Source: Thalassobius vesicularis | GTDB taxonomy: Bacteria; Pseudomonadota; Alphaproteobacteria; Rhodobacterales; Rhodobacteraceae | DNA: 64,000 bases | Direction: 5' to 3' | Assembly (NCBI RefSeq): GCF_004799325.1 | Contig: NZ_SSMD01000004.1 | Span: forward strand, 62,001-126,000 | Shown: positions 1-64,000 of the stretch, one piece after another | Position numbering within the stretch: position 1 is the stretch's first letter | How the letters are laid out: each line of letters opens with the position of its first letter | The notes under the pieces: generated by a model | The model's database searches: none | Told to the model about the DNA's origin: nothing | Seen by the model: only the letters and a program-made list of their open reading frames with translations | Program-made: the position numbers and the translations under genes

Positions 1-394
1 GGCGTATGGCCTGTTTCTGGAAGGTGAGGCCGACATGGTGCTGTCCTACACCACCTCGCCCGCGTATCACCTGATCGCCGAGGAGGATGCCTCCAAGGCC
101 GCCGCCGCGTTCGACGAGGGGCACTACATGCAGATCGAAGTCGCAGGCAAGATCGCTGGCACCGATCAGCCCGAGCTGGCGGACAAGTTCCTGGCCTTCA
201 TGGTCTCGGACGCGTTCCAGTCGCTGATCCCGACGACCAACTGGATGTACCCGGCGGTGATGCCGAAGGACGGGCTGCCGAAGGGCTTTGAGACCCTGAT
301 CCAGCCCGTGAAATCGCTGCTGGTGCCGGCCGACATGGCCGATGCCGTGCGCGAGCAGGCGATGACGGAATGGCTGTCGGCGCTGTCGCAATAA
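1..394 (+). CDS. thiB: Thiamine ABC transporter substrate-binding protein, C-terminal part
   Basis: The last 130 codons of a periplasmic solute-binding protein; the start lies outside the window. The reading frame is open from base 2. The segment has the C-terminal pattern of the ThiB/Sfu-like binding-protein family (a GQIAGT-like stretch, then a helix ending in FMVSDAFQ and the motif TTNWMYPA) and is followed directly by a two-domain permease and an ATPase in the ThiB-ThiP-ThiQ order. The family binds thiamine, thiamine phosphate or diphosphate in the periplasm and hands it to the permease. A TPP riboswitch would be expected upstream but cannot be seen here. Its stop codon lies inside the start of the permease gene, which suggests translational coupling. 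Confidence 0.85.
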   Translation, partial: AYGLFLEGEADMVLSYTTSPAYHLIAEEDASKAAAAFDEGHYMQIEVAGKIAGTDQPELADKFLAFMVSDAFQSLIPTTNWMYPAVMPKDGLPKGFETLIQPVKSLLVPADMADAVREQAMTEWLSALSQ

Positions 395-1923
395 GACGGG
401 CCTGGCCCGGGATATTGGCCGCGGCGCTGGTCGCGGCCTTTGTCCTGGCGTCCTTGGGCGCGGTCCTGTGGTTCGCGGGGGGTGGCGGTGCGCCGGGCCC
501 CGGCGACTGGGCCGCGCTGCGATTCACGTTGATGCAGGCCAGCCTGTCGGCGGTGCTGAGCGTGGCCTTGGCCATCCCCACCGCGCGGGCGCTGGCGCGG
601 CGCAATTTCCCGGGGCGCGGGGCGCTGATCACGCTGCTGGGCGCGCCCTTTATCCTGCCGGTCATCGTTGCCGTTCTGGGCCTGCTGGCCGTGTTCGGGC
701 GGAACGGGATCGTCAGCCAGGGGCTGGCGCTGGTCGGGTTGCCTCCGCTCTCGATCTACGGGCTGCACGGTGTGCTGCTGGCGCATGTGTTTTTCAACCT
801 ACCACTGGCCACGCGGATCCTGCTGCAAGGCTGGCAAGAAATCCCGGCCGAGCGATTCCGTCTGGCCGCCGCGCTGGACATGGGCCCGGCGCAGGTGATG
901 CGGTTTCTGGAAGGTCCGATGCTGCGGGCGATGGTGCCCGGTGCGCTGCTGGCCGTGTTCGGCCTGTGCCTGAGCAGTTTCGCCGTGGTGCTGATGCTGG
1001 GCGGCGGCCCCAAGGCGACCACGCTGGAGCTGGCGATCTATCAGGCGTTCCGGTTCGAGTTCGATCTGGGCCGCGCCGCCACGCTGGCGGCCATTCAGGC
1101 GGTGCTGGTCGGCGCGGTGCTGTGGATCGGCCTGCGCATCATGCGCCCCGACGGGCAGGGGCTGGGTCACGACCGCGTGCTGCGGCGCTGGGATGGCGAA
1201 GGCTGGGTCTTGCGGGTGCAGGACGGCGCGGTGCTGGCGCTGGTCTCGGTCTTTCTGCTGGTGCCGCTGGGGCTGATCGTGGCGCGCGGCGCCGCAGGGC
1301 TGGGGCAGCTCCCCCCGTCAGTCTGGGAGGCGTTCTGGGCGTCGCTGGCGGTCACGCTGGCCTCGACCTTGCTGGGGGTGGGCATGGCGCTGGCGATCGG
1401 GCTGGCCTCGGTCCGGGCCGGATGGGTCGAGGTGCTGGGGATGATGGGCATCGCGACCTCGCCGCTGGTGCTGGGGACGGGGCTGTTCCTGCTGGTGAAC
1501 CCGTGGATCAACCCGGCGCGGCTGGCCTTTGTGGTGACGGCGGCGGTGAACGCGGTGATGATCCTGCCCTTCGCGCTGCGGGTGCTGACGCCCAGCCTGC
1601 GCCGGATCGAGACGGATTACGGCCGTCTGGCCGACAGTCTGGGCCTGACCGGCTGGGCACGGCTGCAGCTGCTGATCTGGCCGCGCGCGCGGCGCAGTCT
1701 GGGTTTTGCGGCGGGCCTGTCGGCGGCGATGGCGATGGGCGATCTTGGCGTGATCGCGCTGTTCGCCGACCCGCGTCAGGCGACGCTGCCGCTGCAGATG
1801 TATCGGCTGATGGGGGCGTACCGGATGGAGGCGGCCTTTGGCGCGGCGCTGCTGCTGCTGGCCACCAGCCTGGCGCTGTTCTGGATTTTCGATCGAGGAG
1901 GGCGCGGCGATGCTGACGCTTGA
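370..1923 (+). CDS. thiP: Thiamine ABC transporter permease ThiP
   Basis: A 517-residue inner-membrane permease made of two homologous halves with about twelve membrane segments, the usual ThiP layout. Each half carries an EAA-type loop that contacts the ATPase: one around residues 155-185 (QEIPAERFRLAAALDMGP) and one around 415-440 (DYGRLADSLGLTGWARL). The ATG used here overlaps the end of thiB by 25 bases; a TTG at 415 is a possible later start, so the N-terminus is uncertain. The end overlaps thiQ by 14 bases. Together with thiB and thiQ it forms one importer for thiamine or its phosphates. Confidence 0.9.
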   Translation: MAVGAVAIRRAWPGILAAALVAAFVLASLGAVLWFAGGGGAPGPGDWAALRFTLMQASLSAVLSVALAIPTARALARRNFPGRGALITLLGAPFILPVIVAVLGLLAVFGRNGIVSQGLALVGLPPLSIYGLHGVLLAHVFFNLPLATRILLQGWQEIPAERFRLAAALDMGPAQVMRFLEGPMLRAMVPGALLAVFGLCLSSFAVVLMLGGGPKATTLELAIYQAFRFEFDLGRAATLAAIQAVLVGAVLWIGLRIMRPDGQGLGHDRVLRRWDGEGWVLRVQDGAVLALVSVFLLVPLGLIVARGAAGLGQLPPSVWEAFWASLAVTLASTLLGVGMALAIGLASVRAGWVEVLGMMGIATSPLVLGTGLFLLVNPWINPARLAFVVTAAVNAVMILPFALRVLTPSLRRIETDYGRLADSLGLTGWARLQLLIWPRARRSLGFAAGLSAAMAMGDLGVIALFADPRQATLPLQMYRLMGAYRMEAAFGAALLLLATSLALFWIFDRGGRGDADA

Positions 1924-2614
1924 AGGGCTGGTGATCCGGCAAGACGGGTTCGAGCTGAGCGCGGATCTGCACGTGCCCGACGGCGCGCGGGTGGCGGTGA
2001 TCGGCCCGTCCGGGGCGGGGAAATCGACGCTGCTGAACGCGGTGGCGGGGTTCCAGCCCGTCGACGAGGGACGCATCCGGATGCAGGGGCGCGACGTGAC
2101 CGGGCTGGCGCCGGGGAAACGGCCCGTGTCGATGCTGTTTCAGGACAACAACCTGTTCCCGCATCTGAGTGCTGCGCAAAACGTCGGTCTGGGTCTGCGC
2201 CCCGACCTGCGGCTGGACGCGGCGCAACGCGCCCGCGTGGCGCAGGCGCTGGAGAGGGTTGGCCTGCAAGGGCTGGAAGGGCGCAAACCCGGGCAACTGT
2301 CGGGCGGGCAGGCCAGCCGCGTGGCGCTGGCGCGGGTGCTGGTGCAGGGGCGCGGGCTGGTCCTGCTGGACGAACCCTTTGCCGCGCTGGGACCGGCGCT
2401 GAAGGCCGAGATGCTGGACCTGCTGGAGGAGGTGCTGGACGAGACCGGCGCAACCTTGCTGCTGGTCACACACGACCCGGCAGATGCGCTGCGGATCGCC
2501 CCGCAGACCATTCTGGTGGCGGATGGCTGGGCCAATGCGCCGGTTGCGACGGCCCAGCTGTTCGCGGATCCGCCTTTGGCGCTGCGGTCGTATCTGGGGG
2601 TGCCGAAATCTTGA
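1910..2614 (+). CDS. thiQ: Thiamine ABC transporter ATP-binding protein ThiQ
   Basis: A 234-residue ABC ATPase. The Walker A motif GPSGAGKST has its lysine at residue 38, the signature is LSGGQASRVALAR, and the Walker B is LVLLDEPFAAL, followed by a switch histidine in LLVTHDP. The ATG at 1910 is chosen because a GAGGAGG ribosome-binding site lies just upstream; an open frame runs back to 1838 but has no such site and lies deep inside thiP. It energises uptake by ThiBP. The stop codon falls inside the first of two tandem hairpins. Confidence 0.92.
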   Translation: MLTLEGLVIRQDGFELSADLHVPDGARVAVIGPSGAGKSTLLNAVAGFQPVDEGRIRMQGRDVTGLAPGKRPVSMLFQDNNLFPHLSAAQNVGLGLRPDLRLDAAQRARVAQALERVGLQGLEGRKPGQLSGGQASRVALARVLVQGRGLVLLDEPFAALGPALKAEMLDLLEEVLDETGATLLLVTHDPADALRIAPQTILVADGWANAPVATAQLFADPPLALRSYLGVPKS

Positions 2615-2649
2615 AAAGATTTCGGACCGCTTTCTTTGAAAGAAAGCGG
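2603..2649. terminator. Two tandem 10-bp hairpins after thiQ
   Basis: Two perfect stem-loops stand side by side: CCGAAATCTT, loop GAA, AAGATTTCGG at 2603-2625, and CCGCTTTCTT, loop TGA, AAGAAAGCGG at 2627-2649. They separate the rightward thiamine operon from the leftward genes, so either strand's transcript could end here. Neither stem is followed by a clear T-run, so classical intrinsic termination is not assured; mRNA 3'-end protection is an alternative. Confidence 0.6.
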
Positions 2650-2654
2650 GGCGC

Positions 2655-2837
2655 TTAGTCCAGCGCGCGCGCTTCGTCGAGCAGCATCACGGGGATGCCG
2701 TTGCGGATCGGGAAAGCCAGTTTGGCGGATTTGCTGACCAGTTCCTGCGCCTCGGCGTCGTAATCCAGCGGGCCATGGGTCAGCGGGCAGATCAGTGCTT
2801 CGAGCATACGGCGGTCGAAGGCGGGGGTGTCGCTCAT
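2655..2837 (-). CDS. Trm112-like small protein
   Basis: A 60-residue protein of the bacterial UPF0434/Trm112 family, recognised by the core [14 protein letters not shown], a basic/hydrophobic centre ([25 protein letters not shown]) and the small size. The exact function in bacteria is unclear; eukaryotic Trm112 activates methyltransferases. The ATG overlaps the TGA of the upstream LON-domain gene (ATGA), so the two are translationally coupled. A longer frame reaching 2912 was not used because it lies wholly inside that gene. Confidence 0.8.
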
Positions 2838-3472
2838 TGCATCGGCTCCTCTTTGTCGCCGCTGTGTAGGGCGTATTCGATCAGGGTGACAAGGGTTTCG
2901 CGCCGGGTGCACAGGCAGGGTGCCTCAAGCAGCGCCTGTTTGTCCTCGGGCGTCAGGTCCAGCAGCATCGACAGCGAGTTGATCAGCAGCTCGTCATCCG
3001 CGCCTTCCAGCGTTTCCCAGTCGGTTTCCAGCCCCTGCTGCGTGAAGTAACGGCACAGCTTGTTCAGGAAGGCGTTGCGGTCAAAGGCGTCGTCCTGTTC
3101 CTCGTGCCCCAGATCGCGGCTGAAATCGTCCCAGGACACGGCGCAGCGGCGGTAGGGGGTGAAGCCCTCGACCTCTTCGGTGATGCGGAAGCGCGAGATA
3201 CCGGACAGGGTGATCATATAGCGCCCGTCCTCGGTTTCCGAGAATTGCGTCACGCGACCGGCGCAGCCGATCTGGTGCAGGCGCGTTTTGGACCCGCATT
3301 GGCAGGGCTGGACCATCCCGATCAGGCGACCGGGTGATTTCAGCGCGTCATCCAGCATCGCCAGGTACCGCGGCTCGAAGATATGCAGCGGCAGGCGCGA
3401 CCGGGGCAGCAGCAGCGCCCCGGGCAGCGGGAAAACCGGAATGATCTTGGGCAGGTCGAATTTCAAAGCCAT
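2834..3472 (-). CDS. LON substrate-binding domain protein
   Basis: A 212-residue protein that is only the N-terminal substrate-recognition domain of Lon protease, without ATPase or protease domains. The typical opening is visible ([31 protein letters not shown] at about residues 10-40), with later strands [15 protein letters not shown]. Such stand-alone LON proteins are common beside the CnoX-like gene in Rhodobacterales. A role in binding unfolded or specific protein substrates is inferred only. It is the middle gene of a leftward set with the CnoX-like gene upstream (28-base stop-to-start gap to the longest reading) and the Trm112-like gene overlapping its stop. Confidence 0.85.
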
Positions 3473-3499
3473 GATGACGGACCTAGTACGGCCCCGACC

Positions 3500-4435
3500 T
3501 TAGGCAAATATCATCGAGCTGAGTTTCCGGCGGCCATGCAAAGCGATGGGGTCGTTTGCCTTCAGCGCGTCGAAGATCGTGAACAGCTGGGCCTTGGCGG
3601 CACCGTCGTTCCATTCGCGGTCGCGGCGGAACAGGTCCAGCAGCTGATCGACGGCCTCTTGCACCTGGCCAGCGGCGTGCAGTGCCTGGGCCAGATCAAA
3701 GCGGGCCTGCAGGTCGGCCGGATCGGCCTCGACCTTGGCGCGCAGTTCGTCCAGCGGGCCGGAGTTGGCGGCCTGACGGGCCAGTTCGATCTGGGCGCGG
3801 ACGGCCTCTAGCTGGGGATCGTGGCTGATCGCGGCGGGGGCGCCGTTCAGCACGGCCTCGGCCTGATCGACGTCATCCATCGCCAGGTGGCAGCGGGCCA
3901 GACCGGCAAAGGCGGTGGCGTTTTCGGGGTCTTCCTGAAGCACCGCGCCAAAGACCTGCGCGGCATCGGCAACGGAGCCTTCGGCCAGCATTTCCTCGGC
4001 CGCGGCCAGCGCGTCATCCAGACCGCCCGACGGATCGCCGCCGGCTTGCTCGATCGCGCGCTTGATGAAGGCGTCGATTTCCGAGGCGGGCACGGCACCC
4101 TGGAACATGTCCACCGGGCGACCCTTGACGAAGGCGACGACGGTCGGGATCGATTGCAGCGGCAGACCCTGCTGCGCCAAGGCCTGAGCCAGACGCTGGT
4201 TTTGATCGACGTCGATCTTGGCCATCTTGACGGCACCCTTGGCCTTGGTCACGGCGCTTTCCAGCAGCGGGCCCAGCGTGCGGCACGGGCCGCACCAGGT
4301 GGCCCAGAAATCGACGATCACGGGCACTTCGTTCGAAGCTTCGATCACGTCGGCCATGAAGTTCGCCTCGGTCACGTCCTTGATCAGGTCGGTGGCGGGG
4401 GCAGCGGTTTTTCCAAGTTCAAGCATATCGGTCAT
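3500..4435 (-). CDS. CnoX/YbbN-like thioredoxin-TPR co-chaperone
   Basis: A 311-residue protein with an N-terminal thioredoxin domain (VIVDFWATWCGPCRTLGPLLE, active site CGPC at residues 48-51, cis-proline context SIPTVVAF) and a C-terminal array of TPR-like helices rich in alanine (for example AAQVFGAVLQEDPENATAFAGLARCHL). This is the layout of CnoX/YbbN, which holds unfolding proteins for chaperones. Unlike the E. coli protein, which lacks the first active-site cysteine, this one keeps both cysteines and could reduce disulfides. The start at 4435 is preceded by TAAGG; an in-frame ATG at 4486 is less likely. Confidence 0.88.
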   Translation of the reverse strand: MTDMLELGKTAAPATDLIKDVTEANFMADVIEASNEVPVIVDFWATWCGPCRTLGPLLESAVTKAKGAVKMAKIDVDQNQRLAQALAQQGLPLQSIPTVVAFVKGRPVDMFQGAVPASEIDAFIKRAIEQAGGDPSGGLDDALAAAEEMLAEGSVADAAQVFGAVLQEDPENATAFAGLARCHLAMDDVDQAEAVLNGAPAAISHDPQLEAVRAQIELARQAANSGPLDELRAKVEADPADLQARFDLAQALHAAGQVQEAVDQLLDLFRRDREWNDGAAKAQLFTIFDALKANDPIALHGRRKLSSMIFA

Positions 4436-4504
4436 CCTTACGGAATTGGTTGCCCCATATATGGAGCGTGCGCGGGCCGGGAACAACCCGTCGATGCGTT
4501 CAGA

Positions 4505-5293
4505 TCACAGATCGAAGGTTGCAAAAACCGGGGCGTGGTCGCTGGGTTGCTGCCAGCCGCGGGCGTCGCGCAGGATGCGGCTGCCATGCGCAGCGTTGGA
4601 GATGTCGGGCGTGGCCCAGACGTGATCCAGACGGCGGCCCTTGTCGGCCTCGTCCCAGTCCTTGGCGCGGTAGGACCACCAGCTGTAAAGCAGCCCCTCG
4701 GGGATGTCCTGACGGGTGATGTCGACCCATTTGCCGGCCTCCATCACGTCGGTCAGGTGATCCACCTCGATCGGCGTGTGCGAGACGATTTTCAGCAACT
4801 GTTTGTGGGACCAGACGTCATCCTCGCGCGGGGCGATGTTCAGGTCACCGACCAGGATCGACTTTTGCGGCGCGTCACCGTGGAACCAGTCGCGCATCTC
4901 GGTCAGGTAGTCCAGTTTCTGACCGAACTTCTCGTTCACCTCGCGGTCGGGGACATCGCCACCGGCGGGGACATAGAAGTTGTGGATGGTCACGCCGTTT
5001 TCCAGCCGCCCGGCGACGTGGCGCGCGTGGCCCAGATCGGCGAAATCCTTGTCGCCGACATCCTCGATCGGCAGCTTGGACAGGATCGCGACGCCGTTAT
5101 AGCCCTTTTGCCCGCGCGCAACCATGTGGGTGTAGCCCAGCGCGTGGAACCGTTCGAGCGGGATCTTCTCGACCGGGCTTTTGCATTCCTGAAGGCACAG
5201 GACGTCGGGGCCTTCTTCCTCGAGCAGCTTGCAGACGAGCGGTTCGCGCAGGCGGACCGAGTTGATGTTCCAGGTGGCAAGCGTGAAGGGCAT
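4505..5293 (-). CDS. xthA: Exodeoxyribonuclease III
   Basis: A 262-residue Mg-dependent AP endonuclease/3'-exonuclease of the ExoIII/APE1 family. Visible motifs are TLATWNINSVRLR at the N-terminus, LQECKSPVEKIP with the metal-binding glutamate, ILVGDLNIAPREDDVW with the catalytic Asp-Asn pair, and the C-terminal SDHAPVFATFDL with the catalytic Asp-His. Length and motif order match XthA. It repairs abasic sites and 3'-blocking groups. It is transcribed leftward and appears to be a single gene between cnoX and the EamA transporter. Confidence 0.93.
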   Translation of the reverse strand: MPFTLATWNINSVRLREPLVCKLLEEEGPDVLCLQECKSPVEKIPLERFHALGYTHMVARGQKGYNGVAILSKLPIEDVGDKDFADLGHARHVAGRLENGVTIHNFYVPAGGDVPDREVNEKFGQKLDYLTEMRDWFHGDAPQKSILVGDLNIAPREDDVWSHKQLLKIVSHTPIEVDHLTDVMEAGKWVDITRQDIPEGLLYSWWSYRAKDWDEADKGRRLDHVWATPDISNAAHGSRILRDARGWQQPSDHAPVFATFDL

Positions 5294-5350
5294 GGGTCTC
5301 TCCGGTTTGGTTGGCGCACCCTAGGCGATGACGGCGGCAGGGGAAAGGGT

Positions 5351-6208
5351 TCAGCCGCGCAGCACCAGGATCACCCCCGCGACCGAGATCACCATGCCCA
5401 GAATGGCGCGCAGGGACAGCGGTTCGCGCCCATGCATCAGCCAGGCCATGCCCATCGTGATCAGCGGGTACGAGGCGACAATTGGCGCGACCACGGCCAC
5501 CGGGCCCCGCGCCAACGCGGCGTACATGGCCACCAGCGCCAGGCCGTTGACGACTCCGACCAGCGCGAACCACAGATGCGCGGCCAGATCGAAGGGAAGG
5601 GGTGGGGCGTTGCGGATCAAGCGCACGATCCAGATCACCACTCCGGACACGATGTAGGACAGCAGGGCAGCGGCAAAGGCGTTGGGCCAGTCCTGCAGGC
5701 CGACCTTGACCAAAGGCTGCGCCGCCCCGCGCAAAAAGGCAGCGGCAAGGGGGATGCCCAACAGCCACAACGCCCCGCGCGGCAGCCCCCCCATTTGAGC
5801 CGTCGTCACCATGAACAAGCCGGTCATGACCACCGCGACCCCGGCAGCCTGCGTGGGATGGGGCCATTCGTCCAGCAACAACATGGCCAACGCGATGGCA
5901 AACAGCGGGGTCAGGTTGCCCATCGCTGCGGTCAGGTTCGGCCCCAGTCGCTGGTTCGACGCAAAGGTCAGCAGCGTCACGGCGGCCGGATAGATCAGCC
6001 CGGCGGCCCCAAAGATCAGCGCCGCGTGTGAATTCCAGTTCGCGAAATCCACGGTAACGGGGGACAGGGCCAGAAACATCACCGCGCTGGTCGGCACAGA
6101 AATCGAGCCGCCCCTGATCGGGCCAAGCCCGCGCAGACCGAACCGTGTCAGCACGATCCCCAATGCGATCAGAACGGCCGACGCGACCGAAAACGCTACG
6201 ATTTCCAC
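5351..6208 (-). CDS. EamA-family drug/metabolite transporter
   Basis: A 285-residue inner-membrane protein with about ten hydrophobic helices in two homologous halves, the DMT/EamA pattern (LTFASNQRLGPNLTAAMGNLTPLFAIALAML in the first half, ARGPVAVVAPIVASYPLITMGMAWL in the second). The substrate cannot be inferred. The start is placed at the GTG at 6208, which follows a GGGAAGAGGG ribosome-binding site; an ATG at 6259 would add 17 polar residues without any transporter features. It diverges from the LytTR gene across a 250-bp gap. Confidence 0.82.
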   Translation of the reverse strand: MEIVAFSVASAVLIALGIVLTRFGLRGLGPIRGGSISVPTSAVMFLALSPVTVDFANWNSHAALIFGAAGLIYPAAVTLLTFASNQRLGPNLTAAMGNLTPLFAIALAMLLLDEWPHPTQAAGVAVVMTGLFMVTTAQMGGLPRGALWLLGIPLAAAFLRGAAQPLVKVGLQDWPNAFAAALLSYIVSGVVIWIVRLIRNAPPLPFDLAAHLWFALVGVVNGLALVAMYAALARGPVAVVAPIVASYPLITMGMAWLMHGREPLSLRAILGMVISVAGVILVLRG

Positions 6209-6319
6209 GAAACCCTCTTCCCTTGACGGCAGGTTGTGCGCGTTTGCACAGCAAGGCAAGCCGTAACGCTACGCTCTGTGGAAATCCCCAGTTGACCAAA
6301 CGGATGAGTCTGGAAAAGG

Positions 6320-6347
6320 TTGCCCGTGACATCTCTGTCACGGGCAA
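6320..6347. repeat. Perfect 12-bp inverted repeat upstream of the LytTR gene
   Basis: TTGCCCGTGACA and its exact complement TGTCACGGGCAA are separated by only four bases (TCTC). The element sits in the divergent region between the EamA transporter and the LytTR gene, about 110 bases before the latter's start. It could be an operator, or a hairpin at the end of an unseen leftward transcript (the leftward strand reads CCTTTTCC after the stem). Confidence 0.75.
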
Positions 6348-6358
6348 GATTCCGATGG

Positions 6359-6379
6359 TGGCAAACTGGCAAAATGCCA
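6359..6379. repeat. TGGCAAA direct repeats and TGGCA-AAA-TGCCA palindrome
   Basis: Two copies of TGGCAAA start at 6359 and 6367 (8-bp period), and the second forms the palindrome TGGCA-AAA-TGCCA at 6367-6379. The arrangement, 80-100 bases before the LytTR gene, resembles a regulator binding site. No known family is assigned. Confidence 0.5.
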
Positions 6380-6458
6380 ATCGACAATTCATGACCTGGC
6401 AGGCGAAAAGCGATCGAACTCAAACTGTATAAACCCATCGGGTAAGCGTTTTTTACGA

Positions 6459-7400
6459 ATGGATTCAGCGCAAAACCAAGTGACGAGTCACGAATTGCGC
6501 GTCATTGCCATGAATGGCAGGGCGTTTCGCGTGGACTTGTTGGGTGTCCTCCACATTTGCCTGTCGCGGCTGATGCTGCTGAAGCTGTCGCTGTTCAGCG
6601 TGATGGTCGCGTTGTTCAATCCGCCGATGTTCGGGCTGGAAACCGGGCTGGTGGGGCGGTTCTTTTACTGGCTGGTGATCTGCTATTTCGTCACCTTCCT
6701 GTGGATCGGTCAGTTCTGGCTGTACTCGCAGTTGCGGCGCCGGACGGGATGGAATGTGCCGGTCTTTCAGTTCCTGTTGCTCGGGGTCGCGGTCGTGATC
6801 ATGGTCTGGACCAATTTCGCGATCACCCGGCTGCTGGTGGACACCCAAGGAGTCTCGGCCCTGAGTGTTTGGATTGATGCGCTGCGCTACTTCCTGATCG
6901 CCCTGGTGATCGAGGTGGTCACGGTGTCCTTCATCCTGCCGCGGTTTCAGCAGGTCACGTTCGAGAACCCGCCCCCCGGCCCCGCGCCGAAAAACATGCC
7001 GCCAATGACGGCCGATCCGGTGCAGGTGAAGCCTGAGGCGCCAGCCGAACCGGTTGTGCATCTGCCCGAAATCCCGGCTGAATCGCTGTCGGTGAACGGG
7101 CGCACGATCCTGCGCGGGCAATTGCAGTGGATGAAGTCGGTCGAGCACTACGTGGAGTTCCACTGCGAGACCCGATCCGCGACCGAGCGCGCCGTGCTGC
7201 GCGACATGATCGAGCAGGCCGCAGGCTGGGACGGAATCCAGCCGCACAGGTCCTGGTGGGTCAGTCATGCGGCGGTCAAGAGAATGGCGAAACGTGACGG
7301 CAACCCGGTTCTGATCCTGACCGACGGGACAGAGGTGCCGGTGTCCCGCCATCGCAGGGCCGAGGTGGAGGCGTGGCTGGACGCGGGCGGGGAAAGCTAG
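6459..7400 (+). CDS. Membrane-anchored LytTR DNA-binding regulator
   Basis: A 313-residue protein with four membrane helices in the first half (about residues 27-50, 63-90, 103-122 and 137-156), a proline-rich linker (about 160-195) and a C-terminal LytTR DNA-binding domain (about 205-310: LSVNGRTILRGQLQWMKSVEHYVEFHCETR, then SWWVSHAAVKRMAKRDGNPVLILTDGTEVPVSR). LytTR domains bind DNA as part of transcription factors; here there is no receiver domain, so control by a membrane signal is inferred. It runs tail to tail into fliP with a four-base overlap, placing it at the edge of the flagellar locus, but a regulatory link to motility is not shown by the sequence. Confidence 0.82.
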   Translation: MDSAQNQVTSHELRVIAMNGRAFRVDLLGVLHICLSRLMLLKLSLFSVMVALFNPPMFGLETGLVGRFFYWLVICYFVTFLWIGQFWLYSQLRRRTGWNVPVFQFLLLGVAVVIMVWTNFAITRLLVDTQGVSALSVWIDALRYFLIALVIEVVTVSFILPRFQQVTFENPPPGPAPKNMPPMTADPVQVKPEAPAEPVVHLPEIPAESLSVNGRTILRGQLQWMKSVEHYVEFHCETRSATERAVLRDMIEQAAGWDGIQPHRSWWVSHAAVKRMAKRDGNPVLILTDGTEVPVSRHRRAEVEAWLDAGGES

Positions 7401-8128
7401 TTGGTCATGTAGCCGTTGACCAAGGCTCCGGCGACCAGCGTCCATCCATCTGCCACAACGAAAAACGCCAGCTTGAACGGCAAGGACACCACGGCAGGCG
7501 GCACCATCATCATGCCCATCGACATCAGAACGGCGGACACGACCAAATCGATGATCACGAAGGGCAGGAAGATCAGAAACCCGATCTGAAATGCGCGCGA
7601 CATTTCCGACAGAAGAAAGCTGGGCACCAGCACCGCAAGGGGCGCGTCTTCTGCTTTGACATCGGGCTGCACTGCGTCCCTCCATCCCAGGATTTCCTGA
7701 AGGGTGGCATGGTCGATCCGCGCGGCCATGAAGGATCTGAAGGGCACCAGCGCCTTTTCAAACGCCTCCTCCGGACCCAAAGCGGATGATAGCATCGGGG
7801 CGACACCGTCGGTCCATGCCTGGGTAAAGACGGGCTCCATCACGAAGTAGGTCAGGAACAAGGCCAGACTGACGATCAGCATGTTTGGCGGCGCCTGTTG
7901 CAGGCCGATCGCCTGCCGCAGGATCGACAGCACCGTCACCAGAAAGGGAAAACAGGTGATCATGATCGCGATGCCGGGCGCCAGGCTAAGGACCGTCATC
8001 AAGACAAACAGCTGGATCGAGCGGCCGGTCAGCGTGCCCTCTCCGAAATCGATCGACACCGATTGCGCGGCCGCAAAGGTCGGGAAAAATACCAAGGCCG
8101 CAAGCAAGGCAAAGCGCGTCAGGGTCAT
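7397..8128 (-). CDS. fliP: Flagellar export gate protein FliP
   Basis: A 243-residue protein of the FliP/SctR family. It begins with a signal peptide (MTLTRFALLAALVFFPTFAAA), as FliP proteins do, and carries the conserved cores SIQLFVLMTVLSLAPGI, LRQAIGLQQAPPNMLIVSLALFLT and the C-terminal FQIGFLIFLPFVIIDLVVSAVLMSMGM. FliP forms the FliPQR channel through which flagellar subunits leave the cytoplasm. It is the last gene of the leftward set fliF-fliH-fliN-fliP, with overlapping start and stop codons throughout. Confidence 0.95.
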   Translation of the reverse strand: MTLTRFALLAALVFFPTFAAAQSVSIDFGEGTLTGRSIQLFVLMTVLSLAPGIAIMITCFPFLVTVLSILRQAIGLQQAPPNMLIVSLALFLTYFVMEPVFTQAWTDGVAPMLSSALGPEEAFEKALVPFRSFMAARIDHATLQEILGWRDAVQPDVKAEDAPLAVLVPSFLLSEMSRAFQIGFLIFLPFVIIDLVVSAVLMSMGMMMVPPAVVSLPFKLAFFVVADGWTLVAGALVNGYMTN

Positions 8129-8418
8129 GCTGAGATGTCTCGGAGCGTGACAACCTCGGTCAGGCGCACTGCCAGTTGGCCCTTTGCGTCGCCTTCCATT
8201 TCCTCCAACTGGCCGCGGGCAATCAGCCGGTCCCCGATGAACAGCTCGACCTGATCATCGATGCGCCGGTCCAGGGCCAGGACCGAGTTTTCCTGCAAGC
8301 TCAGAAGATCCCGGATCAATGGCCGCGCTTTCCCGACCGAAATCGTGATTTCCACCGGAAGCGCCGAGAACGGATTTTTCTTTTGCGGGTCGGCCGTCGT
8401 CTTTGACGTGTCAGGCAT
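8125..8418 (-). CDS. fliN: Flagellar motor switch protein FliN
   Basis: A 97-residue protein with the SpoA/surface-presentation-of-antigens fold of FliN: LPVEITISVGKARPLIRDLLSLQENSVLALDRRIDDQVELFIGDRLIARGQL. FliN with FliM and FliG forms the C ring; neither of the others is in this window. The start at 8418 overlaps the end of fliH by eight bases and has an AAAGGAAA site upstream; an ATG at 8469 would lie well within fliH. Its stop overlaps the fliP start (ATGA). Confidence 0.93.
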   Translation of the reverse strand: MPDTSKTTADPQKKNPFSALPVEITISVGKARPLIRDLLSLQENSVLALDRRIDDQVELFIGDRLIARGQLEEMEGDAKGQLAVRLTEVVTLRDISA

Positions 8419-9007
8419 GTTTTCTTTTCCTTTCGGCTTCGTGTGTGAAGGCTTCCAGCGCTTCGGCAATGCCGGTTAGAACATGTGTCAGATCAATGCG
8501 TTGCTCTTCGTGATCAGTCGAGATCTCTACCTCTCCCGGTTTCATGTCCGGCGCGGCCTCGATCTTGATCGCGTAGTCGCCGAACTCGCTCAGCGCAGAT
8601 TCCAGGTTTGCGCGATCTGCGCCGGAACATCTCAGCGTCATGTGGTCGCCCAGCTGATCCGCCGCCAGCTGGGCCAGTTGTTCGGCCACGAGTTGCGGCA
8701 GGGATGCCCGGGCGATTTCGGGCAGCAGCGCTTCCGAGATTTGCTGGAAAAGCGGGCGGAGCGATTTCAGCAGTTGCGATTGCGCGTCGTGAAACGTGAA
8801 CGAAAACTGCTGCAAGGACGCGGCAAGATCGGCTTTATGGCGGGCGCTGTCCTCGAAATGGGCGCTGGCAGAGTCGTCCCAGCCGGCTTTGTACCCCTGC
8901 TCGAACGCCTCAAGCTGGTGCTCTTCCAGGGTCGCGTCCGTGATGACCGTTTCGGTGCCGGACCCGTGAAATTTGTCGAAATCCTGAAGGAGGTGAGTGA
9001 TCGCCAT
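8411..9007 (-). CDS. fliH: FliH-like export ATPase regulator
   Basis: A 198-residue, alanine- and glutamate-rich helical protein lying between fliF and fliN, the normal place of fliH. The centre (AFEQGYKAGWDDSASAHFEDSARHKADLAASLQQF) is helical with the GxxxG-like spacing seen in FliH, and the C-terminal part (PQLVAEQLAQLAADQLGDHMTLRCSGAD) matches the FliH/HrpE fold. FliH binds FliI and docks it to the export gate. Sequence conservation of this family is low, so the name rests partly on position. The ATG shares a base with the fliF stop (TAATG). Confidence 0.82.
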   Translation of the reverse strand: MAITHLLQDFDKFHGSGTETVITDATLEEHQLEAFEQGYKAGWDDSASAHFEDSARHKADLAASLQQFSFTFHDAQSQLLKSLRPLFQQISEALLPEIARASLPQLVAEQLAQLAADQLGDHMTLRCSGADRANLESALSEFGDYAIKIEAAPDMKPGEVEISTDHEEQRIDLTHVLTGIAEALEAFTHEAERKRKHA

Positions 9008-10590
9008 TACGCTTCCTCCTCCTCGTCTTCCAGCCACATGCGCAGCACTTCGACGGTTTCATCGCGGCGGTCATTGATCAGCGAGCGGAGCCGTTCGACC
9101 GCGTTTTCCTGTGTGCGCCCCCCCTGGATGAGCGACGAGTTCTGACTGCCGACCACCGGCAGGTTCGACAGGTCGCTGTCGCTTTCGTCGATCTCTCCGC
9201 TCAGCGCCGGAGACGGGGAGTTTTCGGGGGCGGGCAAGGGCAAGGGGCGGCGGCTGTCCTTGTTGGACAGAATCGGCCGCAGCACGAACAACCCCATGAT
9301 CAGCGTGACGGCGGCGACCAGCGCCAGCTTGATCACGTTGGTCAAATCCAGCGGCGGGATGTTCAGTAGGCTGGAGGTCGCCTCGGTCCCCATGGGGATA
9401 ACGGGCTGGAAGGCCATCGATTTGATCGTGATGACGTCGCCCCGCTCTTCGTCAAAACCCACGGCAGAGGCCACCAGTTCCCGCAGGGACTCCAGCTCCT
9501 CCTGCTCGCGCAGTTTCAGCGTCGGGGTGCCGTTGGCGTCTGGCTCCATGATGCCATTCACCAGAACGGCGACGGTCAACCGCTTGACCGCACCCGGCGC
9601 GCGCACAACCTCGCGCCGGGTTTCCGACACGTCGTAGCTTACGCGTTCCCGGGTCTGGTTGGTTTGCTCGGACGAATCCTTGCCGCCAGCCGCATCGCCG
9701 GATGGCAGGTTGGACGCCACGGTGACGTCGCCCCCGGCCCCATTGCGCGAATTGTTGGTATTTTCTTCGGTGTCCGAGCTAACCAGAACGCGGCTTTTGG
9801 GGTCGACCAGCCGTTCCTGGATCGACTCGGTCTCGTTGATCGTGGCTACGGAGACCTCGACAACCGCGTTGTTCGGCCCGACTCGCGCCTCCAACAGGCG
9901 CTGAACGCGGTCCTTCAACTCGGTCGAGCGGTCCTCGCCCGTGTTGGCGCTGTTCTTTTCAGCCACTTCAAGCACGTTCCCGACACCGTCGATCACCACG
10001 ACGTCATCCGGCTGCAGCCCGGACACCGCCGAGGCGACAAGAAATCGGATCGCCCGCGCCTGGTTCGGCGACAGACCCCCAGAGGCGATGATGGACACCG
10101 AGGCCGAGGGTTTCAGATCGCGCTGAAACGGCGTCGCGCTGGTATTCGCGATGTGAACGCGAGCTTTCGAGATGTTCGGGCTAGCCAGAATTGTGCGCGC
10201 CAGCTCGCCTTCTTTCGCGCGCCAGTAGGCGGCATTGAACATCTGCGCGGTGGTGCCGAATCCGGTCAGATTATCCAGCAGTTCGTACCCGCTGCCACCG
10301 TTTGCTGGCAGCCCCTCGCTGGCTAGGGTCATGCGCAGCTCATCCCGTTGATCGTTCGGCACGAAGATCGACGTGCCCCGTACCGAATAAGGGGCACCCC
10401 GCGCCTCTAGCGCCTGCACGACGTCACCCGCCGCTGCATTTTCCAGGCCCGCGTATAGCAGCACCATGTTCGGAGCTGTGACCATTCTGGACATCGCAAG
10501 GATCGCCGCAAACATCGCCAAAGTGGCGAAACCAACAATCACACGTTTGCGCAAATCCAGCGCCGACCAGACCTGTTGAAGCTGCTGCAC
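9007..10590 (-). CDS. fliF: Flagellar MS-ring protein FliF
   Basis: A 527-residue protein with the FliF layout: N-terminal membrane helix (about residues 17-36), ring-building motifs (LYAGLENAAAGDVVQALEARGAPY and ELARTILASPNISKARVHIA), an acidic low-complexity insert near the middle, a second membrane helix (about 420-440, IKLALVAAVTLIMGLFVL) and an acidic C-terminal tail (INDRRDETVEVLRMWLEDEEEEA) that in other species binds FliG. The tail implies a fliG gene elsewhere. It is the first gene of the leftward operon fliF-fliH-fliN-fliP and faces the rightward fliL across a 120-bp divergent promoter region. Confidence 0.96.
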   Translation of the reverse strand: MQQLQQVWSALDLRKRVIVGFATLAMFAAILAMSRMVTAPNMVLLYAGLENAAAGDVVQALEARGAPYSVRGTSIFVPNDQRDELRMTLASEGLPANGGSGYELLDNLTGFGTTAQMFNAAYWRAKEGELARTILASPNISKARVHIANTSATPFQRDLKPSASVSIIASGGLSPNQARAIRFLVASAVSGLQPDDVVVIDGVGNVLEVAEKNSANTGEDRSTELKDRVQRLLEARVGPNNAVVEVSVATINETESIQERLVDPKSRVLVSSDTEENTNNSRNGAGGDVTVASNLPSGDAAGGKDSSEQTNQTRERVSYDVSETRREVVRAPGAVKRLTVAVLVNGIMEPDANGTPTLKLREQEELESLRELVASAVGFDEERGDVITIKSMAFQPVIPMGTEATSSLLNIPPLDLTNVIKLALVAAVTLIMGLFVLRPILSNKDSRRPLPLPAPENSPSPALSGEIDESDSDLSNLPVVGSQNSSLIQGGRTQENAVERLRSLINDRRDETVEVLRMWLEDEEEEA

Positions 10591-10649
10591 GTCATTCCTC
10601 CGTCACGGCGGGCGTTCTGCCCTGTGACGGCGATATTCCCCGACCAGGC

Positions 10650-10664
10650 TTAACAATCGGTTAG
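10650..10664. promoter_or_regulatory. CtrA-like box between fliF and fliL
   Basis: TTAACAATCGGTTAG fits the CtrA consensus TTAA-N7-TTAA with one mismatch. It lies in the short divergent region, 60 bases before fliF and about 45 bases before fliL, where it could control both operons. CtrA control of early flagellar genes is known in Caulobacter and in several Rhodobacterales; here it is inferred from sequence only. Confidence 0.6.
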
Positions 10665-10710
10665 TGCCTCTCGGTCTATTGAGGATTTGTTCAAACCGAT
10701 GGGGGCATTG

Positions 10711-11250
10711 ATGGCCGCAACTGAGACGGATGCCGCGACAGAGACGAAAAAACCTTCGAAAATCCCAATGATTGCAGGGGTTTTGCTGGCTTTGGTCGGC
10801 GCCGGCGGTGGGTTTTACGCGGTCCAGTCCGGGCTGATTCCCTTGGGCGAATCGTCCGAACATGCAGCGCCGGCCGGGGATCATGCGGCGGCCGCTGACC
10901 AATCGAATTTTGCCCTGGCGGCGGCACGCAGCGGCCCTCAGGATTACAAGAATATCGCCTTTGTCCCGATCGAGCCGCTGGTGATCTCACTGGGCACTGC
11001 GGCAGACGCCCGACACCTGCGTTTCCGGGGGCAGATCGAGGCGCCGGTGGTCCACGCGGCAGAGGTCGAGGCGATGATGCCCCGGATCGTGGATGTTCTG
11101 AACAGCTATCTCAGGGCCGTTCAGCTGTCCGATCTGGAGCGGCCGGCCGCGCTAGTGGAAATCCGAACCCACATGTTGCGCCGAATTCAGATCGTCATGG
11201 GGAAGGGACGTGTGAACGACCTTCTGGTGATGGAATTCGTTTTGAATTGA
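10711..11250 (+). CDS. fliL: FliL-family protein, first copy
   Basis: A 179-residue basal-body-associated protein. A short cytoplasmic N-terminus rich in threonine and alanine is followed by one membrane helix (IPMIAGVLLALVGAGGGFYAV) and a periplasmic domain ending in the FliL signature (MMPRIVDVLNSYLRAVQLSDLERPAALVEIRTHMLRRIQIVMGKGRVNDLLVMEFVLN). FliL surrounds the stator and supports torque. The ATG at 10711 follows GGGGGC; an upstream ATG at 10699 and a TTG at 10687 are alternatives. It heads a rightward set with a 124-residue membrane protein, motE, motA and the large secreted protein. A second FliL lies at 19588-20079. Confidence 0.9.
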   Translation: MAATETDAATETKKPSKIPMIAGVLLALVGAGGGFYAVQSGLIPLGESSEHAAPAGDHAAAADQSNFALAAARSGPQDYKNIAFVPIEPLVISLGTAADARHLRFRGQIEAPVVHAAEVEAMMPRIVDVLNSYLRAVQLSDLERPAALVEIRTHMLRRIQIVMGKGRVNDLLVMEFVLN

Positions 11251-11257
11251 GAGAGGG

Positions 11258-11632
11258 ATGAAGATGGAATTTGTTGCTGACTTACTGCTGGTCGCAGGCG
11301 CGCTTGGCGCCGGGGTTTACTGTTTCGTCCTGTCGCGCAGGCTGAGCCGGTTCAACGATCTGGAGAATGGGATCGGCGGGGCCGTCGCTGTGCTGTCGTC
11401 GCAAGTCGATGACCTGACCCAGACGTTGACCTCGGCCCAGAAAGTGGCGGAATCGTCGACGGTTTCGCTGGATGACCTGACGGACCGGGCCGAGCAGGTC
11501 GCGCGTCGATTGGAACTGCTTGTTGCGTCCATGCACGACTTGCCCGCAGCCGAAGCCCCGCCGCAACACAAGCCGAAAACACGCCCCGAGGCGATGTTCT
11601 TTCGCCACGGGCAAGAGGGGCACCAGCAATGA
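11258..11632 (+). CDS. Small membrane-anchored coiled-coil protein of the flagellar operon
   Basis: A 124-residue protein with one N-terminal membrane helix (VADLLLVAGALGAGVYCFVLS), a basic border RRLSRF and a helical, probably coiled-coil segment (AVAVLSSQVDDLTQTLTSAQKVAESSTVSLDDLTDRAEQVARRLELL). It recalls the uncharacterised alphaproteobacterial flagellar-operon proteins (possibly the DUF6468 type), but I do not recognise it with certainty. It starts seven bases after fliL behind a GAGAGAGGG site, and its stop overlaps the motE start (ATGA), which ties it to the stator set. A role in stator or basal-body assembly is inferred from position. Confidence 0.75.
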   Translation: MKMEFVADLLLVAGALGAGVYCFVLSRRLSRFNDLENGIGGAVAVLSSQVDDLTQTLTSAQKVAESSTVSLDDLTDRAEQVARRLELLVASMHDLPAAEAPPQHKPKTRPEAMFFRHGQEGHQQ

Positions 11633-12246
11633 GCAAGAAGAAGGTGCGATATCATCGTGTGGGACGAAGCGCGCTGTCGTTGATCGCGCTTTTCCTGCTT
11701 TGCTCGGGCGTCATTCGGGTCGGTGTGAACAGCGGGCAGGCTTGGGCAAAGGCATCGGAAGTATTGAGCAAAATCGACGCGCCCAAAGAGGCACCGGAGC
11801 CCCATGACGTGGTGCAGCAAGAAGTGTGCAAAACCGATGAGGATCTGCGAGCGGTGTTCGAGGTCCTGCAAAACCGTGAAAAACGCCTGAACGAAAAAGA
11901 TGCGAAAATTACGGAACGTATGGCGATGCTTGCAAATGCAGAGCGCGACATTTCCGTCAAACTCGAAGAGTTGAAGGCGGTAGAGGACGAGCTGAGCCGC
12001 ACTCTGGCGATCGCCGACCAGGCTGCGGAAAAAGACATCGGAAAACTCGTTGCGGTTTACGAAGCGATGAAGCCGAAGGACGCGGCCCTGCTGTTCGAGG
12101 AAATGGAACCCAGCTTTGCAGCAGGCTTTCTGGCGCGAATGCAGCCAGAACTGGCCGCCGGAGTGATGGCGGGCCTCAGTCCGACCGCTGCCTACACGAT
12201 CAGTGCCGTACTGGCAGGACGAAATGCAGAAGCGCCAACTCAATAG
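11629..12246 (+). CDS. motE: MotE-like periplasmic chaperone with MgtE-N-type domain
   Basis: A 205-residue protein with an N-terminal membrane anchor or signal (ALSLIALFLLCSGVIRVGV), a long coiled coil (EDLRAVFEVLQNREKRLNEKDAKITERMAMLANAERDISVKLEELKAVEDELSRTL) and a C-terminal helical domain like the MgtE N domain (LVAVYEAMKPKDAALLFEEMEPSFAAGFLARMQPELAAGVMAGL). This is the pattern of MotE of rhizobia, a periplasmic chaperone that stabilises the motility protein MotC. No gene with clear MotC similarity is nearby, but the large secreted protein two genes downstream is a candidate partner. Confidence 0.85.
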   Translation: MSKKKVRYHRVGRSALSLIALFLLCSGVIRVGVNSGQAWAKASEVLSKIDAPKEAPEPHDVVQQEVCKTDEDLRAVFEVLQNREKRLNEKDAKITERMAMLANAERDISVKLEELKAVEDELSRTLAIADQAAEKDIGKLVAVYEAMKPKDAALLFEEMEPSFAAGFLARMQPELAAGVMAGLSPTAAYTISAVLAGRNAEAPTQ

Positions 12247-12309
12247 GTTGGTCAGCATTTCTTAATGCCTGTCGATCAATCTGCGGAAAAACGTAGGAGT
12301 CAAAATTAG

Positions 12310-13179
12310 ATGTTTGGGCTACTTGGGATCGTTGTCATCTTTGCAATGGTTTTCGGAGGCTATATCGCCGCCGGAGGCAAACTCGGGATCATTCTGAAGT
12401 CGCTGCCTTTCGAGATGATGATGATCGGGGGCGCTGCAGTCGGGGCGTTTTTCATCAGCAACGACCTGTCGGCCATCAAGCACACGCTGAAAGATATTGG
12501 GAAAGTTTTCAAAGGCGTGAAGTGGAAGCCGGAAGACTACAAGGATCTGCTTTGCCTTCTGTTCGAACTTATTCGAGTGGCACGAACCAATCCGGTTGCC
12601 TTGGATGAGCATATCGAAAATCCAAAGGAATCCGCGATTTTTTCAAAATATCCCAAGATCTTGTCCGATGGAGAGGCTGTTAACCTTATCTGCGATACGC
12701 TTCGTTCGGCCGCGATGAACTACGATGACCCTCACCAGGTCGAAGAGGTCATGGAAAAACGGATGGAGGCGAACCTCCACCACGCTCTGCATTCCAGTCA
12801 CGCGCTTCAGACCGTTGCCGACGGCCTGCCTGCGCTTGGGATTGTTGCCGCTGTTCTCGGTGTGATCAAAACCATGGGGTCAATTGACCAACCACCTGAA
12901 ATCTTGGGAAAAATGATCGGCGGCGCATTGGTGGGGACGTTTTTGGGCGTTTTCCTAGCTTACGGACTCGTCGCGCCATTTGCCTCAAAAGTTAAGGCAG
13001 TTGTTGAAGAGGATGGTCAGTTCTACCAGCTGATCCGAGAGGTGCTTGTCGCAAACTTGTACAAGCACCCGACCAACATTTGCATCGAAGTCGGCCGCCA
13101 AAATACGCCCTCGCACTGTCGCCCCAGTTTTTCGGATCTGGAAGAGGCTCTTAAGGTTGTCAAGCAAGGGGCGGCATAA
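12310..13179 (+). CDS. motA: Flagellar motor stator protein MotA
   Basis: A 289-residue stator subunit with four membrane helices (about residues 1-20, 33-52, 172-192 and 205-226). The cytoplasmic loop has the conserved charged stretch FELIRVARTNPVALDEHIE, and the third helix begins with the conserved proline in GLPALGIVAAVLGVIKTMG; the fourth reads GGALVGTFLGVFLAYGLVAPF. Length and motifs match the rhizobial/Rhodobacterales type. An AGGAG site lies ten bases before the ATG. Its partner MotB is not in the window. The stop shares a base with the next gene's start (TAATG). Confidence 0.96.
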   Translation: MFGLLGIVVIFAMVFGGYIAAGGKLGIILKSLPFEMMMIGGAAVGAFFISNDLSAIKHTLKDIGKVFKGVKWKPEDYKDLLCLLFELIRVARTNPVALDEHIENPKESAIFSKYPKILSDGEAVNLICDTLRSAAMNYDDPHQVEEVMEKRMEANLHHALHSSHALQTVADGLPALGIVAAVLGVIKTMGSIDQPPEILGKMIGGALVGTFLGVFLAYGLVAPFASKVKAVVEEDGQFYQLIREVLVANLYKHPTNICIEVGRQNTPSHCRPSFSDLEEALKVVKQGAA

Positions 13180-15104
13180 TGAAACGGCTCGTTAAGTTTG
13201 CCTTTATTTTGTCCTTGTTGCCGAGTGTTTCACTTGCAGGCCCAATTGTGGTTCGGACTGGAGAGCACGGAGATTTCACTCGCGTTGTTCTGCATGTGCG
13301 TCCGAACGATTCTTGGAGTTTGGAGTCAGAAGGAAGCCAGTACAAAGTATCCTTTGCAGACAAAAGTGTGGATTTTGATCTTTCCGATACCTTTTCTAGA
13401 ATAGATAGAAATCGGCTGAGCGCGGCAGTCGCTAGCCCCGGCGTTCTTGATCTTACGCTCGGATGTGAATGCGAAATCCAGGCAGAGGAAAGTAGTGGCG
13501 ATATGCTGGTGCTCGACATACGCCCTGCCCACGTTAAAAACGAAACAGACGTGGTTGACGGATCAAAGTCAGAATATCCTCTATTAGAAGAGCAGCAGCG
13601 TTATTCAGAGAGAGTTTCACCGGCTCGTTCCCTAGAAATGCCAACTGATGACGTGGTGAATCCAGACGTCGCGCGATTGGTGAAAGACTCGGAAAGGAAT
13701 TTGATTGAACAATTGAGCCGGGCGTCGGGGTTGGGTTTGGCAAAATTCCAGGCCACACCTACTTTCCCAAATGGGATTGAGGTCAAGGCTGAGGAAAAAA
13801 TCAGCTCAAGCAGTGTCAACCTGAATGCATTTCCCAACCTTGATGAAGAATTAGAAAGAGTGATGAGCGAGGGCAATGCCGGTGCTGCCCAGGCTGCGTG
13901 TGTATCGAACTCCACGTTGTCGTCAATATTTCATGAGTATACGGACGGGTTTTCGGATAGTCTTGCCAAACTCCGAAGTGAACTGGCTGTAGATGGGGAC
14001 GGAGTTGATGAAGCACTTAAACTTGAATTGGCAAAATTGTATCTCAGCTTTGGGATGGGCGAGGAGGTAAAAAACCTTGTTCAATCGACAAAGCAAAATC
14101 AAATGTGGGCGCTAATTTCTGACCTAGCAGACGCCATAACCAATCCGGAAGAGGCAAGCGGTGCATTTGATAAATTCAGGTCCTGTAATTCCGACATCGT
14201 TTTTTGGGCGATTTTGGTTGGTCGGAAAACTTCCGGTATCGGTGGCAAGAAATTGCTATCGTCGACCTCAGCTTTTCTAAAGTTACCTGAGCAATTGCAG
14301 GAGGTTTTAGCGTCCCAGTTTGCTGAAATCCTGATGGATAGGGGTGAGGGTGAATTGGCGCAGACTGTGCTTCGAAAAGCGGATGAAGGGAATGAGCTAG
14401 AAACTCAACTCGGGTTAGAATTGCCTGCGACTGATGACGTGTCAGAGGGTGCCAGGTCTGGTGATGCGCAGATTGCTTCACAGCTGATCGCGAAAAACTC
14501 CGAAATGGCTCCAATGCACCTTATAGATTATGTTCAACGAGAGGTGAGGGTTGGTCGAAATGTCGACATTGAGACGAGTGAGCTTTTGAAAGGCTATTAC
14601 AACCAGCATCGCGGAAGTGATATTTCGGAGGATTTGATTGTGGCGTTAGTGTTGGCTGATTCGAGTTCAGGGCGATTTTCAACTGCATTCAAAATGTTAT
14701 TAGATACAAATATCAAGAATACTGCGGCTTCGAGAATTTTTTTCGAGCAGCTAACGGAAAATGCCTCGGATTATGAGTTTCTGAAGTACATAACTTTGCT
14801 TTCTGAATTTGATCAAGATAAACTTATTCAAGCCAATAGCCAAGCCTCTGACCGTATGCAAAAACTTGGGATATTTGATGAATCTGACAAAGTTCTCTCT
14901 CCCACTGCTAAAAAGTTAGAGGTTAAACTTGAGGTGGAGCGATCAAATGAAGTGAACACACTGGATCATTCTTCTCAGGATCAAAAAGGTAGTGATTTAA
15001 TCACGGAAAGCCCTCTCACTTTTGGAGGGCAACTATTGGGGCAAAGCAAAGAGTTGAGGCGGGTTGTCGCTCAGTCAATGGCGAGGCTGCAGATATCAAA
15101 ATAG
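13179..15104 (+). CDS. Large secreted protein between motA and flhA, possible MotC counterpart
   Basis: A 641-residue protein I do not recognise. It starts with a signal peptide (MKRLVKFAFILSLLPSVSLA) followed by a strand-rich domain of about 100 residues (IVVRTGEHGDFTRVVLHV, QYKVSFADK, MLVLDIRPAHV) that resembles an AMIN-type periplasmic domain. The remainder is helical and rich in Leu, Glu, Ser and Asn, perhaps TPR-like. Base composition is much more AT-rich than the surroundings (22 of 60 bases are G or C at 14701-14760). The start overlaps the motA stop, so it is coupled to the stator. Its place after motE and motA suggests a periplasmic stator partner; this is inference. Confidence 0.8.
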   Translation: MKRLVKFAFILSLLPSVSLAGPIVVRTGEHGDFTRVVLHVRPNDSWSLESEGSQYKVSFADKSVDFDLSDTFSRIDRNRLSAAVASPGVLDLTLGCECEIQAEESSGDMLVLDIRPAHVKNETDVVDGSKSEYPLLEEQQRYSERVSPARSLEMPTDDVVNPDVARLVKDSERNLIEQLSRASGLGLAKFQATPTFPNGIEVKAEEKISSSSVNLNAFPNLDEELERVMSEGNAGAAQAACVSNSTLSSIFHEYTDGFSDSLAKLRSELAVDGDGVDEALKLELAKLYLSFGMGEEVKNLVQSTKQNQMWALISDLADAITNPEEASGAFDKFRSCNSDIVFWAILVGRKTSGIGGKKLLSSTSAFLKLPEQLQEVLASQFAEILMDRGEGELAQTVLRKADEGNELETQLGLELPATDDVSEGARSGDAQIASQLIAKNSEMAPMHLIDYVQREVRVGRNVDIETSELLKGYYNQHRGSDISEDLIVALVLADSSSGRFSTAFKMLLDTNIKNTAASRIFFEQLTENASDYEFLKYITLLSEFDQDKLIQANSQASDRMQKLGIFDESDKVLSPTAKKLEVKLEVERSNEVNTLDHSSQDQKGSDLITESPLTFGGQLLGQSKELRRVVAQSMARLQISK

Positions 15105-15120
15105 TGTTTCTTGCATAAGC

Positions 15121-15135
15121 TTAACGCCTGGTAAA
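15121..15135. promoter_or_regulatory. Possible CtrA-like box before flhA
   Basis: TTAA-CGCCTGG-TAAA resembles TTAA-N7-TTAA with one mismatch, in the 213-bp AT-rich gap before flhA (15105-15317). The rest of the gap shows no gene; its low GC content makes a chance match more likely than at the other sites. Confidence 0.35.
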
Positions 15136-15317
15136 CTTTACGCGGTTGCCAGCGATGGATGTTACTCCAAGACAACGTAATTGAAATGCAAATATCCATT
15201 GCGAAAAGGCCAATTTTTACGAAATTTTTATTGTCTGATCTCTAATATTTTGATGCTGGAGACGCTGTAATTAATTGGGAAAATGAGATCCATGGTCTTA
15301 ACAAAGGAAGTGAAAGC

Positions 15318-17396
15318 GTGAACTTTCATAAGTGGATGCTTAGACCCCCGGTTTTGCTCGCGCTCGCTCTCATGGCAATCATCGTTATGATGGTTTTGCC
15401 GGTTCCAGCGTTTGTTTTAGACGTTGGCTTGGCGGTTTCCTTTGCGCTTGCCATTCTCATATTTACAATGACGCTTTTTATAGAAAGGCCTTTGGATTTC
15501 TCATCTTTTCCGACGGTGCTGTTAGCATCTTTGATGTTGCGACTTTCGCTAAATGTATCCTCCACCAAGCTGATTATCGGAGAGGGCCACACGGGTACTC
15601 GCGCTGCTGGAAATGTTATCGAAGGATTTGCCAACTTTGTAATGGGCGGCAACATTTTTCTTGGCTTGGTGGTTTTTGGCGTTCTCTTGATCGTCAATTT
15701 CATGGTGATAACAAAGGGCGCCGCACGAATGGCGGAGGTTGGCGCTCGTTTTGCATTGGACGGTATGCCTGGCAAGCAACTTGCCATCGATAGTGACATG
15801 TCTGCCGGTGCCATTAACCATGCAGAGGCGCGCGAACGGCGGGAACGCGAACAGCTCGAGACTACATTTTTCGGGTCGCTCGACGGTGCTTCGAAGTTTG
15901 TCAAAGGGGACGCGGTAGCTGGCCTTCTGATCACGCTTTTGAACTTGGTTATGGGATTGATCATGGGGGTCGCTGTTCACGGCATGCCCGTCTCAACCGC
16001 GTTTGAGACCTATGCGATTTTGACTGTCGGGGACGGTCTGGTGACCCAAATCCCGGCTGTGATTATTTCGATCGCGTCCGCCCTGCTTCTGGCTCGGGGC
16101 GGTGCGATTGGGGCTACGGACCTGACTTTGCTCAAACAAATGGGGGCACATCCGACCGCGCTGGCGACGGTTGCAACGATTATGTTGCTGTTTGCGCTGG
16201 TGCCAGGCCTTCCTTTCCTGCCTTTTGTTCTCGGTGGGGGCGGCCTTGCATACGCGGCCTTTCATTTGCACCGAAAGCGCCAGGCTATGGCAGTGGACGA
16301 ACAAGTGTCGGCACCGGAACCTATCCCGCGTGACAAGCCGATCGCTGATATTCTCGCCCTGGAGGATATCCATCTCGAATTTGCTCCGGACCTAGTGAAC
16401 ATGGTTTTGGATCCGGCTACGGGACTGGATGTTCGCATTTCCAACATGCGAACGCATGTGGCGAGCGTTTATGGGCTTATTTTGCCCGAAATTCGCCTGA
16501 CGGATGAGCCCGCATTGCCCTCCGGCTCGTATGTGATCCGGATTCAAGGGGTAGAGATTGCGCGCGCCAAACTGCGTTCCGAAAAGGTTTTGGCTCTCTT
16601 GTCCGGTGATGCAAAGGCGTTGCCGGCGGGTGAAGACATCGCCGAACCGGTCTACAACGCTCCTGCGCGATGGCTTGAAAAAACGGACCAGGAAGCGGCA
16701 GCACTTGCGGGTGCAACAATTGTCCTACCGGCCGAGGTTCTTGCGACCCATCTGCTTGAGGTGGTCAAACGCAATTTCAGCAAGTTGCTGACATTCAAAG
16801 CAATGCGCCGATTGCTGGATGAAATGGTTAACCAAACCGATCGCGCCAGATCTGAGGCAAACCGCAAACTGCTGGATGATCTGATCCCTGAAAAGGTGCC
16901 TTTCGAGACCTTGCAAGGCGTGCTGAAGCAGTTGCTGGAGGAACAGGTATCGATACGAAACCTGCCGCTGATCCTTGAGGCGATTGCCGAAGGGCGCGCT
17001 TTCAGCCCGAGCATCGACATCATCAGCGAACATGTTCGGCAAAGGCTGGGATTTCAGCTGGTTGCGGGGCTGAAACGGGCAGACGGTACGATCCCCCTCA
17101 TTCAACTCGCGCCAGAATGGGAAGAAGCGTTCACCGCATATCAGCTGGACGGAGATATCGGCGGCAGCAATGTTGCGCTTCCGCCCGATTTATTCAATCG
17201 GCTGGCCAGCAACATGTCGGAAAAGGTGTCCGAGGCAGCAGATCGGGGGATCTTTGCGGCTGTCGTGACCTCGACGCAGCGGCGCAGATTCTTGAAAACG
17301 CTGGTAAAGGCCAAGGGAATTTCGGCACCGATCCTCTCATTTGATGAGATCGGCCTGGAGGCCCGCCCCACCCTAGTCGGGGTCGTCGCGCCGTGA
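15318..17396 (+). CDS. flhA: Flagellar export gate protein FlhA
   Basis: A 692-residue FHIPEP-family protein: eight N-terminal membrane helices, the conserved cytoplasmic loop RMAEVGARFALDGMPGKQLAIDSDMSAGAI (about residues 142-170) and a four-subdomain cytoplasmic C-terminal half that forms the nonameric docking ring for export substrates. A GTG start is used, preceded by AAAGGAAG; no ATG fits better. The stop overlaps the fliR start (GTGA), and flhA-fliR-flhB plus the next small gene form one tightly coupled unit. Confidence 0.96.
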   Translation: MNFHKWMLRPPVLLALALMAIIVMMVLPVPAFVLDVGLAVSFALAILIFTMTLFIERPLDFSSFPTVLLASLMLRLSLNVSSTKLIIGEGHTGTRAAGNVIEGFANFVMGGNIFLGLVVFGVLLIVNFMVITKGAARMAEVGARFALDGMPGKQLAIDSDMSAGAINHAEARERREREQLETTFFGSLDGASKFVKGDAVAGLLITLLNLVMGLIMGVAVHGMPVSTAFETYAILTVGDGLVTQIPAVIISIASALLLARGGAIGATDLTLLKQMGAHPTALATVATIMLLFALVPGLPFLPFVLGGGGLAYAAFHLHRKRQAMAVDEQVSAPEPIPRDKPIADILALEDIHLEFAPDLVNMVLDPATGLDVRISNMRTHVASVYGLILPEIRLTDEPALPSGSYVIRIQGVEIARAKLRSEKVLALLSGDAKALPAGEDIAEPVYNAPARWLEKTDQEAAALAGATIVLPAEVLATHLLEVVKRNFSKLLTFKAMRRLLDEMVNQTDRARSEANRKLLDDLIPEKVPFETLQGVLKQLLEEQVSIRNLPLILEAIAEGRAFSPSIDIISEHVRQRLGFQLVAGLKRADGTIPLIQLAPEWEEAFTAYQLDGDIGGSNVALPPDLFNRLASNMSEKVSEAADRGIFAAVVTSTQRRRFLKTLVKAKGISAPILSFDEIGLEARPTLVGVVAP

Positions 17397-18163
17397 GCGG
17401 ATTGCCGGTATTGTTCGAATACTGGAACGAGGGCCTGTGGCACGGGTTCTTGGTTTTCTTGCGCGTAACGCCGATTGTGGCGCTGTTGCCCGGATTCGGA
17501 GAGCAGTACGTTCCCGTACGGGTCAAGCTTGCTTTGGCATTGGTGGCGACGGTCGCCATCGCACCGATGATCAGCGTGGCCGATGTCGAGGCTTTTGAGT
17601 TGGTCGGTCTGGTTCGCTTCGCCCTCGCAGAGACTTTCGCCGGATTGATCTTTGGCCTGGGTTTACGACTGCTGCTGATGGCGCTTCAAACGGCCGGCAC
17701 TATCGCAGCACAGTCGACGTCACTTTCGCAAATATTGGGCGTCTCATCCGAGCCGATGCCGGCGATTGGGCAACTATTTGCGATCGCTGGCACAGCGCTG
17801 GTCATGCAAGCAGGTCTGCACGTAAAATTTCTGGGATTAACCATCATCACTTATGATTTGATCCCATCGGGGGAGTTCTTTTCTCCAGCACAGGTCTCAA
17901 GTTGGGCGCTGGCGAATGTTGCGGCGGCCTTTTCACTCGCCTTTCAGCTGGGGGGTGCCTTCGTTCTTGTGTCCTTGCTTTACAATCTCGCGCTTGGGGC
18001 CATTAATCGGGCGATGCCGCAGTTGATGGTCGCATTCGTTGGCGCTCCAGCGATCACTGCCGCCGGCCTGGCGCTACTCGCGCTTCTGACGCCTTTCCTT
18101 CTGACCATCTGGCTCGAGGCCCTAGACTCCTTCTTGGCAAATCCATCGGGGGTAGTCAGATGA
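17393..18163 (+). CDS. fliR: Flagellar export gate protein FliR
   Basis: A 256-residue inner-membrane protein with about six helices and the FliR patterns FLRVTPIVALLPGFGEQYVPVRVKLALAL, AETFAGLIFGLGLRLLLMALQTAGTIAAQSTSLS and GAINRAMPQLMVAFVGAPA. FliR with FliP and FliQ forms the export channel. It begins with GTG inside the flhA stop and ends inside the flhB start (ATGA). Confidence 0.95.
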   Translation: MSGLPVLFEYWNEGLWHGFLVFLRVTPIVALLPGFGEQYVPVRVKLALALVATVAIAPMISVADVEAFELVGLVRFALAETFAGLIFGLGLRLLLMALQTAGTIAAQSTSLSQILGVSSEPMPAIGQLFAIAGTALVMQAGLHVKFLGLTIITYDLIPSGEFFSPAQVSSWALANVAAAFSLAFQLGGAFVLVSLLYNLALGAINRAMPQLMVAFVGAPAITAAGLALLALLTPFLLTIWLEALDSFLANPSGVVR

Positions 18164-19242
18164 GTTCTGAGGACGACTCAGACAAGTCTTTCGAGCCGAC
18201 CCAGCGGAAGCTCGACGAGGCGCGCAAGAAAGGCGAGATTGCTCGCTCAAATGACATTATCGCGGCCTCGTCACTTGCCGGTCTTCTGTTGGCGCTTGCG
18301 GTTTTCGGACAGTCTGCGTCGATGGGCCTGGGTGGTTCCCTCGCGGCCATCCTTGCGCGCGCGGATTCAATTTCAACCGACCTGTTTGCAGGCGGGTCGG
18401 GCACGTTAACTGGTCAACTTCTTGCAGAAGTCGGGCTTCATATCGGGGCTTGGTTCGCGTTCCCGGTCCTGGCTGCTTCGATAGCGATTTTCTTGCAGCG
18501 CGCGTTTCTTTTTACGCCCCAGAAGCTGATGCCAAAGCTGCAAAGAATTTCATTGGTCTCGAACGCAAAGCAAAAATTCGGGCCTGCGGGCTTGTTCGAT
18601 TTCGGCAAGAACTTTTTGAAACTGGTGGTGTTCTCCACGGTTCTGGGGATTTTCATTTACTCCAGTTTTCCGCTTCTAGCTCTGAGCCCTGGCAGAGAGC
18701 CGGCGCTTACCATTGTGTTCCTGGGATCAATTTCGCTGCGATTTTTGGCTGTCGTGGTGGTGGTAATGTTTGTGTTCGGGGCGGTCGACTATCTGTGGCA
18801 GCGGCATCGGCATCTTCAGAAAAATCGAATGTCGATGAAGGAAATGCGTGACGAGCACAAGGAAGCCGAAGGCGATCCCCACATCAAGAACCAGCGCAGG
18901 CAACGGGCCCAACAAGTCGCATCGCGCAATATCGTGACCGAGGTCAAATCGGCCGACGTTGTGATTGTGAACCCCACGCACTACGCCGTGGCGCTGAAGT
19001 GGGACCGAACCGCCAAAGAGGCGCCGCGTTGCGTTGCGAAAGGCGTGGACGAAATTGCGTATCAAATCCGACAGATAGCACGAGAAAACGGTGTCCCGAT
19101 TCACTCTGACCCACCAACAGCCCGGGCGCTGTACGCCAGCACGGATGTGAATGCCCAAATCCGAGAAGAGCATTTCAGGGCCGTCGCCGTGGCGATTAGG
19201 TTTGCTGAAAAGATGCGCAAGAAAGCGAGTAGTTTCCGATGA
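18160..19242 (+). CDS. flhB: Flagellar export switch protein FlhB
   Basis: A 360-residue protein with four membrane helices and a cytoplasmic C-terminal domain containing the self-cleavage motif NPTH (asparagine 271) in VVIVNPTHYAVALKW. The N-terminus has the usual DKSFEPTQRKLDEARKKGEIARSND. Cleavage at NPTH lets FlhB switch export from rod/hook to filament substrates, in concert with FliK, which is also in this locus. Start and stop overlap neighbouring genes by four bases each. Confidence 0.96.
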   Translation: MSSEDDSDKSFEPTQRKLDEARKKGEIARSNDIIAASSLAGLLLALAVFGQSASMGLGGSLAAILARADSISTDLFAGGSGTLTGQLLAEVGLHIGAWFAFPVLAASIAIFLQRAFLFTPQKLMPKLQRISLVSNAKQKFGPAGLFDFGKNFLKLVVFSTVLGIFIYSSFPLLALSPGREPALTIVFLGSISLRFLAVVVVVMFVFGAVDYLWQRHRHLQKNRMSMKEMRDEHKEAEGDPHIKNQRRQRAQQVASRNIVTEVKSADVVIVNPTHYAVALKWDRTAKEAPRCVAKGVDEIAYQIRQIARENGVPIHSDPPTARALYASTDVNAQIREEHFRAVAVAIRFAEKMRKKASSFR

Positions 19243-19616
19243 GTGACAAAGAGAAATTGCGGGAGTTGGCTGAGATCACGGATTTGGTTTTCGCGATGCA
19301 AAGTGCGGAAATCCAGGAAACTACACGCCAACAAGCTCTTATCGAAAGCAAATTGGCGAAGTTGTCAAAGGCCAGCGAAGATGCCCAGGCACGGTTTCAA
19401 AGCGACGTGGGCCTTCGTTTCGGGGGGGCTGATGTGATGTGGCAGGCTTGGCTTGGCCAGCAGCGCAAATCGCTGAACACCGAATTGGCGGCGGTCCTCG
19501 CCGAAAAGGAGCGCCGTCTGCAGAAGATGAAGTTTGCTTTCGGCAGAAAAGAAGTTGCTGCGAAAATGTGTGCCGAAGCTGCTGCGATCAAACGTTCTGA
19601 CGAGCGAGATCCGTGA
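19239..19616 (+). CDS. Small coiled-coil protein after flhB, FliJ candidate
   Basis: A 125-residue, wholly helical, charged protein (ITDLVFAMQSAEIQETTRQQALIESKLAKLSKASEDAQARF, then LNTELAAVLAEKERRLQKMKFAFGRKEVAAKM). It overlaps the flhB stop by four bases, so it is made with the export gate. Size, coiled-coil character and coupling to export genes fit a FliJ-type export chaperone, and no other fliJ is visible in the locus, but there is no sequence match I can rely on. Its last 29 bases overlap the second fliL, which runs the other way. Confidence 0.7.
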   Translation: MSDKEKLRELAEITDLVFAMQSAEIQETTRQQALIESKLAKLSKASEDAQARFQSDVGLRFGGADVMWQAWLGQQRKSLNTELAAVLAEKERRLQKMKFAFGRKEVAAKMCAEAAAIKRSDERDP

Positions 19617-20079
19617 TCAGAACATTGGTGATCTTGTCGCCGGATACCTGCTTGGCCACTGCTAAAAGTGACCGACGCAGCGAGGCCATTTTTGATGCGT
19701 TCGTGAACGCACCCTGAAATCCACCCATGTTGGAGTGGTCAAACAGCACCTGGAGAAAGCTGTCCCGCAGTTTGGGCTCCATCGCGAAAATGCTTTCGCT
19801 GTCGGCCGATTCAACTTCCAGGCTGATCGACAGTACCACGATCGAGCTGACCTGATCCTTCTCGATCACCGGCACGATGAACTGGTTGTTCAGCTTCACA
19901 TATTGGGGCGGGCTTTGGGGCTCACCCTCGTGATCCGGGTTGGCATGATCGGACGCGGCAGATGAATGGTCCTCGGCAGTGACAGCGTGCGGGGCGGCGC
20001 CGGTTTTCAGGTAAATGCCAGCTCCGATGCCGGCGCAGACGCCCAACAGGGGAAGGATCAGCGGGATCAACTTTTTCAT
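19588..20079 (-). CDS. FliL-family protein, second copy
   Basis: A 163-residue single-pass membrane protein (MKKLIPLILPLLGVCAGIGAGIYLKTG), with a His/Asp/Glu-rich linker and a periplasmic domain of FliL type (YVKLNNQFIVPVIEKDQVSSIVVLSISLEVESADSESIFAMEPKLRDSFLQVLFDHSNMGGF). It differs clearly from the first FliL (10711-11250). It is the last gene of the leftward rod/ring operon after flgH, eleven bases away, rather than being next to the stator genes. Two FliL proteins may act at different places in the basal body; this is inference. Confidence 0.85.
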   Translation of the reverse strand: MKKLIPLILPLLGVCAGIGAGIYLKTGAAPHAVTAEDHSSAASDHANPDHEGEPQSPPQYVKLNNQFIVPVIEKDQVSSIVVLSISLEVESADSESIFAMEPKLRDSFLQVLFDHSNMGGFQGAFTNASKMASLRRSLLAVAKQVSGDKITNVLITDLARQNV

Positions 20080-20090
20080 TGGTGTGCTCC

Positions 20091-20816
20091 TCAGAAAGGC
20101 AGGGCCCGGCCCAGAATTTGCTGACCGTAGCGGGGTTGCTGCACTTCAGATATCTGCCCCCGACCACCATAGGAAATCCGCGCCGAGGCGATCTTGTCGT
20201 AGGTGATTTCATTCTGGCGCGAGATGTCCTGAGGGCGGACGAAGCCAGCGACCACGAGTTCGCGAAGTTCGAAATTGACCCGGACCTCTTGCAGCCCCTC
20301 GATCGAGAGGATTCCGTTTGGCAGAACCCCTGTCACGGTCGCGGCGATGCGCAGTGTCAGTTTCTCGTTCCGACGCACCGCGCCGTCGCCACTCGATTCA
20401 CTCGAGGATCCAATGGAAACCGCCTCGTCCATGCTGGCGCCTTCGGGCATGCGCCGGTTCAGGCGCTGTGAGATGCCGAACAGGTGGGGCAGGGAAAGCG
20501 ATTCAGTGCCGTTCCGACTGCGCGAGGTCGAATTGCTGATCTCGGCCTTGTCGTCGATTTCCACCACCACGGTCAGGATGTCCCCCTGCTTTAGCGCGCG
20601 CCTGTCGCCAAGCAACGATGATTGGCCCGAAGTCCAAAGCGATGAGCGATCAACCCGCCGTTTGTCAGCCACAAGGGGTAAGCCGGGTGACAGCATCGCC
20701 AGCTGTTCGGAATTGCCCTGAAGCGGAGAAAAATCCGGGGCGCGACCGATGGGGCCTTGCCCGCAAGCGGCTGCAAGGCATGCGCATGTCAAAACAATGG
20801 GAGTCCGCAGGTTCAT
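20091..20816 (-). CDS. flgH: Flagellar L-ring lipoprotein FlgH
   Basis: A 241-residue outer-membrane lipoprotein. The N-terminal signal ends in LAAACGQ with the acylated cysteine at about residue 18. The conserved central part is present: SSLWTSGQSSLLGDRRALKQGDILTVVVEIDDKAEISNSTSRSR, and the C-terminal VAGFVRPQDISRQNEITYDKIASARISYGGRGQISEVQQPRYGQQIL. FlgH forms the L ring around the rod. The start at 20816 gives a proper lipoprotein signal; an ATG at 20834 adds six residues and overlaps flgA more. Confidence 0.95.
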   Translation of the reverse strand: MNLRTPIVLTCACLAAACGQGPIGRAPDFSPLQGNSEQLAMLSPGLPLVADKRRVDRSSLWTSGQSSLLGDRRALKQGDILTVVVEIDDKAEISNSTSRSRNGTESLSLPHLFGISQRLNRRMPEGASMDEAVSIGSSSESSGDGAVRRNEKLTLRIAATVTGVLPNGILSIEGLQEVRVNFELRELVVAGFVRPQDISRQNEITYDKIASARISYGGRGQISEVQQPRYGQQILGRALPF

Positions 20817-20823
20817 TCTAACC

Positions 20824-21234
20824 TCACTTAACAATCACAGTGCCATCGGGCTGCGCGCTACCCCATACAACGGTCCGCGAGTCCAGATTCATCACGCGCA
20901 AGCGATCCCCGGCGCCGGCCCTGGCGAGTGCGCGTCCGACGACCTGGATCGTCAGCCCTCCGCGCTCAAACAGAAGGGGCACGATTTCATTTCGATCGAC
21001 GACCGCAGGTTCGCCGACATCACCGCGTCGGACGGGATGCCCTGCGTACAGGGCGACCCGGGTTTCCAGGCCGATCAGCTCTGTCGGGTCGGATGGCACG
21101 CCCGCGATGTCGCCCGGCCTGACAGCCAGATCCGCCGCAGTCACGACTGTTTGGGGGCGCAGCGTTCGCGTGGTGACGACGATGTCGGCGAAAGCTGGTG
21201 TCCCGATCACAAGAAACAGTAGCAGGAACCGCAT
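20824..21234 (-). CDS. flgA: P-ring assembly chaperone FlgA
   Basis: A 136-residue secreted protein with a signal peptide (MRFLLLFLVIGTPAFA) and the SAF-domain features of FlgA (VTAADLAVRPGDIAGVPSDPTELIGLETRVALYAGHPVRRGDV, RNEIVPLLFERGGLTIQVVGRAL). It is shorter than enterobacterial FlgA because the N-terminal extension is missing, as is usual in alphaproteobacteria. FlgA helps FlgI assemble into the P ring; flgI is not in the window. The ATG overlaps the flgG stop (TGATG). Confidence 0.93.
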   Translation of the reverse strand: MRFLLLFLVIGTPAFADIVVTTRTLRPQTVVTAADLAVRPGDIAGVPSDPTELIGLETRVALYAGHPVRRGDVGEPAVVDRNEIVPLLFERGGLTIQVVGRALARAGAGDRLRVMNLDSRTVVWGSAQPDGTVIVK

Positions 21235-22019
21235 CACCGCACCTGCGTCGTTGCGCCCAGCATTTGATCGGCGGCCGAGATCACTTTGGCGTTCAGCTCA
21301 TATCCGCGCTGGGCTTCGATCAGTTCCGTCACTTCGCGGACCGCGTCGACAGAGCTGTCCTCCAGATAGCCTTGGCGCAGGGTGCCAAGCCCGTCCTGAC
21401 CTGGGGTCGAGACATTGGCCGGCCCCGAAGCCTCGGTCTCGGTGAACAGGTTGCTACCGATCGCTTCCAACCCCTTGGGGTTGGAAAACCCGGCCAGGGA
21501 AAACTGCCCCAGCAGCTGCGCCTCGGCTGTTTCCGAGAAATAGGCGTAGACCTCGCCGTCCGCGTTGATCGATATCGACAGCGCATCTGAGGGGATCGTG
21601 ATTTCCGGCGACACGGGGTATCCGTCCGATGTCACGATCAGACCATCGGCTGATCTTTTGAGGCCACCGTCGCGCGTATACGCTGCCTGCCCGGACGGGA
21701 GCGTGATTTCGAGAAAGCCCTTGCCATCAATGGCGACATCCAGATCGCCCTGTGTTGCCGAAAGCGAACCCTGTGCAAGATGGACCGAGACCGCCGCCGG
21801 CCGGACGCCCAAGCCCAGCTGAACGCCGGTCGGCAGCACTGTGCCATCGGCCGCATTCACGGTGCCTGCCCGTGCCAGTTGCTGGTAATGCAGGTCGGCA
21901 AATTCAGCACGTCGGGCGTTGTACCCGGTGGTCGACATGTTCGCCAAGTTGTTCGAGATCGTCTCGACACGCATTTGCTGTGCTGACATCCCGGTTGCAG
22001 CGATTTTCAGAGCGCGCAT
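21234..22019 (-). CDS. flgG: Distal rod protein FlgG
   Basis: A 261-residue rod protein with the N-terminal rod motif (MRALKIAATGMSAQQMRVETISNNLANMSTTGYNARRAEF) and the C-terminal partner helix (YLEDSSVDAVREVTELIEAQRGYELNAKVISAADQMLGATTQVR). Length matches FlgG. It is exported by the type III apparatus and builds the distal rod. It lies between flgF and flgA in the leftward operon. Confidence 0.95.
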   Translation of the reverse strand: MRALKIAATGMSAQQMRVETISNNLANMSTTGYNARRAEFADLHYQQLARAGTVNAADGTVLPTGVQLGLGVRPAAVSVHLAQGSLSATQGDLDVAIDGKGFLEITLPSGQAAYTRDGGLKRSADGLIVTSDGYPVSPEITIPSDALSISINADGEVYAYFSETAEAQLLGQFSLAGFSNPKGLEAIGSNLFTETEASGPANVSTPGQDGLGTLRQGYLEDSSVDAVREVTELIEAQRGYELNAKVISAADQMLGATTQVR

Positions 22020-22040
22020 TCTGCACCTCCTTTTGGTGAG

Positions 22041-22754
22041 TTAGCTGGTGAAACTGCGAAGCGCGTTCTTCACGCGCTCATCTTCGGCCTGAAGAAAACT
22101 TTGCCCCATCTCATAGGCGCGCTGGACTTCGATCATCCGCGCGATTTGGCTGATCGGGTCCACGTTAGAGGCTTCGAGAAAGCCCTGAACGATGCGTGCG
22201 TCCGGGGCGGGCTCAAAGCCCTGATCGGCGCGGAACATGACGCCATCCTCGCGCACCAGATCCGAGGCTTCGAGGGGTTGATAAAGGCCAACCTGCGCGA
22301 TGGGGCGGCCTGAGGCCGATACGGTGCCGTCCGCGGCGATCTTCAGATCCGAATCCCCGGGCGGCAGGAAAATCGGCGCGCCGCCCGAGTCGAGCACGTG
22401 AAATCCGTCGTTCGTCACAAGGTTCCCAGCCGCATCGGGCGAGAAACTGCCCGCCCGGGTCAACCGTTCGCCGCTTGGCGTTGCGATCAGAAAGAAGCCT
22501 TCGCCTTCGATCGCCAGATCCAGCGTGCCGCCGGTCTGCGTGAGCGATCCCTGCAGCATCGAGGTTTGCCGGATGTTTGCCGTCGCCATCGAGAGAGACT
22601 CGCCGTTCGACGTGTCCTTGACGTGCTCGGAAAACAGCAGCCCCTCTTGCCGAAAGCCGGTCGTGGCGGCGTTCGCGATGTTGTTGGCGATCACCTGCAT
22701 TTCGCGCATCAGGCCGGATTGCCGGGTCAGTGTCGTGTAGCCTGTGTTGTCCAT
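22041..22754 (-). CDS. flgF: Proximal rod protein FlgF
   Basis: A 237-residue rod protein with the family N-terminus (YTTLTRQSGLMREMQVIANNIANAATTGFRQEG) and C-terminal helix (VDPISQIARMIEVQRAYEMGQSFLQAEDERVKNAL). Shorter than FlgG and immediately upstream of it, as in most flagellar operons. It follows fliQ by three bases. Confidence 0.94.
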   Translation of the reverse strand: MDNTGYTTLTRQSGLMREMQVIANNIANAATTGFRQEGLLFSEHVKDTSNGESLSMATANIRQTSMLQGSLTQTGGTLDLAIEGEGFFLIATPSGERLTRAGSFSPDAAGNLVTNDGFHVLDSGGAPIFLPPGDSDLKIAADGTVSASGRPIAQVGLYQPLEASDLVREDGVMFRADQGFEPAPDARIVQGFLEASNVDPISQIARMIEVQRAYEMGQSFLQAEDERVKNALRSFTS

Positions 22755-22757
22755 TGG

Positions 22758-23027
22758 CTATCCTCCAACGATTGCGGGGATGATCTTGTTTTGGAAGAAC
22801 GAAACCATCGTTTCGGCCATGAACCCCATCGAAACCCAGAAGACCGCGACGATGGCCAATAGCTTTGGAACAAAGGTCAGCGTCATTTCCTGGATCGAGG
22901 TCAGAGCCTGGAACAGGCCAACCACAAGGCCGACCACCAGGGCCACGCCCAGAATGGGGGCCGACACCGTGACTGCGGCCCAAAGGCCCTGCCGAAGCGT
23001 GTCGAAATAGATGGCTTCGTCCAGCAT
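22758..23027 (-). CDS. fliQ: Flagellar export gate protein FliQ
   Basis: An 89-residue protein of two membrane helices with the FliQ patterns [51 protein letters not shown]. FliQ completes the FliPQR export channel. The ATG shares a base with the fliE stop; a GTG one codon earlier is an alternative start. Confidence 0.95.
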
Positions 23028-23317
23028 CACACGGGCATCCGCAAGATTTCCTGATAGGCCTCGACGACCTTGTCACGGACCGCCACCGCGGTTTCGACAG
23101 CCAGTTCCGTTTGCGCCAGAGCCTGAACCAGTGCATGCGGATCGGCGTTTCCGGACATCGCGGCCTTCGCGGTATTTTCGGCCTCTTGCATGCTTTGGGC
23201 GAAATCGCGGGCGGCGTCTTTCAGCATCTCTCCAGCGGTGCCGCTGCCGGGCAGGGGCGACGTAGCGGGTTTGGCGGCTGCATAGTTCTGCGCGGCAAAG
23301 GGGGTGCGGATTTCCAT
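23027..23317 (-). CDS. fliE: MS-ring/rod junction protein FliE
   Basis: A 96-residue helical protein with the FliE C-terminal signature ([41 protein letters not shown]). FliE links the MS ring and export gate to the proximal rod. It lies between flgC and fliQ in the order flgB-flgC-fliE-fliQ, common in alphaproteobacteria. Confidence 0.94.
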
Positions 23318-23353
23318 TCTGTTTCTCCTGTTTTCGAGCCGGATTTTCCGGGG

Positions 23354-23746
23354 TTAACGACGAAGCAGATCCAGCAGGCTGGCCGACATTTGCCGGGCCT
23401 GCTCGAACATTTTCAGGTTGGCTTCGTAACTGCGCTGCGCTTCGCGCGCGTCGGCGATCTCGATGATCAGATCGACGTTCGACCCTTCGTAGTGACCGGA
23501 GTCGTCGGCAAGCGGATGCGACGGGTCGTACAATAGCTTCAGATCGGACTGATCCAGATTGACCTTGCCGGTGCGGACCTCAGGAACACCGCCTTTGGCA
23601 TCCGTCGCGTTTTCGAAGGAAACGCTTTTGCGTCGGTAGCCTGGTGTGTCGGAGTTCGCGATATTTTCCGAGACGTGCCGCAGTCGGCTGGCCTGCGCTT
23701 TCAGACCGCTTGCCGCGACGCTGAGGGCTGATTGAAAGTCACTCAT
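23354..23746 (-). CDS. flgC: Proximal rod protein FlgC
   Basis: A 130-residue rod protein: FQSALSVAASGLKAQASRLRHVSENIANSDTPGYRRKSVSF at the N-terminus and IEIADAREAQRSYEANLKMFEQARQMSASLLDLL at the C-terminus. The start at 23746 is preceded by AGGAGGT (plus-strand ACCTCCT at 23751-23757); the open frame continues upstream to 24037 but only within flgB. Confidence 0.95.
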   Translation of the reverse strand: MSDFQSALSVAASGLKAQASRLRHVSENIANSDTPGYRRKSVSFENATDAKGGVPEVRTGKVNLDQSDLKLLYDPSHPLADDSGHYEGSNVDLIIEIADAREAQRSYEANLKMFEQARQMSASLLDLLRR

Positions 23747-23756
23747 CCCAACCTCC

Positions 23757-24128
23757 TTAGCGTCGACCAATGGCGCCGCGCAGGATCGACATGCTGGATT
23801 TGTAGATCGCCAGTGCCTGATCGTGCTGTTGTTTCGACTCGACCGCCTTGACCATCTCGGCCTCGATCGAGACGGCGTTACCATTCGGCGCAGAGCCGTC
23901 GCCCGAGGCGAACGGCTCCAAGCCCGCGACCGTTTGCGGGAGGCGGTTTCGCGCGGTCTGTCCGGCAGCGTTGCTGCGTTGAATGACTTCGGAAAACGAG
24001 GTGATTTCAAGCGGCTTGTAGCCCGGCGTGTCCGCATTCGCGATGTTCTGAGCGATCAGCGCCTGCCGTTTCCCGGCGTGGATGGCCATCGATTGGGCCA
24101 TTCGAAAAATGTCCAGATTCTCAAACAT
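23757..24128 (-). CDS. flgB: Proximal rod protein FlgB
   Basis: A 123-residue rod protein, first gene of the leftward operon flgB-flgC-fliE-fliQ-flgF-flgG-flgA-flgH-fliL2. N-terminal rod motif: MAIHAGKRQALIAQNIANADTPGYKPLEI; C-terminal helix: SIEAEMVKAVESKQQHDQALAIYKSSMSILRGAIGRR. The ATG at 24128 is behind GGGAGAACC; an upstream ATG at 24158 would run into the promoter region. Confidence 0.94.
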   Translation of the reverse strand: MFENLDIFRMAQSMAIHAGKRQALIAQNIANADTPGYKPLEITSFSEVIQRSNAAGQTARNRLPQTVAGLEPFASGDGSAPNGNAVSIEAEMVKAVESKQQHDQALAIYKSSMSILRGAIGRR

Positions 24129-24150
24129 TCGGGGTTCTCCCTTGGCGATT

Positions 24151-24165
24151 TCAATCAAGGCTTAA
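24151..24165. promoter_or_regulatory. CtrA-like box between flgB and fliI
   Basis: Read leftward the site is TTAAGCCTTGATTGA, that is TTAA-N7-TTGA, one mismatch from the CtrA consensus. It lies in the 84-bp divergent region 23 bases before flgB and 48 bases before fliI. Confidence 0.5.
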
Positions 24166-24212
24166 CCCTGATTCCTTTAGAAACCGTTTTCAGAAAATGA
24201 TTGGAGAGACCG

Positions 24213-25631
24213 ATGCTCGCGACTGATCTGAATTGTCTGAAGGCCCAGATTTCGAAAATCCCGGCAGTGCGGCGGATCGGCCGGGTGTCGGGCGTCAAGG
24301 CGGGCGTCATTCACGTCAGGGGGTTGGCCCGGCACGCTGCGATCGGTGATCAGTTGGTTCTGACACGACAGACCGGTGCGTCGTTGCGGGGTGAGGTGGT
24401 TCGGCTGGAAGCGGACGAGCTGATCATGCTGCCCGACGATCCATACGAAGGCGTATCTTTGGGCGATTCCGTTGCGCTCTGCCCGCCCGCCAGCATTGCA
24501 CCGGCAGAGAACTGGATTGGCCGGGTGATCGACCCCTATGGTCGCCCACTGGATGGCCGCCCGTTGTTGCGTGGGTTCGTTTCGCGCGCGCTGCAATCGC
24601 CACCGCCAGCGCCGTCACAGCGCCGTGCGTTGGGGCCGCGCTTGAACACCGGATTGGCGGTGATGAATACGATGTTGCCCATCGTTCGGGGGCAACGGCT
24701 GGGTTTGTTCGCGGGTTCGGGCGTCGGGAAATCCAGCATGCTGGCCCATCTTGCGCAAAACATGCAGGCCGATGTCGTCGTCATCGCCCTGATTGGCGAG
24801 CGGGGGCGGGAATTGCGGGACTTTGTCGAGGATACGTTGGGCGAAAAAGGCATGCAGCGGTCGGTCATCGTCGCGGCAACCTCGGATCAATCTGCGCTTG
24901 CCCGCCGGCGCTGCGGTTGGACCGCGATGGCCATTGCCGAGTATTTTCGCGATCAGGGGCAGCAGGTTTTGTTCCTGGCCGACTCCATCACCCGCTTCGC
25001 CGAGGCGCACCGCGAGGTTGCCGTCGCCTCGGGCGAGGCACCTGCCCTACGCGGCTTCCCGCCCTCGACTGCCCACATGATCATGTCGCTGTGCGAACGT
25101 GCGGGGCCGGGCGTGCCGGATCAGGGCGATATCACGGCGCTGTTCAGCGTTTTGGTCGCCGGCTCTGACATGGACGAGCCGATTGCAGATATCCTCAGGG
25201 GCGTTCTGGATGGCCATGTCGTCATGGACCGTGCGATTGCGGAACGCGGGCGTTATCCTGCGATCAACCTTCTCCGGTCTGTGTCGCGCAGTTTGCCTGG
25301 TGCGGCGACTGCACCGGAAAACGCCCTGATTGCCGAGGCGCGCCAGTTGTTGGGGGCCTATGATCGTTCGGAAATGATGATCCGTTCCGGGCTCTATACG
25401 CCTGGAAATGACGAAATTCTGGATCGCGCTGTGTCGGTTTGGGCCGAACTGGATGCGTTTGTCGGCCAGATCGAAACGCAAGGAACAGACGCCAGTTTTG
25501 CGAAACTTCAGCTTATGCTGCGCCGCGCCCGCGCGACGCAGAAGCCCGCGAAGGTGCTGCCGCCCTCGGGCCGCCCGTCAACCGGACCCCAGCAAAATAA
25601 GGGCAATCGACCCCGCATCCGACAGGGATGA
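24213..25631 (+). CDS. fliI: Flagellar export ATPase FliI
   Basis: A 472-residue F1-beta-like ATPase. The P-loop AGSGVGKSSML has its lysine at residue 173; other family motifs are VVIALIGERGRELRDFVED, VLFLADSITRFAEAHREVA and PALRGFPPSTAHMIMSLCERAG. FliI powers early steps of flagellar export with FliH. The ATG at 24213 follows GGAGAG; a TTG at 24201 is an alternative. The basic, proline-rich C-terminal tail (residues after about 450) is encoded in a 54-base stretch that also encodes the end of the DUF1217 protein on the other strand. fliI stands alone, transcribed rightward. Confidence 0.96.
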   Translation: MLATDLNCLKAQISKIPAVRRIGRVSGVKAGVIHVRGLARHAAIGDQLVLTRQTGASLRGEVVRLEADELIMLPDDPYEGVSLGDSVALCPPASIAPAENWIGRVIDPYGRPLDGRPLLRGFVSRALQSPPPAPSQRRALGPRLNTGLAVMNTMLPIVRGQRLGLFAGSGVGKSSMLAHLAQNMQADVVVIALIGERGRELRDFVEDTLGEKGMQRSVIVAATSDQSALARRRCGWTAMAIAEYFRDQGQQVLFLADSITRFAEAHREVAVASGEAPALRGFPPSTAHMIMSLCERAGPGVPDQGDITALFSVLVAGSDMDEPIADILRGVLDGHVVMDRAIAERGRYPAINLLRSVSRSLPGAATAPENALIAEARQLLGAYDRSEMMIRSGLYTPGNDEILDRAVSVWAELDAFVGQIETQGTDASFAKLQLMLRRARATQKPAKVLPPSGRPSTGPQQNKGNRPRIRQG

Positions 25632-26366
25632 CGTCTGGACTTCGGATCGCAAAATGTAACGCTCGATCAGCTTGCCCATCGTGTTCTCGTCCGTCAGATC
25701 ACTCAGGCTGTCGATCCCCAACTGGCGTTCGGCCTTTTCCATGAATACTTGCAATTGTTGATCCAGGTCGATCTGCGCAAAGCTGTCAGGAAGGCCAAGC
25801 GCGACCTCCATAACCTCGCGCAGTGGGGCGTTGCCCATGATCTGGAACCAGCGCGTGCGATCCGAGTCGTCTGAGCCGGCCAACTCACTCAGTTCGCGCT
25901 TGGCGTTCAGGGCCAAGCGCATGGTCTGGTCTTGGTCGCCAATCGCCAATTCGAATTGGTGGGCGTTATATTTCGTGATGATGCCCGAGGCAAAATCCGA
26001 CAGGGCAGTATTCGGCGCGCCCAAGTCGAATGAAAACGCTTTCGCCAGCTCGGCGTATCGGTTGTCCGCCAGACGATTTGCCAGCGAACCCGGGTCAAGC
26101 GTCCCTTCCTCCAGGATTTTCCGGATGAAAAAGGTGTTGTTGATGTCGTCATCCAGCCCGAATGCCCCAAGGGCCACGCGCATCAACCGGCGGTCGGAAA
26201 CCAGATCCTCTGCCGATTTGATGTCAGCGATGCGGTCCGCAAAATACTCTGTGTCTCGCGTTATCGTTGGCGAGGTATTGAACGCCTTCGTCTGCGCCGC
26301 CTGGGTCCGTTCCAGGAATTTCCAGCCGACCAGTCCGGTCGCAGGTAGAATGGGCTGGAAGCTCAT
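25578..26366 (-). CDS. DUF1217 flagellar-associated protein
   Basis: A 262-residue protein of the DUF1217 family, found in flagellar loci of alphaproteobacteria. The family pattern is visible in the N-terminal half (TEYFADRIADIKSAEDLVSDRRLMRVALGAFGLDDDINNTFFIRKILEEGT, then NRLADNRYAELAKAFSF). It is predicted helical with no signal peptide or membrane segment. The molecular role is unknown. It is coupled to flbT (ATGA overlap) as last gene of fliC-flaF-flbT-DUF1217, which points to flagellin export or filament assembly. Its end overlaps fliI tail to tail. Confidence 0.85.
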   Translation of the reverse strand: MSFQPILPATGLVGWKFLERTQAAQTKAFNTSPTITRDTEYFADRIADIKSAEDLVSDRRLMRVALGAFGLDDDINNTFFIRKILEEGTLDPGSLANRLADNRYAELAKAFSFDLGAPNTALSDFASGIITKYNAHQFELAIGDQDQTMRLALNAKRELSELAGSDDSDRTRWFQIMGNAPLREVMEVALGLPDSFAQIDLDQQLQVFMEKAERQLGIDSLSDLTDENTMGKLIERYILRSEVQTSSLSDAGSIALILLGSG

Positions 26367-26767
26367 GATGCGCGTGTCGCCAACAGGCGGTCCTCGCGCG
26401 GCAGCAGTAGGCGCAGGGCCTTCAGGCAGGCATAGTACCGCTCGTGGATGATGGCGTCGGAGGCCATGTCCAGCAGCTTGCGGCTATCGGTGTCCGTCAG
26501 AATGCGGCTCAACTCTTCGATCCGGCGCAGCAGTTGAATGCGCGTTTCGCCGGGTTCGGCATCACCGGAAAGAACCAGCTGGGTGGCATAGCACACACGT
26601 CGCACCGGCGTGTTCACCTCCTCGGGGTGAATGGCATCGCGCAGCCTGAGGATTTTCGCGTCGGGCGTCATGATCGACAAACGGCTGCGCCGGTCGCCGT
26701 TTTCAATGACCGCGCCGTTAACCAGGACGCGCTCTTTCGGGCCGAGTTTCAGGACAAGTCCGCTCAT
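26363..26767 (-). CDS. flbT: Flagellin translation repressor FlbT
   Basis: A 134-residue protein with FlbT hallmarks (LVLKLGPKERVLVNGAVIENGDRRSRLSIMTPDAKILRLRDAIHPEEVNTPVRRVCYATQLVLSGD). In Caulobacter FlbT binds the 5' leader of flagellin mRNA and promotes its decay until the hook is finished. Its target here would be the fliC leader at about 28422-28530, which is strongly structured. Start and stop overlap flaF and the DUF1217 gene. Confidence 0.94.
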   Translation of the reverse strand: MSGLVLKLGPKERVLVNGAVIENGDRRSRLSIMTPDAKILRLRDAIHPEEVNTPVRRVCYATQLVLSGDAEPGETRIQLLRRIEELSRILTDTDSRKLLDMASDAIIHERYYACLKALRLLLPREDRLLATRAS

Positions 26768-27135
26768 CACACGTTCTCCTGTTGTTGCAAACCGCGCATG
26801 ATGGCGGTGTTCAGGTCGATCAAAGGCAGGGCGCTGGCCCCTTTGCGCAGGATTTTCCGGCTGTGTTCGTTCGTGAACTCGGCCAGATAGAAAATGCGTG
26901 CCCTCAGATCGGTGGGCAGCCCGTTATCCGCGTCAGCGACGTCCCGCGCCAGCAGGGTCCAGAGCTTGCGGTTCAGATGGATGGCGCTGGCCAGTCCGGA
27001 CATGTTGCCCGAGTCCGCAGCCGATTTCAGGCGGTGCGTGATGCGGGCAAAAGCTTCGTATTCCACGCTGCGGGGCGTGCGGATGGACCCCGCGGTTTGC
27101 GAGTATGCGCGTTGCGCGTTCATTTGGGCGTTCAC
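26767..27135 (-). CDS. flaF: Flagellin biosynthesis regulator FlaF
   Basis: A 122-residue helical protein with the FlaF pattern (AYSQTAGSIRTPRSVEYEAFARITHRLKSA and IHLNRKLWTLLARDVADADNGLPTDLRARIFYLAEFTNEHSRKIL). FlaF is needed for flagellin synthesis or secretion in alphaproteobacteria, opposite in effect to FlbT. A GTG start at 27135 has AGGAAG at proper spacing; an ATG at 27123 is an alternative. Confidence 0.93.
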   Translation of the reverse strand: MNAQMNAQRAYSQTAGSIRTPRSVEYEAFARITHRLKSAADSGNMSGLASAIHLNRKLWTLLARDVADADNGLPTDLRARIFYLAEFTNEHSRKILRKGASALPLIDLNTAIMRGLQQQENV

Positions 27136-27178
27136 GGCGAAAACTTCCTATCGCTTGAGGAAATGAGATCAGGCAAGG

Positions 27179-27200
27179 GCGAGGCGCCGAAGCGCCTCGC
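27179..27200 (-). terminator. Hairpin with TTCG loop after fliC
   Basis: On the coding strand of fliC the sequence is GCGAGGCGC, loop TTCG, GCGCCTCGC, a perfect nine-base stem with an extra-stable tetraloop starting ten bases after the fliC stop. There is no T-run, so it may slow or partly end transcription before flaF, or protect the 3' end of flagellin mRNA, making fliC far more abundant than flaF and flbT. Confidence 0.65.
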
Positions 27201-27209
27201 GGTTTGCGC

Positions 27210-28421
27210 TTACCGGAACAGCGACAGGATCGACTGCGGTGCCTGGTTGGCGATCGACAGCGACTGGATGGCCAGCTGCTGTTGCGTTTGCAGGGCCTGC
27301 AGACGCGCCGAGGCTTCTTCCATATCGGCGTCCACCATCGACCCGATGCCCGACTTCAACGCGTCAGTCAGCGACGACACGAAATCGGCCTGGGTTTCGA
27401 TCCGGCCCTGCGACGAACCGAAGGACGCGGCCGCCGTGATGGCCGTGTCGATCAGCGACTCGACGGTTGCCAGCGCCGAGGTTGCGCCACCTGCGGTCGA
27501 TACGTCGATCCCGGCCATCGCACCCAGACCGCCCGAACCTGCGTTGGTGAACTGGCCGCTGATGCTCAGGTCGACGCCGCCGGCATTGGTGAAGTCCAGG
27601 GTGCCCGCAGCGCCGCTGTCATAGTCGACAGTCAGGCCGGAGATCCCCAGCTCGTCGATCTTGGACTTCAGTGCGACTGCCACGATGTCGGCCGTGGTGG
27701 TGGCCGCAGCGTCGTCGGCCGTCACGGTATACGACACCGTCTGGTCGCCAACGGTCAGGCTGACCTTGTCGCCGGTGACGAAGTTCGCACCGTTTTCCGC
27801 GATCTCGATCTGCTCGTTGCCGCCACCGTTGTCCAGGACCAGCGCAACGGTGTCGCCGTCACCCGAAGACCCGGTCGAGCTACCCGAGAAGATGTCGTTC
27901 GCGGTATAGCCGCCGGTGGACAGATCCTGCGCGTTCACCGTGATCGACGAAGCGGTCACGTTGCCCGAGCTGTCGCGATCCAGCGACGCCAGGATCGACG
28001 TCGAACCAGTCGAGCCGTCCACCAGGTTCAGGCCGTTGAACTGTGCGGCACTGACGACCGAGTCGATCTGGTTCTTCAGCGCGGTCACATCGTCGTTGAT
28101 CTTGGACCGATCGACGTTACTGCCCTGGGCCGACACGATCTTTTCTTTCATCTGGGTCAGCAGGTCGGTGATGGTTTCGGCGGCGTTTGCAGCCACGGCA
28201 ACCGTCGATTCCCCCAGCGAAAGGCTGTCGGAAATGGCCTGAAAGCCCGTCACATCCGATTCCATCACTTTCGAGATGGCCCAGACGGCCGAGTTGTCCT
28301 TGGCCGACGCCACGGATTTACCCGTCGAGATCTGGGTCTGGGTTTCCGCCAGGTTGGCGTTCACCGATTTCAGGGTTTGCAGCGCAACCATTGCGCCGTT
28401 GTTGGTCAGAATGCTGGACAT
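27210..28421 (-). CDS. fliC: Flagellin
   Basis: A 403-residue flagellin with conserved terminal D0/D1 regions: SILTNNGAMVALQTLKSVNANLAETQTQISTGKSVASAKDNSAVWAISKVMESDVTGFQAISDSLSLGESTVAVA at the N-terminus and ALKSGIGSMVDADMEEASARLQALQTQQQLAIQSLSIANQAPQSILSLFR at the C-terminus. The middle (about 130-290) is a Ser/Thr/Gly/Asp-rich variable domain exposed on the filament. This is the only flagellin in the window. The ATG follows AGAGG and a leader full of inverted repeats; flaF and flbT follow downstream. Confidence 0.97.
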   Translation of the reverse strand: MSSILTNNGAMVALQTLKSVNANLAETQTQISTGKSVASAKDNSAVWAISKVMESDVTGFQAISDSLSLGESTVAVAANAAETITDLLTQMKEKIVSAQGSNVDRSKINDDVTALKNQIDSVVSAAQFNGLNLVDGSTGSTSILASLDRDSSGNVTASSITVNAQDLSTGGYTANDIFSGSSTGSSGDGDTVALVLDNGGGNEQIEIAENGANFVTGDKVSLTVGDQTVSYTVTADDAAATTTADIVAVALKSKIDELGISGLTVDYDSGAAGTLDFTNAGGVDLSISGQFTNAGSGGLGAMAGIDVSTAGGATSALATVESLIDTAITAAASFGSSQGRIETQADFVSSLTDALKSGIGSMVDADMEEASARLQALQTQQQLAIQSLSIANQAPQSILSLFR

Positions 28422-28440
28422 AGCATGTACCTCTGGTCTT

Positions 28441-28457
28441 GGCCGCTTTTCGCGGCC
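28441..28457 (-). promoter_or_regulatory. Hairpin in the fliC mRNA leader
   Basis: GGCCGC, loop GAAAA, GCGGCC on the coding strand, ending about 20 bases before the fliC start codon and next to its AGAGG site. It lies where FlbT acts on flagellin mRNA in Caulobacter. Two further inverted repeats lie upstream: AAGGAC/GTCCTT (28478-28498) and ACAGCGC/GCGCTGT (28507-28530). Confidence 0.6.
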
Positions 28458-28627
28458 TGTTGATCATCCCGCCCCCAAAGGACGGATCGAGGGTCCTTCA
28501 GACCGTACAGCGCCGTATGTTTTGCGCTGTGCCACCCCTAAGGATGCGGGATCACCATGTGCGACCAAAGACTAAGAGAGTGCTAAACCCCAAAATTGAA
28601 TTATCCAGATTTGACTCAAACCGTTTT

Positions 28628-28972
28628 TCAGGCGCGTTTCTCGAACCGTTTCGACGTTGTTGTGTCGATGGTCTGGCGGTGTCCCTGACGGTCATAGGTC
28701 GCCAGCGACAGGCGCGTCCGTTTCAACGCCTCCAGCCGCTCGGAAACCTGGCGAATCCCCTCCATCGCGCTGCCCAGAAGCGCGTGATTCCGGGTCAGTT
28801 TGTCGTGGACCGCCGAAAGATCGCCCTCGGGATTGGCCTGCAGCTGTTCGATCAGGGACTGCTTGCGATCCAGCAGGCCAGAAAGACCGGCCAGGTCGCC
28901 CTTTAGCAGCAGCGTCCGCTCTTCCTCCAGCAGGCCGATCAGGCTGTCTGCCAGCTTTTTGTCACTGTGCAT
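28628..28972 (-). CDS. FlgN-like flagellar chaperone candidate
   Basis: A 114-residue helical protein with the size and character of FlgN: an N-terminal part LADSLIGLLEEERTLLLKGDLAGLSGLLDRKQSLIEQL, typical of FlgN's LxxLLExExxAL pattern, and a C-terminal half rich in basic residues. FlgN escorts the hook-filament junction proteins FlgK and FlgL to the export gate; their genes are not here. It overlaps the upstream rod-binding gene by 11 bases. The name is tentative. Confidence 0.72.
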   Translation of the reverse strand: MHSDKKLADSLIGLLEEERTLLLKGDLAGLSGLLDRKQSLIEQLQANPEGDLSAVHDKLTRNHALLGSAMEGIRQVSERLEALKRTRLSLATYDRQGHRQTIDTTTSKRFEKRA

Positions 28973-29234
28973 TTTCTTTGTCCTTCAATGCGTTGAAAAA
29001 AGTTTCGGCAAGCCCGATGCCACCGGCGGCGACCATCCGTTCGGCCTGTGCGTCGCGCAGGAACGAGGCAAAATGCTCCTCTCCGGCGCCACCACCAAAG
29101 GCCTCCGACGGCTTTCCCACTCCTGCGGCCTTCAACATCTCGGACAGAAAAGCCGTTTCCAGTTTCTGGGCGACCTGCCGCAGTTGTTGCTGATGGGCGT
29201 CAGGGGGCTGCGCAATGGGCGAGACGGAAGTCAT
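28962..29234 (-). CDS. Rod-binding protein, FlgJ N-terminal type
   Basis: A 90-residue protein matching the rod-binding N-terminal domain of FlgJ (QVAQKLETAFLSEMLKAAGVGKPSEAFGGGAGEEHFASFLRDAQAERMVAAGGIGLAETFFNAL). The C-terminal muramidase domain of enterobacterial FlgJ is absent, as in most alphaproteobacteria, so a separate lytic enzyme must open the peptidoglycan. The ATG at 29234 follows GGAG; a GTG-type start at 29300 would run into the fliK promoter region. Confidence 0.85.
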   Translation of the reverse strand: MTSVSPIAQPPDAHQQQLRQVAQKLETAFLSEMLKAAGVGKPSEAFGGGAGEEHFASFLRDAQAERMVAAGGIGLAETFFNALKDKENAQ

Positions 29235-29281
29235 GGGTATCTCCAATTTGAGCGAGTTTTTCCAAGGATGACCGAGAAGCG

Positions 29282-29296
29282 GTAAAGAAGCGGTAA
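29282..29296. promoter_or_regulatory. Degenerate CtrA-like box between the rod-binding gene and fliK
   Basis: GTAA-AGAAGCG-GTAA, within the direct repeat GAAGCGGTAA (twice, 11 bases apart), keeps the 11-bp spacing of TTAA-N7-TTAA with one change in each half. It lies in the divergent region 48 bases from each start. Weaker than the other sites. Confidence 0.35.
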
Positions 29297-29344
29297 CCAA
29301 AATCCGCGACTTTCAGGCCCAACGAAAGAAATTCGGAGGGTTCG

Positions 29345-30784
29345 ATGCGGTTGAGTCCGGCATTGGCAAACATGTTGTCCGGGATTGCGAAAGGGCCTGA
29401 AAATCGGTCGCCCGGTCCGGTGATGTTGCGCGGCGTCTCGTTCGAGGAGTTGCTGAAATCGGTGGCCATTCAGCAGCCAGCCATCGGCAAGCAGGGCCAC
29501 GAGGACGCGCCGGAAACGACAGAAACCGACGTGGCTCTGACCGACGAATCCGACGCGCCTGAGGCAGATGAGGGCGCGCCAGAGGAGGAAGACATTGAGG
29601 CGTCCGACCCCTTGGTTGCCCTGCCGCTACTGGCGGTCACCGACGACCCCGACGCCGGCGCCGAGACAGAGGAAGTTGGTTTGGTAATCCCCAAACCGCG
29701 CAGCGCCATCGCCGGGCACGGTGTTTTCCCGGTGCTGACGGATGATGCTGAAGCGATTCAAGTGCTGCCGCGCACGGGCCGGATATCGGCGCCCACCGCA
29801 GCTAACCCGCCAATGGCAGAGCCTCTGGAAACGGGGCGTTTCTGGCCGCAAACAGGTGTGGGTCAGTATGATCAAACGGCGGGGACCGATGCCGCTTTTC
29901 GGCCTACTGCGCCCGACGCGATGCAACGCAATACCGGCGAATTGATCGCGTCAAACTGGTCGATTCCGGCAGCGCACGCGGCGTCGACCCAACCCGGAGC
30001 CGACTCGCGCCTTCCTCTGGTTCCGCAGACAAACCCAACACACCACGAAGCCACCGTAACGGAGCCCGAGGGGGACCCGCAAAGCGTCCATCCGCAAGGC
30101 GAGCTGAGGGAGGTTCCGATGCTTGCCGACAAGCCGCTGGTCCCGCAGCAAACAAGGACAGTCAGAGAGGCATTCGTCGCCCCCACCGAACACCCCACGG
30201 ACCTGCGCGTAGAGCGGCAGACCAACGCGGCGTCTGTCGAAACCCCCTTTGCCAACCGTACGGCCCCCCCCCAGCAACCCGACCCCAACACAACCGAATT
30301 CGCGCAGCCTCAGCCAGACGAGGTGGAGGGGGTTGCGAAGCAACCAGAGGGCGCTGCAACGGACGCATTATTCAAGCCTCAAACCACCGCCCCGCATTTT
30401 CGTGCCACGGAGCCGGGTGCGACCATCCCGCGCCAAATCCTGCAGCAACTAACCGAGGCCACGCCCGCCGCCGGTGATACGATCGAAATCAGCCTCTCGC
30501 CAGAGGAACTGGGCCGCGTCCAGCTCAGCGCCGCCAAGACGGAACACGGCGTGATGTTGGTCGTGCAGGCCGAACGGCCCGAGACGCTGGATCTGATGCG
30601 CCGCCACCTGCCCGAATTGATGCAGGATCTGCGGGACATGGGGTTTGGCGACATCAGCTATTCGGGCGAACGCGGCCAGCAGCAGGCCCCCTCGGGGCGC
30701 GGCGGATCCGCCACCGTCGCGGCCCAACCCGAGGACGAGGCGCCGATCTACGTCGCCAAATCCGGCCTGGATATCAGACTTTGA
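29345..30784 (+). CDS. fliK: Hook-length control protein FliK
   Basis: A 479-residue protein with a long, disordered, acidic and Pro/Thr/Gln-rich region (about 50-365) and a folded FliK C-terminal domain (GDTIEISLSPEELGRVQLSAAKTEHGVMLVVQAERPETLDLMRRHLPELMQDLRDMGFGDISYS at about 380-445), ending in a Gln/Ser-rich tail. FliK measures hook length and triggers the FlhB switch. GGAGGG lies just before the ATG. flgD follows after ten bases. Confidence 0.92.
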   Translation: MRLSPALANMLSGIAKGPENRSPGPVMLRGVSFEELLKSVAIQQPAIGKQGHEDAPETTETDVALTDESDAPEADEGAPEEEDIEASDPLVALPLLAVTDDPDAGAETEEVGLVIPKPRSAIAGHGVFPVLTDDAEAIQVLPRTGRISAPTAANPPMAEPLETGRFWPQTGVGQYDQTAGTDAAFRPTAPDAMQRNTGELIASNWSIPAAHAASTQPGADSRLPLVPQTNPTHHEATVTEPEGDPQSVHPQGELREVPMLADKPLVPQQTRTVREAFVAPTEHPTDLRVERQTNAASVETPFANRTAPPQQPDPNTTEFAQPQPDEVEGVAKQPEGAATDALFKPQTTAPHFRATEPGATIPRQILQQLTEATPAAGDTIEISLSPEELGRVQLSAAKTEHGVMLVVQAERPETLDLMRRHLPELMQDLRDMGFGDISYSGERGQQQAPSGRGGSATVAAQPEDEAPIYVAKSGLDIRL

Positions 30785-30794
30785 AGGAGCAATC

Positions 30795-31451
30795 ATGACC
30801 ACCATTGCAGCCGCGACAAGCGGGGTCTCGAATACTTCCGCCGCGCAGTCCGCCACCGTCCTGAACTCGGATTTCGAGACGTTCCTGAAAATGCTGACCG
30901 TCCAGATGCAGAATCAGGACCCGCTGAACCCGATGGATTCGTCGGAATACGCGATGCAGCTGGCGACGTTTTCGGGGCTTGAACAACAGGTGCTGACGAA
31001 CGATCTGCTGGGCAGTCTGATCTACATGAGCAGCCAGTCGGGCATGGCGGATCTGGCCGGCTGGATCGGCCTCGAAGGGCGCTCCTCGGGGCCCGCCTAT
31101 TACGACGGGGATGCCCCGGTCGATGTCATGGTCAGCCCGGTCAACTACGCCGATACCGCGCAGCTGGTGGTCTACGATGAAAACGGGGTCGAGGTGGACA
31201 GGATGAACATCGACGTCGCCTCGGAGACTGCAAGCTGGGATGGGACCGGCCCGACCGGCACGGCGCTGCCCGCCGGTTTGTACACTTTCCAGGTCGAAAG
31301 TTACGTCGACGGGAACCTGACCGCCACCAGCGCGGGCGAATCGTGGTCCCGCATCGTCGAGGCGCGCAGCGATGCCGGGGCCGTGGTCCTGGTGCTTGCC
31401 GGCGGGGGAGAGATTTACTCGGATCAGGTCAGCGGGGTGCGCCAAGGCTGA
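30795..31451 (+). CDS. flgD: Hook cap protein FlgD
   Basis: A 218-residue hook-scaffolding protein. The conserved N-terminal stretch is present (LNSDFETFLKMLTVQMQNQDPLNPMDSSEYAMQLATFSGLEQQV), followed by Ig/Tudor-like strands with the FLIR-type centre (VVYDENGVEVDRMNIDVASETASWDGTGPTGTALPAGLYTFQVESY). The ATG at 30795 has AAGGAG upstream; the longer frame reaching into fliK was rejected. This is the right-hand end of the flagellar locus. The hook protein gene flgE is not adjacent. Confidence 0.95.
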   Translation: MTTIAAATSGVSNTSAAQSATVLNSDFETFLKMLTVQMQNQDPLNPMDSSEYAMQLATFSGLEQQVLTNDLLGSLIYMSSQSGMADLAGWIGLEGRSSGPAYYDGDAPVDVMVSPVNYADTAQLVVYDENGVEVDRMNIDVASETASWDGTGPTGTALPAGLYTFQVESYVDGNLTATSAGESWSRIVEARSDAGAVVLVLAGGGEIYSDQVSGVRQG

Positions 31452-31511
31452 TTGCCGTTCCGGCCCTGATCGCCTAGCGTCGCCACACCTTTTTTGACGA
31501 CCAGGGCCGCC

Positions 31512-32348
31512 ATGTCACCCGATCCGCACCTTCTGTCTCAGCTTGTGGCTGAGGGGTTGATCCCGCCCGATGCGGACTGGGCTCCCATGCAGGGCGGGCA
31601 GACCAATCGGCTCTGGCGCGTGCGTGACGTGGTGGTCAAACGATTCGCGCCGCAGGACGATAACCCGAGGTTCCCGAACGACCCGAGGATCGAGGCGCTG
31701 ACCCTGCAGCATCTGGAAAGCACTGAAATTGCGCCAAAACTGCTGGACCAGCGGCAGGTGAATGGTTCGCATTACCTGCTGTATCAGCACTTGAACGGGA
31801 TACCCTGGAACGCCGATGCCGCGACGGTCGGCGCTCTGTTAAGGCGCTTGCACGCGATGCCCGCGCCGCAAGGGACGCGCCAGTTGCCCGGTGGGTCCGG
31901 CGCGGTGGAGCGGATGGTCGACAGTTTCCTGCCCGACTTGCCGGGGCCGATCGCGCAGCGCCTGACCGCGTGCCGCCCGTCGGGGCATGTTGCCCGTTCG
32001 ACCGCGCAGGCGTTGCTGCATGGGGATGTGGTGCCGGGCAATATCGTGGTCACGCTTGACGGGCCGCGTCTGATCGACTGGCAATGCCCCGCGATGGGCG
32101 ACCCGGTCGAGGATCTGGCGGTTTTCCTGTCGCCCGCGATGCAGCTGATTTACCGGGGCCAACCGCTGGACCCGTCCGAACAACACGCCTTTCTGTCCGC
32201 CTACAAAGACCCGCAGATCACTGTACGGGTCCAGCAGATGCAGCCGTGGCACCACTGGGCGATGGCGGCCTATTGCGCGTGGAAATCCGCGCGGGGCGCA
32301 CACCCGTACGCCCGCGCGATGGAGTTGGAGTTGGCGGCGTTAGAGTAG
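31512..32348 (+). CDS. Aminoglycoside phosphotransferase-fold kinase
   Basis: A 278-residue small-molecule kinase of the APH/choline kinase fold. Catalytic loop ALLHGDVVPGNIVVTLDGPRLIDWQCPAMGDPVEDLAVFLSP supplies the HGD catalytic aspartate, the asparagine and the DFG-like IDW. The N-terminal lobe has VRDVVVKRF. The substrate is not known; choline or another alcohol are possible. The ATG at 31512 was preferred to a TTG at 31494. It ends by overlapping ubiB tail to tail by nine bases. Confidence 0.78.
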   Translation: MSPDPHLLSQLVAEGLIPPDADWAPMQGGQTNRLWRVRDVVVKRFAPQDDNPRFPNDPRIEALTLQHLESTEIAPKLLDQRQVNGSHYLLYQHLNGIPWNADAATVGALLRRLHAMPAPQGTRQLPGGSGAVERMVDSFLPDLPGPIAQRLTACRPSGHVARSTAQALLHGDVVPGNIVVTLDGPRLIDWQCPAMGDPVEDLAVFLSPAMQLIYRGQPLDPSEQHAFLSAYKDPQITVRVQQMQPWHHWAMAAYCAWKSARGAHPYARAMELELAALE

Positions 32349-33872
32349 CGCCTCGATCGCCGCGACCAGCCCGCCGCCGATCACCGCACCCAGAATCGCC
32401 CACAGAACAGGCGCTTTGCCCGACGGTTTCGCAGGCTCCTCGGGGCCGGTGGACTGCCGGATCAACGCGTTTTCCACCAGACCGGGCAGGCGCGGGCCGA
32501 AACGCGTCAGTACGCGCAGGGTCTTGCCCAGATCGCGGGCCAGGGCGAGCGGCCCCATGGATTGCGTGATGTAATCCTGCACCACCGGTTTGGCGACTTC
32601 CCAGATGTTGATCTGCGGATGCAGCGAGCGTGCCACCCCCTCGACCACCACCATCGTGCGTTGCAACAGAATCAGCTCGGTCCGGGTTTCCATTCCGAAG
32701 CGTTCGGTCACCTCGAACAGGTAGTTCAGCAGCCGCCCCATCGAGATATGCGTGGCGTCCATCCCGAAAATCGGCTCGCCCACGGCGCGCAGGGCGCGGG
32801 CAAATTCATCGACGTCGCGGTCGTTGGGCACGTATCCGGCCTCGAAATGCACCTCGGCGACGCGCTGGTAATCGCGCTGGATAAAGCCGAACAGGATCTC
32901 GGCATAGACGCGCCGGGTGTATTCGTCGATATGGCCCATGATCCCGAAATCATAGGCGATGATGTCGCCATTATGCGCGACCTTCAGGTTGCCCTGGTGC
33001 ATGTCCGCGTGGAAATAGCCGTCGCGCAGGGCGTGGCTCAGGAACAGTTGCAGCACCCGTTCGCCCAACACGCGGCGATCCAGCCCGGCGGCGTCGATGG
33101 CGTCGTTGTCGCCCAGCGGCACGCCCTCGGCCCAGGTCATGGTCATCACGCGGCGGCCGGACAGGCCCCACTTGATCTGCGGCAGCTTGAAACCCTGATC
33201 GTTAACCGTGTTCGCCGCGAATTCCGAGGCCGAGGCACTCTCCAGCCGCAGGTCCAGCTCGCCCATGACGACGCCTTCGAAATGTTCGATCACGTCGCGG
33301 GGCCGCAACCGGCGCGAGGCGGGGGACAGGAATTCGATCACATCGGCGGCGAAATAGAACGCGTCGATGTCGCGCTGAAACGCCCGTTCGATTCCCGGGC
33401 GCAGTACCTTGACGGCGACTTGCTCGCCCGTGTCCTTCAGCCGCGCGCGATGCACCTGCGCGATCGAGGCCGCGGCAACAGGCTCGCTGAATTCCTCGAA
33501 AATCTCTTCGACGGACAGGTCCAGCTCGGCCGCGACGGCGGCTTTGGCCTGCTCGATGGAAAACGGCGGCAGCTTGTCCTGCAACACGCGCAGGTGCCAG
33601 GCCATTTCCTCGCCCACCACGTCGGGGCGGGTGCTCAGAATCTGGCCGAACTTGATATAGGCCGGCCCCAGCGCGGTCAGTGCGCGGGTGGCGGGCGGCA
33701 TCGACGGGTCACCCTTGTAGCCCAGCCAGGCAAACGGCCACGCCACGGTGCGGGCCAGGATACGGACGGGGCGCGGCGCGTCCATCGCGTCCAGAATGGC
33801 GCCCATTGCGCCAGTACGTTCCAGGGTGGCGCCGGTGCGGATCAGCCGCCAGATATTGTGGGGTCCGCGCAT
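32340..33872 (-). CDS. ubiB: Ubiquinone biosynthesis protein kinase-like UbiB
   Basis: A 510-residue member of the ABC1/ADCK/UbiB family. It has the KxGQ motif in GPAYIKFGQILSTRPD, the alanine-rich loop and conserved lysine (AAASIAQVHRARL; VAVKVLRPGIERAF), the catalytic HADMHQGNLKV and AYDFGIMG, and two C-terminal membrane helices (VLWAILGAVIGGGLVAAIEALL). It supports coenzyme Q synthesis at the membrane. One base separates it from ubiE, with which it forms an operon. Confidence 0.94.
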   Translation of the reverse strand: MRGPHNIWRLIRTGATLERTGAMGAILDAMDAPRPVRILARTVAWPFAWLGYKGDPSMPPATRALTALGPAYIKFGQILSTRPDVVGEEMAWHLRVLQDKLPPFSIEQAKAAVAAELDLSVEEIFEEFSEPVAAASIAQVHRARLKDTGEQVAVKVLRPGIERAFQRDIDAFYFAADVIEFLSPASRRLRPRDVIEHFEGVVMGELDLRLESASASEFAANTVNDQGFKLPQIKWGLSGRRVMTMTWAEGVPLGDNDAIDAAGLDRRVLGERVLQLFLSHALRDGYFHADMHQGNLKVAHNGDIIAYDFGIMGHIDEYTRRVYAEILFGFIQRDYQRVAEVHFEAGYVPNDRDVDEFARALRAVGEPIFGMDATHISMGRLLNYLFEVTERFGMETRTELILLQRTMVVVEGVARSLHPQINIWEVAKPVVQDYITQSMGPLALARDLGKTLRVLTRFGPRLPGLVENALIRQSTGPEEPAKPSGKAPVLWAILGAVIGGGLVAAIEALL

Positions 33873-33873
33873 C

Positions 33874-34626
33874 TCAGACCTTCCAGCCCGAGTGCAGGCA
33901 GGCGATGCCCATCGTCAGGTTCCGGTATTTCGCATTGGCGAACCCGGCCTTCTGGACCATTCCCAGGAACGTGTCCTGATCAGGGAATTTTCGAATGGAC
34001 TCAACCAGATACTGGTACGAGTCCCGGTCGTTCGCGATCATCTGCCCCATCTTGGGGATGATGTTGAACGAGTACAGGTCGTACACTTTCTGCATCAGCT
34101 CGTTCGGGATCTGGCTGAACTCCAGCACCATCAGGCGACCGCCGGGGCGCAGGACGCGGAACGCCTCGTTCAGGGCCTCTTGCGGGCGGGTCACGTTCCG
34201 GATGCCAAAGCTGATCGTGTAAACGTCAAAGGTGTTGTCCGCGAAGGGCAGCTTCATCGCGTCGCCGACCACCCAGTCCAGGCTGTCGGCCATCGCTGAC
34301 GCCTCGGCGCGTTGGCGGCCGGCCACCAGCATCGGTTCGGTCAGGTCGCACACCGTGGCATGGGCCTGTCCCGCGCGCTTCAGATACCGGAACGAGATAT
34401 CGCCCGTGCCCCCCGCCACATCCAGCAGCCGGGTGTTCGGGCGCGGGGCCAGCCAATCCATCATCGCGTCCTTCCAGATGCGGTGGATGCCCATGCTCAT
34501 CGCGTCGTTCATCACGTCGTATTTCGACGCGACCGAGCCGAACACCCCCTGCACGCGCCCGGCCTTTTCATGCTCGGGCACTTCCTGGAAACCGAAATGG
34601 GTGGTTTTCTGATCTGTCTGGGTCAT
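33874..34626 (-). CDS. ubiE: Demethylmenaquinone/2-methoxy-benzoquinol methyltransferase UbiE
   Basis: A 250-residue SAM-dependent C-methyltransferase for ubiquinone. The SAM site [20 protein letters not shown] and UbiE signatures ([28 protein letters not shown] and [33 protein letters not shown]) are clear. The start at 34626 gives the family's usual N-terminus; the open frame to 34833 overlaps the divergent mutM gene. It begins 85 bases from mutM in a divergent layout typical of alphaproteobacteria. Confidence 0.96.
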
Positions 34627-34711
34627 GGGCTCTTGCCAGTCCTTTGTTCTGGTCCTTCTTATAGGACGCTGATCCGCCGCTGCAATGCGCCGAACTGTCA
34701 AAGGAGCCGCA

Positions 34712-35563
34712 ATGCCCGAATTGCCCGAGGTCGAAACCGTCCGCCGGGGCCTGTTGCCCGCGATGGAGGGGGCCGTGATCGCCCGCGCGCAGGTGAACCG
34801 GCCCGATCTGCGCTGGCCCTTTCCGGACCGCATGGCCGAGCGGCTGACCGGTCAGCGCGTTCTGGGGCTGCGGCGGCGCTCGAAATACATCTTGGCGGAT
34901 TTGGCGTCGGGCGAGACGTTGCTGATTCACCTCGGCATGTCCGGGCGGATGCTGGTGTCGGGCGATCCGCTCGGCCAATTCGTGCACGATCACCCGGCCG
35001 CGCAGAAACATGACCACGTCGTGCTGGACATGGACAACGGCGCGCGCGTCACCTTCAACGACCCCCGCCGTTTTGGCGCGATGGACCTGTTGCAGACCGC
35101 GACTGCCGATCAGCACAAACTGCTGGCCGCCATCGGGCCCGAGCCGCTGGGCAACGATTTCAACGAACCTTACCTGGTCGAGGCGTTCAAAAACCGCATG
35201 ACACCCGTCAAATCGGCGCTGCTGGATCAGCATATCGTGGCCGGTCTGGGCAATATATATGTGTGCGAGGCGCTGTTTCGCGCCGGCATCCACCCCAAAC
35301 GCAAGGCGGGACAGATCGCCGCCCCCCGCGCCGCGGCACTTGTCCCGATCATCCGCCAGGTGCTGTCCGAAGCGATCGAGGCAGGGGGCTCCAGCCTGAA
35401 GGATTTCCGTCAGGCGGACGGCGAATTGGGTTATTTTCAGCACAATTTCCGGGTTTACGGCCAAGAGGGCAACCCCTGCACCACACCTGGCTGCGCCTCA
35501 TTGATCCACCGGATCGTGCAGTCGGGGCGCTCCAGCTTTTACTGTCCGACTTGTCAAAGATAG
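34712..35563 (+). CDS. mutM: Formamidopyrimidine-DNA glycosylase
   Basis: A 283-residue Fpg/MutM that removes 8-oxoguanine and opens the resulting abasic site. The mature N-terminus [13 protein letters not shown] contains the catalytic Pro and Glu; the lysine region [22 protein letters not shown] and the H2TH helices are present; the C-terminal zinc finger has cysteines in CTTPGC and CPTC. The ATG at 34712 follows AAAGGAG. The gene lies upstream of the enoyl-CoA hydratase, rpsT and dnaA. Confidence 0.96.
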
Positions 35564-35628
35564 CTTGATCCGGGCGGCGGGACGGGCCATCAATCACCCT
35601 TGACCGGAAACAAGGAAGGCATGGAGTC

Positions 35629-36405
35629 ATGGCCTACGAGACGATCATCGTCGAAATCGAAGACCACATCGCGCTGGTGAAACTCAACCGGCCCGATGCC
35701 CTGAACGCCCTGAATGCGCAATTGCTGACGGAACTGGCCGACGCGATGACCGCGGCCCAGGCGAATGACAAGGTGCGCTGCATCGTTCTGACCGGCTCGG
35801 AAAAGGCGTTCGCCGCCGGGGCCGACATCAAGATGATGAGCGAGAAAAGCTATACCGAGGTTTTCACCGAAGACCTGTTCGGCGGCGAAACCGCTGAAAT
35901 CGGTCGCGTCCGCAAGCCGATCATCGCGGCCGTGTCGGGCTATGCCCTGGGCGGTGGTTGCGAGCTGGCGATGCTGTGCGATTTCATCATCGCCTCGGAT
36001 ACCGCGAAATTCGGTCAGCCCGAGGTGAACCTGGGCGTCATGGCCGGCATCGGCGGCACGCAGCGCCTGACCCGCGCCATTGGCAAGGCCAAGGCGATGG
36101 ACATGAACCTGACGGGCCGTTTCATGGACGCCGAAGAGGCCGAGCGCGCCGGACTGGTGAGCCGCATCGTGCCCGCCAAGAAGCTGATGGAAGAAACCAT
36201 GGCCGCCGCCGCCAAGATCGCCGAGAAGTCGATGATCTCGGTCAGTGCGATCAAGGAGGCCGTAAATCGATCTTTCGAGGTGCCGCTGGCCGAAGGGCTG
36301 CTGTTCGAGCGCCGTCTGTTCCACTCGATGTTCGCCACCGAGGACCAGAAGGAAGGCATGGCTGCGTTCGTGGAAAAGCGGACCCCGCAATTCCGCGACC
36401 GCTAA
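35629..36405 (+). CDS. Enoyl-CoA hydratase
   Basis: A 258-residue crotonase. Motifs: [28 protein letters not shown] (oxyanion hole), [19 protein letters not shown] (first catalytic Glu region) and [24 protein letters not shown] with the second catalytic glutamate. It hydrates 2-enoyl-CoA in beta-oxidation. The same gene sits upstream of rpsT-dnaA in Caulobacter and many relatives. A hairpin follows the stop. Confidence 0.93.
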
Positions 36406-36428
36406 GCCATCGCACCAGAATCATCAGG

Positions 36429-36452
36429 ACACCGGCCCAGAGTGGCCGGTGT
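36429..36452 (+). terminator. Hairpin after the enoyl-CoA hydratase gene
   Basis: ACACCGGCC, loop CAGAGT, GGCCGGTGT, a perfect nine-base stem 24 bases after the stop, followed by TTCGCGTTTC. The T-run is poor, so the terminator call is moderate. Confidence 0.55.
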
Positions 36453-36541
36453 TCGCGTTTCTGGATGGGGGGCACGATTCGCATGACCCAGCCTCGCGCG
36501 CGCAGATTAACGGTGGGTAAAGCAGCGCCCCGAAAAACGCG

Positions 36542-36570
36542 TTGCCTTTTGCTGCCGCAGCGCCTATACG
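36542..36570 (+). promoter_or_regulatory. Putative sigma-70 promoter of rpsT
   Basis: TTGCCT and TATACG are 17 bases apart, about 115 bases before the rpsT start. They match the housekeeping consensus at four positions each. No other good promoter was seen in the gap. Confidence 0.45.
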
Positions 36571-36685
36571 CCCCCGATACATGCGCGTGAGGCCCGCTCT
36601 GGCTAGAATCATTCCCGACGGGAGATCCGTCAGATGGGGTTGCGTGCAATCGAAATGTTAACCCCAATCAAAGGGATGATTTGAA

Positions 36686-36949
36686 ATGGCAAACTCGCCC
36701 CAGGCAAAGAAACGCGCCCGTCAGACCGAGCGTCGTCAGGACGTCAACAAAGCCCGTCGTTCGCGTATCCGCACCTACCTGCGTAAAGTCGAAGAAGCGA
36801 TCGCATCGGGCGATCAGGCTGCCGCTCAGGCCGCTCTGCAAGCTGCTCAGCCCGAGCTGATGCGCGGCGTCACCAAAGGCGTCTTCCACAAGAACACCGC
36901 ATCCCGCAAAATGTCGCGTCTGGCATCGCGCGTGAAGTCGATGGCCTGA
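36686..36949 (+). CDS. rpsT: 30S ribosomal protein S20
   Basis: An 87-residue, very basic helical protein with the S20 sequence pattern ([39 protein letters not shown] and [20 protein letters not shown]). It binds 16S rRNA early in 30S assembly. AAAGGGATG lies upstream of the ATG. It is a single-gene unit with its own promoter and a strong terminator, just before the dnaA leader. Confidence 0.97.
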
Positions 36950-36985
36950 TTTTTCAGCCTAAACGACTGAAAATACAAGATTTTC

Positions 36986-37018
36986 AAAGGCGTCCCGTTT
37001 TGGGGCGCCTTTTGCTTT
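36986..37018 (+). terminator. Intrinsic terminator of rpsT
   Basis: AAAGGCGTCCC, loop GTTTT, GGGGCGCCTTT (one G-T pair) followed by TTGCTTTT, 37 bases after the rpsT stop. Stem and T-rich tail fit Rho-independent termination. Confidence 0.85.
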
Positions 37019-37495
37019 TCCGGCCGGGCTGTGGCTTTTGAGGCGCATCTGAAAGGGCGGTGGAGATTCTTTTTCGGAATCTCCGAGTCAAGCCCCGAAG
37101 ATCGGTTGCCCCCTCCGCAGGCGACTTGCTAGCTTTGGCATGCGATTCACATCGCCTTGGGGGGACAGGTTGATCCAAAGCGCTCACTGCTACGCGGCGC
37201 AGGATCAGTTATGAGTTTAAAGACGCCCGTTCGATCTGCCGAACGGGGACGTATGAAACTCTTGTGGGAAACCACAACTTGTCCAGCAAGACGCACTTTT
37301 GGTGCCCAATGGGCGCTCCGGATCAGGGACGACCGGATCGCTTTGGGCCAAGGGGGCAAACGGACCGAAACAGGGTTGAAAACCTGCTGCATCGTGACAG
37401 CGGGACTCCTCTTTCGTTGCCGTGTTTTGAGTGTTCGAGTGCTTGGCGGCGTGTTGTTGCCGCGACTTGGGGAAACAGGCTGGACGGAAGAAAAA
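37013..37495 (+). other. Gene-free dnaA leader with hairpins and GANTC sites
   Basis: This stretch has no convincing gene. It holds perfect inverted repeats GGAGATTC/GAATCTCC (37062-37084), CCCGTTCG/CGAACGGG (37226-37247) and TTGTGG-GAAA-CCACAA (37262-37277), and GANTC sites at 37065, 37077, 37085, 37144 and 37404. GANTC is the CcrM methylation target of alphaproteobacteria. An open frame in phase with dnaA from 37157 lacks coding character. No convincing DnaA-box cluster was seen. Confidence 0.6.
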
Positions 37496-38866
37496 ATGAC
37501 GAAGGAACAATGGGGTCAACTCAAGCAGTCGCTGATGGGGACCGTTGGGCAGAGTAACTTCAAGAACTGGATTGATCCGCTGGAATTTGACGAAATCGCC
37601 GAAGGCGTGGCCACGTTCACCGTGCCGACCACCTTTCTGGGCAATTACGTCTCGCGCAATTTCGGTGACCTGATTCTTCACCAGCTGGGCCAGGCCGGTC
37701 ACACGGTGCGCCGTCTGAATTTCCGTGTCGCCGCCAACATGCCCACGCGCCCCGTGACCCGTCCGCATGCCGTCCGCCCGGACGAGGTTGAGGCCGCCCC
37801 GGCCCCTCGTGCGGCCGATGAGCAGCTGCCGAACGCCCCGCTGGATTCGCGCTTCACCTTTGACACCTTCGTTGTCGGCAAGCCGAACGAGCTGGCCCAC
37901 GCCGCCGCGCGCCGCGTTGCCGAAGGCGGTCCCGTCACCTTCAACCCGCTGTTCCTTTATGGTGGCGTCGGTCTGGGTAAGACCCACCTGATGCACGCCA
38001 TCGCATGGGAGCTGCAGCAGCGTCGCCCCGATCTGAACGTCGTTTACCTGTCGGCGGAACAGTTCATGTACCGCTTCGTGCAGGCGCTGCGCGACCGCAA
38101 GATGATGGACTTCAAACAGCTGTTCCGCTCGGTCGACGTGCTGATGGTGGATGACGTGCAGTTCATCGCTGGCAAGGACTCGACCCAAGAGGAGTTCTTC
38201 CACACGTTCAACGCGCTGGTGGACCAGAACAAGCAGATCATCATTTCCGCCGACCGCGCGCCGGGCGAGATCAAGGATATGGAAGAGCGGATCAAGTCGC
38301 GCCTGCAATGCGGCCTGGTCGTCGACCTGCACCCCACCGATTACGAACTGCGCCTGGGCATCCTGCAGTCCAAGGTCGAGCAATACCGCCTGCAATACCC
38401 GGGGCTGAAGCTGGAAAGCGGCGTGCTGGAATTCCTGGCGCACCGGATCAGCACCAACGTCCGCGTGCTCGAAGGGGCGCTGACCCGTCTGTTCGCCTTT
38501 GCCTCGCTGGTCGGCCGTCCGATCACGATGGCGCTGACCCAGGATTGCCTGGCCGACGTGCTGCGCGCCTCCGAGCGCAAGATCACCGTCGAGGAAATCC
38601 AGCGCAAGGTGTCCGAGCATTACAACATCCGCCTGTCGGACATGATCGGGCCCAAGCGTGTGCGCACCTTTGCCCGTCCGCGCCAGATCGCCATGTACCT
38701 GTGCAAACAGCTGACCAGCCGTTCGCTGCCGGAAATCGGCCGCCGCTTTGGCGGGCGCGACCACACCACCGTCATGCACGGCGTCAAGAAGATCGAAGAG
38801 CTGCGCGCCACCGATGGCCAGATCGCCGAAGATCTGGAGCTGCTTCGCCGCGCTCTTGAGGCGTAA
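37496..38866 (+). CDS. dnaA: Chromosomal replication initiator DnaA
   Basis: A 456-residue AAA+ initiator. Domain I ([29 protein letters not shown]), a short linker, the ATPase with Walker [12 protein letters not shown] and Walker [15 protein letters not shown], and C-terminal DNA-binding domain IV ([30 protein letters not shown]). The ATG at 37496 gives the normal N-terminus and follows GGACGGAAG. Followed by dnaN and recF. The long leader suggests complex control. Confidence 0.97.
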
Positions 38867-38877
38867 ATCCAACATCC

Positions 38878-38902
38878 GGGCCGTTCGCAGCGCGAGCGGC
38901 CC
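38878..38902 (+). terminator. Hairpin after dnaA
   Basis: GGGCCGTTCGC, loop AGC, GCGAGCGGCCC (one G-T pair), 12 bases after the dnaA stop, followed by TTGCAGCCCTTG. A strong stem with a weak tail; it may separate dnaA from dnaN transcription. Confidence 0.6.
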
Positions 38903-39022
38903 TTGCAGCCCTTGACGGGCCTTCCAAACCAGCGGACAAAGCAAGAAAGAGCTTGAGCCGTATGGGGAATTGGTTACCTTGCCCCTCCCGGCATCTGGCC
39001 GCCAGACGATAGGAGCAAGGGT

Positions 39023-40141
39023 ATGAAATTCAGTATTGAACGCGGAACGCTTCTGAAAGCCGTGGCGCAGGCGCAGTCGGTTGTCGAACGCCGCAACACC
39101 ATCCCGATCCTTGCCAACGTCCTGATCGAGGCTGACGGCAACACCGTTCAGTTCCGCGCCACCGACCTGGATATCGAGGTCGTGGACAAGGCCGCCGCCA
39201 TGGTCGAAAAGGCCGGCGCCACCACCGTGTCCGCCGTGACCCTGCACGAAATCGTCCGCAAGCTGCCCGACGGAGCGCTGGTCACGCTGTCCGATGACGG
39301 CGTTGCAGGCCGCCTGAACGTCGAGGCCGGGCGCTCTCATTTCAATCTGGCGACCCTGCCCAAGGAAGATTTCCCGGTCATGGCCTCGTCGGAATACGCG
39401 TCGAATTTCAGCGCGCCCGCGCCGATGCTGCGCCGCCTGTTCGACAAGTCGAAATTCGCCATCTCGACCGAGGAAACCCGGTACTACCTGAACGGCGTCT
39501 ACCTGCACGTGTCCACCTCGGACGGCGGCAAGGTGCTGCGCGCCGTGGCCACCGACGGCCACCGCCTGGCCCGCATCGACGCCGATCTGCCGCAGGGTGC
39601 CGACGGCATGCCCGGCGTGATCGTGCCCCGCAAAACCGTGGGCGAGCTGCGCAAGCTCTTGGACGATGACGAGATGCAGATCGCCGTGTCCGTCTCGGAA
39701 ACCAAGATCCGTTTTGCGACGCCCAACATCACCCTGACATCCAAGGTGATTGATGGGACCTTCCCCGACTACACCCGCGTCATTCCCCAGGGCAACACCC
39801 GCAAGCTGGAGGTGGACGCCTCGGAATTCGCCGCCGCGGTGGACCGCGTGGCGACCGTGTCGTCCGAACGCTCGCGCGCCGTGAAGATGTCGCTGGACGA
39901 AGATCGCCTGGTCCTGTCCGTGAACGCGCCCGACAGCGGTGCGGCTGAGGAAGAACTGGCCGTGGCCTATGGCGACGAGCGGCTGGAGATCGGCTTCAAC
40001 GCGAAATACCTGCTGGAGATCGCCAGCCAGGTGGACCGCGAAAACGCCGTGTTCCTGTTCAACTCGGCCGGGGATCCGACCCTGATGCGCGAAGGCAATG
40101 ACACCAGCGCCGTCTATGTCGTGATGCCGATGCGCGTCTGA
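39023..40141 (+). CDS. dnaN: DNA polymerase III beta sliding clamp
   Basis: A 372-residue three-domain clamp. N-terminal MKFSIERGTLLKAVAQAQSVVERRNTIPILANVLIEA, central TRYYLNGVYLHVS and ATDGHRLARIDADLP, and the C-terminal ending SAVYVVMPMRV are standard for DnaN. The dimeric ring tethers polymerase III to DNA. GGAGCAAGGGT lies before the ATG. There are 156 bases between dnaA and dnaN, mostly hairpin and promoter-like sequence. Confidence 0.97.
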   Translation: MKFSIERGTLLKAVAQAQSVVERRNTIPILANVLIEADGNTVQFRATDLDIEVVDKAAAMVEKAGATTVSAVTLHEIVRKLPDGALVTLSDDGVAGRLNVEAGRSHFNLATLPKEDFPVMASSEYASNFSAPAPMLRRLFDKSKFAISTEETRYYLNGVYLHVSTSDGGKVLRAVATDGHRLARIDADLPQGADGMPGVIVPRKTVGELRKLLDDDEMQIAVSVSETKIRFATPNITLTSKVIDGTFPDYTRVIPQGNTRKLEVDASEFAAAVDRVATVSSERSRAVKMSLDEDRLVLSVNAPDSGAAEEELAVAYGDERLEIGFNAKYLLEIASQVDRENAVFLFNSAGDPTLMREGNDTSAVYVVMPMRV

Positions 40142-40190
40142 ACGGGCTGACGCCCGTGCCTTCGGCGAGAGTATTTGATTCAGAAAGAAG
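40142..40190. repeat. Hairpins and GAGAGTATTT element between dnaN and recF
   Basis: ACGGGC-TGAC-GCCCGT directly after the dnaN stop is followed by GCC-TTC-GGC, then GAGAGTATTTGATTCAGAAAG. From memory, similar hairpin-plus-GAGTATTT stretches recur between genes in Rhodobacterales genomes. Only this copy was noticed in the window. Confidence 0.45.
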
Positions 40191-40199
40191 GGCAGGGGC

Positions 40200-41306
40200 G
40201 TGTCCGGCCTTTTCCTGACGCATCTGACCCTGTCGCATTTCCGCTCGCACAAGGTGGCGCGGATCGAGTGCGATGGGCGGCCCGTGGCGATTTACGGGCC
40301 GAACGGGGCGGGCAAGACCAACATTCTGGAAGCGGTGTCGCTGTTTTCGCCGGGGCGGGGGCTGCGGCGCTCGTCTGCCGAAGAGATGACGCGCCGGCCC
40401 GAAGTGCTGGGCTGGAAGGTGAGCGGGGTGTTGCGCTCTCTGGCCGGGATTTACGAGATCGAGATGTGGTCGGAGCGCGGGGCGGCCCGGCAGTTGCGGA
40501 TCGACGGCAAGGCCGCGACGCAGGGGATGCTGGGCGACATCAGCCGCGTGCTGTGGCTGGTGCCCGCAATGGACCGGCTGTGGATCGAAGGGGCCGAGGG
40601 GCGGCGGCGGTTTCTGGACCGCATGACCCTGTCGTTTTTCCCGCATCACGCCGAAGCGTCTTTGGATTACGAAAAGGCCATGCGCGAGCGGAACCGCCTG
40701 CTGAAGGACCAGGTGCGCGATGCCCACTGGTATGCCGCGTTGGAGGCGCAGATGGCGCGGACCGGGGCGGTGATCCATGCCAATCGGCAGGCCGCGTTGG
40801 CGCTGTTGCAGGGTGCGCAGGATCAGGCGCAGACCGCGTTTCCCGTGGCCGATCTGGAGCTGGTGCAGACCGAGGGCGAGATGCCCGAGGGCGAGGACGA
40901 TCTGCGCGCCGCCCTGGCCGAAAGCAGGTTCCGCGATCTGGCCGCCGGGCGGTCTTTGGTGGGGCCGCATCGCGCCGATCTGTACGGGGTGTTTGCCGCC
41001 AAGGGGGTGCCGGCCAAGGATTGCTCGACCGGCGAGCAGAAGGCGCTGTTGGTGTCGCTGATCCTGGCCAATGCGCGGGCCCTGGCGCGGGACCTGGGGG
41101 CGCCGCCGATCCTGTTGCTGGACGAGGTGGCCGCCCATCTGGATGCCGGTCGCCGTGCCGCGCTTTATGACGAGATTTGCGCGCTGAAGGCGCAGGCGTG
41201 GATGACCGGAACCGGCCCCGAGCTGTTCGCCGAGCTGGACCAGAGGGCGCAATATCTGGAGGTCACCGAAACCGACGGAACGTCGCAAGTCGCTCGGATC
41301 GTCTGA
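40200..41306 (+). CDS. recF: DNA replication and repair protein RecF
   Basis: A 368-residue SMC-like ATPase with Walker A YGPNGAGKTNILEAVSLFSPGRGLR near the N-terminus, a middle signature, and the C-terminal STGEQKALLVSLILANARAL and PPILLLDEVAAHLDAGRRAAL motifs. RecF helps load RecA at gaps. It starts with GTG behind AAGGGCAGGGGC. In many bacteria gyrB is next; here an acyl-CoA synthetase and polysaccharide genes intervene. Confidence 0.95.
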   Translation: MSGLFLTHLTLSHFRSHKVARIECDGRPVAIYGPNGAGKTNILEAVSLFSPGRGLRRSSAEEMTRRPEVLGWKVSGVLRSLAGIYEIEMWSERGAARQLRIDGKAATQGMLGDISRVLWLVPAMDRLWIEGAEGRRRFLDRMTLSFFPHHAEASLDYEKAMRERNRLLKDQVRDAHWYAALEAQMARTGAVIHANRQAALALLQGAQDQAQTAFPVADLELVQTEGEMPEGEDDLRAALAESRFRDLAAGRSLVGPHRADLYGVFAAKGVPAKDCSTGEQKALLVSLILANARALARDLGAPPILLLDEVAAHLDAGRRAALYDEICALKAQAWMTGTGPELFAELDQRAQYLEVTETDGTSQVARIV

Positions 41307-41357
41307 CGCTTGCCTTGTCTCGGACCCGTGACAATAGTCGCGGAGGGAGGAGACATC

Positions 41358-42887
41358 ATGATTACCATCAAGCCGCCGCAGCCCGAGACGCTGCCCGATA
41401 AAACCGTTGTTCAGATGATCCGCGAGGCTGCGCAGAAGGACCCGCAGGCCGAGGCGATCATCTGCGGTGACACCCGCCTGAGCTGGGCGCAGTTCGACGC
41501 CCGCGTGAACCGGGTGGCGAATGCGCTGATCGGCATGGGGGTGCAGGTCGGGGATCGGGTGGCGGTGCTGTCTCCGAACTCGGCCGCCTATGCCGAGGTG
41601 TTCATCGGTGGCCTGCGTGCCGGGGCCTGCATCACGCCGCTGTCCACGATGGCCGCGCCGGATGCGTTGCACCGGATGCTGCTGGATTGCGGGGCCAAGG
41701 TGCTGTTTCTGGCCGATCAATACCGCGACCTGATGCCCAATCCGCCCTGTCCGGTGATCCGGTTCGAGGCTGAGTATGAGCCGCTGCTGGCCAGCGCGTC
41801 CGAGACCGATCCGATGGTGCCGATCGGCTGGGATGATCCGTTCAACCTGATCTATTCCTCTGGCACGACCGGCACGCCCAAGGGGATCGTGCATTCGCAC
41901 TGGATGCGCGCGCTCCACATGAGCCGGGCCGAGCCGAGCGGCTATTGCGATCACGCGCGCACGCTCTTGTCCACGCCGCTTTATTCCAACACCACGCTGG
42001 TCAGTTTCCTGCCGACGATGGTGGGCGGCTCGACCGCCGTTCTGATGCCGAAATTCGACGCCCGCCGCTATCTGGAACTGGCCGAGGCCGAGCGTATCAC
42101 CCACACCATGCTGGTGCCCGTCCAGTACAAGCGCATCATGGATATCCCCGATTTCGACAGCTTCGATCTGTCCGCGATGAAGGTGAAATTCTCGACCTCG
42201 GCCCCGCTGCGGCAGGATGTGAAACGCGATGTGCTGGCGCGCTTTCCGGGGGCGCTGTTCGAATATTACGGCCTGACCGAGGGCGGCGGCGTCACCGTTC
42301 TGGCCGCGCATGAATTCCCCGACAAGCTGCACACCGTGGGCCAGCCCGGCCCCGGCGTCGATATTCGCCTGATCGGCCCCGATGGCACCGAAGTCCCGCA
42401 AGGCGAGGTGGGCGAGATCGTCGGCCGCGCCCCCGCGATGATGAGCGGGTATTTCGGCCGCGACGACCTGACCGCCGACTACATCTGGACCGCGGCGGAC
42501 GGCACGCAGTTCTTCCGCTCGGGCGATATGGGCAGCTTTGACGCGGATGGCTTCCTTGTGTTGTCGGACCGCAAGAAGGACATGATCATCTCGGGCGGGC
42601 TGAACATCTACGCCAACGATCTGGAGCTGATCCTGCTGGCCGACCCCGACGTCCGGGATGCCGCCGTCATCGGTATCCCGTCCGAGGAATGGGGCGAAAC
42701 CCCGCTGGGGCTGGTCGTCCTGCGCGACGGGGCCACGCGGTCAGCCGAACAAATCCGCGCCGACGCCAACGCCCGTCTGGGCAAAAGCCACCGCTTGTCG
42801 GGTGTGGAAATCCGCGATGACCTGCCTCGTTCCTCGATCGGGAAGATCCTGAAGAGAGAGCTGCGCGCCCCCTATTGGCCCGATTGA
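41358..42887 (+). CDS. AMP-dependent acyl-CoA synthetase
   Basis: A 509-residue member of the ANL adenylating family. Motifs: IYSSGTTGTPKGIVHSHW (ATP-binding), YYGLTEGGGVTVL, FRSGDMGSFDADGFLVLSDRKKDMIISGGLNIYANDLE and the catalytic lysine context PRSSIGKILKREL. It activates a carboxylic acid to its CoA ester; chain length is not evident. The ATG at 41358 follows GGAGGGAGGAG. Transcribed after recF with a 51-base gap, possibly with it. Confidence 0.9.
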   Translation: MITIKPPQPETLPDKTVVQMIREAAQKDPQAEAIICGDTRLSWAQFDARVNRVANALIGMGVQVGDRVAVLSPNSAAYAEVFIGGLRAGACITPLSTMAAPDALHRMLLDCGAKVLFLADQYRDLMPNPPCPVIRFEAEYEPLLASASETDPMVPIGWDDPFNLIYSSGTTGTPKGIVHSHWMRALHMSRAEPSGYCDHARTLLSTPLYSNTTLVSFLPTMVGGSTAVLMPKFDARRYLELAEAERITHTMLVPVQYKRIMDIPDFDSFDLSAMKVKFSTSAPLRQDVKRDVLARFPGALFEYYGLTEGGGVTVLAAHEFPDKLHTVGQPGPGVDIRLIGPDGTEVPQGEVGEIVGRAPAMMSGYFGRDDLTADYIWTAADGTQFFRSGDMGSFDADGFLVLSDRKKDMIISGGLNIYANDLELILLADPDVRDAAVIGIPSEEWGETPLGLVVLRDGATRSAEQIRADANARLGKSHRLSGVEIRDDLPRSSIGKILKRELRAPYWPD

Positions 42888-42953
42888 CCTTGTTCGCTGC
42901 GCCCGCGCGGTGCTAGTCCTGTGGGGGCTTCGGCAGACAAGGATGGCACGCGC

Positions 42954-43781
42954 GTGGCAGGCAAACGCATACTGGTTCTGGGGGCCTCGGGGCGGGTCGG
43001 GCGGCTGCTTTGCGCCGCTTGGGATCGTCAGCCCCCCGACGCCCAACTGGTCCTGCAATCGCGCTCGGGCCCCGGCATTCACTGGCAACCCGGCCAGCCG
43101 AACCCGTTCGGCGCGGTCGATGCGGTGATCGCGCTTTGGGGCGTGACCCCCGGCCCGGATGCCGATCTGGACATGAACACCACGCTGGCTTTGGCCGCGC
43201 AGGACATCGCTGCGCAATGCGGGGCCTCGCGGGTGCTGCATTGCTCCTCGGTCGCGGTCTACTCGCCTTCGGACGCGCCCGTGGCCGAGGACGCCCCGAC
43301 CGCCCCCACCAACCCCTACGGTGCCGCGAAGCTGGCGATGGAGCATGCGCTGACCGGCGCCCCCGGCAGCACCATCCTGCGCATCGGTTCGGTCGCCGGG
43401 GCCGAGAGCCTCGCCGCCTCGATCCGGCGCGGCTGGGCGGGCGATCCGCAACCCCTAAGGCTGGACCGCTTCGCCGATGGTCACGGTCCCGCCCGCAGCT
43501 ACATCGCGCCCTCCGACATGGCCCGCGCGCTGATCCGCCTGGCGAGTGCCCCCGCACCCCTGCCGCCCGTCCTGAACTTCGCCGCCCCCGCCCCCGTCCG
43601 GATGGAGGCGCTGCTGACCGCCGCCCGCCATCCCTTCGACTGGCAGCCCGCCCCCGACGGCGCCCGCCAGACCGCCACGCTGGATTGCACCCGGATGGCC
43701 GCGCTGACCGGCCTCGGACCGCAACACGCAGACCCGGCCCACATCATCGCCGACTGGTTCACCCTGGAGGGCCGCGCATGA
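42954..43781 (+). CDS. NAD-dependent epimerase/dehydratase family protein
   Basis: A 275-residue short-chain dehydrogenase-like protein of the extended type: Rossmann motif ILVLGASGRVGRLL at the start, CSSVAVYSPSDAPVAED, and catalytic Tyr-x3-Lys in NPYGAAKLAMEHAL. The likely product acts on a nucleotide sugar. The GTG at 42954 is preferred (AAGGA upstream), with a GTG at 42921 as alternative. Its stop overlaps the start of the sugar transferase (ATGA), forming a polysaccharide unit. Confidence 0.82.
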   Translation: MAGKRILVLGASGRVGRLLCAAWDRQPPDAQLVLQSRSGPGIHWQPGQPNPFGAVDAVIALWGVTPGPDADLDMNTTLALAAQDIAAQCGASRVLHCSSVAVYSPSDAPVAEDAPTAPTNPYGAAKLAMEHALTGAPGSTILRIGSVAGAESLAASIRRGWAGDPQPLRLDRFADGHGPARSYIAPSDMARALIRLASAPAPLPPVLNFAAPAPVRMEALLTAARHPFDWQPAPDGARQTATLDCTRMAALTGLGPQHADPAHIIADWFTLEGRA

Positions 43782-44389
43782 CACCCGCAAAACGCCTGCT
43801 GGACATCTCTGCCGCGCTGGTTCTGGGCCTGCTGTTGCTGCCCATCATTGGCTGCATCATCTGCCTGATCCTGCTGCGCGACGGCCGCCCGATCCTCTAC
43901 ATCTCGGAACGGATGAAGACGCCCACGCAGGGCTTCATGCTGTGGAAATTCCGCACCATGACCACGGTCGCCACGGATTCCGGCGTCTCGGGCGGGGACA
44001 AGACCAGCCGCATCACCAAGAACGGCGGCTACCTGCGCCGTTTCCGCCTGGATGAAATTCCCCAGCTGTGGAACGTCCTGCGCGGCGATATCAGCTTTGT
44101 CGGCCCGCGCCCGCCCCTGCGCCGCTATGTCGAGCGTTTCCCCGACCTCTACGCCCAAGTGCTGCGCTCGCGCCCCGGCATCACCGGCATGGCCACGCTG
44201 GTCTATCACCGCCGCGAAGAATCGCTGCTGGCCACTTGCCGCACCCCCGCCGAAACCGAGGCCGTCTACGAACGCCGCTGCGTGCCGCAAAAGGCGCGTC
44301 TGGACCTGATCTACCAGCGCAACCGCAACCTGTGTCTGGACATACTGCTGATGGTAAAGACGGTTTTCCGCCGCGTCCGCATCCATTAG
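43778..44389 (+). CDS. Undecaprenyl-phosphate sugar phosphotransferase
   Basis: A 203-residue bacterial sugar transferase of the PglC/WcaJ-C-terminal type: N-terminal membrane helix (ISAALVLGLLLLPIIGCIICLILL), then MLWKFRTMTTVATD, LRRFRLDEIPQLWNVLRGDISFVGPRPPL and RPGITGMATLVYH. It transfers a sugar-1-phosphate to the lipid carrier to start polysaccharide or glycan assembly. It is one of the short forms lacking extra membrane helices. Longer frame to 43010 was rejected because it runs in another frame through the epimerase gene. Confidence 0.92.
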   Translation: MTPAKRLLDISAALVLGLLLLPIIGCIICLILLRDGRPILYISERMKTPTQGFMLWKFRTMTTVATDSGVSGGDKTSRITKNGGYLRRFRLDEIPQLWNVLRGDISFVGPRPPLRRYVERFPDLYAQVLRSRPGITGMATLVYHRREESLLATCRTPAETEAVYERRCVPQKARLDLIYQRNRNLCLDILLMVKTVFRRVRIH

Positions 44390-44451
44390 TTGCCGCAATG
44401 CAGCACTCGGCAACGATCAGCCTGCAAAACCGAGGGTGAGGAATACCCGCC

Positions 44452-44481
44452 TTGAGGTTTTGCCCCTTTTTTCAATATACT
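44452..44481 (+). promoter_or_regulatory. Putative sigma-70 promoter before the sugar dehydratase gene
   Basis: TTGAGG and TATACT with an 18-base spacer, in an AT-rich gap about 70 bases before the start of the membrane dehydratase. Matches the housekeeping consensus at four and five positions. Confidence 0.55.
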
Positions 44482-44549
44482 ATGCCCATCTTGTTCTTCC
44501 GTACTGATTTTTTAGAGTAGTTTGGCATTTCGACCTGTGGAGTGAACGA

Positions 44550-46460
44550 TTGGTGAGGACGTATTTGCGGCGGAAAATCGACCTCTATGCGCTGGTCACT
44601 TCGCTGACGTCGCATAAGAAAGCTCAGCTATTCGTTCTGATCGACGCGCTGTTGATCATTGCCTGTTTCGGGCTGGCCGCGCTGCTTTTCGGCGAAAAAT
44701 TCAATGAAATTCATACGGTAAGGAATGGTTCGATCCTGCTGACCTTCCTGGTTGCGCTGGGCAGCGCCACCTCGGTGCTGTTGGGATTGCCCAATATCCG
44801 CCTGAACGCCTTTGAAACCGGCGGGGTGAAACCTGCGGCCATTCTGACGGTGATCCTGTCGGTCGCGGGTCTGGCCGTGAACATCGTCCTTGATTCGCCC
44901 TTTGCGCCGGCGACTTTCACCGTTTTCGGGATGATGTTCCTGATCGGGGTCGTGGCGACGCGGAATCTGATGCGAAATGTTCTGCTGTCGGTGTATCGCC
45001 GGGCCAAGAACCGGACCCGTGTCATCGTTTACGGTGCCGGGCAGACCGGCCAACAGCTGGCCGCCGCGCTGCGCACCGACGATGCGGTCGTTCTGGTCGC
45101 CTTCGTCGATGACAACCCGCGACTGCAAAGTCTGAACGTCTCGGGCGCGCCGGTTTTCGCGCCCAGCCACCTCAAGGAACTGATCGCCGAAAAGGCCGTG
45201 GATCGCGTCGTTCTGGCGATGCCCTCGGCCACGGCCGCCGTGCAGGCCCGCATCGCCGTGCGCCTGCGCCAGATGGGGTGCGAGGTCCACTCGCTGCCCT
45301 CTTTCGCCGAACTGATCGAGCGGAAAGAGCTGCGCAAGCGCACCACCCCGGTGTCGCTGGACGACCTGCTGGGCCGCAACAAGCTGGAATCCGAACTGCC
45401 CGAGGTGGCCGACAGCTATCACGCCCGTTGCATTCTGATCACCGGGGCAGGGGGCTCGATCGGGTCCGAACTGTGCCGCCAGCTGGTGGCCTGCCGCCCG
45501 GACAAGCTGGTGCTGATGGATCACTCGGAGCTGGCGCTCTACACGATCGAAAAGGAACTTCAGGACCTCGACCTGACCCAGAACATCACGATCGAACCCG
45601 TGCTCGGCTCGGTCACCGATCCGATCCTGTGCGCCAACGTTCTGGCCAAGCACAAGGTCGAGGTCGTGCTGCACGCCGCCGCCTACAAGCACGTCCCGAT
45701 GGTCGAGAAGAACCAGATCGCGGGCCTGCGCAACAACGTGCTGGGCACCAAGACCATCGCCGACGCCGCCTACAAGGCCCGCGTGTCGCGCTTCATTCTG
45801 GTGTCCTCGGACAAGGCCGTGCGCCCGACCAACGTCATGGGCGCCTCAAAGCGTCTGGCCGAACTGATCGTGCAAGACCTGGCCACCCGGTCCGAGTCGA
45901 CCCGCTTTTCCATGGTGCGCTTCGGCAATGTGCTGGGCTCCTCCGGCTCGGTCATTCCGCTGTTCGAGGAACAGATCGCCCGTGGTGGCCCCGTCACGCT
46001 GACCCATAACGACGTGGCCCGCTACTTCATGACCATCTCCGAGGCCGCGCGCCTGGTGCTGCTGGCCGGCTCCTACTCGCGCGGGGGGGATCTGTTCGTT
46101 CTGGACATGGGTGAACTGGTGCCGATCCGCAAACTGGCCCGCCAGATGATCGAGGGTGCAGGCTACAGCGTCATGGACAAGCACAACCCCGAGGGCGACA
46201 TCGAGATCGTCGTCACCGGCTTGCGTCCCGGCGAAAAGCTGATCGAAGAGCTGCTGATTTCGCCCGACATGCTGACCACCCCGCATCCCAAGATCATGCG
46301 CGCCCAGGAAACCTATCTGTCCGAGCTTGAGATGGCCAACGCGCTGCGTGACCTGCGCGCCGCGATTGATGCGGATGACGAACTGGCGGCGCAGGCGGTC
46401 ATCAACCGCTGGGTGGAAAAGACCCGCGAACAGACCCGCGAACCCTTGCAGATCAGCTGA
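44550..46460 (+). CDS. Membrane nucleotide-sugar 4,6-dehydratase, PglF/WbpM/CapD family
   Basis: A 636-residue protein with four N-terminal membrane helices, a first Rossmann domain (VIVYGAGQTGQQLAAALR at about 152-170) and a catalytic dehydratase domain (ILITGAGGSIGSELCRQL at about 290-310, HAAAYKHVPMVEKN, VSSDKAVRPTNVMGASKRLAE). Related enzymes make UDP-4-keto-6-deoxy-GlcNAc from UDP-GlcNAc for surface glycans or flagellin sugars. TTG at 44550 or GTG at 44553 may be the start. Its function pairs with the sugar transferase upstream. Confidence 0.92.
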   Translation: MVRTYLRRKIDLYALVTSLTSHKKAQLFVLIDALLIIACFGLAALLFGEKFNEIHTVRNGSILLTFLVALGSATSVLLGLPNIRLNAFETGGVKPAAILTVILSVAGLAVNIVLDSPFAPATFTVFGMMFLIGVVATRNLMRNVLLSVYRRAKNRTRVIVYGAGQTGQQLAAALRTDDAVVLVAFVDDNPRLQSLNVSGAPVFAPSHLKELIAEKAVDRVVLAMPSATAAVQARIAVRLRQMGCEVHSLPSFAELIERKELRKRTTPVSLDDLLGRNKLESELPEVADSYHARCILITGAGGSIGSELCRQLVACRPDKLVLMDHSELALYTIEKELQDLDLTQNITIEPVLGSVTDPILCANVLAKHKVEVVLHAAAYKHVPMVEKNQIAGLRNNVLGTKTIADAAYKARVSRFILVSSDKAVRPTNVMGASKRLAELIVQDLATRSESTRFSMVRFGNVLGSSGSVIPLFEEQIARGGPVTLTHNDVARYFMTISEAARLVLLAGSYSRGGDLFVLDMGELVPIRKLARQMIEGAGYSVMDKHNPEGDIEIVVTGLRPGEKLIEELLISPDMLTTPHPKIMRAQETYLSELEMANALRDLRAAIDADDELAAQAVINRWVEKTREQTREPLQIS

Positions 46461-46489
46461 ACCGGCGTCACCCTGCCGTTACAAAATCT

Positions 46490-48976
<2,487 letters not shown>

Positions 48977-48980
48977 TCGA

Positions 48981-49006
48981 ACAGGGCCCCGCGGGGCCCT
49001 GTTTTC
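48981..49006. terminator. Terminator between gyrB and the RND gene
   Basis: ACAGGGCCCC and GGGGCCCTGT form a ten-base stem with a two-base loop; TTTT follows on the plus strand and a shorter A/T-rich end on the other. It lies between two convergent genes and could serve both. Confidence 0.75.
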
Positions 49007-52000
49007 ATTCCGGGGTAACGCGCACGATCCGCAGATCGTGCAGCACCGCCATTGTCGCCGGGATCACGAACAGCGCCATCAGCGTTGCCCCCGTCAGCCC
49101 AAAGGCCAGGCTGGCCACGATGGGCCGCAGGAATTGCGCCTGCGTGCTTTGTTCCAACAGCAGCGGACCCAGCCCCACGACCGTGGTCAGCGAGGTCAGG
49201 AAAATCGCCCGGAACCTGTCGCGCACCGCGTCCTGCGCGGCACTCAGCATCTCTTGCCCGTCGGCCAGCCGCGCCTTCATGAACTCCACCAGCAGGATCG
49301 AGTCGTTCACGACCACCCCCGCCAGCGTCGCCAGCCCGACAAGGCTGGGCAGGCTGATCTGCAGCCCTAGCGCCATGTGCCCCCAGACCACGCCGATCAC
49401 GCTCAGCGGGATGGTGAAGACCACGATCAGCGGCTGCACAAAGCTGCGGAACTGGAACGACAGGATCAGGAACACCCCGATCAGCCCGATCGCCATGTTC
49501 CGCGCCAGCGACGCGCCCGTGGTCGCGGTGTCCTTTGCCTCGCCCAGAATCTGCACCCGCACCTCGGGGCGTTTCTGCGCCAGTTGCGGCAGGTAGTCGG
49601 ATTTCAGCGCGGCCATCAGCTCGGCCGCGTTCGCCACCGCCGGGTTGATCGCCCCCTGCACCGAGACCGAGCGCACCCCGTCCACCCGGTTGATCAGCGC
49701 ATAGCCCCGCCCAAGGGTCACATCCGCGACCGCCGTCAGCGGCACCAGCCCGCCGTCGCTGCCGCGCAGCATCAGGCCGGTGATGTCCTGCTCGGTCGCG
49801 CGATGTCCGGGGCTCAGCCGCGCCACGATGTCCAGCGCGCCGATGCCGTCCCGCACCTCCAGCGCGGTGTCGCCCTTGAACGCCGCCCGCAGCTGCGCCG
49901 CGACCTCGCTGGCCGAAATCCCCAAGGCCGAGGCACCGGGCCGCATCCGCACGATGAACTCGGGCTTGCCCGGTTGCAGGTCAAAGGTCACGTCCCGCAC
50001 CCCGTCGAAGCCCCTGAAAAACTTGCGCAATTCCTTGGCCGTGTCGCGCAGCGCGTCCAGATCACTGCCTTGCACCAGCAGGTCGATGGGCTTGCCACCG
50101 GCCCCGCGTTCCTTATCCGTGAACCGGATCGCGGCCATGTCCGGCATCGGCCCCGTCGCCTTTTTCCAGCGGTCCAGAATGTCCGTCACCTCGGCGCGGC
50201 GCGTGCCAGCGGGCAGCAGTTTCGCACTGATCGTCGCCATATGCGGCCCCGTCTCGGGCGTGTCGGCGTTCAGACTATACGTTACCGTATAGCTTTGCAC
50301 CAAGGCCTGCCCCTCGGGCTGCTGCGGCGTCAGATCCGCGTTCAACGCCTCCAGCGCCTTGACGACCTTGGCCACCCGCTGCTCTGTCCGCTCCAGCGGC
50401 GAGCCCTGCACCAGCAGCAGCCGCGCCTCGACCGTGTCACTCTCCAAAGACGGAAAGCTTTGGTACTTGATGAACCCGCCCGTGTAGGGTGCCGCCGACA
50501 GCAGCACCAGCCCCACGGCCACGCCCAAAGTCAGATAGCGATGGCGCAGGGTCAGCCCGGAAAACGGCACGACAACGCGGTCGCGCAGCCAGTCAAAGCC
50601 CCGGTTCACCGCCCGGCTGGCCGCGCCCACCTCGGTCGAGCCCAGCGAATGATGCAGGTGGTTGGGCAGGATCAGGAACGCCTCGACCAAGCTGACGACC
50701 AGCGTCATCACCAGCACGATCGGGATGAATTTCAGGATGTCGCCGATGGCCCCGCTCATGTAGCCCAGTGGCCCGACCACCATCACCGTCGTCAGGAACG
50801 AAGACACCACCCCCGGCGCCACCTGTCGCGCGCCGTTGACGGCGGCCTCCAGCGGGCCTTCGCCCTCGCGCCGGCGTCGCACGATGTTTTCCGAGATCAC
50901 GATGGCGTCGTCCATCAGCAGCCCGATGGCGACCAGCAGCGCGACCATCGTCATCATGTTGATGCTCAGCCCCAGCATCTGCATCCCGAACAGCGTGCCC
51001 AGAAACGACACCGGCAGCCCCATCGCCACCCAGAAACTGACCCGCAGCCCGAAGAACGCCCACATCACCACCAGCACCAGGATCAGGCCCTGAAGCCCGT
51101 TTTCATAGATGATCCGCAGCCTGTCGGCGATGTTCGAGGTCGAATCCTGCGAGATCGCCAGTGCGATATTCCCCGGCCTTGGCGCATCCGCGACTTGCCG
51201 GTCCAGCGCCGCCTTGACGGTCAGCGCGTCCTCGCTCGCGGTCTTGTTGACCTGCACGATGGCTGCGCGTTGACCGTTGTAATAGGCGGCCTGCGCGGGG
51301 TCTGCGAAACCCTCGGTGATCGTGGCCACGTCGCCCAGCCGCACCTCGGCCCCTGCGCTTGATCCGCGCAACGGCACTGCCGCCAGCTCTGCCGCGCTGC
51401 GTTTCTGCCCCAGGAACCGGATCGAGGCTTCGGCCTGCCGCCCCTCCAGCACGCCCGCCGGCATGTCCAGACTGTCCCGCGCCAGAACCGAGGCGACATC
51501 CGCGATGCTCAGCCCATGCCGTTCCAGCGCCGCGGGGTCGAACTCCACCGCGATTTCCCGGTCGGAAAAGCCGCTGATTTCGACCTGGCTGATCTTCGGA
51601 TCGCCCCGCAGCGTTTCCGCGAACGCATCCGCATAGGCCAGCAGCACCGCCGGATCCTCGGGCCCGGTGACCGCGACCGAGGCGACATTCGCCACCCGCT
51701 CGACGATCCGCGACACCGGATCATCGGCGCGGTCGGGCAGGCCGGTCACGCCATCGGCAGCCGCCTTCAGGTCATTGAAAAACCGCGTCATATCCGCGCC
51801 TTCGATGATCTCGGCGCTGATGACGGCCATGTTTTCGCGCGACAGGCAGCGCAGCTCGGACAGGTTGTCGACCGCGCGCAGCGGGTCCTCGATCACCTGG
51901 CAAATCCCGGTCTCCACCTCGGCCGGGGCGGCCCCCGGATAGGCGACCTTGATCTCGACCTCGGACGGAGGCACCACCGGGAACGTGTCCCGCTGCATCA

Positions 52001-52085
52001 ACGGGACCGAGGCCGCGCCCAGCACCAGAAACATCACCATCAGGATATTGGCCGCCGTCGGGTGGCCCGCGAACAGGCGGATCAT
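49005..52085 (-). CDS. RND efflux permease
   Basis: A 1026-residue resistance-nodulation-division transporter: first membrane helix (ANILMVMFLVLGAASVPLM), a large periplasmic loop, helices 2-6 with VALLVAIGLLMDDAIVISENIVRRRREGEGP, a second periplasmic loop, and helices 8-12 (PLIVVFTIPLSVIGVVWGHMALGL, GLATLAGVVVNDSILLVEFMKARL). Such pumps extrude drugs, lipids or metals using the proton gradient. It overlaps the adaptor gene (ATGA). The frame to 52520 lies inside the adaptor gene and was not used. No outer-membrane channel gene is adjacent. Substrate unknown. Confidence 0.92.
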   Translation of the reverse strand: MIRLFAGHPTAANILMVMFLVLGAASVPLMQRDTFPVVPPSEVEIKVAYPGAAPAEVETGICQVIEDPLRAVDNLSELRCLSRENMAVISAEIIEGADMTRFFNDLKAAADGVTGLPDRADDPVSRIVERVANVASVAVTGPEDPAVLLAYADAFAETLRGDPKISQVEISGFSDREIAVEFDPAALERHGLSIADVASVLARDSLDMPAGVLEGRQAEASIRFLGQKRSAAELAAVPLRGSSAGAEVRLGDVATITEGFADPAQAAYYNGQRAAIVQVNKTASEDALTVKAALDRQVADAPRPGNIALAISQDSTSNIADRLRIIYENGLQGLILVLVVMWAFFGLRVSFWVAMGLPVSFLGTLFGMQMLGLSINMMTMVALLVAIGLLMDDAIVISENIVRRRREGEGPLEAAVNGARQVAPGVVSSFLTTVMVVGPLGYMSGAIGDILKFIPIVLVMTLVVSLVEAFLILPNHLHHSLGSTEVGAASRAVNRGFDWLRDRVVVPFSGLTLRHRYLTLGVAVGLVLLSAAPYTGGFIKYQSFPSLESDTVEARLLLVQGSPLERTEQRVAKVVKALEALNADLTPQQPEGQALVQSYTVTYSLNADTPETGPHMATISAKLLPAGTRRAEVTDILDRWKKATGPMPDMAAIRFTDKERGAGGKPIDLLVQGSDLDALRDTAKELRKFFRGFDGVRDVTFDLQPGKPEFIVRMRPGASALGISASEVAAQLRAAFKGDTALEVRDGIGALDIVARLSPGHRATEQDITGLMLRGSDGGLVPLTAVADVTLGRGYALINRVDGVRSVSVQGAINPAVANAAELMAALKSDYLPQLAQKRPEVRVQILGEAKDTATTGASLARNMAIGLIGVFLILSFQFRSFVQPLIVVFTIPLSVIGVVWGHMALGLQISLPSLVGLATLAGVVVNDSILLVEFMKARLADGQEMLSAAQDAVRDRFRAIFLTSLTTVVGLGPLLLEQSTQAQFLRPIVASLAFGLTGATLMALFVIPATMAVLHDLRIVRVTPE

Positions 52086-53377
52086 TTCTTGGCCCCTTTG
52101 GCGGGTTGCCCCAGCGCCTGCGCGGCCAGTAGCGCCGTCAGCGCCTTGTCCTCGGCGGGTTTGACGGCCATGCCCGGCACCGCGATTGCGGGGTCGGTGA
52201 CGACCAGCTGATCGCCCGCCGCCAGCCCGTCGCTCAGCACCGCCACGTCCCCGATCACATAGGCCACGGCGACCTTGCGCACCTCCAGCACCCCGTCCTT
52301 GACGACCAGCGCGCGCCCGTTGCGCACCGCATCGACCGGCGCAATCAGCGCCTGTTGTTCCGGGGCCATCAGCACCACCTCGACGAAAGTATTCCGGCGC
52401 AGCGGCGGGCGTTGTCCGGCCTCGGCCTGCCCCAGCGGATCGTCCACGCGCACCACCACGGCGGTGCTTTGGGTGCGGGCATCCAGCGCCTCGGCCACGC
52501 GGTCGACGCTGGCCTTCCACACCACCGAATGGCCGGGCGCAGGCAGCCGTACCCGCGCCTTCAGATCGGTCACCATGCCCCCCGTGGCCCGCAACAGGGG
52601 CCCAATCCGCCCGATGGGAAACTGTGCCGCGATTTCAACGGCCTCCACCCCTTCGCCGGTCACCAGAACCTGGCCCTTGGTCACCACCTGACCGACCTCG
52701 GCCGAGACCTCGCCCACCCGCAAATCATACGGCGCGCGCAGCACGGTAAAGGCCAGCGCCCGCTCGGCCACGTCTTTCTGTGCCGCCAGCACCGCCCTCT
52801 CGGCCCCGTTCAGCGCGATCTGGTTGTCCACCTCGGTCAGCTTGGCGCGGGCGGTCAACTCGGCCCGCCGCGTCACCTCCAGCTTGGCCTGCGTCGCAAC
52901 GCCCTCGGCCACCAGCTTTTCCTGCCGGGTCAGTTCCTGCCGCGACAGCTCCAGATCGGCCTCGGCGATGGCGCGGCTTTCGCCCAGCGTCTGGTCCTTC
53001 ACCGTCAGCGCCGCCATCTGCGCCGCGATCTGCGCCAGCGTCAGCCGCAGGTCGGTGTCGTCCAGCCGCAGCAGTTCCGTCCCCTCGGCGGCCAGCGCCC
53101 CGTTCGCCAGTTCCGGCGCGGTCGCCACGACCTCGCCCTCGATCCGGGCCACGCCGCGCCAGTCCCGCGCGGCCGCCACCGTCCCGAACCCCGAGACACG
53201 CGGCACCACCGGCACCGGCGCCAGCGTCACCACCCGCACCACGGTCGGCTGCGGCGCGCGTTCCGCCCCGGCGGGGGGCTGTTTCAGCTGGTCGGCATTC
53301 ACGGCGGCCAGTGCGCCCAAGGCGACAGGAACGGCAAAGGCCAGCGCGCGGCTCAGCAGGGTCAGCGGTTTGAACAT
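52082..53377 (-). CDS. RND periplasmic adaptor (membrane fusion protein)
   Basis: A 431-residue HlyD/AcrA-type adaptor: N-terminal anchor (ALAFAVPVALGALAAVNA), lipoyl-like halves around an alpha-helical hairpin (LAQIAAQMAALTVKDQTLGESRAIAEADLELSRQELTRQEKLVAEGVATQAKLEVTRRAELTARAKL), and barrel and membrane-proximal domains (APYDLRVGEVSAEVGQVVTKGQVLV; GRALVVKDGVLEVRKVAVAYVIGDVAVLSDGLAAGDQLVV). It would couple the RND permease to an outer-membrane channel. First gene of the pair; the 167-bp upstream gap also serves the divergent adenine deaminase. Confidence 0.9.
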   Translation of the reverse strand: MFKPLTLLSRALAFAVPVALGALAAVNADQLKQPPAGAERAPQPTVVRVVTLAPVPVVPRVSGFGTVAAARDWRGVARIEGEVVATAPELANGALAAEGTELLRLDDTDLRLTLAQIAAQMAALTVKDQTLGESRAIAEADLELSRQELTRQEKLVAEGVATQAKLEVTRRAELTARAKLTEVDNQIALNGAERAVLAAQKDVAERALAFTVLRAPYDLRVGEVSAEVGQVVTKGQVLVTGEGVEAVEIAAQFPIGRIGPLLRATGGMVTDLKARVRLPAPGHSVVWKASVDRVAEALDARTQSTAVVVRVDDPLGQAEAGQRPPLRRNTFVEVVLMAPEQQALIAPVDAVRNGRALVVKDGVLEVRKVAVAYVIGDVAVLSDGLAAGDQLVVTDPAIAVPGMAVKPAEDKALTALLAAQALGQPAKGAKK

Positions 53378-53544
53378 GGGGCACCTCGGGTCACGTTACG
53401 CCACCATCCTGAGGGGCAGCGCGGACAAATTGCAAGACCTGCATATGACCGCATCATCCCGTGATATTTCCATGACGTCGCGCGCGCTTGCCTCGCCAAC
53501 CCTGAAAACCTGTGGCAGCATGATCAAAACCCCGGAGGCACCCC

Positions 53545-55239
53545 ATGACTCAGCTGTCCCAGATCATCGACCAGGGCCGCGGCCTGACCCCAGCCGATCT
53601 GGTGCTCAAGGGCGGGCGCGTGCTGGATCTGGTGACCGGCGAATTGCTGGAGGGCGACGTCGCCATCTGCGGCGGCACCATCGTCGGCACCTGCGGCAGC
53701 TACACCGGCACGCGCGAGATTGACGTGACCGGCCTGATCCTTGTCCCCGGTTTCATCGACACGCACCTGCATATCGAAAGCTCGCTGGTCACGCCGTTTG
53801 AATTTGACCGCTGCGTCCTGCCCCGTGGCATCACCACCGCCATCTGCGACCCGCACGAGATCGCCAACGTGATCGGCCTGGATGGCATCCGCTATTTCCA
53901 GCAGGCCGCGATGCACACGCTGATGGATATCCGGGTGCAGTTGTCCTCGTGCGTGCCTTCGACGGATATGGAGACGGCGGGTGCCCGCATCGACGCCACC
54001 GATCTGGCGCAGGTGATGAACCACCCCAAGGGCATCGGTCTGGCCGAATTTATGAACTCCCCCGGCGTGCTGTTCAAAGACCCGGTCGTGCTGGAAAAAC
54101 TCGCTCTGTTCCGCGGCCAGCACATCGACGGCCACTGCCCGCAGCTGTCCGGCAACGACCTGAACGCCTATATCGCCACCGGCATCCGCACGGAGCATGA
54201 GGCGACCACCGCCGACGAGGCCCTCGAAAAGCTGCGCAAGGGGATGCGCGTTCTGATCCGCGAGGGGTCGGTGTCCAAAGACCTCCACGCCCTCGCGCCC
54301 ATTATTACGGAGCGGAACTCTCCCTACATCTGCCTCTGCACGGATGACCGCAACCCGCTGGACATCGCGGAATACGGCCATCTGGACTACATGATCCGCA
54401 CCGCGATCGAACTCGGCGCACCGCCCTTGGCCGCCTACCGCGCCGCGTCCCTGTCGGCGGCCGAGGCGTTCGGGCTGAAAGATCGCGGCCTCATCGCGCC
54501 GGGCAAACGCGCCGACATCGTTGCGCTGACCTCCTTGGAACAGTGCGACGCCCAGCTGGTCCTGTGCAACGGCGTCGAGGTTACCGACGCTGCCTTTGCC
54601 GCCCGCGACACGATCCCGCCCGTGGGTCGCCATTCCGTCAACGCGCCCACCGTCACGCCCGACCATTTCCGCACCGCGGGCAACCGCACGGAAACCGACG
54701 TGATCGGCATCATCGAGGGCAAGATCATCACCGAACACCTGCACGAGGTGATCCCCATCGTCGACGGCGACAAGCTGCCCGACCCCGCCCGTGATCTGGT
54801 CAAGATCGCCGTGATCGAACGGCACGGCAAGAACGGCAACATGGCCACCGGGTTCGTCCGTGGCTTTGGCTTGCAACACGGCGCCATTGCCGGAACCGTC
54901 TGCCACGATCACCACAACATCGCCGTCGTCGGCACCGATTACGCCGACATGGCGCTGGCCGCGAACCGTCTGGGCCAGATCGAGGGCGGCTTTGTCGTCG
55001 CCCGTGACGGCGTGATCCTGGCCGAGCTGCCTTTGCCCGTCGCGGGGCTGATGTCCCTTGACCCGTTCGAATCCGTGCGCGATCAACTGGTGGGGCTGCG
55101 CGCCGCCGCGCGCTCGCTTGGCGTGGTGCTCGAAGAACCCTTCCTGCAGCTTGCCTTCCTTGCGCTGCCGGTGATTCCCGCGCTGAAAATCACCGATCGC
55201 GGGCTGGTTGACGTGAACGCGTTCCAGATCATCCCATAA
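53545..55239 (+). CDS. ade: Adenine deaminase
   Basis: A 564-residue metal-dependent amidohydrolase converting adenine to hypoxanthine in purine salvage. The metal-binding start of the barrel is in [55 protein letters not shown], the catalytic [22 protein letters not shown], and the C-terminal [42 protein letters not shown] are standard Ade motifs. GGAGG lies before the ATG. It appears monocistronic. Confidence 0.95.
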
Positions 55240-55286
55240 CCCTGCGTCTTTTGTGATTTCTGCACAGCAAAACCTAATTCCACAGA

Positions 55287-55315
55287 TTGACGACCCTCGG
55301 GTCAACCACTAGTTT
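55287..55315 (+). promoter_or_regulatory. Putative promoter with operator-like palindrome before the fatty-acid operon
   Basis: TTGACG and TAGTTT with a 17-base spacer. The -35 overlaps the palindromes TTGAC-N9-GTCAA (55287-55305) and GACCC-TC-GGGTC, suggesting a repressor site. About 80 bases before the first gene of the operon. Confidence 0.5.
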
Positions 55316-55394
55316 GCCCCGCAAGAGAGGAGACGCGCCCGCAGTGGAGGCGGCCATATCCTCTTGTCTTGTTGAATCAACGGAAAGAAGCGAA

Positions 55395-57488
55395 ATGGCA
55401 GACCGTATCCCTGTAAATGACCTGATCTCGATCGAGCACGTGGGCGACATCGCCCTGATCTGCATCGACAACCCGCCCGTGAACGCCACCGGGCAGGCCG
55501 TCCGTCAGGGCCTTCAGGACGCGATCCAGCAACTCAATGACCAGGACTCCGCCAAGGTCATCGCGATTTACGCCGCTGGGCGCACCTTTGTTGCGGGTGC
55601 TGACATCCGCGAGTTCGGCAAGCCCTCGCAGCCGCCCGCGCTGCCCGACGTCTACAACATCATCGAAGACAGCGACATTCCCGTGATCGCCGTCATGCAC
55701 GGCACCGCCCTTGGTGGCGGGCTGGAGCTGGGCCTGGCTGCCCATGCCCGCGTCGGCATCGAAGGGCTGCGCGTCGGCCTGCCCGAGATCAACCTTGGCC
55801 TGCTGCCCGGTGCCGGTGGCACCCAGCGTGTGCCGCGTCTGTCCGGTATCCAGATGGCGCTGGACATGTCGCTGTCGGGCCGCATGGTCGGCGCGAAAGA
55901 GGCGCTGGAAAAGGGCCTGATCGACCGCCTGACCAATGGCGAGCCGCGCGACGTCGCACTGGCCGCCGCGCAGGACGTGATCGACGGCAAACTGGCCGTG
56001 CGTCCCACCTGCTCGCTGGAAACCCCGAATGACGACAAGGCGCTGGACGACACCGCCGCCATGCTGAAGGCCAAGCAGGCGCACCTGTTCTCGCCGCACA
56101 AGATCGTCGAGGCCATCCGCGCCTCGTACCTGCCCCGCACCGAGGGCCTGAAGATCGAACGTCAGGCCTTCATCGACTCGATGCAGACGCCCCAGCGCGC
56201 CGGCATGATCCACGCCTTCTTTGGTGAGCGCGCCGTGTCCAACATCCCCGAGGCCAAGGGCGACACCCGTCCGCTGGACAAGATCGGCGTGATCGGCGGC
56301 GGCACCATGGGGTCGGGCATCGCCACCTCGTGCCTGCTGGCCGGCATCCCCGTCCGCCTGATCGAAGTCGCGCAGGATGGTCTGGATCGCGGCGTTGCGA
56401 CCATCACCAAGAACCTCGAAGGCGCGGTCAGCCGCGGCAAGCTGAAGGCCGACAAGAAAGACGCCGCGCTGGCCATGCTCCAGCCGTCGTTGGACATGAA
56501 CGATCTGGCCGACGTCGATCTGGTCATCGAAGCCGTGTTCGAAAGCATGGACGTGAAGAAGGACATCTTCGGCCGTCTGGACACGATCTGCAAACCCGGC
56601 GCCATTCTGGCCTCGAACACGTCCTACCTGAACGTGGACGACATCGCCGCCTGCACCAACCGCCCGCAGGACGTGTTGGGCCTGCACTTCTTCAGCCCGG
56701 CCCACGTTATGCGCCTGCTGGAAATCGTCCAGGCCGCCAAAACCGCGCCCGACGCTCTGGCCACCGGCTTTGCGCTGGCCAAGAAACTGGGCAAGGTCGG
56801 CGTTCTGGCGCAGGTCTGCGACGGCTTCATCGGCAACCGCATTCTGGCGCATTACCTGAAAACCGCCTCGTATCTGGTGCTGGACGGCGCCAGCCCGCAG
56901 CAGGTGGACGACGCCCTCGAGGCCTTTGGTTTCGCGATGGGCCCGCACAAGGTGGGCGATCTGGCCGGCATGGATATCGGCTGGGCCAACCGCAAGCGCA
57001 TGGCCTCGCTGCGTGATCCGGCCGAACGCTACGGCGGCGACATCGCCGACCGCATCTGCGAAAACGGCTGGTTCGGCCGCAAGACGGGTCAGGGCTATTA
57101 CATCTACGGTCAGGGCGCACCCGTGCCCAACCCCGAGGTGGCCACCATCATCGACGCCGTGCGCGCCGAAAAGGGCATCACCCCGCAGCAGTTCAGCGAT
57201 CAGGACATCGTGGATCGCTACATGACCGCCATGATTGCCGAGGCCACCCGCGTGGTCGAGGACGGCACCGCCAAGCGTCCTCTGGACGTGGATATGGTGT
57301 TCCTGTTTGGCTACGGCTTCCCGCGTCACCGCGGCGGCCCGCTGCATTACGCCGACACGATCGGCGCCAAGGAACTGGTGCGCCGCATCACCGAATACGC
57401 CAAGGAAGACAGCCATTACTGGCAGGTGCCCGCCCTGCTGGAAAAAATGGCCGCCGATGGCAGCACATTCGCAGATCTGAACAAGTAA
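55395..57488 (+). CDS. Bifunctional enoyl-CoA hydratase / 3-hydroxyacyl-CoA dehydrogenase
   Basis: A 697-residue FadJ/FadB-type multifunctional enzyme. The N-terminal crotonase domain has FVAGADIREF, MHGTALGGGLELGLAAHARV and GLPEINLGLLPGAGGTQRVPRL with catalytic glutamates; the C-terminal dehydrogenase has the NAD-binding IGVIGGGTMGSGIATSCLLAGIPVRLIE (about 296-322), SNTSYLNVDDIAA, GLHFFSPAHVMRLLEIV with the catalytic His and a second C-terminal domain. It performs hydration and oxidation steps of beta-oxidation. The ATG at 55395 follows GGAAAGAAG. First gene of an operon with two acyl-CoA dehydrogenases. Confidence 0.94.
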   Translation: MADRIPVNDLISIEHVGDIALICIDNPPVNATGQAVRQGLQDAIQQLNDQDSAKVIAIYAAGRTFVAGADIREFGKPSQPPALPDVYNIIEDSDIPVIAVMHGTALGGGLELGLAAHARVGIEGLRVGLPEINLGLLPGAGGTQRVPRLSGIQMALDMSLSGRMVGAKEALEKGLIDRLTNGEPRDVALAAAQDVIDGKLAVRPTCSLETPNDDKALDDTAAMLKAKQAHLFSPHKIVEAIRASYLPRTEGLKIERQAFIDSMQTPQRAGMIHAFFGERAVSNIPEAKGDTRPLDKIGVIGGGTMGSGIATSCLLAGIPVRLIEVAQDGLDRGVATITKNLEGAVSRGKLKADKKDAALAMLQPSLDMNDLADVDLVIEAVFESMDVKKDIFGRLDTICKPGAILASNTSYLNVDDIAACTNRPQDVLGLHFFSPAHVMRLLEIVQAAKTAPDALATGFALAKKLGKVGVLAQVCDGFIGNRILAHYLKTASYLVLDGASPQQVDDALEAFGFAMGPHKVGDLAGMDIGWANRKRMASLRDPAERYGGDIADRICENGWFGRKTGQGYYIYGQGAPVPNPEVATIIDAVRAEKGITPQQFSDQDIVDRYMTAMIAEATRVVEDGTAKRPLDVDMVFLFGYGFPRHRGGPLHYADTIGAKELVRRITEYAKEDSHYWQVPALLEKMAADGSTFADLNK

Positions 57489-57500
57489 GGGAGGGGTCAC

Positions 57501-58688
<1,188 letters not shown>

Positions 58689-58691
58689 CCG

Positions 58692-59765
58692 ATGGATTTT
58701 AACCTCACCGAAGACCGCCAGATGCTGGCGGACACGCTGAACCGCTTCCTGGCCGATCAGTACCCCGTCGAGCACCGCAACAAGGTCGCCTACGACGCGC
58801 CCTACCACGATCCCAAGCTGTGGGATGCGCTGGTCGAACTCGGCACCCTCTACGCCCTGGCCCCCGAAGAGGCCGGCGGCATGGGTGGCACCGGTTTCGA
58901 TATCTCCGTCGTGTTCGAGGCGCTGGGCCGTCAGATCACGCCCGAGCCGATCCTGGGTGCGCTGATGGCGTCGCGTCTGCTGACTGCGGCGGGTGCCGAT
59001 CAGGATGCGCTCCTCTCCGGCGCGTCGAAATACGCTGTCGCCTTCACCGAGTTGGACGCCGCCTACGATCTGGACCAGATCGCCACCACCGCGACCGCCA
59101 AGGGCGACGCCTACACCCTGTCGGGCCGCAAAAGCACCGTCTACGGTGGTCAGGTCGCCGACATCTTCCTGGTGGCCGCGAAACTGAACGGCAAACTGGC
59201 CCTGTTCAAGGTCGCTGCGGCTGACGCCAACGTCACCGGCTACGCCCTGATGGACGGCGCCGGCGCGGCGGAACTGCTGCTGGACGACACCCCTGCCGCG
59301 CTGCTGCTGGCCGACGCCACCGCCGCGATGCAGGACGCCATCGACGCGGGCATCGTCGCCCTCTGCGCCGAGGCCGTGGGCGCGATGGATGTCACCCACG
59401 CGATCACCGTCGACTACCTGAAACAGCGCAAGCAGTTCGGCATCGCCATCGGCAAATTCCAGGTGCTGCAGCACCGCGCCGTCGACATGCTGACCGAGAT
59501 CGAGCAGTCGCGCTCGATCGTCATCAAGGCCGCAGCCGAGCTGGGCGGCGATGACGCCTCGCGCTACGCCTCGATGGCCAAGAACCTGATCGGCCGCTCC
59601 GCGCGTCTGATCGCCGAAGAAGCCGTCCAGATGCACGGTGGCATCGCGATGACCTGGGAATACCCGGTTTCGCATTACGCCAAGCGTCTGGTGATGCTCG
59701 ACGCTCAGCTGGGGGATACCGACTATCACCTGGCTCGCGTGATGGATGGTTACAAGGCCGCCTGA
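58692..59765 (+). CDS. Acyl-CoA dehydrogenase, second of a pair
   Basis: A 357-residue, shorter member of the family, three bases after the first: DFNLTEDRQMLADTLNRFLADQYP, GGTGFDISVVFEALGRQITPEPILGALMASRLL, and the C-terminal AVQMHGGIAMTWEYPVSHYAKRLVMLDAQLGD. The segment binding FAD is degenerate. Short partner subunits of this kind combine with a longer one into a heterotetramer in steroid and bile-acid degradation; the pairing is inferred from adjacency and length. Followed by a strong terminator. Confidence 0.9.
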   Translation: MDFNLTEDRQMLADTLNRFLADQYPVEHRNKVAYDAPYHDPKLWDALVELGTLYALAPEEAGGMGGTGFDISVVFEALGRQITPEPILGALMASRLLTAAGADQDALLSGASKYAVAFTELDAAYDLDQIATTATAKGDAYTLSGRKSTVYGGQVADIFLVAAKLNGKLALFKVAAADANVTGYALMDGAGAAELLLDDTPAALLLADATAAMQDAIDAGIVALCAEAVGAMDVTHAITVDYLKQRKQFGIAIGKFQVLQHRAVDMLTEIEQSRSIVIKAAAELGGDDASRYASMAKNLIGRSARLIAEEAVQMHGGIAMTWEYPVSHYAKRLVMLDAQLGDTDYHLARVMDGYKAA

Positions 59766-59790
59766 TCACGCCCTTTGGGAGGAGGGAGAG

Positions 59791-59823
59791 ACCCCCGGCA
59801 GGCACGTCCTGCCGGGGGTTTTT
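59791..59823 (+). terminator. Intrinsic terminator of the fatty-acid operon
   Basis: ACCCCCGGCAGG, loop CACGT, CCTGCCGGGGGT and a TTTTT tail, 26 bases after the last stop. A textbook Rho-independent terminator. Confidence 0.93.
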
Positions 59824-59870
59824 CGTTGTACGGTTTTCGTCCGAAATCTTACGATTCTGCCGGTTAACGA

Positions 59871-59899
59871 AAAAAGACCCCGGCGCGCGGCCGGGGTCT
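59871..59899 (-). terminator. Intrinsic terminator of the oxidoreductase gene
   Basis: Read leftward: AGACCCCGGC, loop CGCGC, GCCGGGGTCT then TTTTT (the plus strand shows AAAAA at 59871-59875). It lies 33 bases after the oxidoreductase stop. Confidence 0.92.
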
Positions 59900-59931
59900 G
59901 GATTGGACAATTCGATAGGAAATCGGGGGTG

Positions 59932-60966
59932 TCAGATCTTGACGATCTGTTTCCCGAAATTCCCGCCGTTCAGCATGTTCATGAATGCTTTCGGTGCGTT
60001 TTCAAGGCCCTGCGCAACGTCCTCGACCACCTTGATCTCTCCGGCGGCGACACGCGGGGCGACGTCGGTCAGGAAGTCGGGGAAGCTGGCGAAGTGGTCC
60101 GAGATGATGAAGCCGTGCACATGTAGACGATTCACCAGGATCGACCGCCACATCTTGGGCAGGTTGTCCTTTTCTCCGGTCATATTGCCGCCCAAAGCGC
60201 CGGCATTATACCACGCGATCATGCCGCACAGCGGGATGCGCCCGCCCACGTTCATCAGCGGCAAAACCGCCTCCAGAACCTTGCCCGCGACGTTCTCGAA
60301 ATAGATGTCCACGCCGTTCGGGCACACCTCTTTCAGGGCTGCGCGCAGGGCGTTGGCGTCGGCATAGGCGCGGTGATCCAGGCACTCGTCGAACCCGAAT
60401 TTCTCCTTAGCCATCTTGCACTTATCGTCGCCACCCGCGATGCCGACGACGCGCAGACCCAGCAGTTTGGCCATCTGTCCGACCATGCTGCCAACCGGCC
60501 CCGTCGCCGCTGCGACGACCAGCGTTTCGCCCGCTTTTGGCTTGCCGTATTCCATCAACCCGTACCAGCCGGTGAACCCCGGCATCCCCAGCACACCCAG
60601 AGCCGTGGTGATCGGCAGACGCGGGTCCAGCTTGCGCAGCTCGCGCCCGTTCAGGCACCCGTGCGAGGCCCAGCCGAACATGCCAAACACTTGATCTCCA
60701 ACGGAATATTTCGGGTGGTTCGAGGCGATCACCTCGCCCACGGCGCCGCCTTCCATGGTGTGGTCCAGCTCGACCGGCTTGGCATAGGACTTTGCGTCGT
60801 CCATCCGCCCGCGCATGTACGGATCCAGCGACATGTGGCTGACTTTCACCAGCACTTCGCCCTCACCCGGCACCGGCATAGCGGCTTCTTCATACCGGAA
60901 ATCAGCGTCCACCGGCGCCCCTTGCGGACGCCGTGCCAGCACGACTCGGTGCATTTTCTCAGTCAT
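59932..60966 (-). CDS. NADP-dependent medium-chain oxidoreductase
   Basis: A 344-residue zinc-free member of the MDR superfamily (leukotriene B4 dehydrogenase/CurA-like). MHRVVLARRPQGAPVDADF at the start, SLDPYMRGRM, GWASHG, and the nucleotide-binding VVAAATGPVGSMVGQMAKLLGLRVVGIAGG (about 150-180). These enzymes reduce double bonds of enones or 2-enals with NADPH. No partner besides the leftward set with the thioesterase, 35 bases upstream. Confidence 0.9.
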   Translation of the reverse strand: MTEKMHRVVLARRPQGAPVDADFRYEEAAMPVPGEGEVLVKVSHMSLDPYMRGRMDDAKSYAKPVELDHTMEGGAVGEVIASNHPKYSVGDQVFGMFGWASHGCLNGRELRKLDPRLPITTALGVLGMPGFTGWYGLMEYGKPKAGETLVVAAATGPVGSMVGQMAKLLGLRVVGIAGGDDKCKMAKEKFGFDECLDHRAYADANALRAALKEVCPNGVDIYFENVAGKVLEAVLPLMNVGGRIPLCGMIAWYNAGALGGNMTGEKDNLPKMWRSILVNRLHVHGFIISDHFASFPDFLTDVAPRVAAGEIKVVEDVAQGLENAPKAFMNMLNGGNFGKQIVKI

Positions 60967-61001
60967 CGCTTTACTCCCATTCAGCGCATGTTTTCAGTAA
61001 C

Positions 61002-61400
61002 TTAGGTGCCGCGAACACGGAACACGCCGGTGCCCGAGGCGATCCGCGTACCCAGTTCATCGGTGACCAGAGCCTCGGCGAAAAAGGTCTTTGCCCCCCC
61101 GCCGGTCCGACGTCCTTCGCAGATCAACCGGGTGCCCTGTGCGCGGCCCTCGTAGTTGACGTTCATCGACAGGGTCATCGCCAGCCGCTTGGTCTCAGGA
61201 TCGCCTGTAAAGCAGCCGCAGAACCCCATCGCGGTGTCCAGCAGCGTCGCGTAAACGCCGCCGTGCGGGATGCCGTAGCGGTTCATCAGATGCGGCAGCA
61301 AGGGCTGTTCAACCCGAGCAAAGTCTTGACTCCACTCGGTAATTTCGAACCCCAGATGGCGTTGCAGCGCATAGGGGTCCTCCAGCAGGCGGGCGTCCAT
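61002..61400 (-). CDS. PaaI-type hotdog thioesterase
   Basis: A 132-residue hotdog-fold protein: LGFEITEWSQDFARVEQPLLPHLMNRYGIPHGGVYATLLDTAMGFCG with the HGG-Asp active-site motif, then MTLSMNVNYEGRAQG. It would hydrolyse small acyl-CoA thioesters. The ATG shares a base with the phosphotransferase stop; a GTG one codon earlier is possible. Confidence 0.87.
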   Translation of the reverse strand: MDARLLEDPYALQRHLGFEITEWSQDFARVEQPLLPHLMNRYGIPHGGVYATLLDTAMGFCGCFTGDPETKRLAMTLSMNVNYEGRAQGTRLICEGRRTGGGAKTFFAEALVTDELGTRIASGTGVFRVRGT

Positions 61401-62428
61401 CACACCGTCCCCGCCGCGTCCAGCCCGTGTTGGGCAAAGGTCGGCACGTAGGTTCCCAGCGCCCGCGCGCGTTCCGGGTTCGAGGCGTTGCCGTCCAGCG
61501 CGCGCTTGTAGACGCCCTGGATGATGCCCGCCATGCGGAAGAAGGTGAACGCCAGGTAAAACCCGAACTTGTCCACGCCCGGCAGGTTGCGGCGCGCGCA
61601 ATAGGACGCGATGAATTCCTCATCGCTCATCAGACCCTGTTCGGCGCGGTTCACGCCGCCCAGTCCACGGCCCTCGGCACCCGGAGGCATCATCCACTGC
61701 ATGATCACTGCGGCCAGGTCGGCATAGGGGTGGCCGGTGGTCGACAGTTCCCAGTCCAGAATGGCGGCGGCTTGCGGTTTATCCTTGTGGAACAACATGT
61801 TATCGATGCGATAATCGCCATGCACCAGCGTGCGCTGGCCGTCTTCGGCGGGGATATTGGCGTCCAGCCAGGCGATCAGTTCCTCCATCGCCGGGATGTT
61901 TTCGGTCTCGGAGGCGCGATATTGCTTGGTCCAGCGGTCGATCTGGCGGCGGTAATAGTTGCCCTCGGGGCCGTAATCCGTCAGGCCGACGGCGGCCAGA
62001 TCCACGTTGTGGATCGCAGCCAGAACGCGGTTCATCTCGTCCTGAATGGGGCGGCGTTCGTCGCGGGACAGCTCGTTCATGCGGGGGTCATCGAAATGGC
62101 GGCCGACGACCTCTTCCATGACGTAAAAGGCCGAGCCGATCACGCTGTCATCCTCGCACAGCAGAAACATGCGCGGGACGGGCACATCGGTGCCCTGCAG
62201 CGCGCTTTGGACCCGGAATTCGCGGTCCACCGCATGGGCGGATTTCAGCAAGACCCCAGGGGGTTTGCGCCGCAGGACATAGCGCCGCGACGGGGTGATC
62301 AGCCGGAACGTCGGGTTGGACTGGCCGACATTGAACTTCTCGGCCTCCAGCGGGCCGGCGAACCCGTCCAGATGGGTGCTCAGATAGGCTGCGACGGCAT
62401 CGGTATCCAGTTTGGTCGGGTCGCTCAT
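61400..62428 (-). CDS. ACAD10/LvaA-type phosphotransferase
   Basis: A 342-residue aminoglycoside-phosphotransferase-fold protein of the long type found in acyl-CoA catabolism (VGQSNPTFRLITPSRRYVLRRKPPG, TLVHGDYRIDNMLFHKDKPQAAAILDWELSTTGHPYADLAAVIMQW). Relatives (mammalian ACAD10/11, Pseudomonas LvaA) phosphorylate 4-hydroxyacyl-CoA esters. Conserved His-Gly-Asp and Ile-Leu-Asp-Trp are visible. Ten bases from the histidine phosphatase upstream; translationally coupled to the thioesterase. Confidence 0.88.
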   Translation of the reverse strand: MSDPTKLDTDAVAAYLSTHLDGFAGPLEAEKFNVGQSNPTFRLITPSRRYVLRRKPPGVLLKSAHAVDREFRVQSALQGTDVPVPRMFLLCEDDSVIGSAFYVMEEVVGRHFDDPRMNELSRDERRPIQDEMNRVLAAIHNVDLAAVGLTDYGPEGNYYRRQIDRWTKQYRASETENIPAMEELIAWLDANIPAEDGQRTLVHGDYRIDNMLFHKDKPQAAAILDWELSTTGHPYADLAAVIMQWMMPPGAEGRGLGGVNRAEQGLMSDEEFIASYCARRNLPGVDKFGFYLAFTFFRMAGIIQGVYKRALDGNASNPERARALGTYVPTFAQHGLDAAGTV

Positions 62429-62437
62429 GTCATGTCC

Positions 62438-63106
62438 TCAGCTATAGGTCAGCAGGGGGTCGGCATTGGCCGCGGTGATGTGGGGGGTCTCGTTGAAACC
62501 GTGCAGGTAGAAGCTGCGGTCAGAGAAAACAAAGCGGTTCACGGCGCAGTTTTTCATCTGCAATTGCAGTTTGATCTGCTGTTCCGAGGGCGCCTGCAGC
62601 GCCGCCGCGATCATCTGCCCGATCGCCCCGCCCGAGCTGACGGCGACGATCACCTGGCCCTTGCTGGCGGTGATGGATTGCCGCGCAGCCTCGACCCGGC
62701 CGGCGAATTGTGCCCATGTTTCCGGGGGGTTATCGATCTCGTCCCGTTGCCAGGCCAGCACGGTGTCGCGCAGCGTGCGGAAGTGCGACTTGCGCTCGGT
62801 ATGCATGTTTTCGGGCGCGCCGCCGCTGCGGTAATGGGCGTCCAGCAGGTTCTTGAAGTCGAATTCGTTCAGGCCCGGTAGAATCTCGGCCTGCTCAGGG
62901 TCGCGGCCCATGCCCTTCAGGATGCCCTCCATCGTTTCGCGGTGACGACGTTGGGCGCCGATGAACAGCGTGTCGGGCTGTACGCCCTGAACGGCCAGGG
63001 CCTTGCCCAGCTCGTACGATTGTTCATGGCCCAGATCGGACAGGACATCGTAATTCGCCGCGCCGAACGAGGCCTGGGCGTGACGTATCAGATAGAGTTC
63101 GGGCAT
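62438..63106 (-). CDS. Histidine phosphatase superfamily protein
   Basis: A 222-residue phosphoglycerate-mutase-like protein with the RHG-type motif near the N-terminus (LYLIRHAQASFG, where RHA replaces RHG), LFIGAQRRHRETMEGIL, and VIVAVSSGGAIGQMIAAAL in place of the usual SHGG. The family dephosphorylates small molecules through a phosphohistidine. Adjacency to the phosphotransferase is notable. Confidence 0.85.
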   Translation of the reverse strand: MPELYLIRHAQASFGAANYDVLSDLGHEQSYELGKALAVQGVQPDTLFIGAQRRHRETMEGILKGMGRDPEQAEILPGLNEFDFKNLLDAHYRSGGAPENMHTERKSHFRTLRDTVLAWQRDEIDNPPETWAQFAGRVEAARQSITASKGQVIVAVSSGGAIGQMIAAALQAPSEQQIKLQLQMKNCAVNRFVFSDRSFYLHGFNETPHITAANADPLLTYS

Positions 63107-63157
63107 TCACGGCCTTCCTGATTGGTGGGGCGCGGAAAATCCCGCGCCCCCAGTGGT

Positions 63158-64000
63158 TTACAGCACTTCGAACAGGCCAGCAGCGCCCATGCCGCCGCCG
63201 ACGCACATGGTGCAGACGACGTATTTGGCACCGCGGCGCTTGCCCTCGATCAGTGCGTGCCCGACCATGCGGGCGCCAGACATACCGTAAGGATGGCCGA
63301 CCGAGATTGCACCCCCGTTCACGTTCAGGATCTCGTTCGGGATGCCCAGAACGCGGGCCGAGTGCAGGACCTGGCAGGCGAACGCCTCGTTCAGCTCCCA
63401 CAGGCCGATGTCGTCCATCTTCAGCCCGTGTGCGGCCAGCAGTTTCGGCACCGCATAGATCGGGCCGATGCCCATCTCGTCGGGTTCCAGACCGGCAGCC
63501 ATCACGCCGACATAGCGACCCAGCGGTTGCAGACCGCGTTTTTCGGCCTCTTTCGCTTCCATGATGACCGAGGCCGAGGCGCCGTCAGACAGCTGGCTGG
63601 CGTTGCCGGCGGTGATGAACTTGCCCTCTTTTACGGCCTGCCCGTCCTTGAAGACCGGGGCCAGCGATTGCAGGTTTTCCAGCGTGGTCGAGGGGCGGTT
63701 GCCTTCGTCCTTGGCCAGCGTCACCTCTTTGAACGAAACCTCTTTGGTTTCCTTGTCCATGACGCCCATCTGGGTGGTCAGGGCCACGATCTCGTCATCG
63801 AACTTGCCCGCGTCCTGTGCGGCGGCGGTGCGCTGCTGCGATTGCAGGGCGTAGGCGTCCTGATCTTCGCGGGACACGTTGTAGCGGTCGGCCACGATTT
63901 CAGCGGTTTCCAGCATCGACATGTACAGCGACGGTTTGTTCTGCTTGGTCCACGGATCGGCCAGCCAGTCGGTGCGCATCTTCTGGTTCTGCACCAGGCT
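63158..64000 (-). CDS. Acetyl-CoA acyltransferase (thiolase), C-terminal part
   Basis: The C-terminal 280 residues of a thiolase; the N-terminus with the first catalytic cysteine lies beyond the window. The second half has [69 protein letters not shown] with catalytic His, and [18 protein letters not shown] with the second catalytic cysteine. It would split 3-ketoacyl-CoA, the last step of the pathway begun by the rightward operon at 55.4-59.8 kb. Confidence 0.93.

Follow-up and report, generated by a model that had tools for sequence, protein, structure and literature searches.

Among the closest described systems is the fla2 flagellum of Cereibacter (C.) sphaeroides. Its operon, fliL2-pflI-motE-motA2-motK, includes the gene of MotK. 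This protein of 652 residues has a signal peptide of 24 residues and then an AMIN-like N-domain of eight strands, the rest being TPR-like, and the published description gives no conserved-domain match for it; the family name dates from 2024 (PMC10954123). According to the same account MotK is periplasmic and is required for rotation but not for flagellar assembly: motK and motE mutants build flagella but are paralysed and do not swim, and both can be complemented. MotE binds MotK as well as MotB2, the binding between MotK and MotB2 is weaker, and MotK reaches the flagellated pole in dependence on MotA2 and MotB2. The interaction results reported there include no contact of FliL2 with MotK or MotE (PMC10954123).

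For the fla1 system of Phaeobacter (P.) inhibens, a published table gives the order CP2-CP3-motA-CP4-sltF-flhA, with sltF between CP4 and flhA (PMC12363192). CP4 (PGA1_c35690) is one of the genes for which several immotile insertions are recorded, 6 in its case, and the CP4 mutant still releases FliC, FlgK and FlgE, with fewer flagellar proteins than the wild type (PMC12363192). The lower release may indicate a role in assembly as well. For CP2 and CP3 mutants this source reports that flagella were not seen, which differs from the C. sphaeroides motE mutant, where flagella are made.

PflA of Campylobacter and Helicobacter is described as an N-terminal beta-sandwich, termed AMIN-like, followed by a loop linker and a TPR superhelix; it forms spokes to the stators, is a partner of FlgY, which is a MotE relative, and works with PflB, and a preprint states that its sequence is not conserved (PMC12222027, PMC11870540). 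In a 2026 review it is proposed that the E-ring is made of MotE and that MotK and MotC resemble PflA. MotC of Sinorhizobium (S.) meliloti is, by review description, a periplasmic MotE partner consisting mainly of TPR and reportedly without an AMIN domain. Caulobacter genes are reported to have no BLAST similarity to motK but to have AMIN-like structure in common with it (PMC10954123).

The window studied here is a stretch of 64,000 nucleotides from Thalassobius vesicularis. On its forward strand, an ORF of 641 codons with an ATG start occupies 13179..15104, between motA (12310..13179) and the same-strand gene flhA, which starts at 15318, 213 bp further on. The motA gene ends in TAA and the final A is the first base of the ATG, so that this position and the one-base overlap stand as they had been read from the DNA alone. 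On the same strand, the ORF and motA are preceded by fliL (10687..11250), pflI (11258..11632), whose gene position is that of P. inhibens CP2, and motE (11629..12246), which encodes an E-ring family protein with an MgtE_N match slightly below the Pfam cut-off. The order fliL-pflI-motE-motA-motK is the published C. sphaeroides order. The divergent genes fliF, fliH, fliN and fliP lie to the left of this stator operon, and flhA, fliR and flhB to the right. The CtrA box is TTAA-N7-TTAA; a perfect copy occurs 0 times in the window, and by eye a TTAA-N7-TTAG, one base off, was seen at 10650-10664, where fliF and fliL are separated. The genome has one motB, which is on a different contig (G000:C1, about 472,900-478,800; locus L206), beside ORFs that we take to be flgE, flgK, flgL and flgI, flgE/flgK-like matches having been found. 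The flagellar cluster is thus split.

The best explanation overall is that 13179-15104 is very probably motK of a Rhodobacterales flagellar cluster. The protein aligns with a 652-residue MotK (locus L088, genome G082) over 615 columns in BLASTP at E=3e-28 and 24% identity, and a profile of 17 homologues matches that MotK in hhalign at E=3.4e-69. In L088 the ORF is exactly 652 aa from an internal ATG, 24 residues precede the mature start, and the operon is the same; from the ORF length, the 24-residue signal peptide and the gene order this locus is taken to be that of C. sphaeroides. The two proteins are alike in their place behind motA, in an N-domain of eight strands that is AMIN-like, in TPR-like helices and in length (641 against 652 aa), and window MotK begins with an apparent signal peptide. 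They differ in sequence, at 24% identity for L088, and in that sltF, present between motK and flhA in C. sphaeroides, is absent from the motK-flhA gap of the window (15105..15317, 213 bp, GC 0.38, no strand), which is the sltF site in other members. In L088 this lytic transglycosylase gene is found at 8245-8922, between motK and flhA. A search of the genome from which the window derives gave only a 38% match to sltF, covering residues 33-186 within a 1083-codon frame on another contig. CP4 of P. inhibens holds the same gene position as motK of the window, and it is equated here with MotK by gene order; the words MotK and MotE occur 0 times each in the main text of PMC12363192.

The sequence-only reading had assigned the protein to no recognised family. 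This is right for Pfam and NCBIfam, where the window protein has zero families at E<=1, and wrong in so far as the MotK family has been named since 2024. Window MotK does not reach the curated cut-off of the Pfam AMIN, AMIN-like and TPR models, whereas Pfam TPR models do match some of its homologues. MotK looked novel because its sequence changes very fast.

The predicted fold of window MotK is AMIN-like plus TPR-like. The signal peptide, plain by eye as the earlier reading had it and in keeping with the secretion of published MotK, covers residues 1-20 (13179..13238) and reads MKRLVKFAFILSLLPSVSLA before a cleavage site, also placed by eye, that is followed by G; in the model residues 2-12 form a helix. 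An AlphaFold2 model built from an alignment of 79 sequences has a mean pLDDT of 80.5 and contains eight strands in residues 23-116, a low-confidence linker, helical repeats and a long C-terminal helix; with a pTM of 0.41, the relative placement of the domains is uncertain. By model and fold search the AMIN-like beta domain with its eight strands comprises residues 21-117 (13239..13529), and the TPR-like helical superhelix residues 254-596 (13938..14966) with a low-confidence break at 406-422. The modelled linker between them, residues 119-240 (13533..13898), includes one predicted helix at 162-184. Alignment and model place conserved Ser623 and Arg627 in the C-terminal helix (15009..15089). 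All these segments are encoded on the forward strand. When residues 21-119 were modelled alone and without an alignment, eight strands were obtained again (pLDDT 80.1).

A structure prediction with fold search, which the sequence-only reading had proposed, placed AMIN proteins (AmiC, PilQ) and TPR proteins at the head of the list. The top VIA-align matches were AmiC (Z 11.5, rmsd 2.3, 96 aligned), a chain of the type IV pilus machine (Z 11.2) and PilQ (Z 10.8), which agrees with the AMIN-like first domain claimed earlier. TPR proteins came next with Z 10.7 and lower, values in a range (8-11) that repeats may score by their common arrangement. Against PDB chains, the sole Foldseek match at E<=0.001 was 9hmf_K, from the periplasmic motor scaffold of Campylobacter jejuni, with E=1.6e-5 but a TM of 0.15/0.14 and an rmsd of 46. 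Chain K of 9hmf is probably PflA, as we presume from its length together with the structure paper. In a comparison of the family profile with the sequences of solved structures, the best 60 of 102 matches were led by the TPR protein SRP72 (E=4.2e-4), the others being weak and mostly calmodulins, and PflA was not among these 60. The modelled protein starts with the AMIN-like beta domain and continues with the linker and then the TPR superhelix, an order that agrees with the published descriptions of PflA.

Conservation of the place behind motA was examined with MotA as bait, because window MotK is too divergent for a single-sequence search: a contig search with the window protein alone returned 63 pattern-matching stretches, of which 0 were confirmed. 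Of 499 confirmed places in named genomes the best 80 were kept. A profile-positive ORF directly follows motA in 78 of these 80 named Rhodobacterales loci, and the two misses are contig ends, 1821 and 900 bases past motA. When the nearest start codon is chosen, motK overlaps the stop of motA by either one base or four in 76 of the 78; in the other two it starts 3 (L092) and 8 (L131) bases behind the stop. Matches to fliL, pflI and motE are present in 75 of the 78 loci and absent from the fetched flank of L114, L139 and L145. At locus L043, BLAST with the window protein finds no motK, and a 737-codon frame after motA begins like the MotK family; this locus was left out of alignment A1. The single window sequence found a match in 23 of 61 relatives, and the MotK profile matches 212 of 296 Rhodobacteraceae genomes sampled. 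motK is an ordinary member of its operon.

The sequence-only reading also held that the gene may be fast-evolving, and the comparison with MotA bears this out. Among the 79 sequences, pairs with MotA 80-85% identical have a median MotK identity of 26%; for the 71 pairs with MotA 90-95% identical the median is 46% (range 26-59). The extreme pair is that of the window with SP161 (L092), the nearest of its named relatives, with 91% identity in MotA and 26% in MotK. Selection was estimated from 13 homologue pairs that are more than 60% identical, a set to which the window sequence does not belong. For motK the median dN/dS is 0.12, taken over the 7 pairs whose dS is below 1.5, and for motA it is 0.0095 (13 pairs), so motK is constrained, about tenfold less than motA. 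Close motK pairs are under purifying selection. Since homologues are in place at 78 of the 80 named loci and the median dN/dS of the 7 homologue pairs is low, 13179-15104 is not a chance ORF.

That the window gene is decaying, with AT drift and divergence as signs of a loss of function, is extremely unlikely. The window pair does have the lowest MotK identity among the 71 pairs with MotA 90-95% identical, window MotK is without the matched C-terminal repeat block found in longer relatives, and the AT-rich gap of 213 bp follows directly behind the gene. Yet the frame of 641 codons is intact, MotK of C. sphaeroides is equally short at 652 aa, and dN/dS indicates constraint, though as measured in relatives and not in the window lineage. 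All invariant columns of alignment A3 are retained as well, although by definition, the window being its first row. Decay is unsupported in view of the intact frame and the low dN/dS of the homologues.

The GC content of motK is below that of its neighbours, as had been noticed: GC (GC3) is 0.46 (0.45) in motK, 0.52 (0.61) in motA and 0.55 (0.60) in flhA, against a GC of 0.623 for the whole window. A foreign gene recently acquired into the stator operon would explain this, and the difference in GC3 between motK and motA, -0.160 in the window, is near the extreme of the relatives (mean -0.062, sd 0.043, n=78), 1 of the 78 being as low. However, GC3 declines already in motE (0.63) and motA (0.61), reaches its minimum of 0.38 in the last part of motK and is 0.52 at the start of flhA. 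The dip is a gradient from motE into early flhA and is not confined to motK. The relatives, moreover, share both the place and the start overlap. An absence of the gene from related genomes could be held in favour of acquisition, since 7 of the 8 other genomes of the genus have no match to the single window MotK. Among these eight genomes (G001-G008), FlhA is only 34-37% identical in five, which therefore carry a different flagellar system, gives no match in two, and is 81% identical in G005, where motK is located after motA. In G005 (loci L038 and L039) the stator operon lies about 70 kb from flhA on one contig, so that the order is broken directly behind motK. Acquisition, which the sequence-only reading had offered, is very unlikely and is rejected as the main reading by the homologues that 78 of 80 named loci have at this spot and by the GC gradient over several genes. 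The low GC of motK probably reflects local AT drift and not import.

A wider family becomes visible at the level of the class. When 241 genomes of the class were scanned with a profile of 79 MotKs, 109 gave a match at E<=0.001, and 106 of these belong to families other than that of the window; the remaining 132 gave no match, so the link is by no means general. The first 20 of the 106 in the table, which are the best-scoring, were taken as a distant sample; many weaker matches (E 1e-3 to 1e-6) lie outside it, and the perfect context of the sample may fail for these. All 20 matching ORFs have a motE match upstream of them on the same strand, and fliL is present in 19 of the 20 fetched stretches. 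In most of L185-L203, motE and the long gene of MotK type are separated by at least one further ORF, about 200-270 aa in size. The ORFs of L197 and L200 are missed under the default filters of HMMER and match the MotK profile, at E=7e-18 and E=4e-19, only when the filters are off. Of 420 shuffled or reversed copies, none reached E=1e-3, the best being 1.9. With L184 left out, the other 19 distant ORFs align with the MotK alignment in hhalign over 407 columns (E=1.3e-34), and in a one-sequence search an HMM of these 19 finds window MotK at E=1.9e-15, through both its AMIN-like and TPR-like parts. These long proteins, like Caulobacter CC_2058, which was compared by description, resemble window MotK in their place downstream of motE and in their AMIN-like and TPR-like regions. 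They differ in length, 19 of the 20 having 978-1354 aa and L184 having 750 aa, and in the two AMIN-like matches found in 11 of the 20; most match the TPR-like or C-terminal part too. MotK, the long CC_2058-type proteins and, by fold, PflA probably belong to one ancient family of motor spokes. The Rhodobacterales version of this E-ring spoke, which would be widespread in the class, would be shortened, coupled to motA and very fast-evolving. Priority for the link between MotK and the long proteins is not claimed.

By analogy with these systems a function can be proposed for window MotK. The protein would be exported via Sec, after which its AMIN-like domain could touch peptidoglycan or a partner. 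The TPR-like superhelix would act as a spoke linking a MotE ring, which encircles the MS-ring, with the stator units, where it may recruit or hold MotAB as PflA does in Campylobacter. The sequence of MotK could drift fast because selection retains only the fold and a few contacts. The MotE-linked periplasmic stator partner that had been suspected at this position fits the published MotK (PMC10954123), and the analogy with MotC, drawn at the same time, is reasonable in function. An alternative that takes this analogy further, in which MotK is mainly a chaperone client stabilised by MotE, contacts MotB by itself and forms no spoke, is unlikely. It has a precedent in S. meliloti, where MotE stabilises MotC according to the review, but in C. 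sphaeroides the dependence is reported to be reversed, MotE being unstable without MotK and MotK stable without MotE (PMC10954123).

With the identification of 13179-15104 as motK, a false unknown is removed, as a gene that is common in Rhodobacteraceae (212 of 296 genomes sampled) and has no Pfam or NCBIfam family is MotK. The protein is already named in the literature, and the window gene adds a member. In the one species dissected, C. sphaeroides, MotK is reported as a required part of the motor (PMC10954123). The comparison also joins two literatures, on MotK/MotE of C. sphaeroides and on CP4/CP3 of P. inhibens, that are unconnected in their main texts. If the class-wide profile link is true, the profile could let annotation pipelines name several hundred hypothetical proteins, and the function of an E-ring spoke would become testable in easy alphaproteobacterial hosts.
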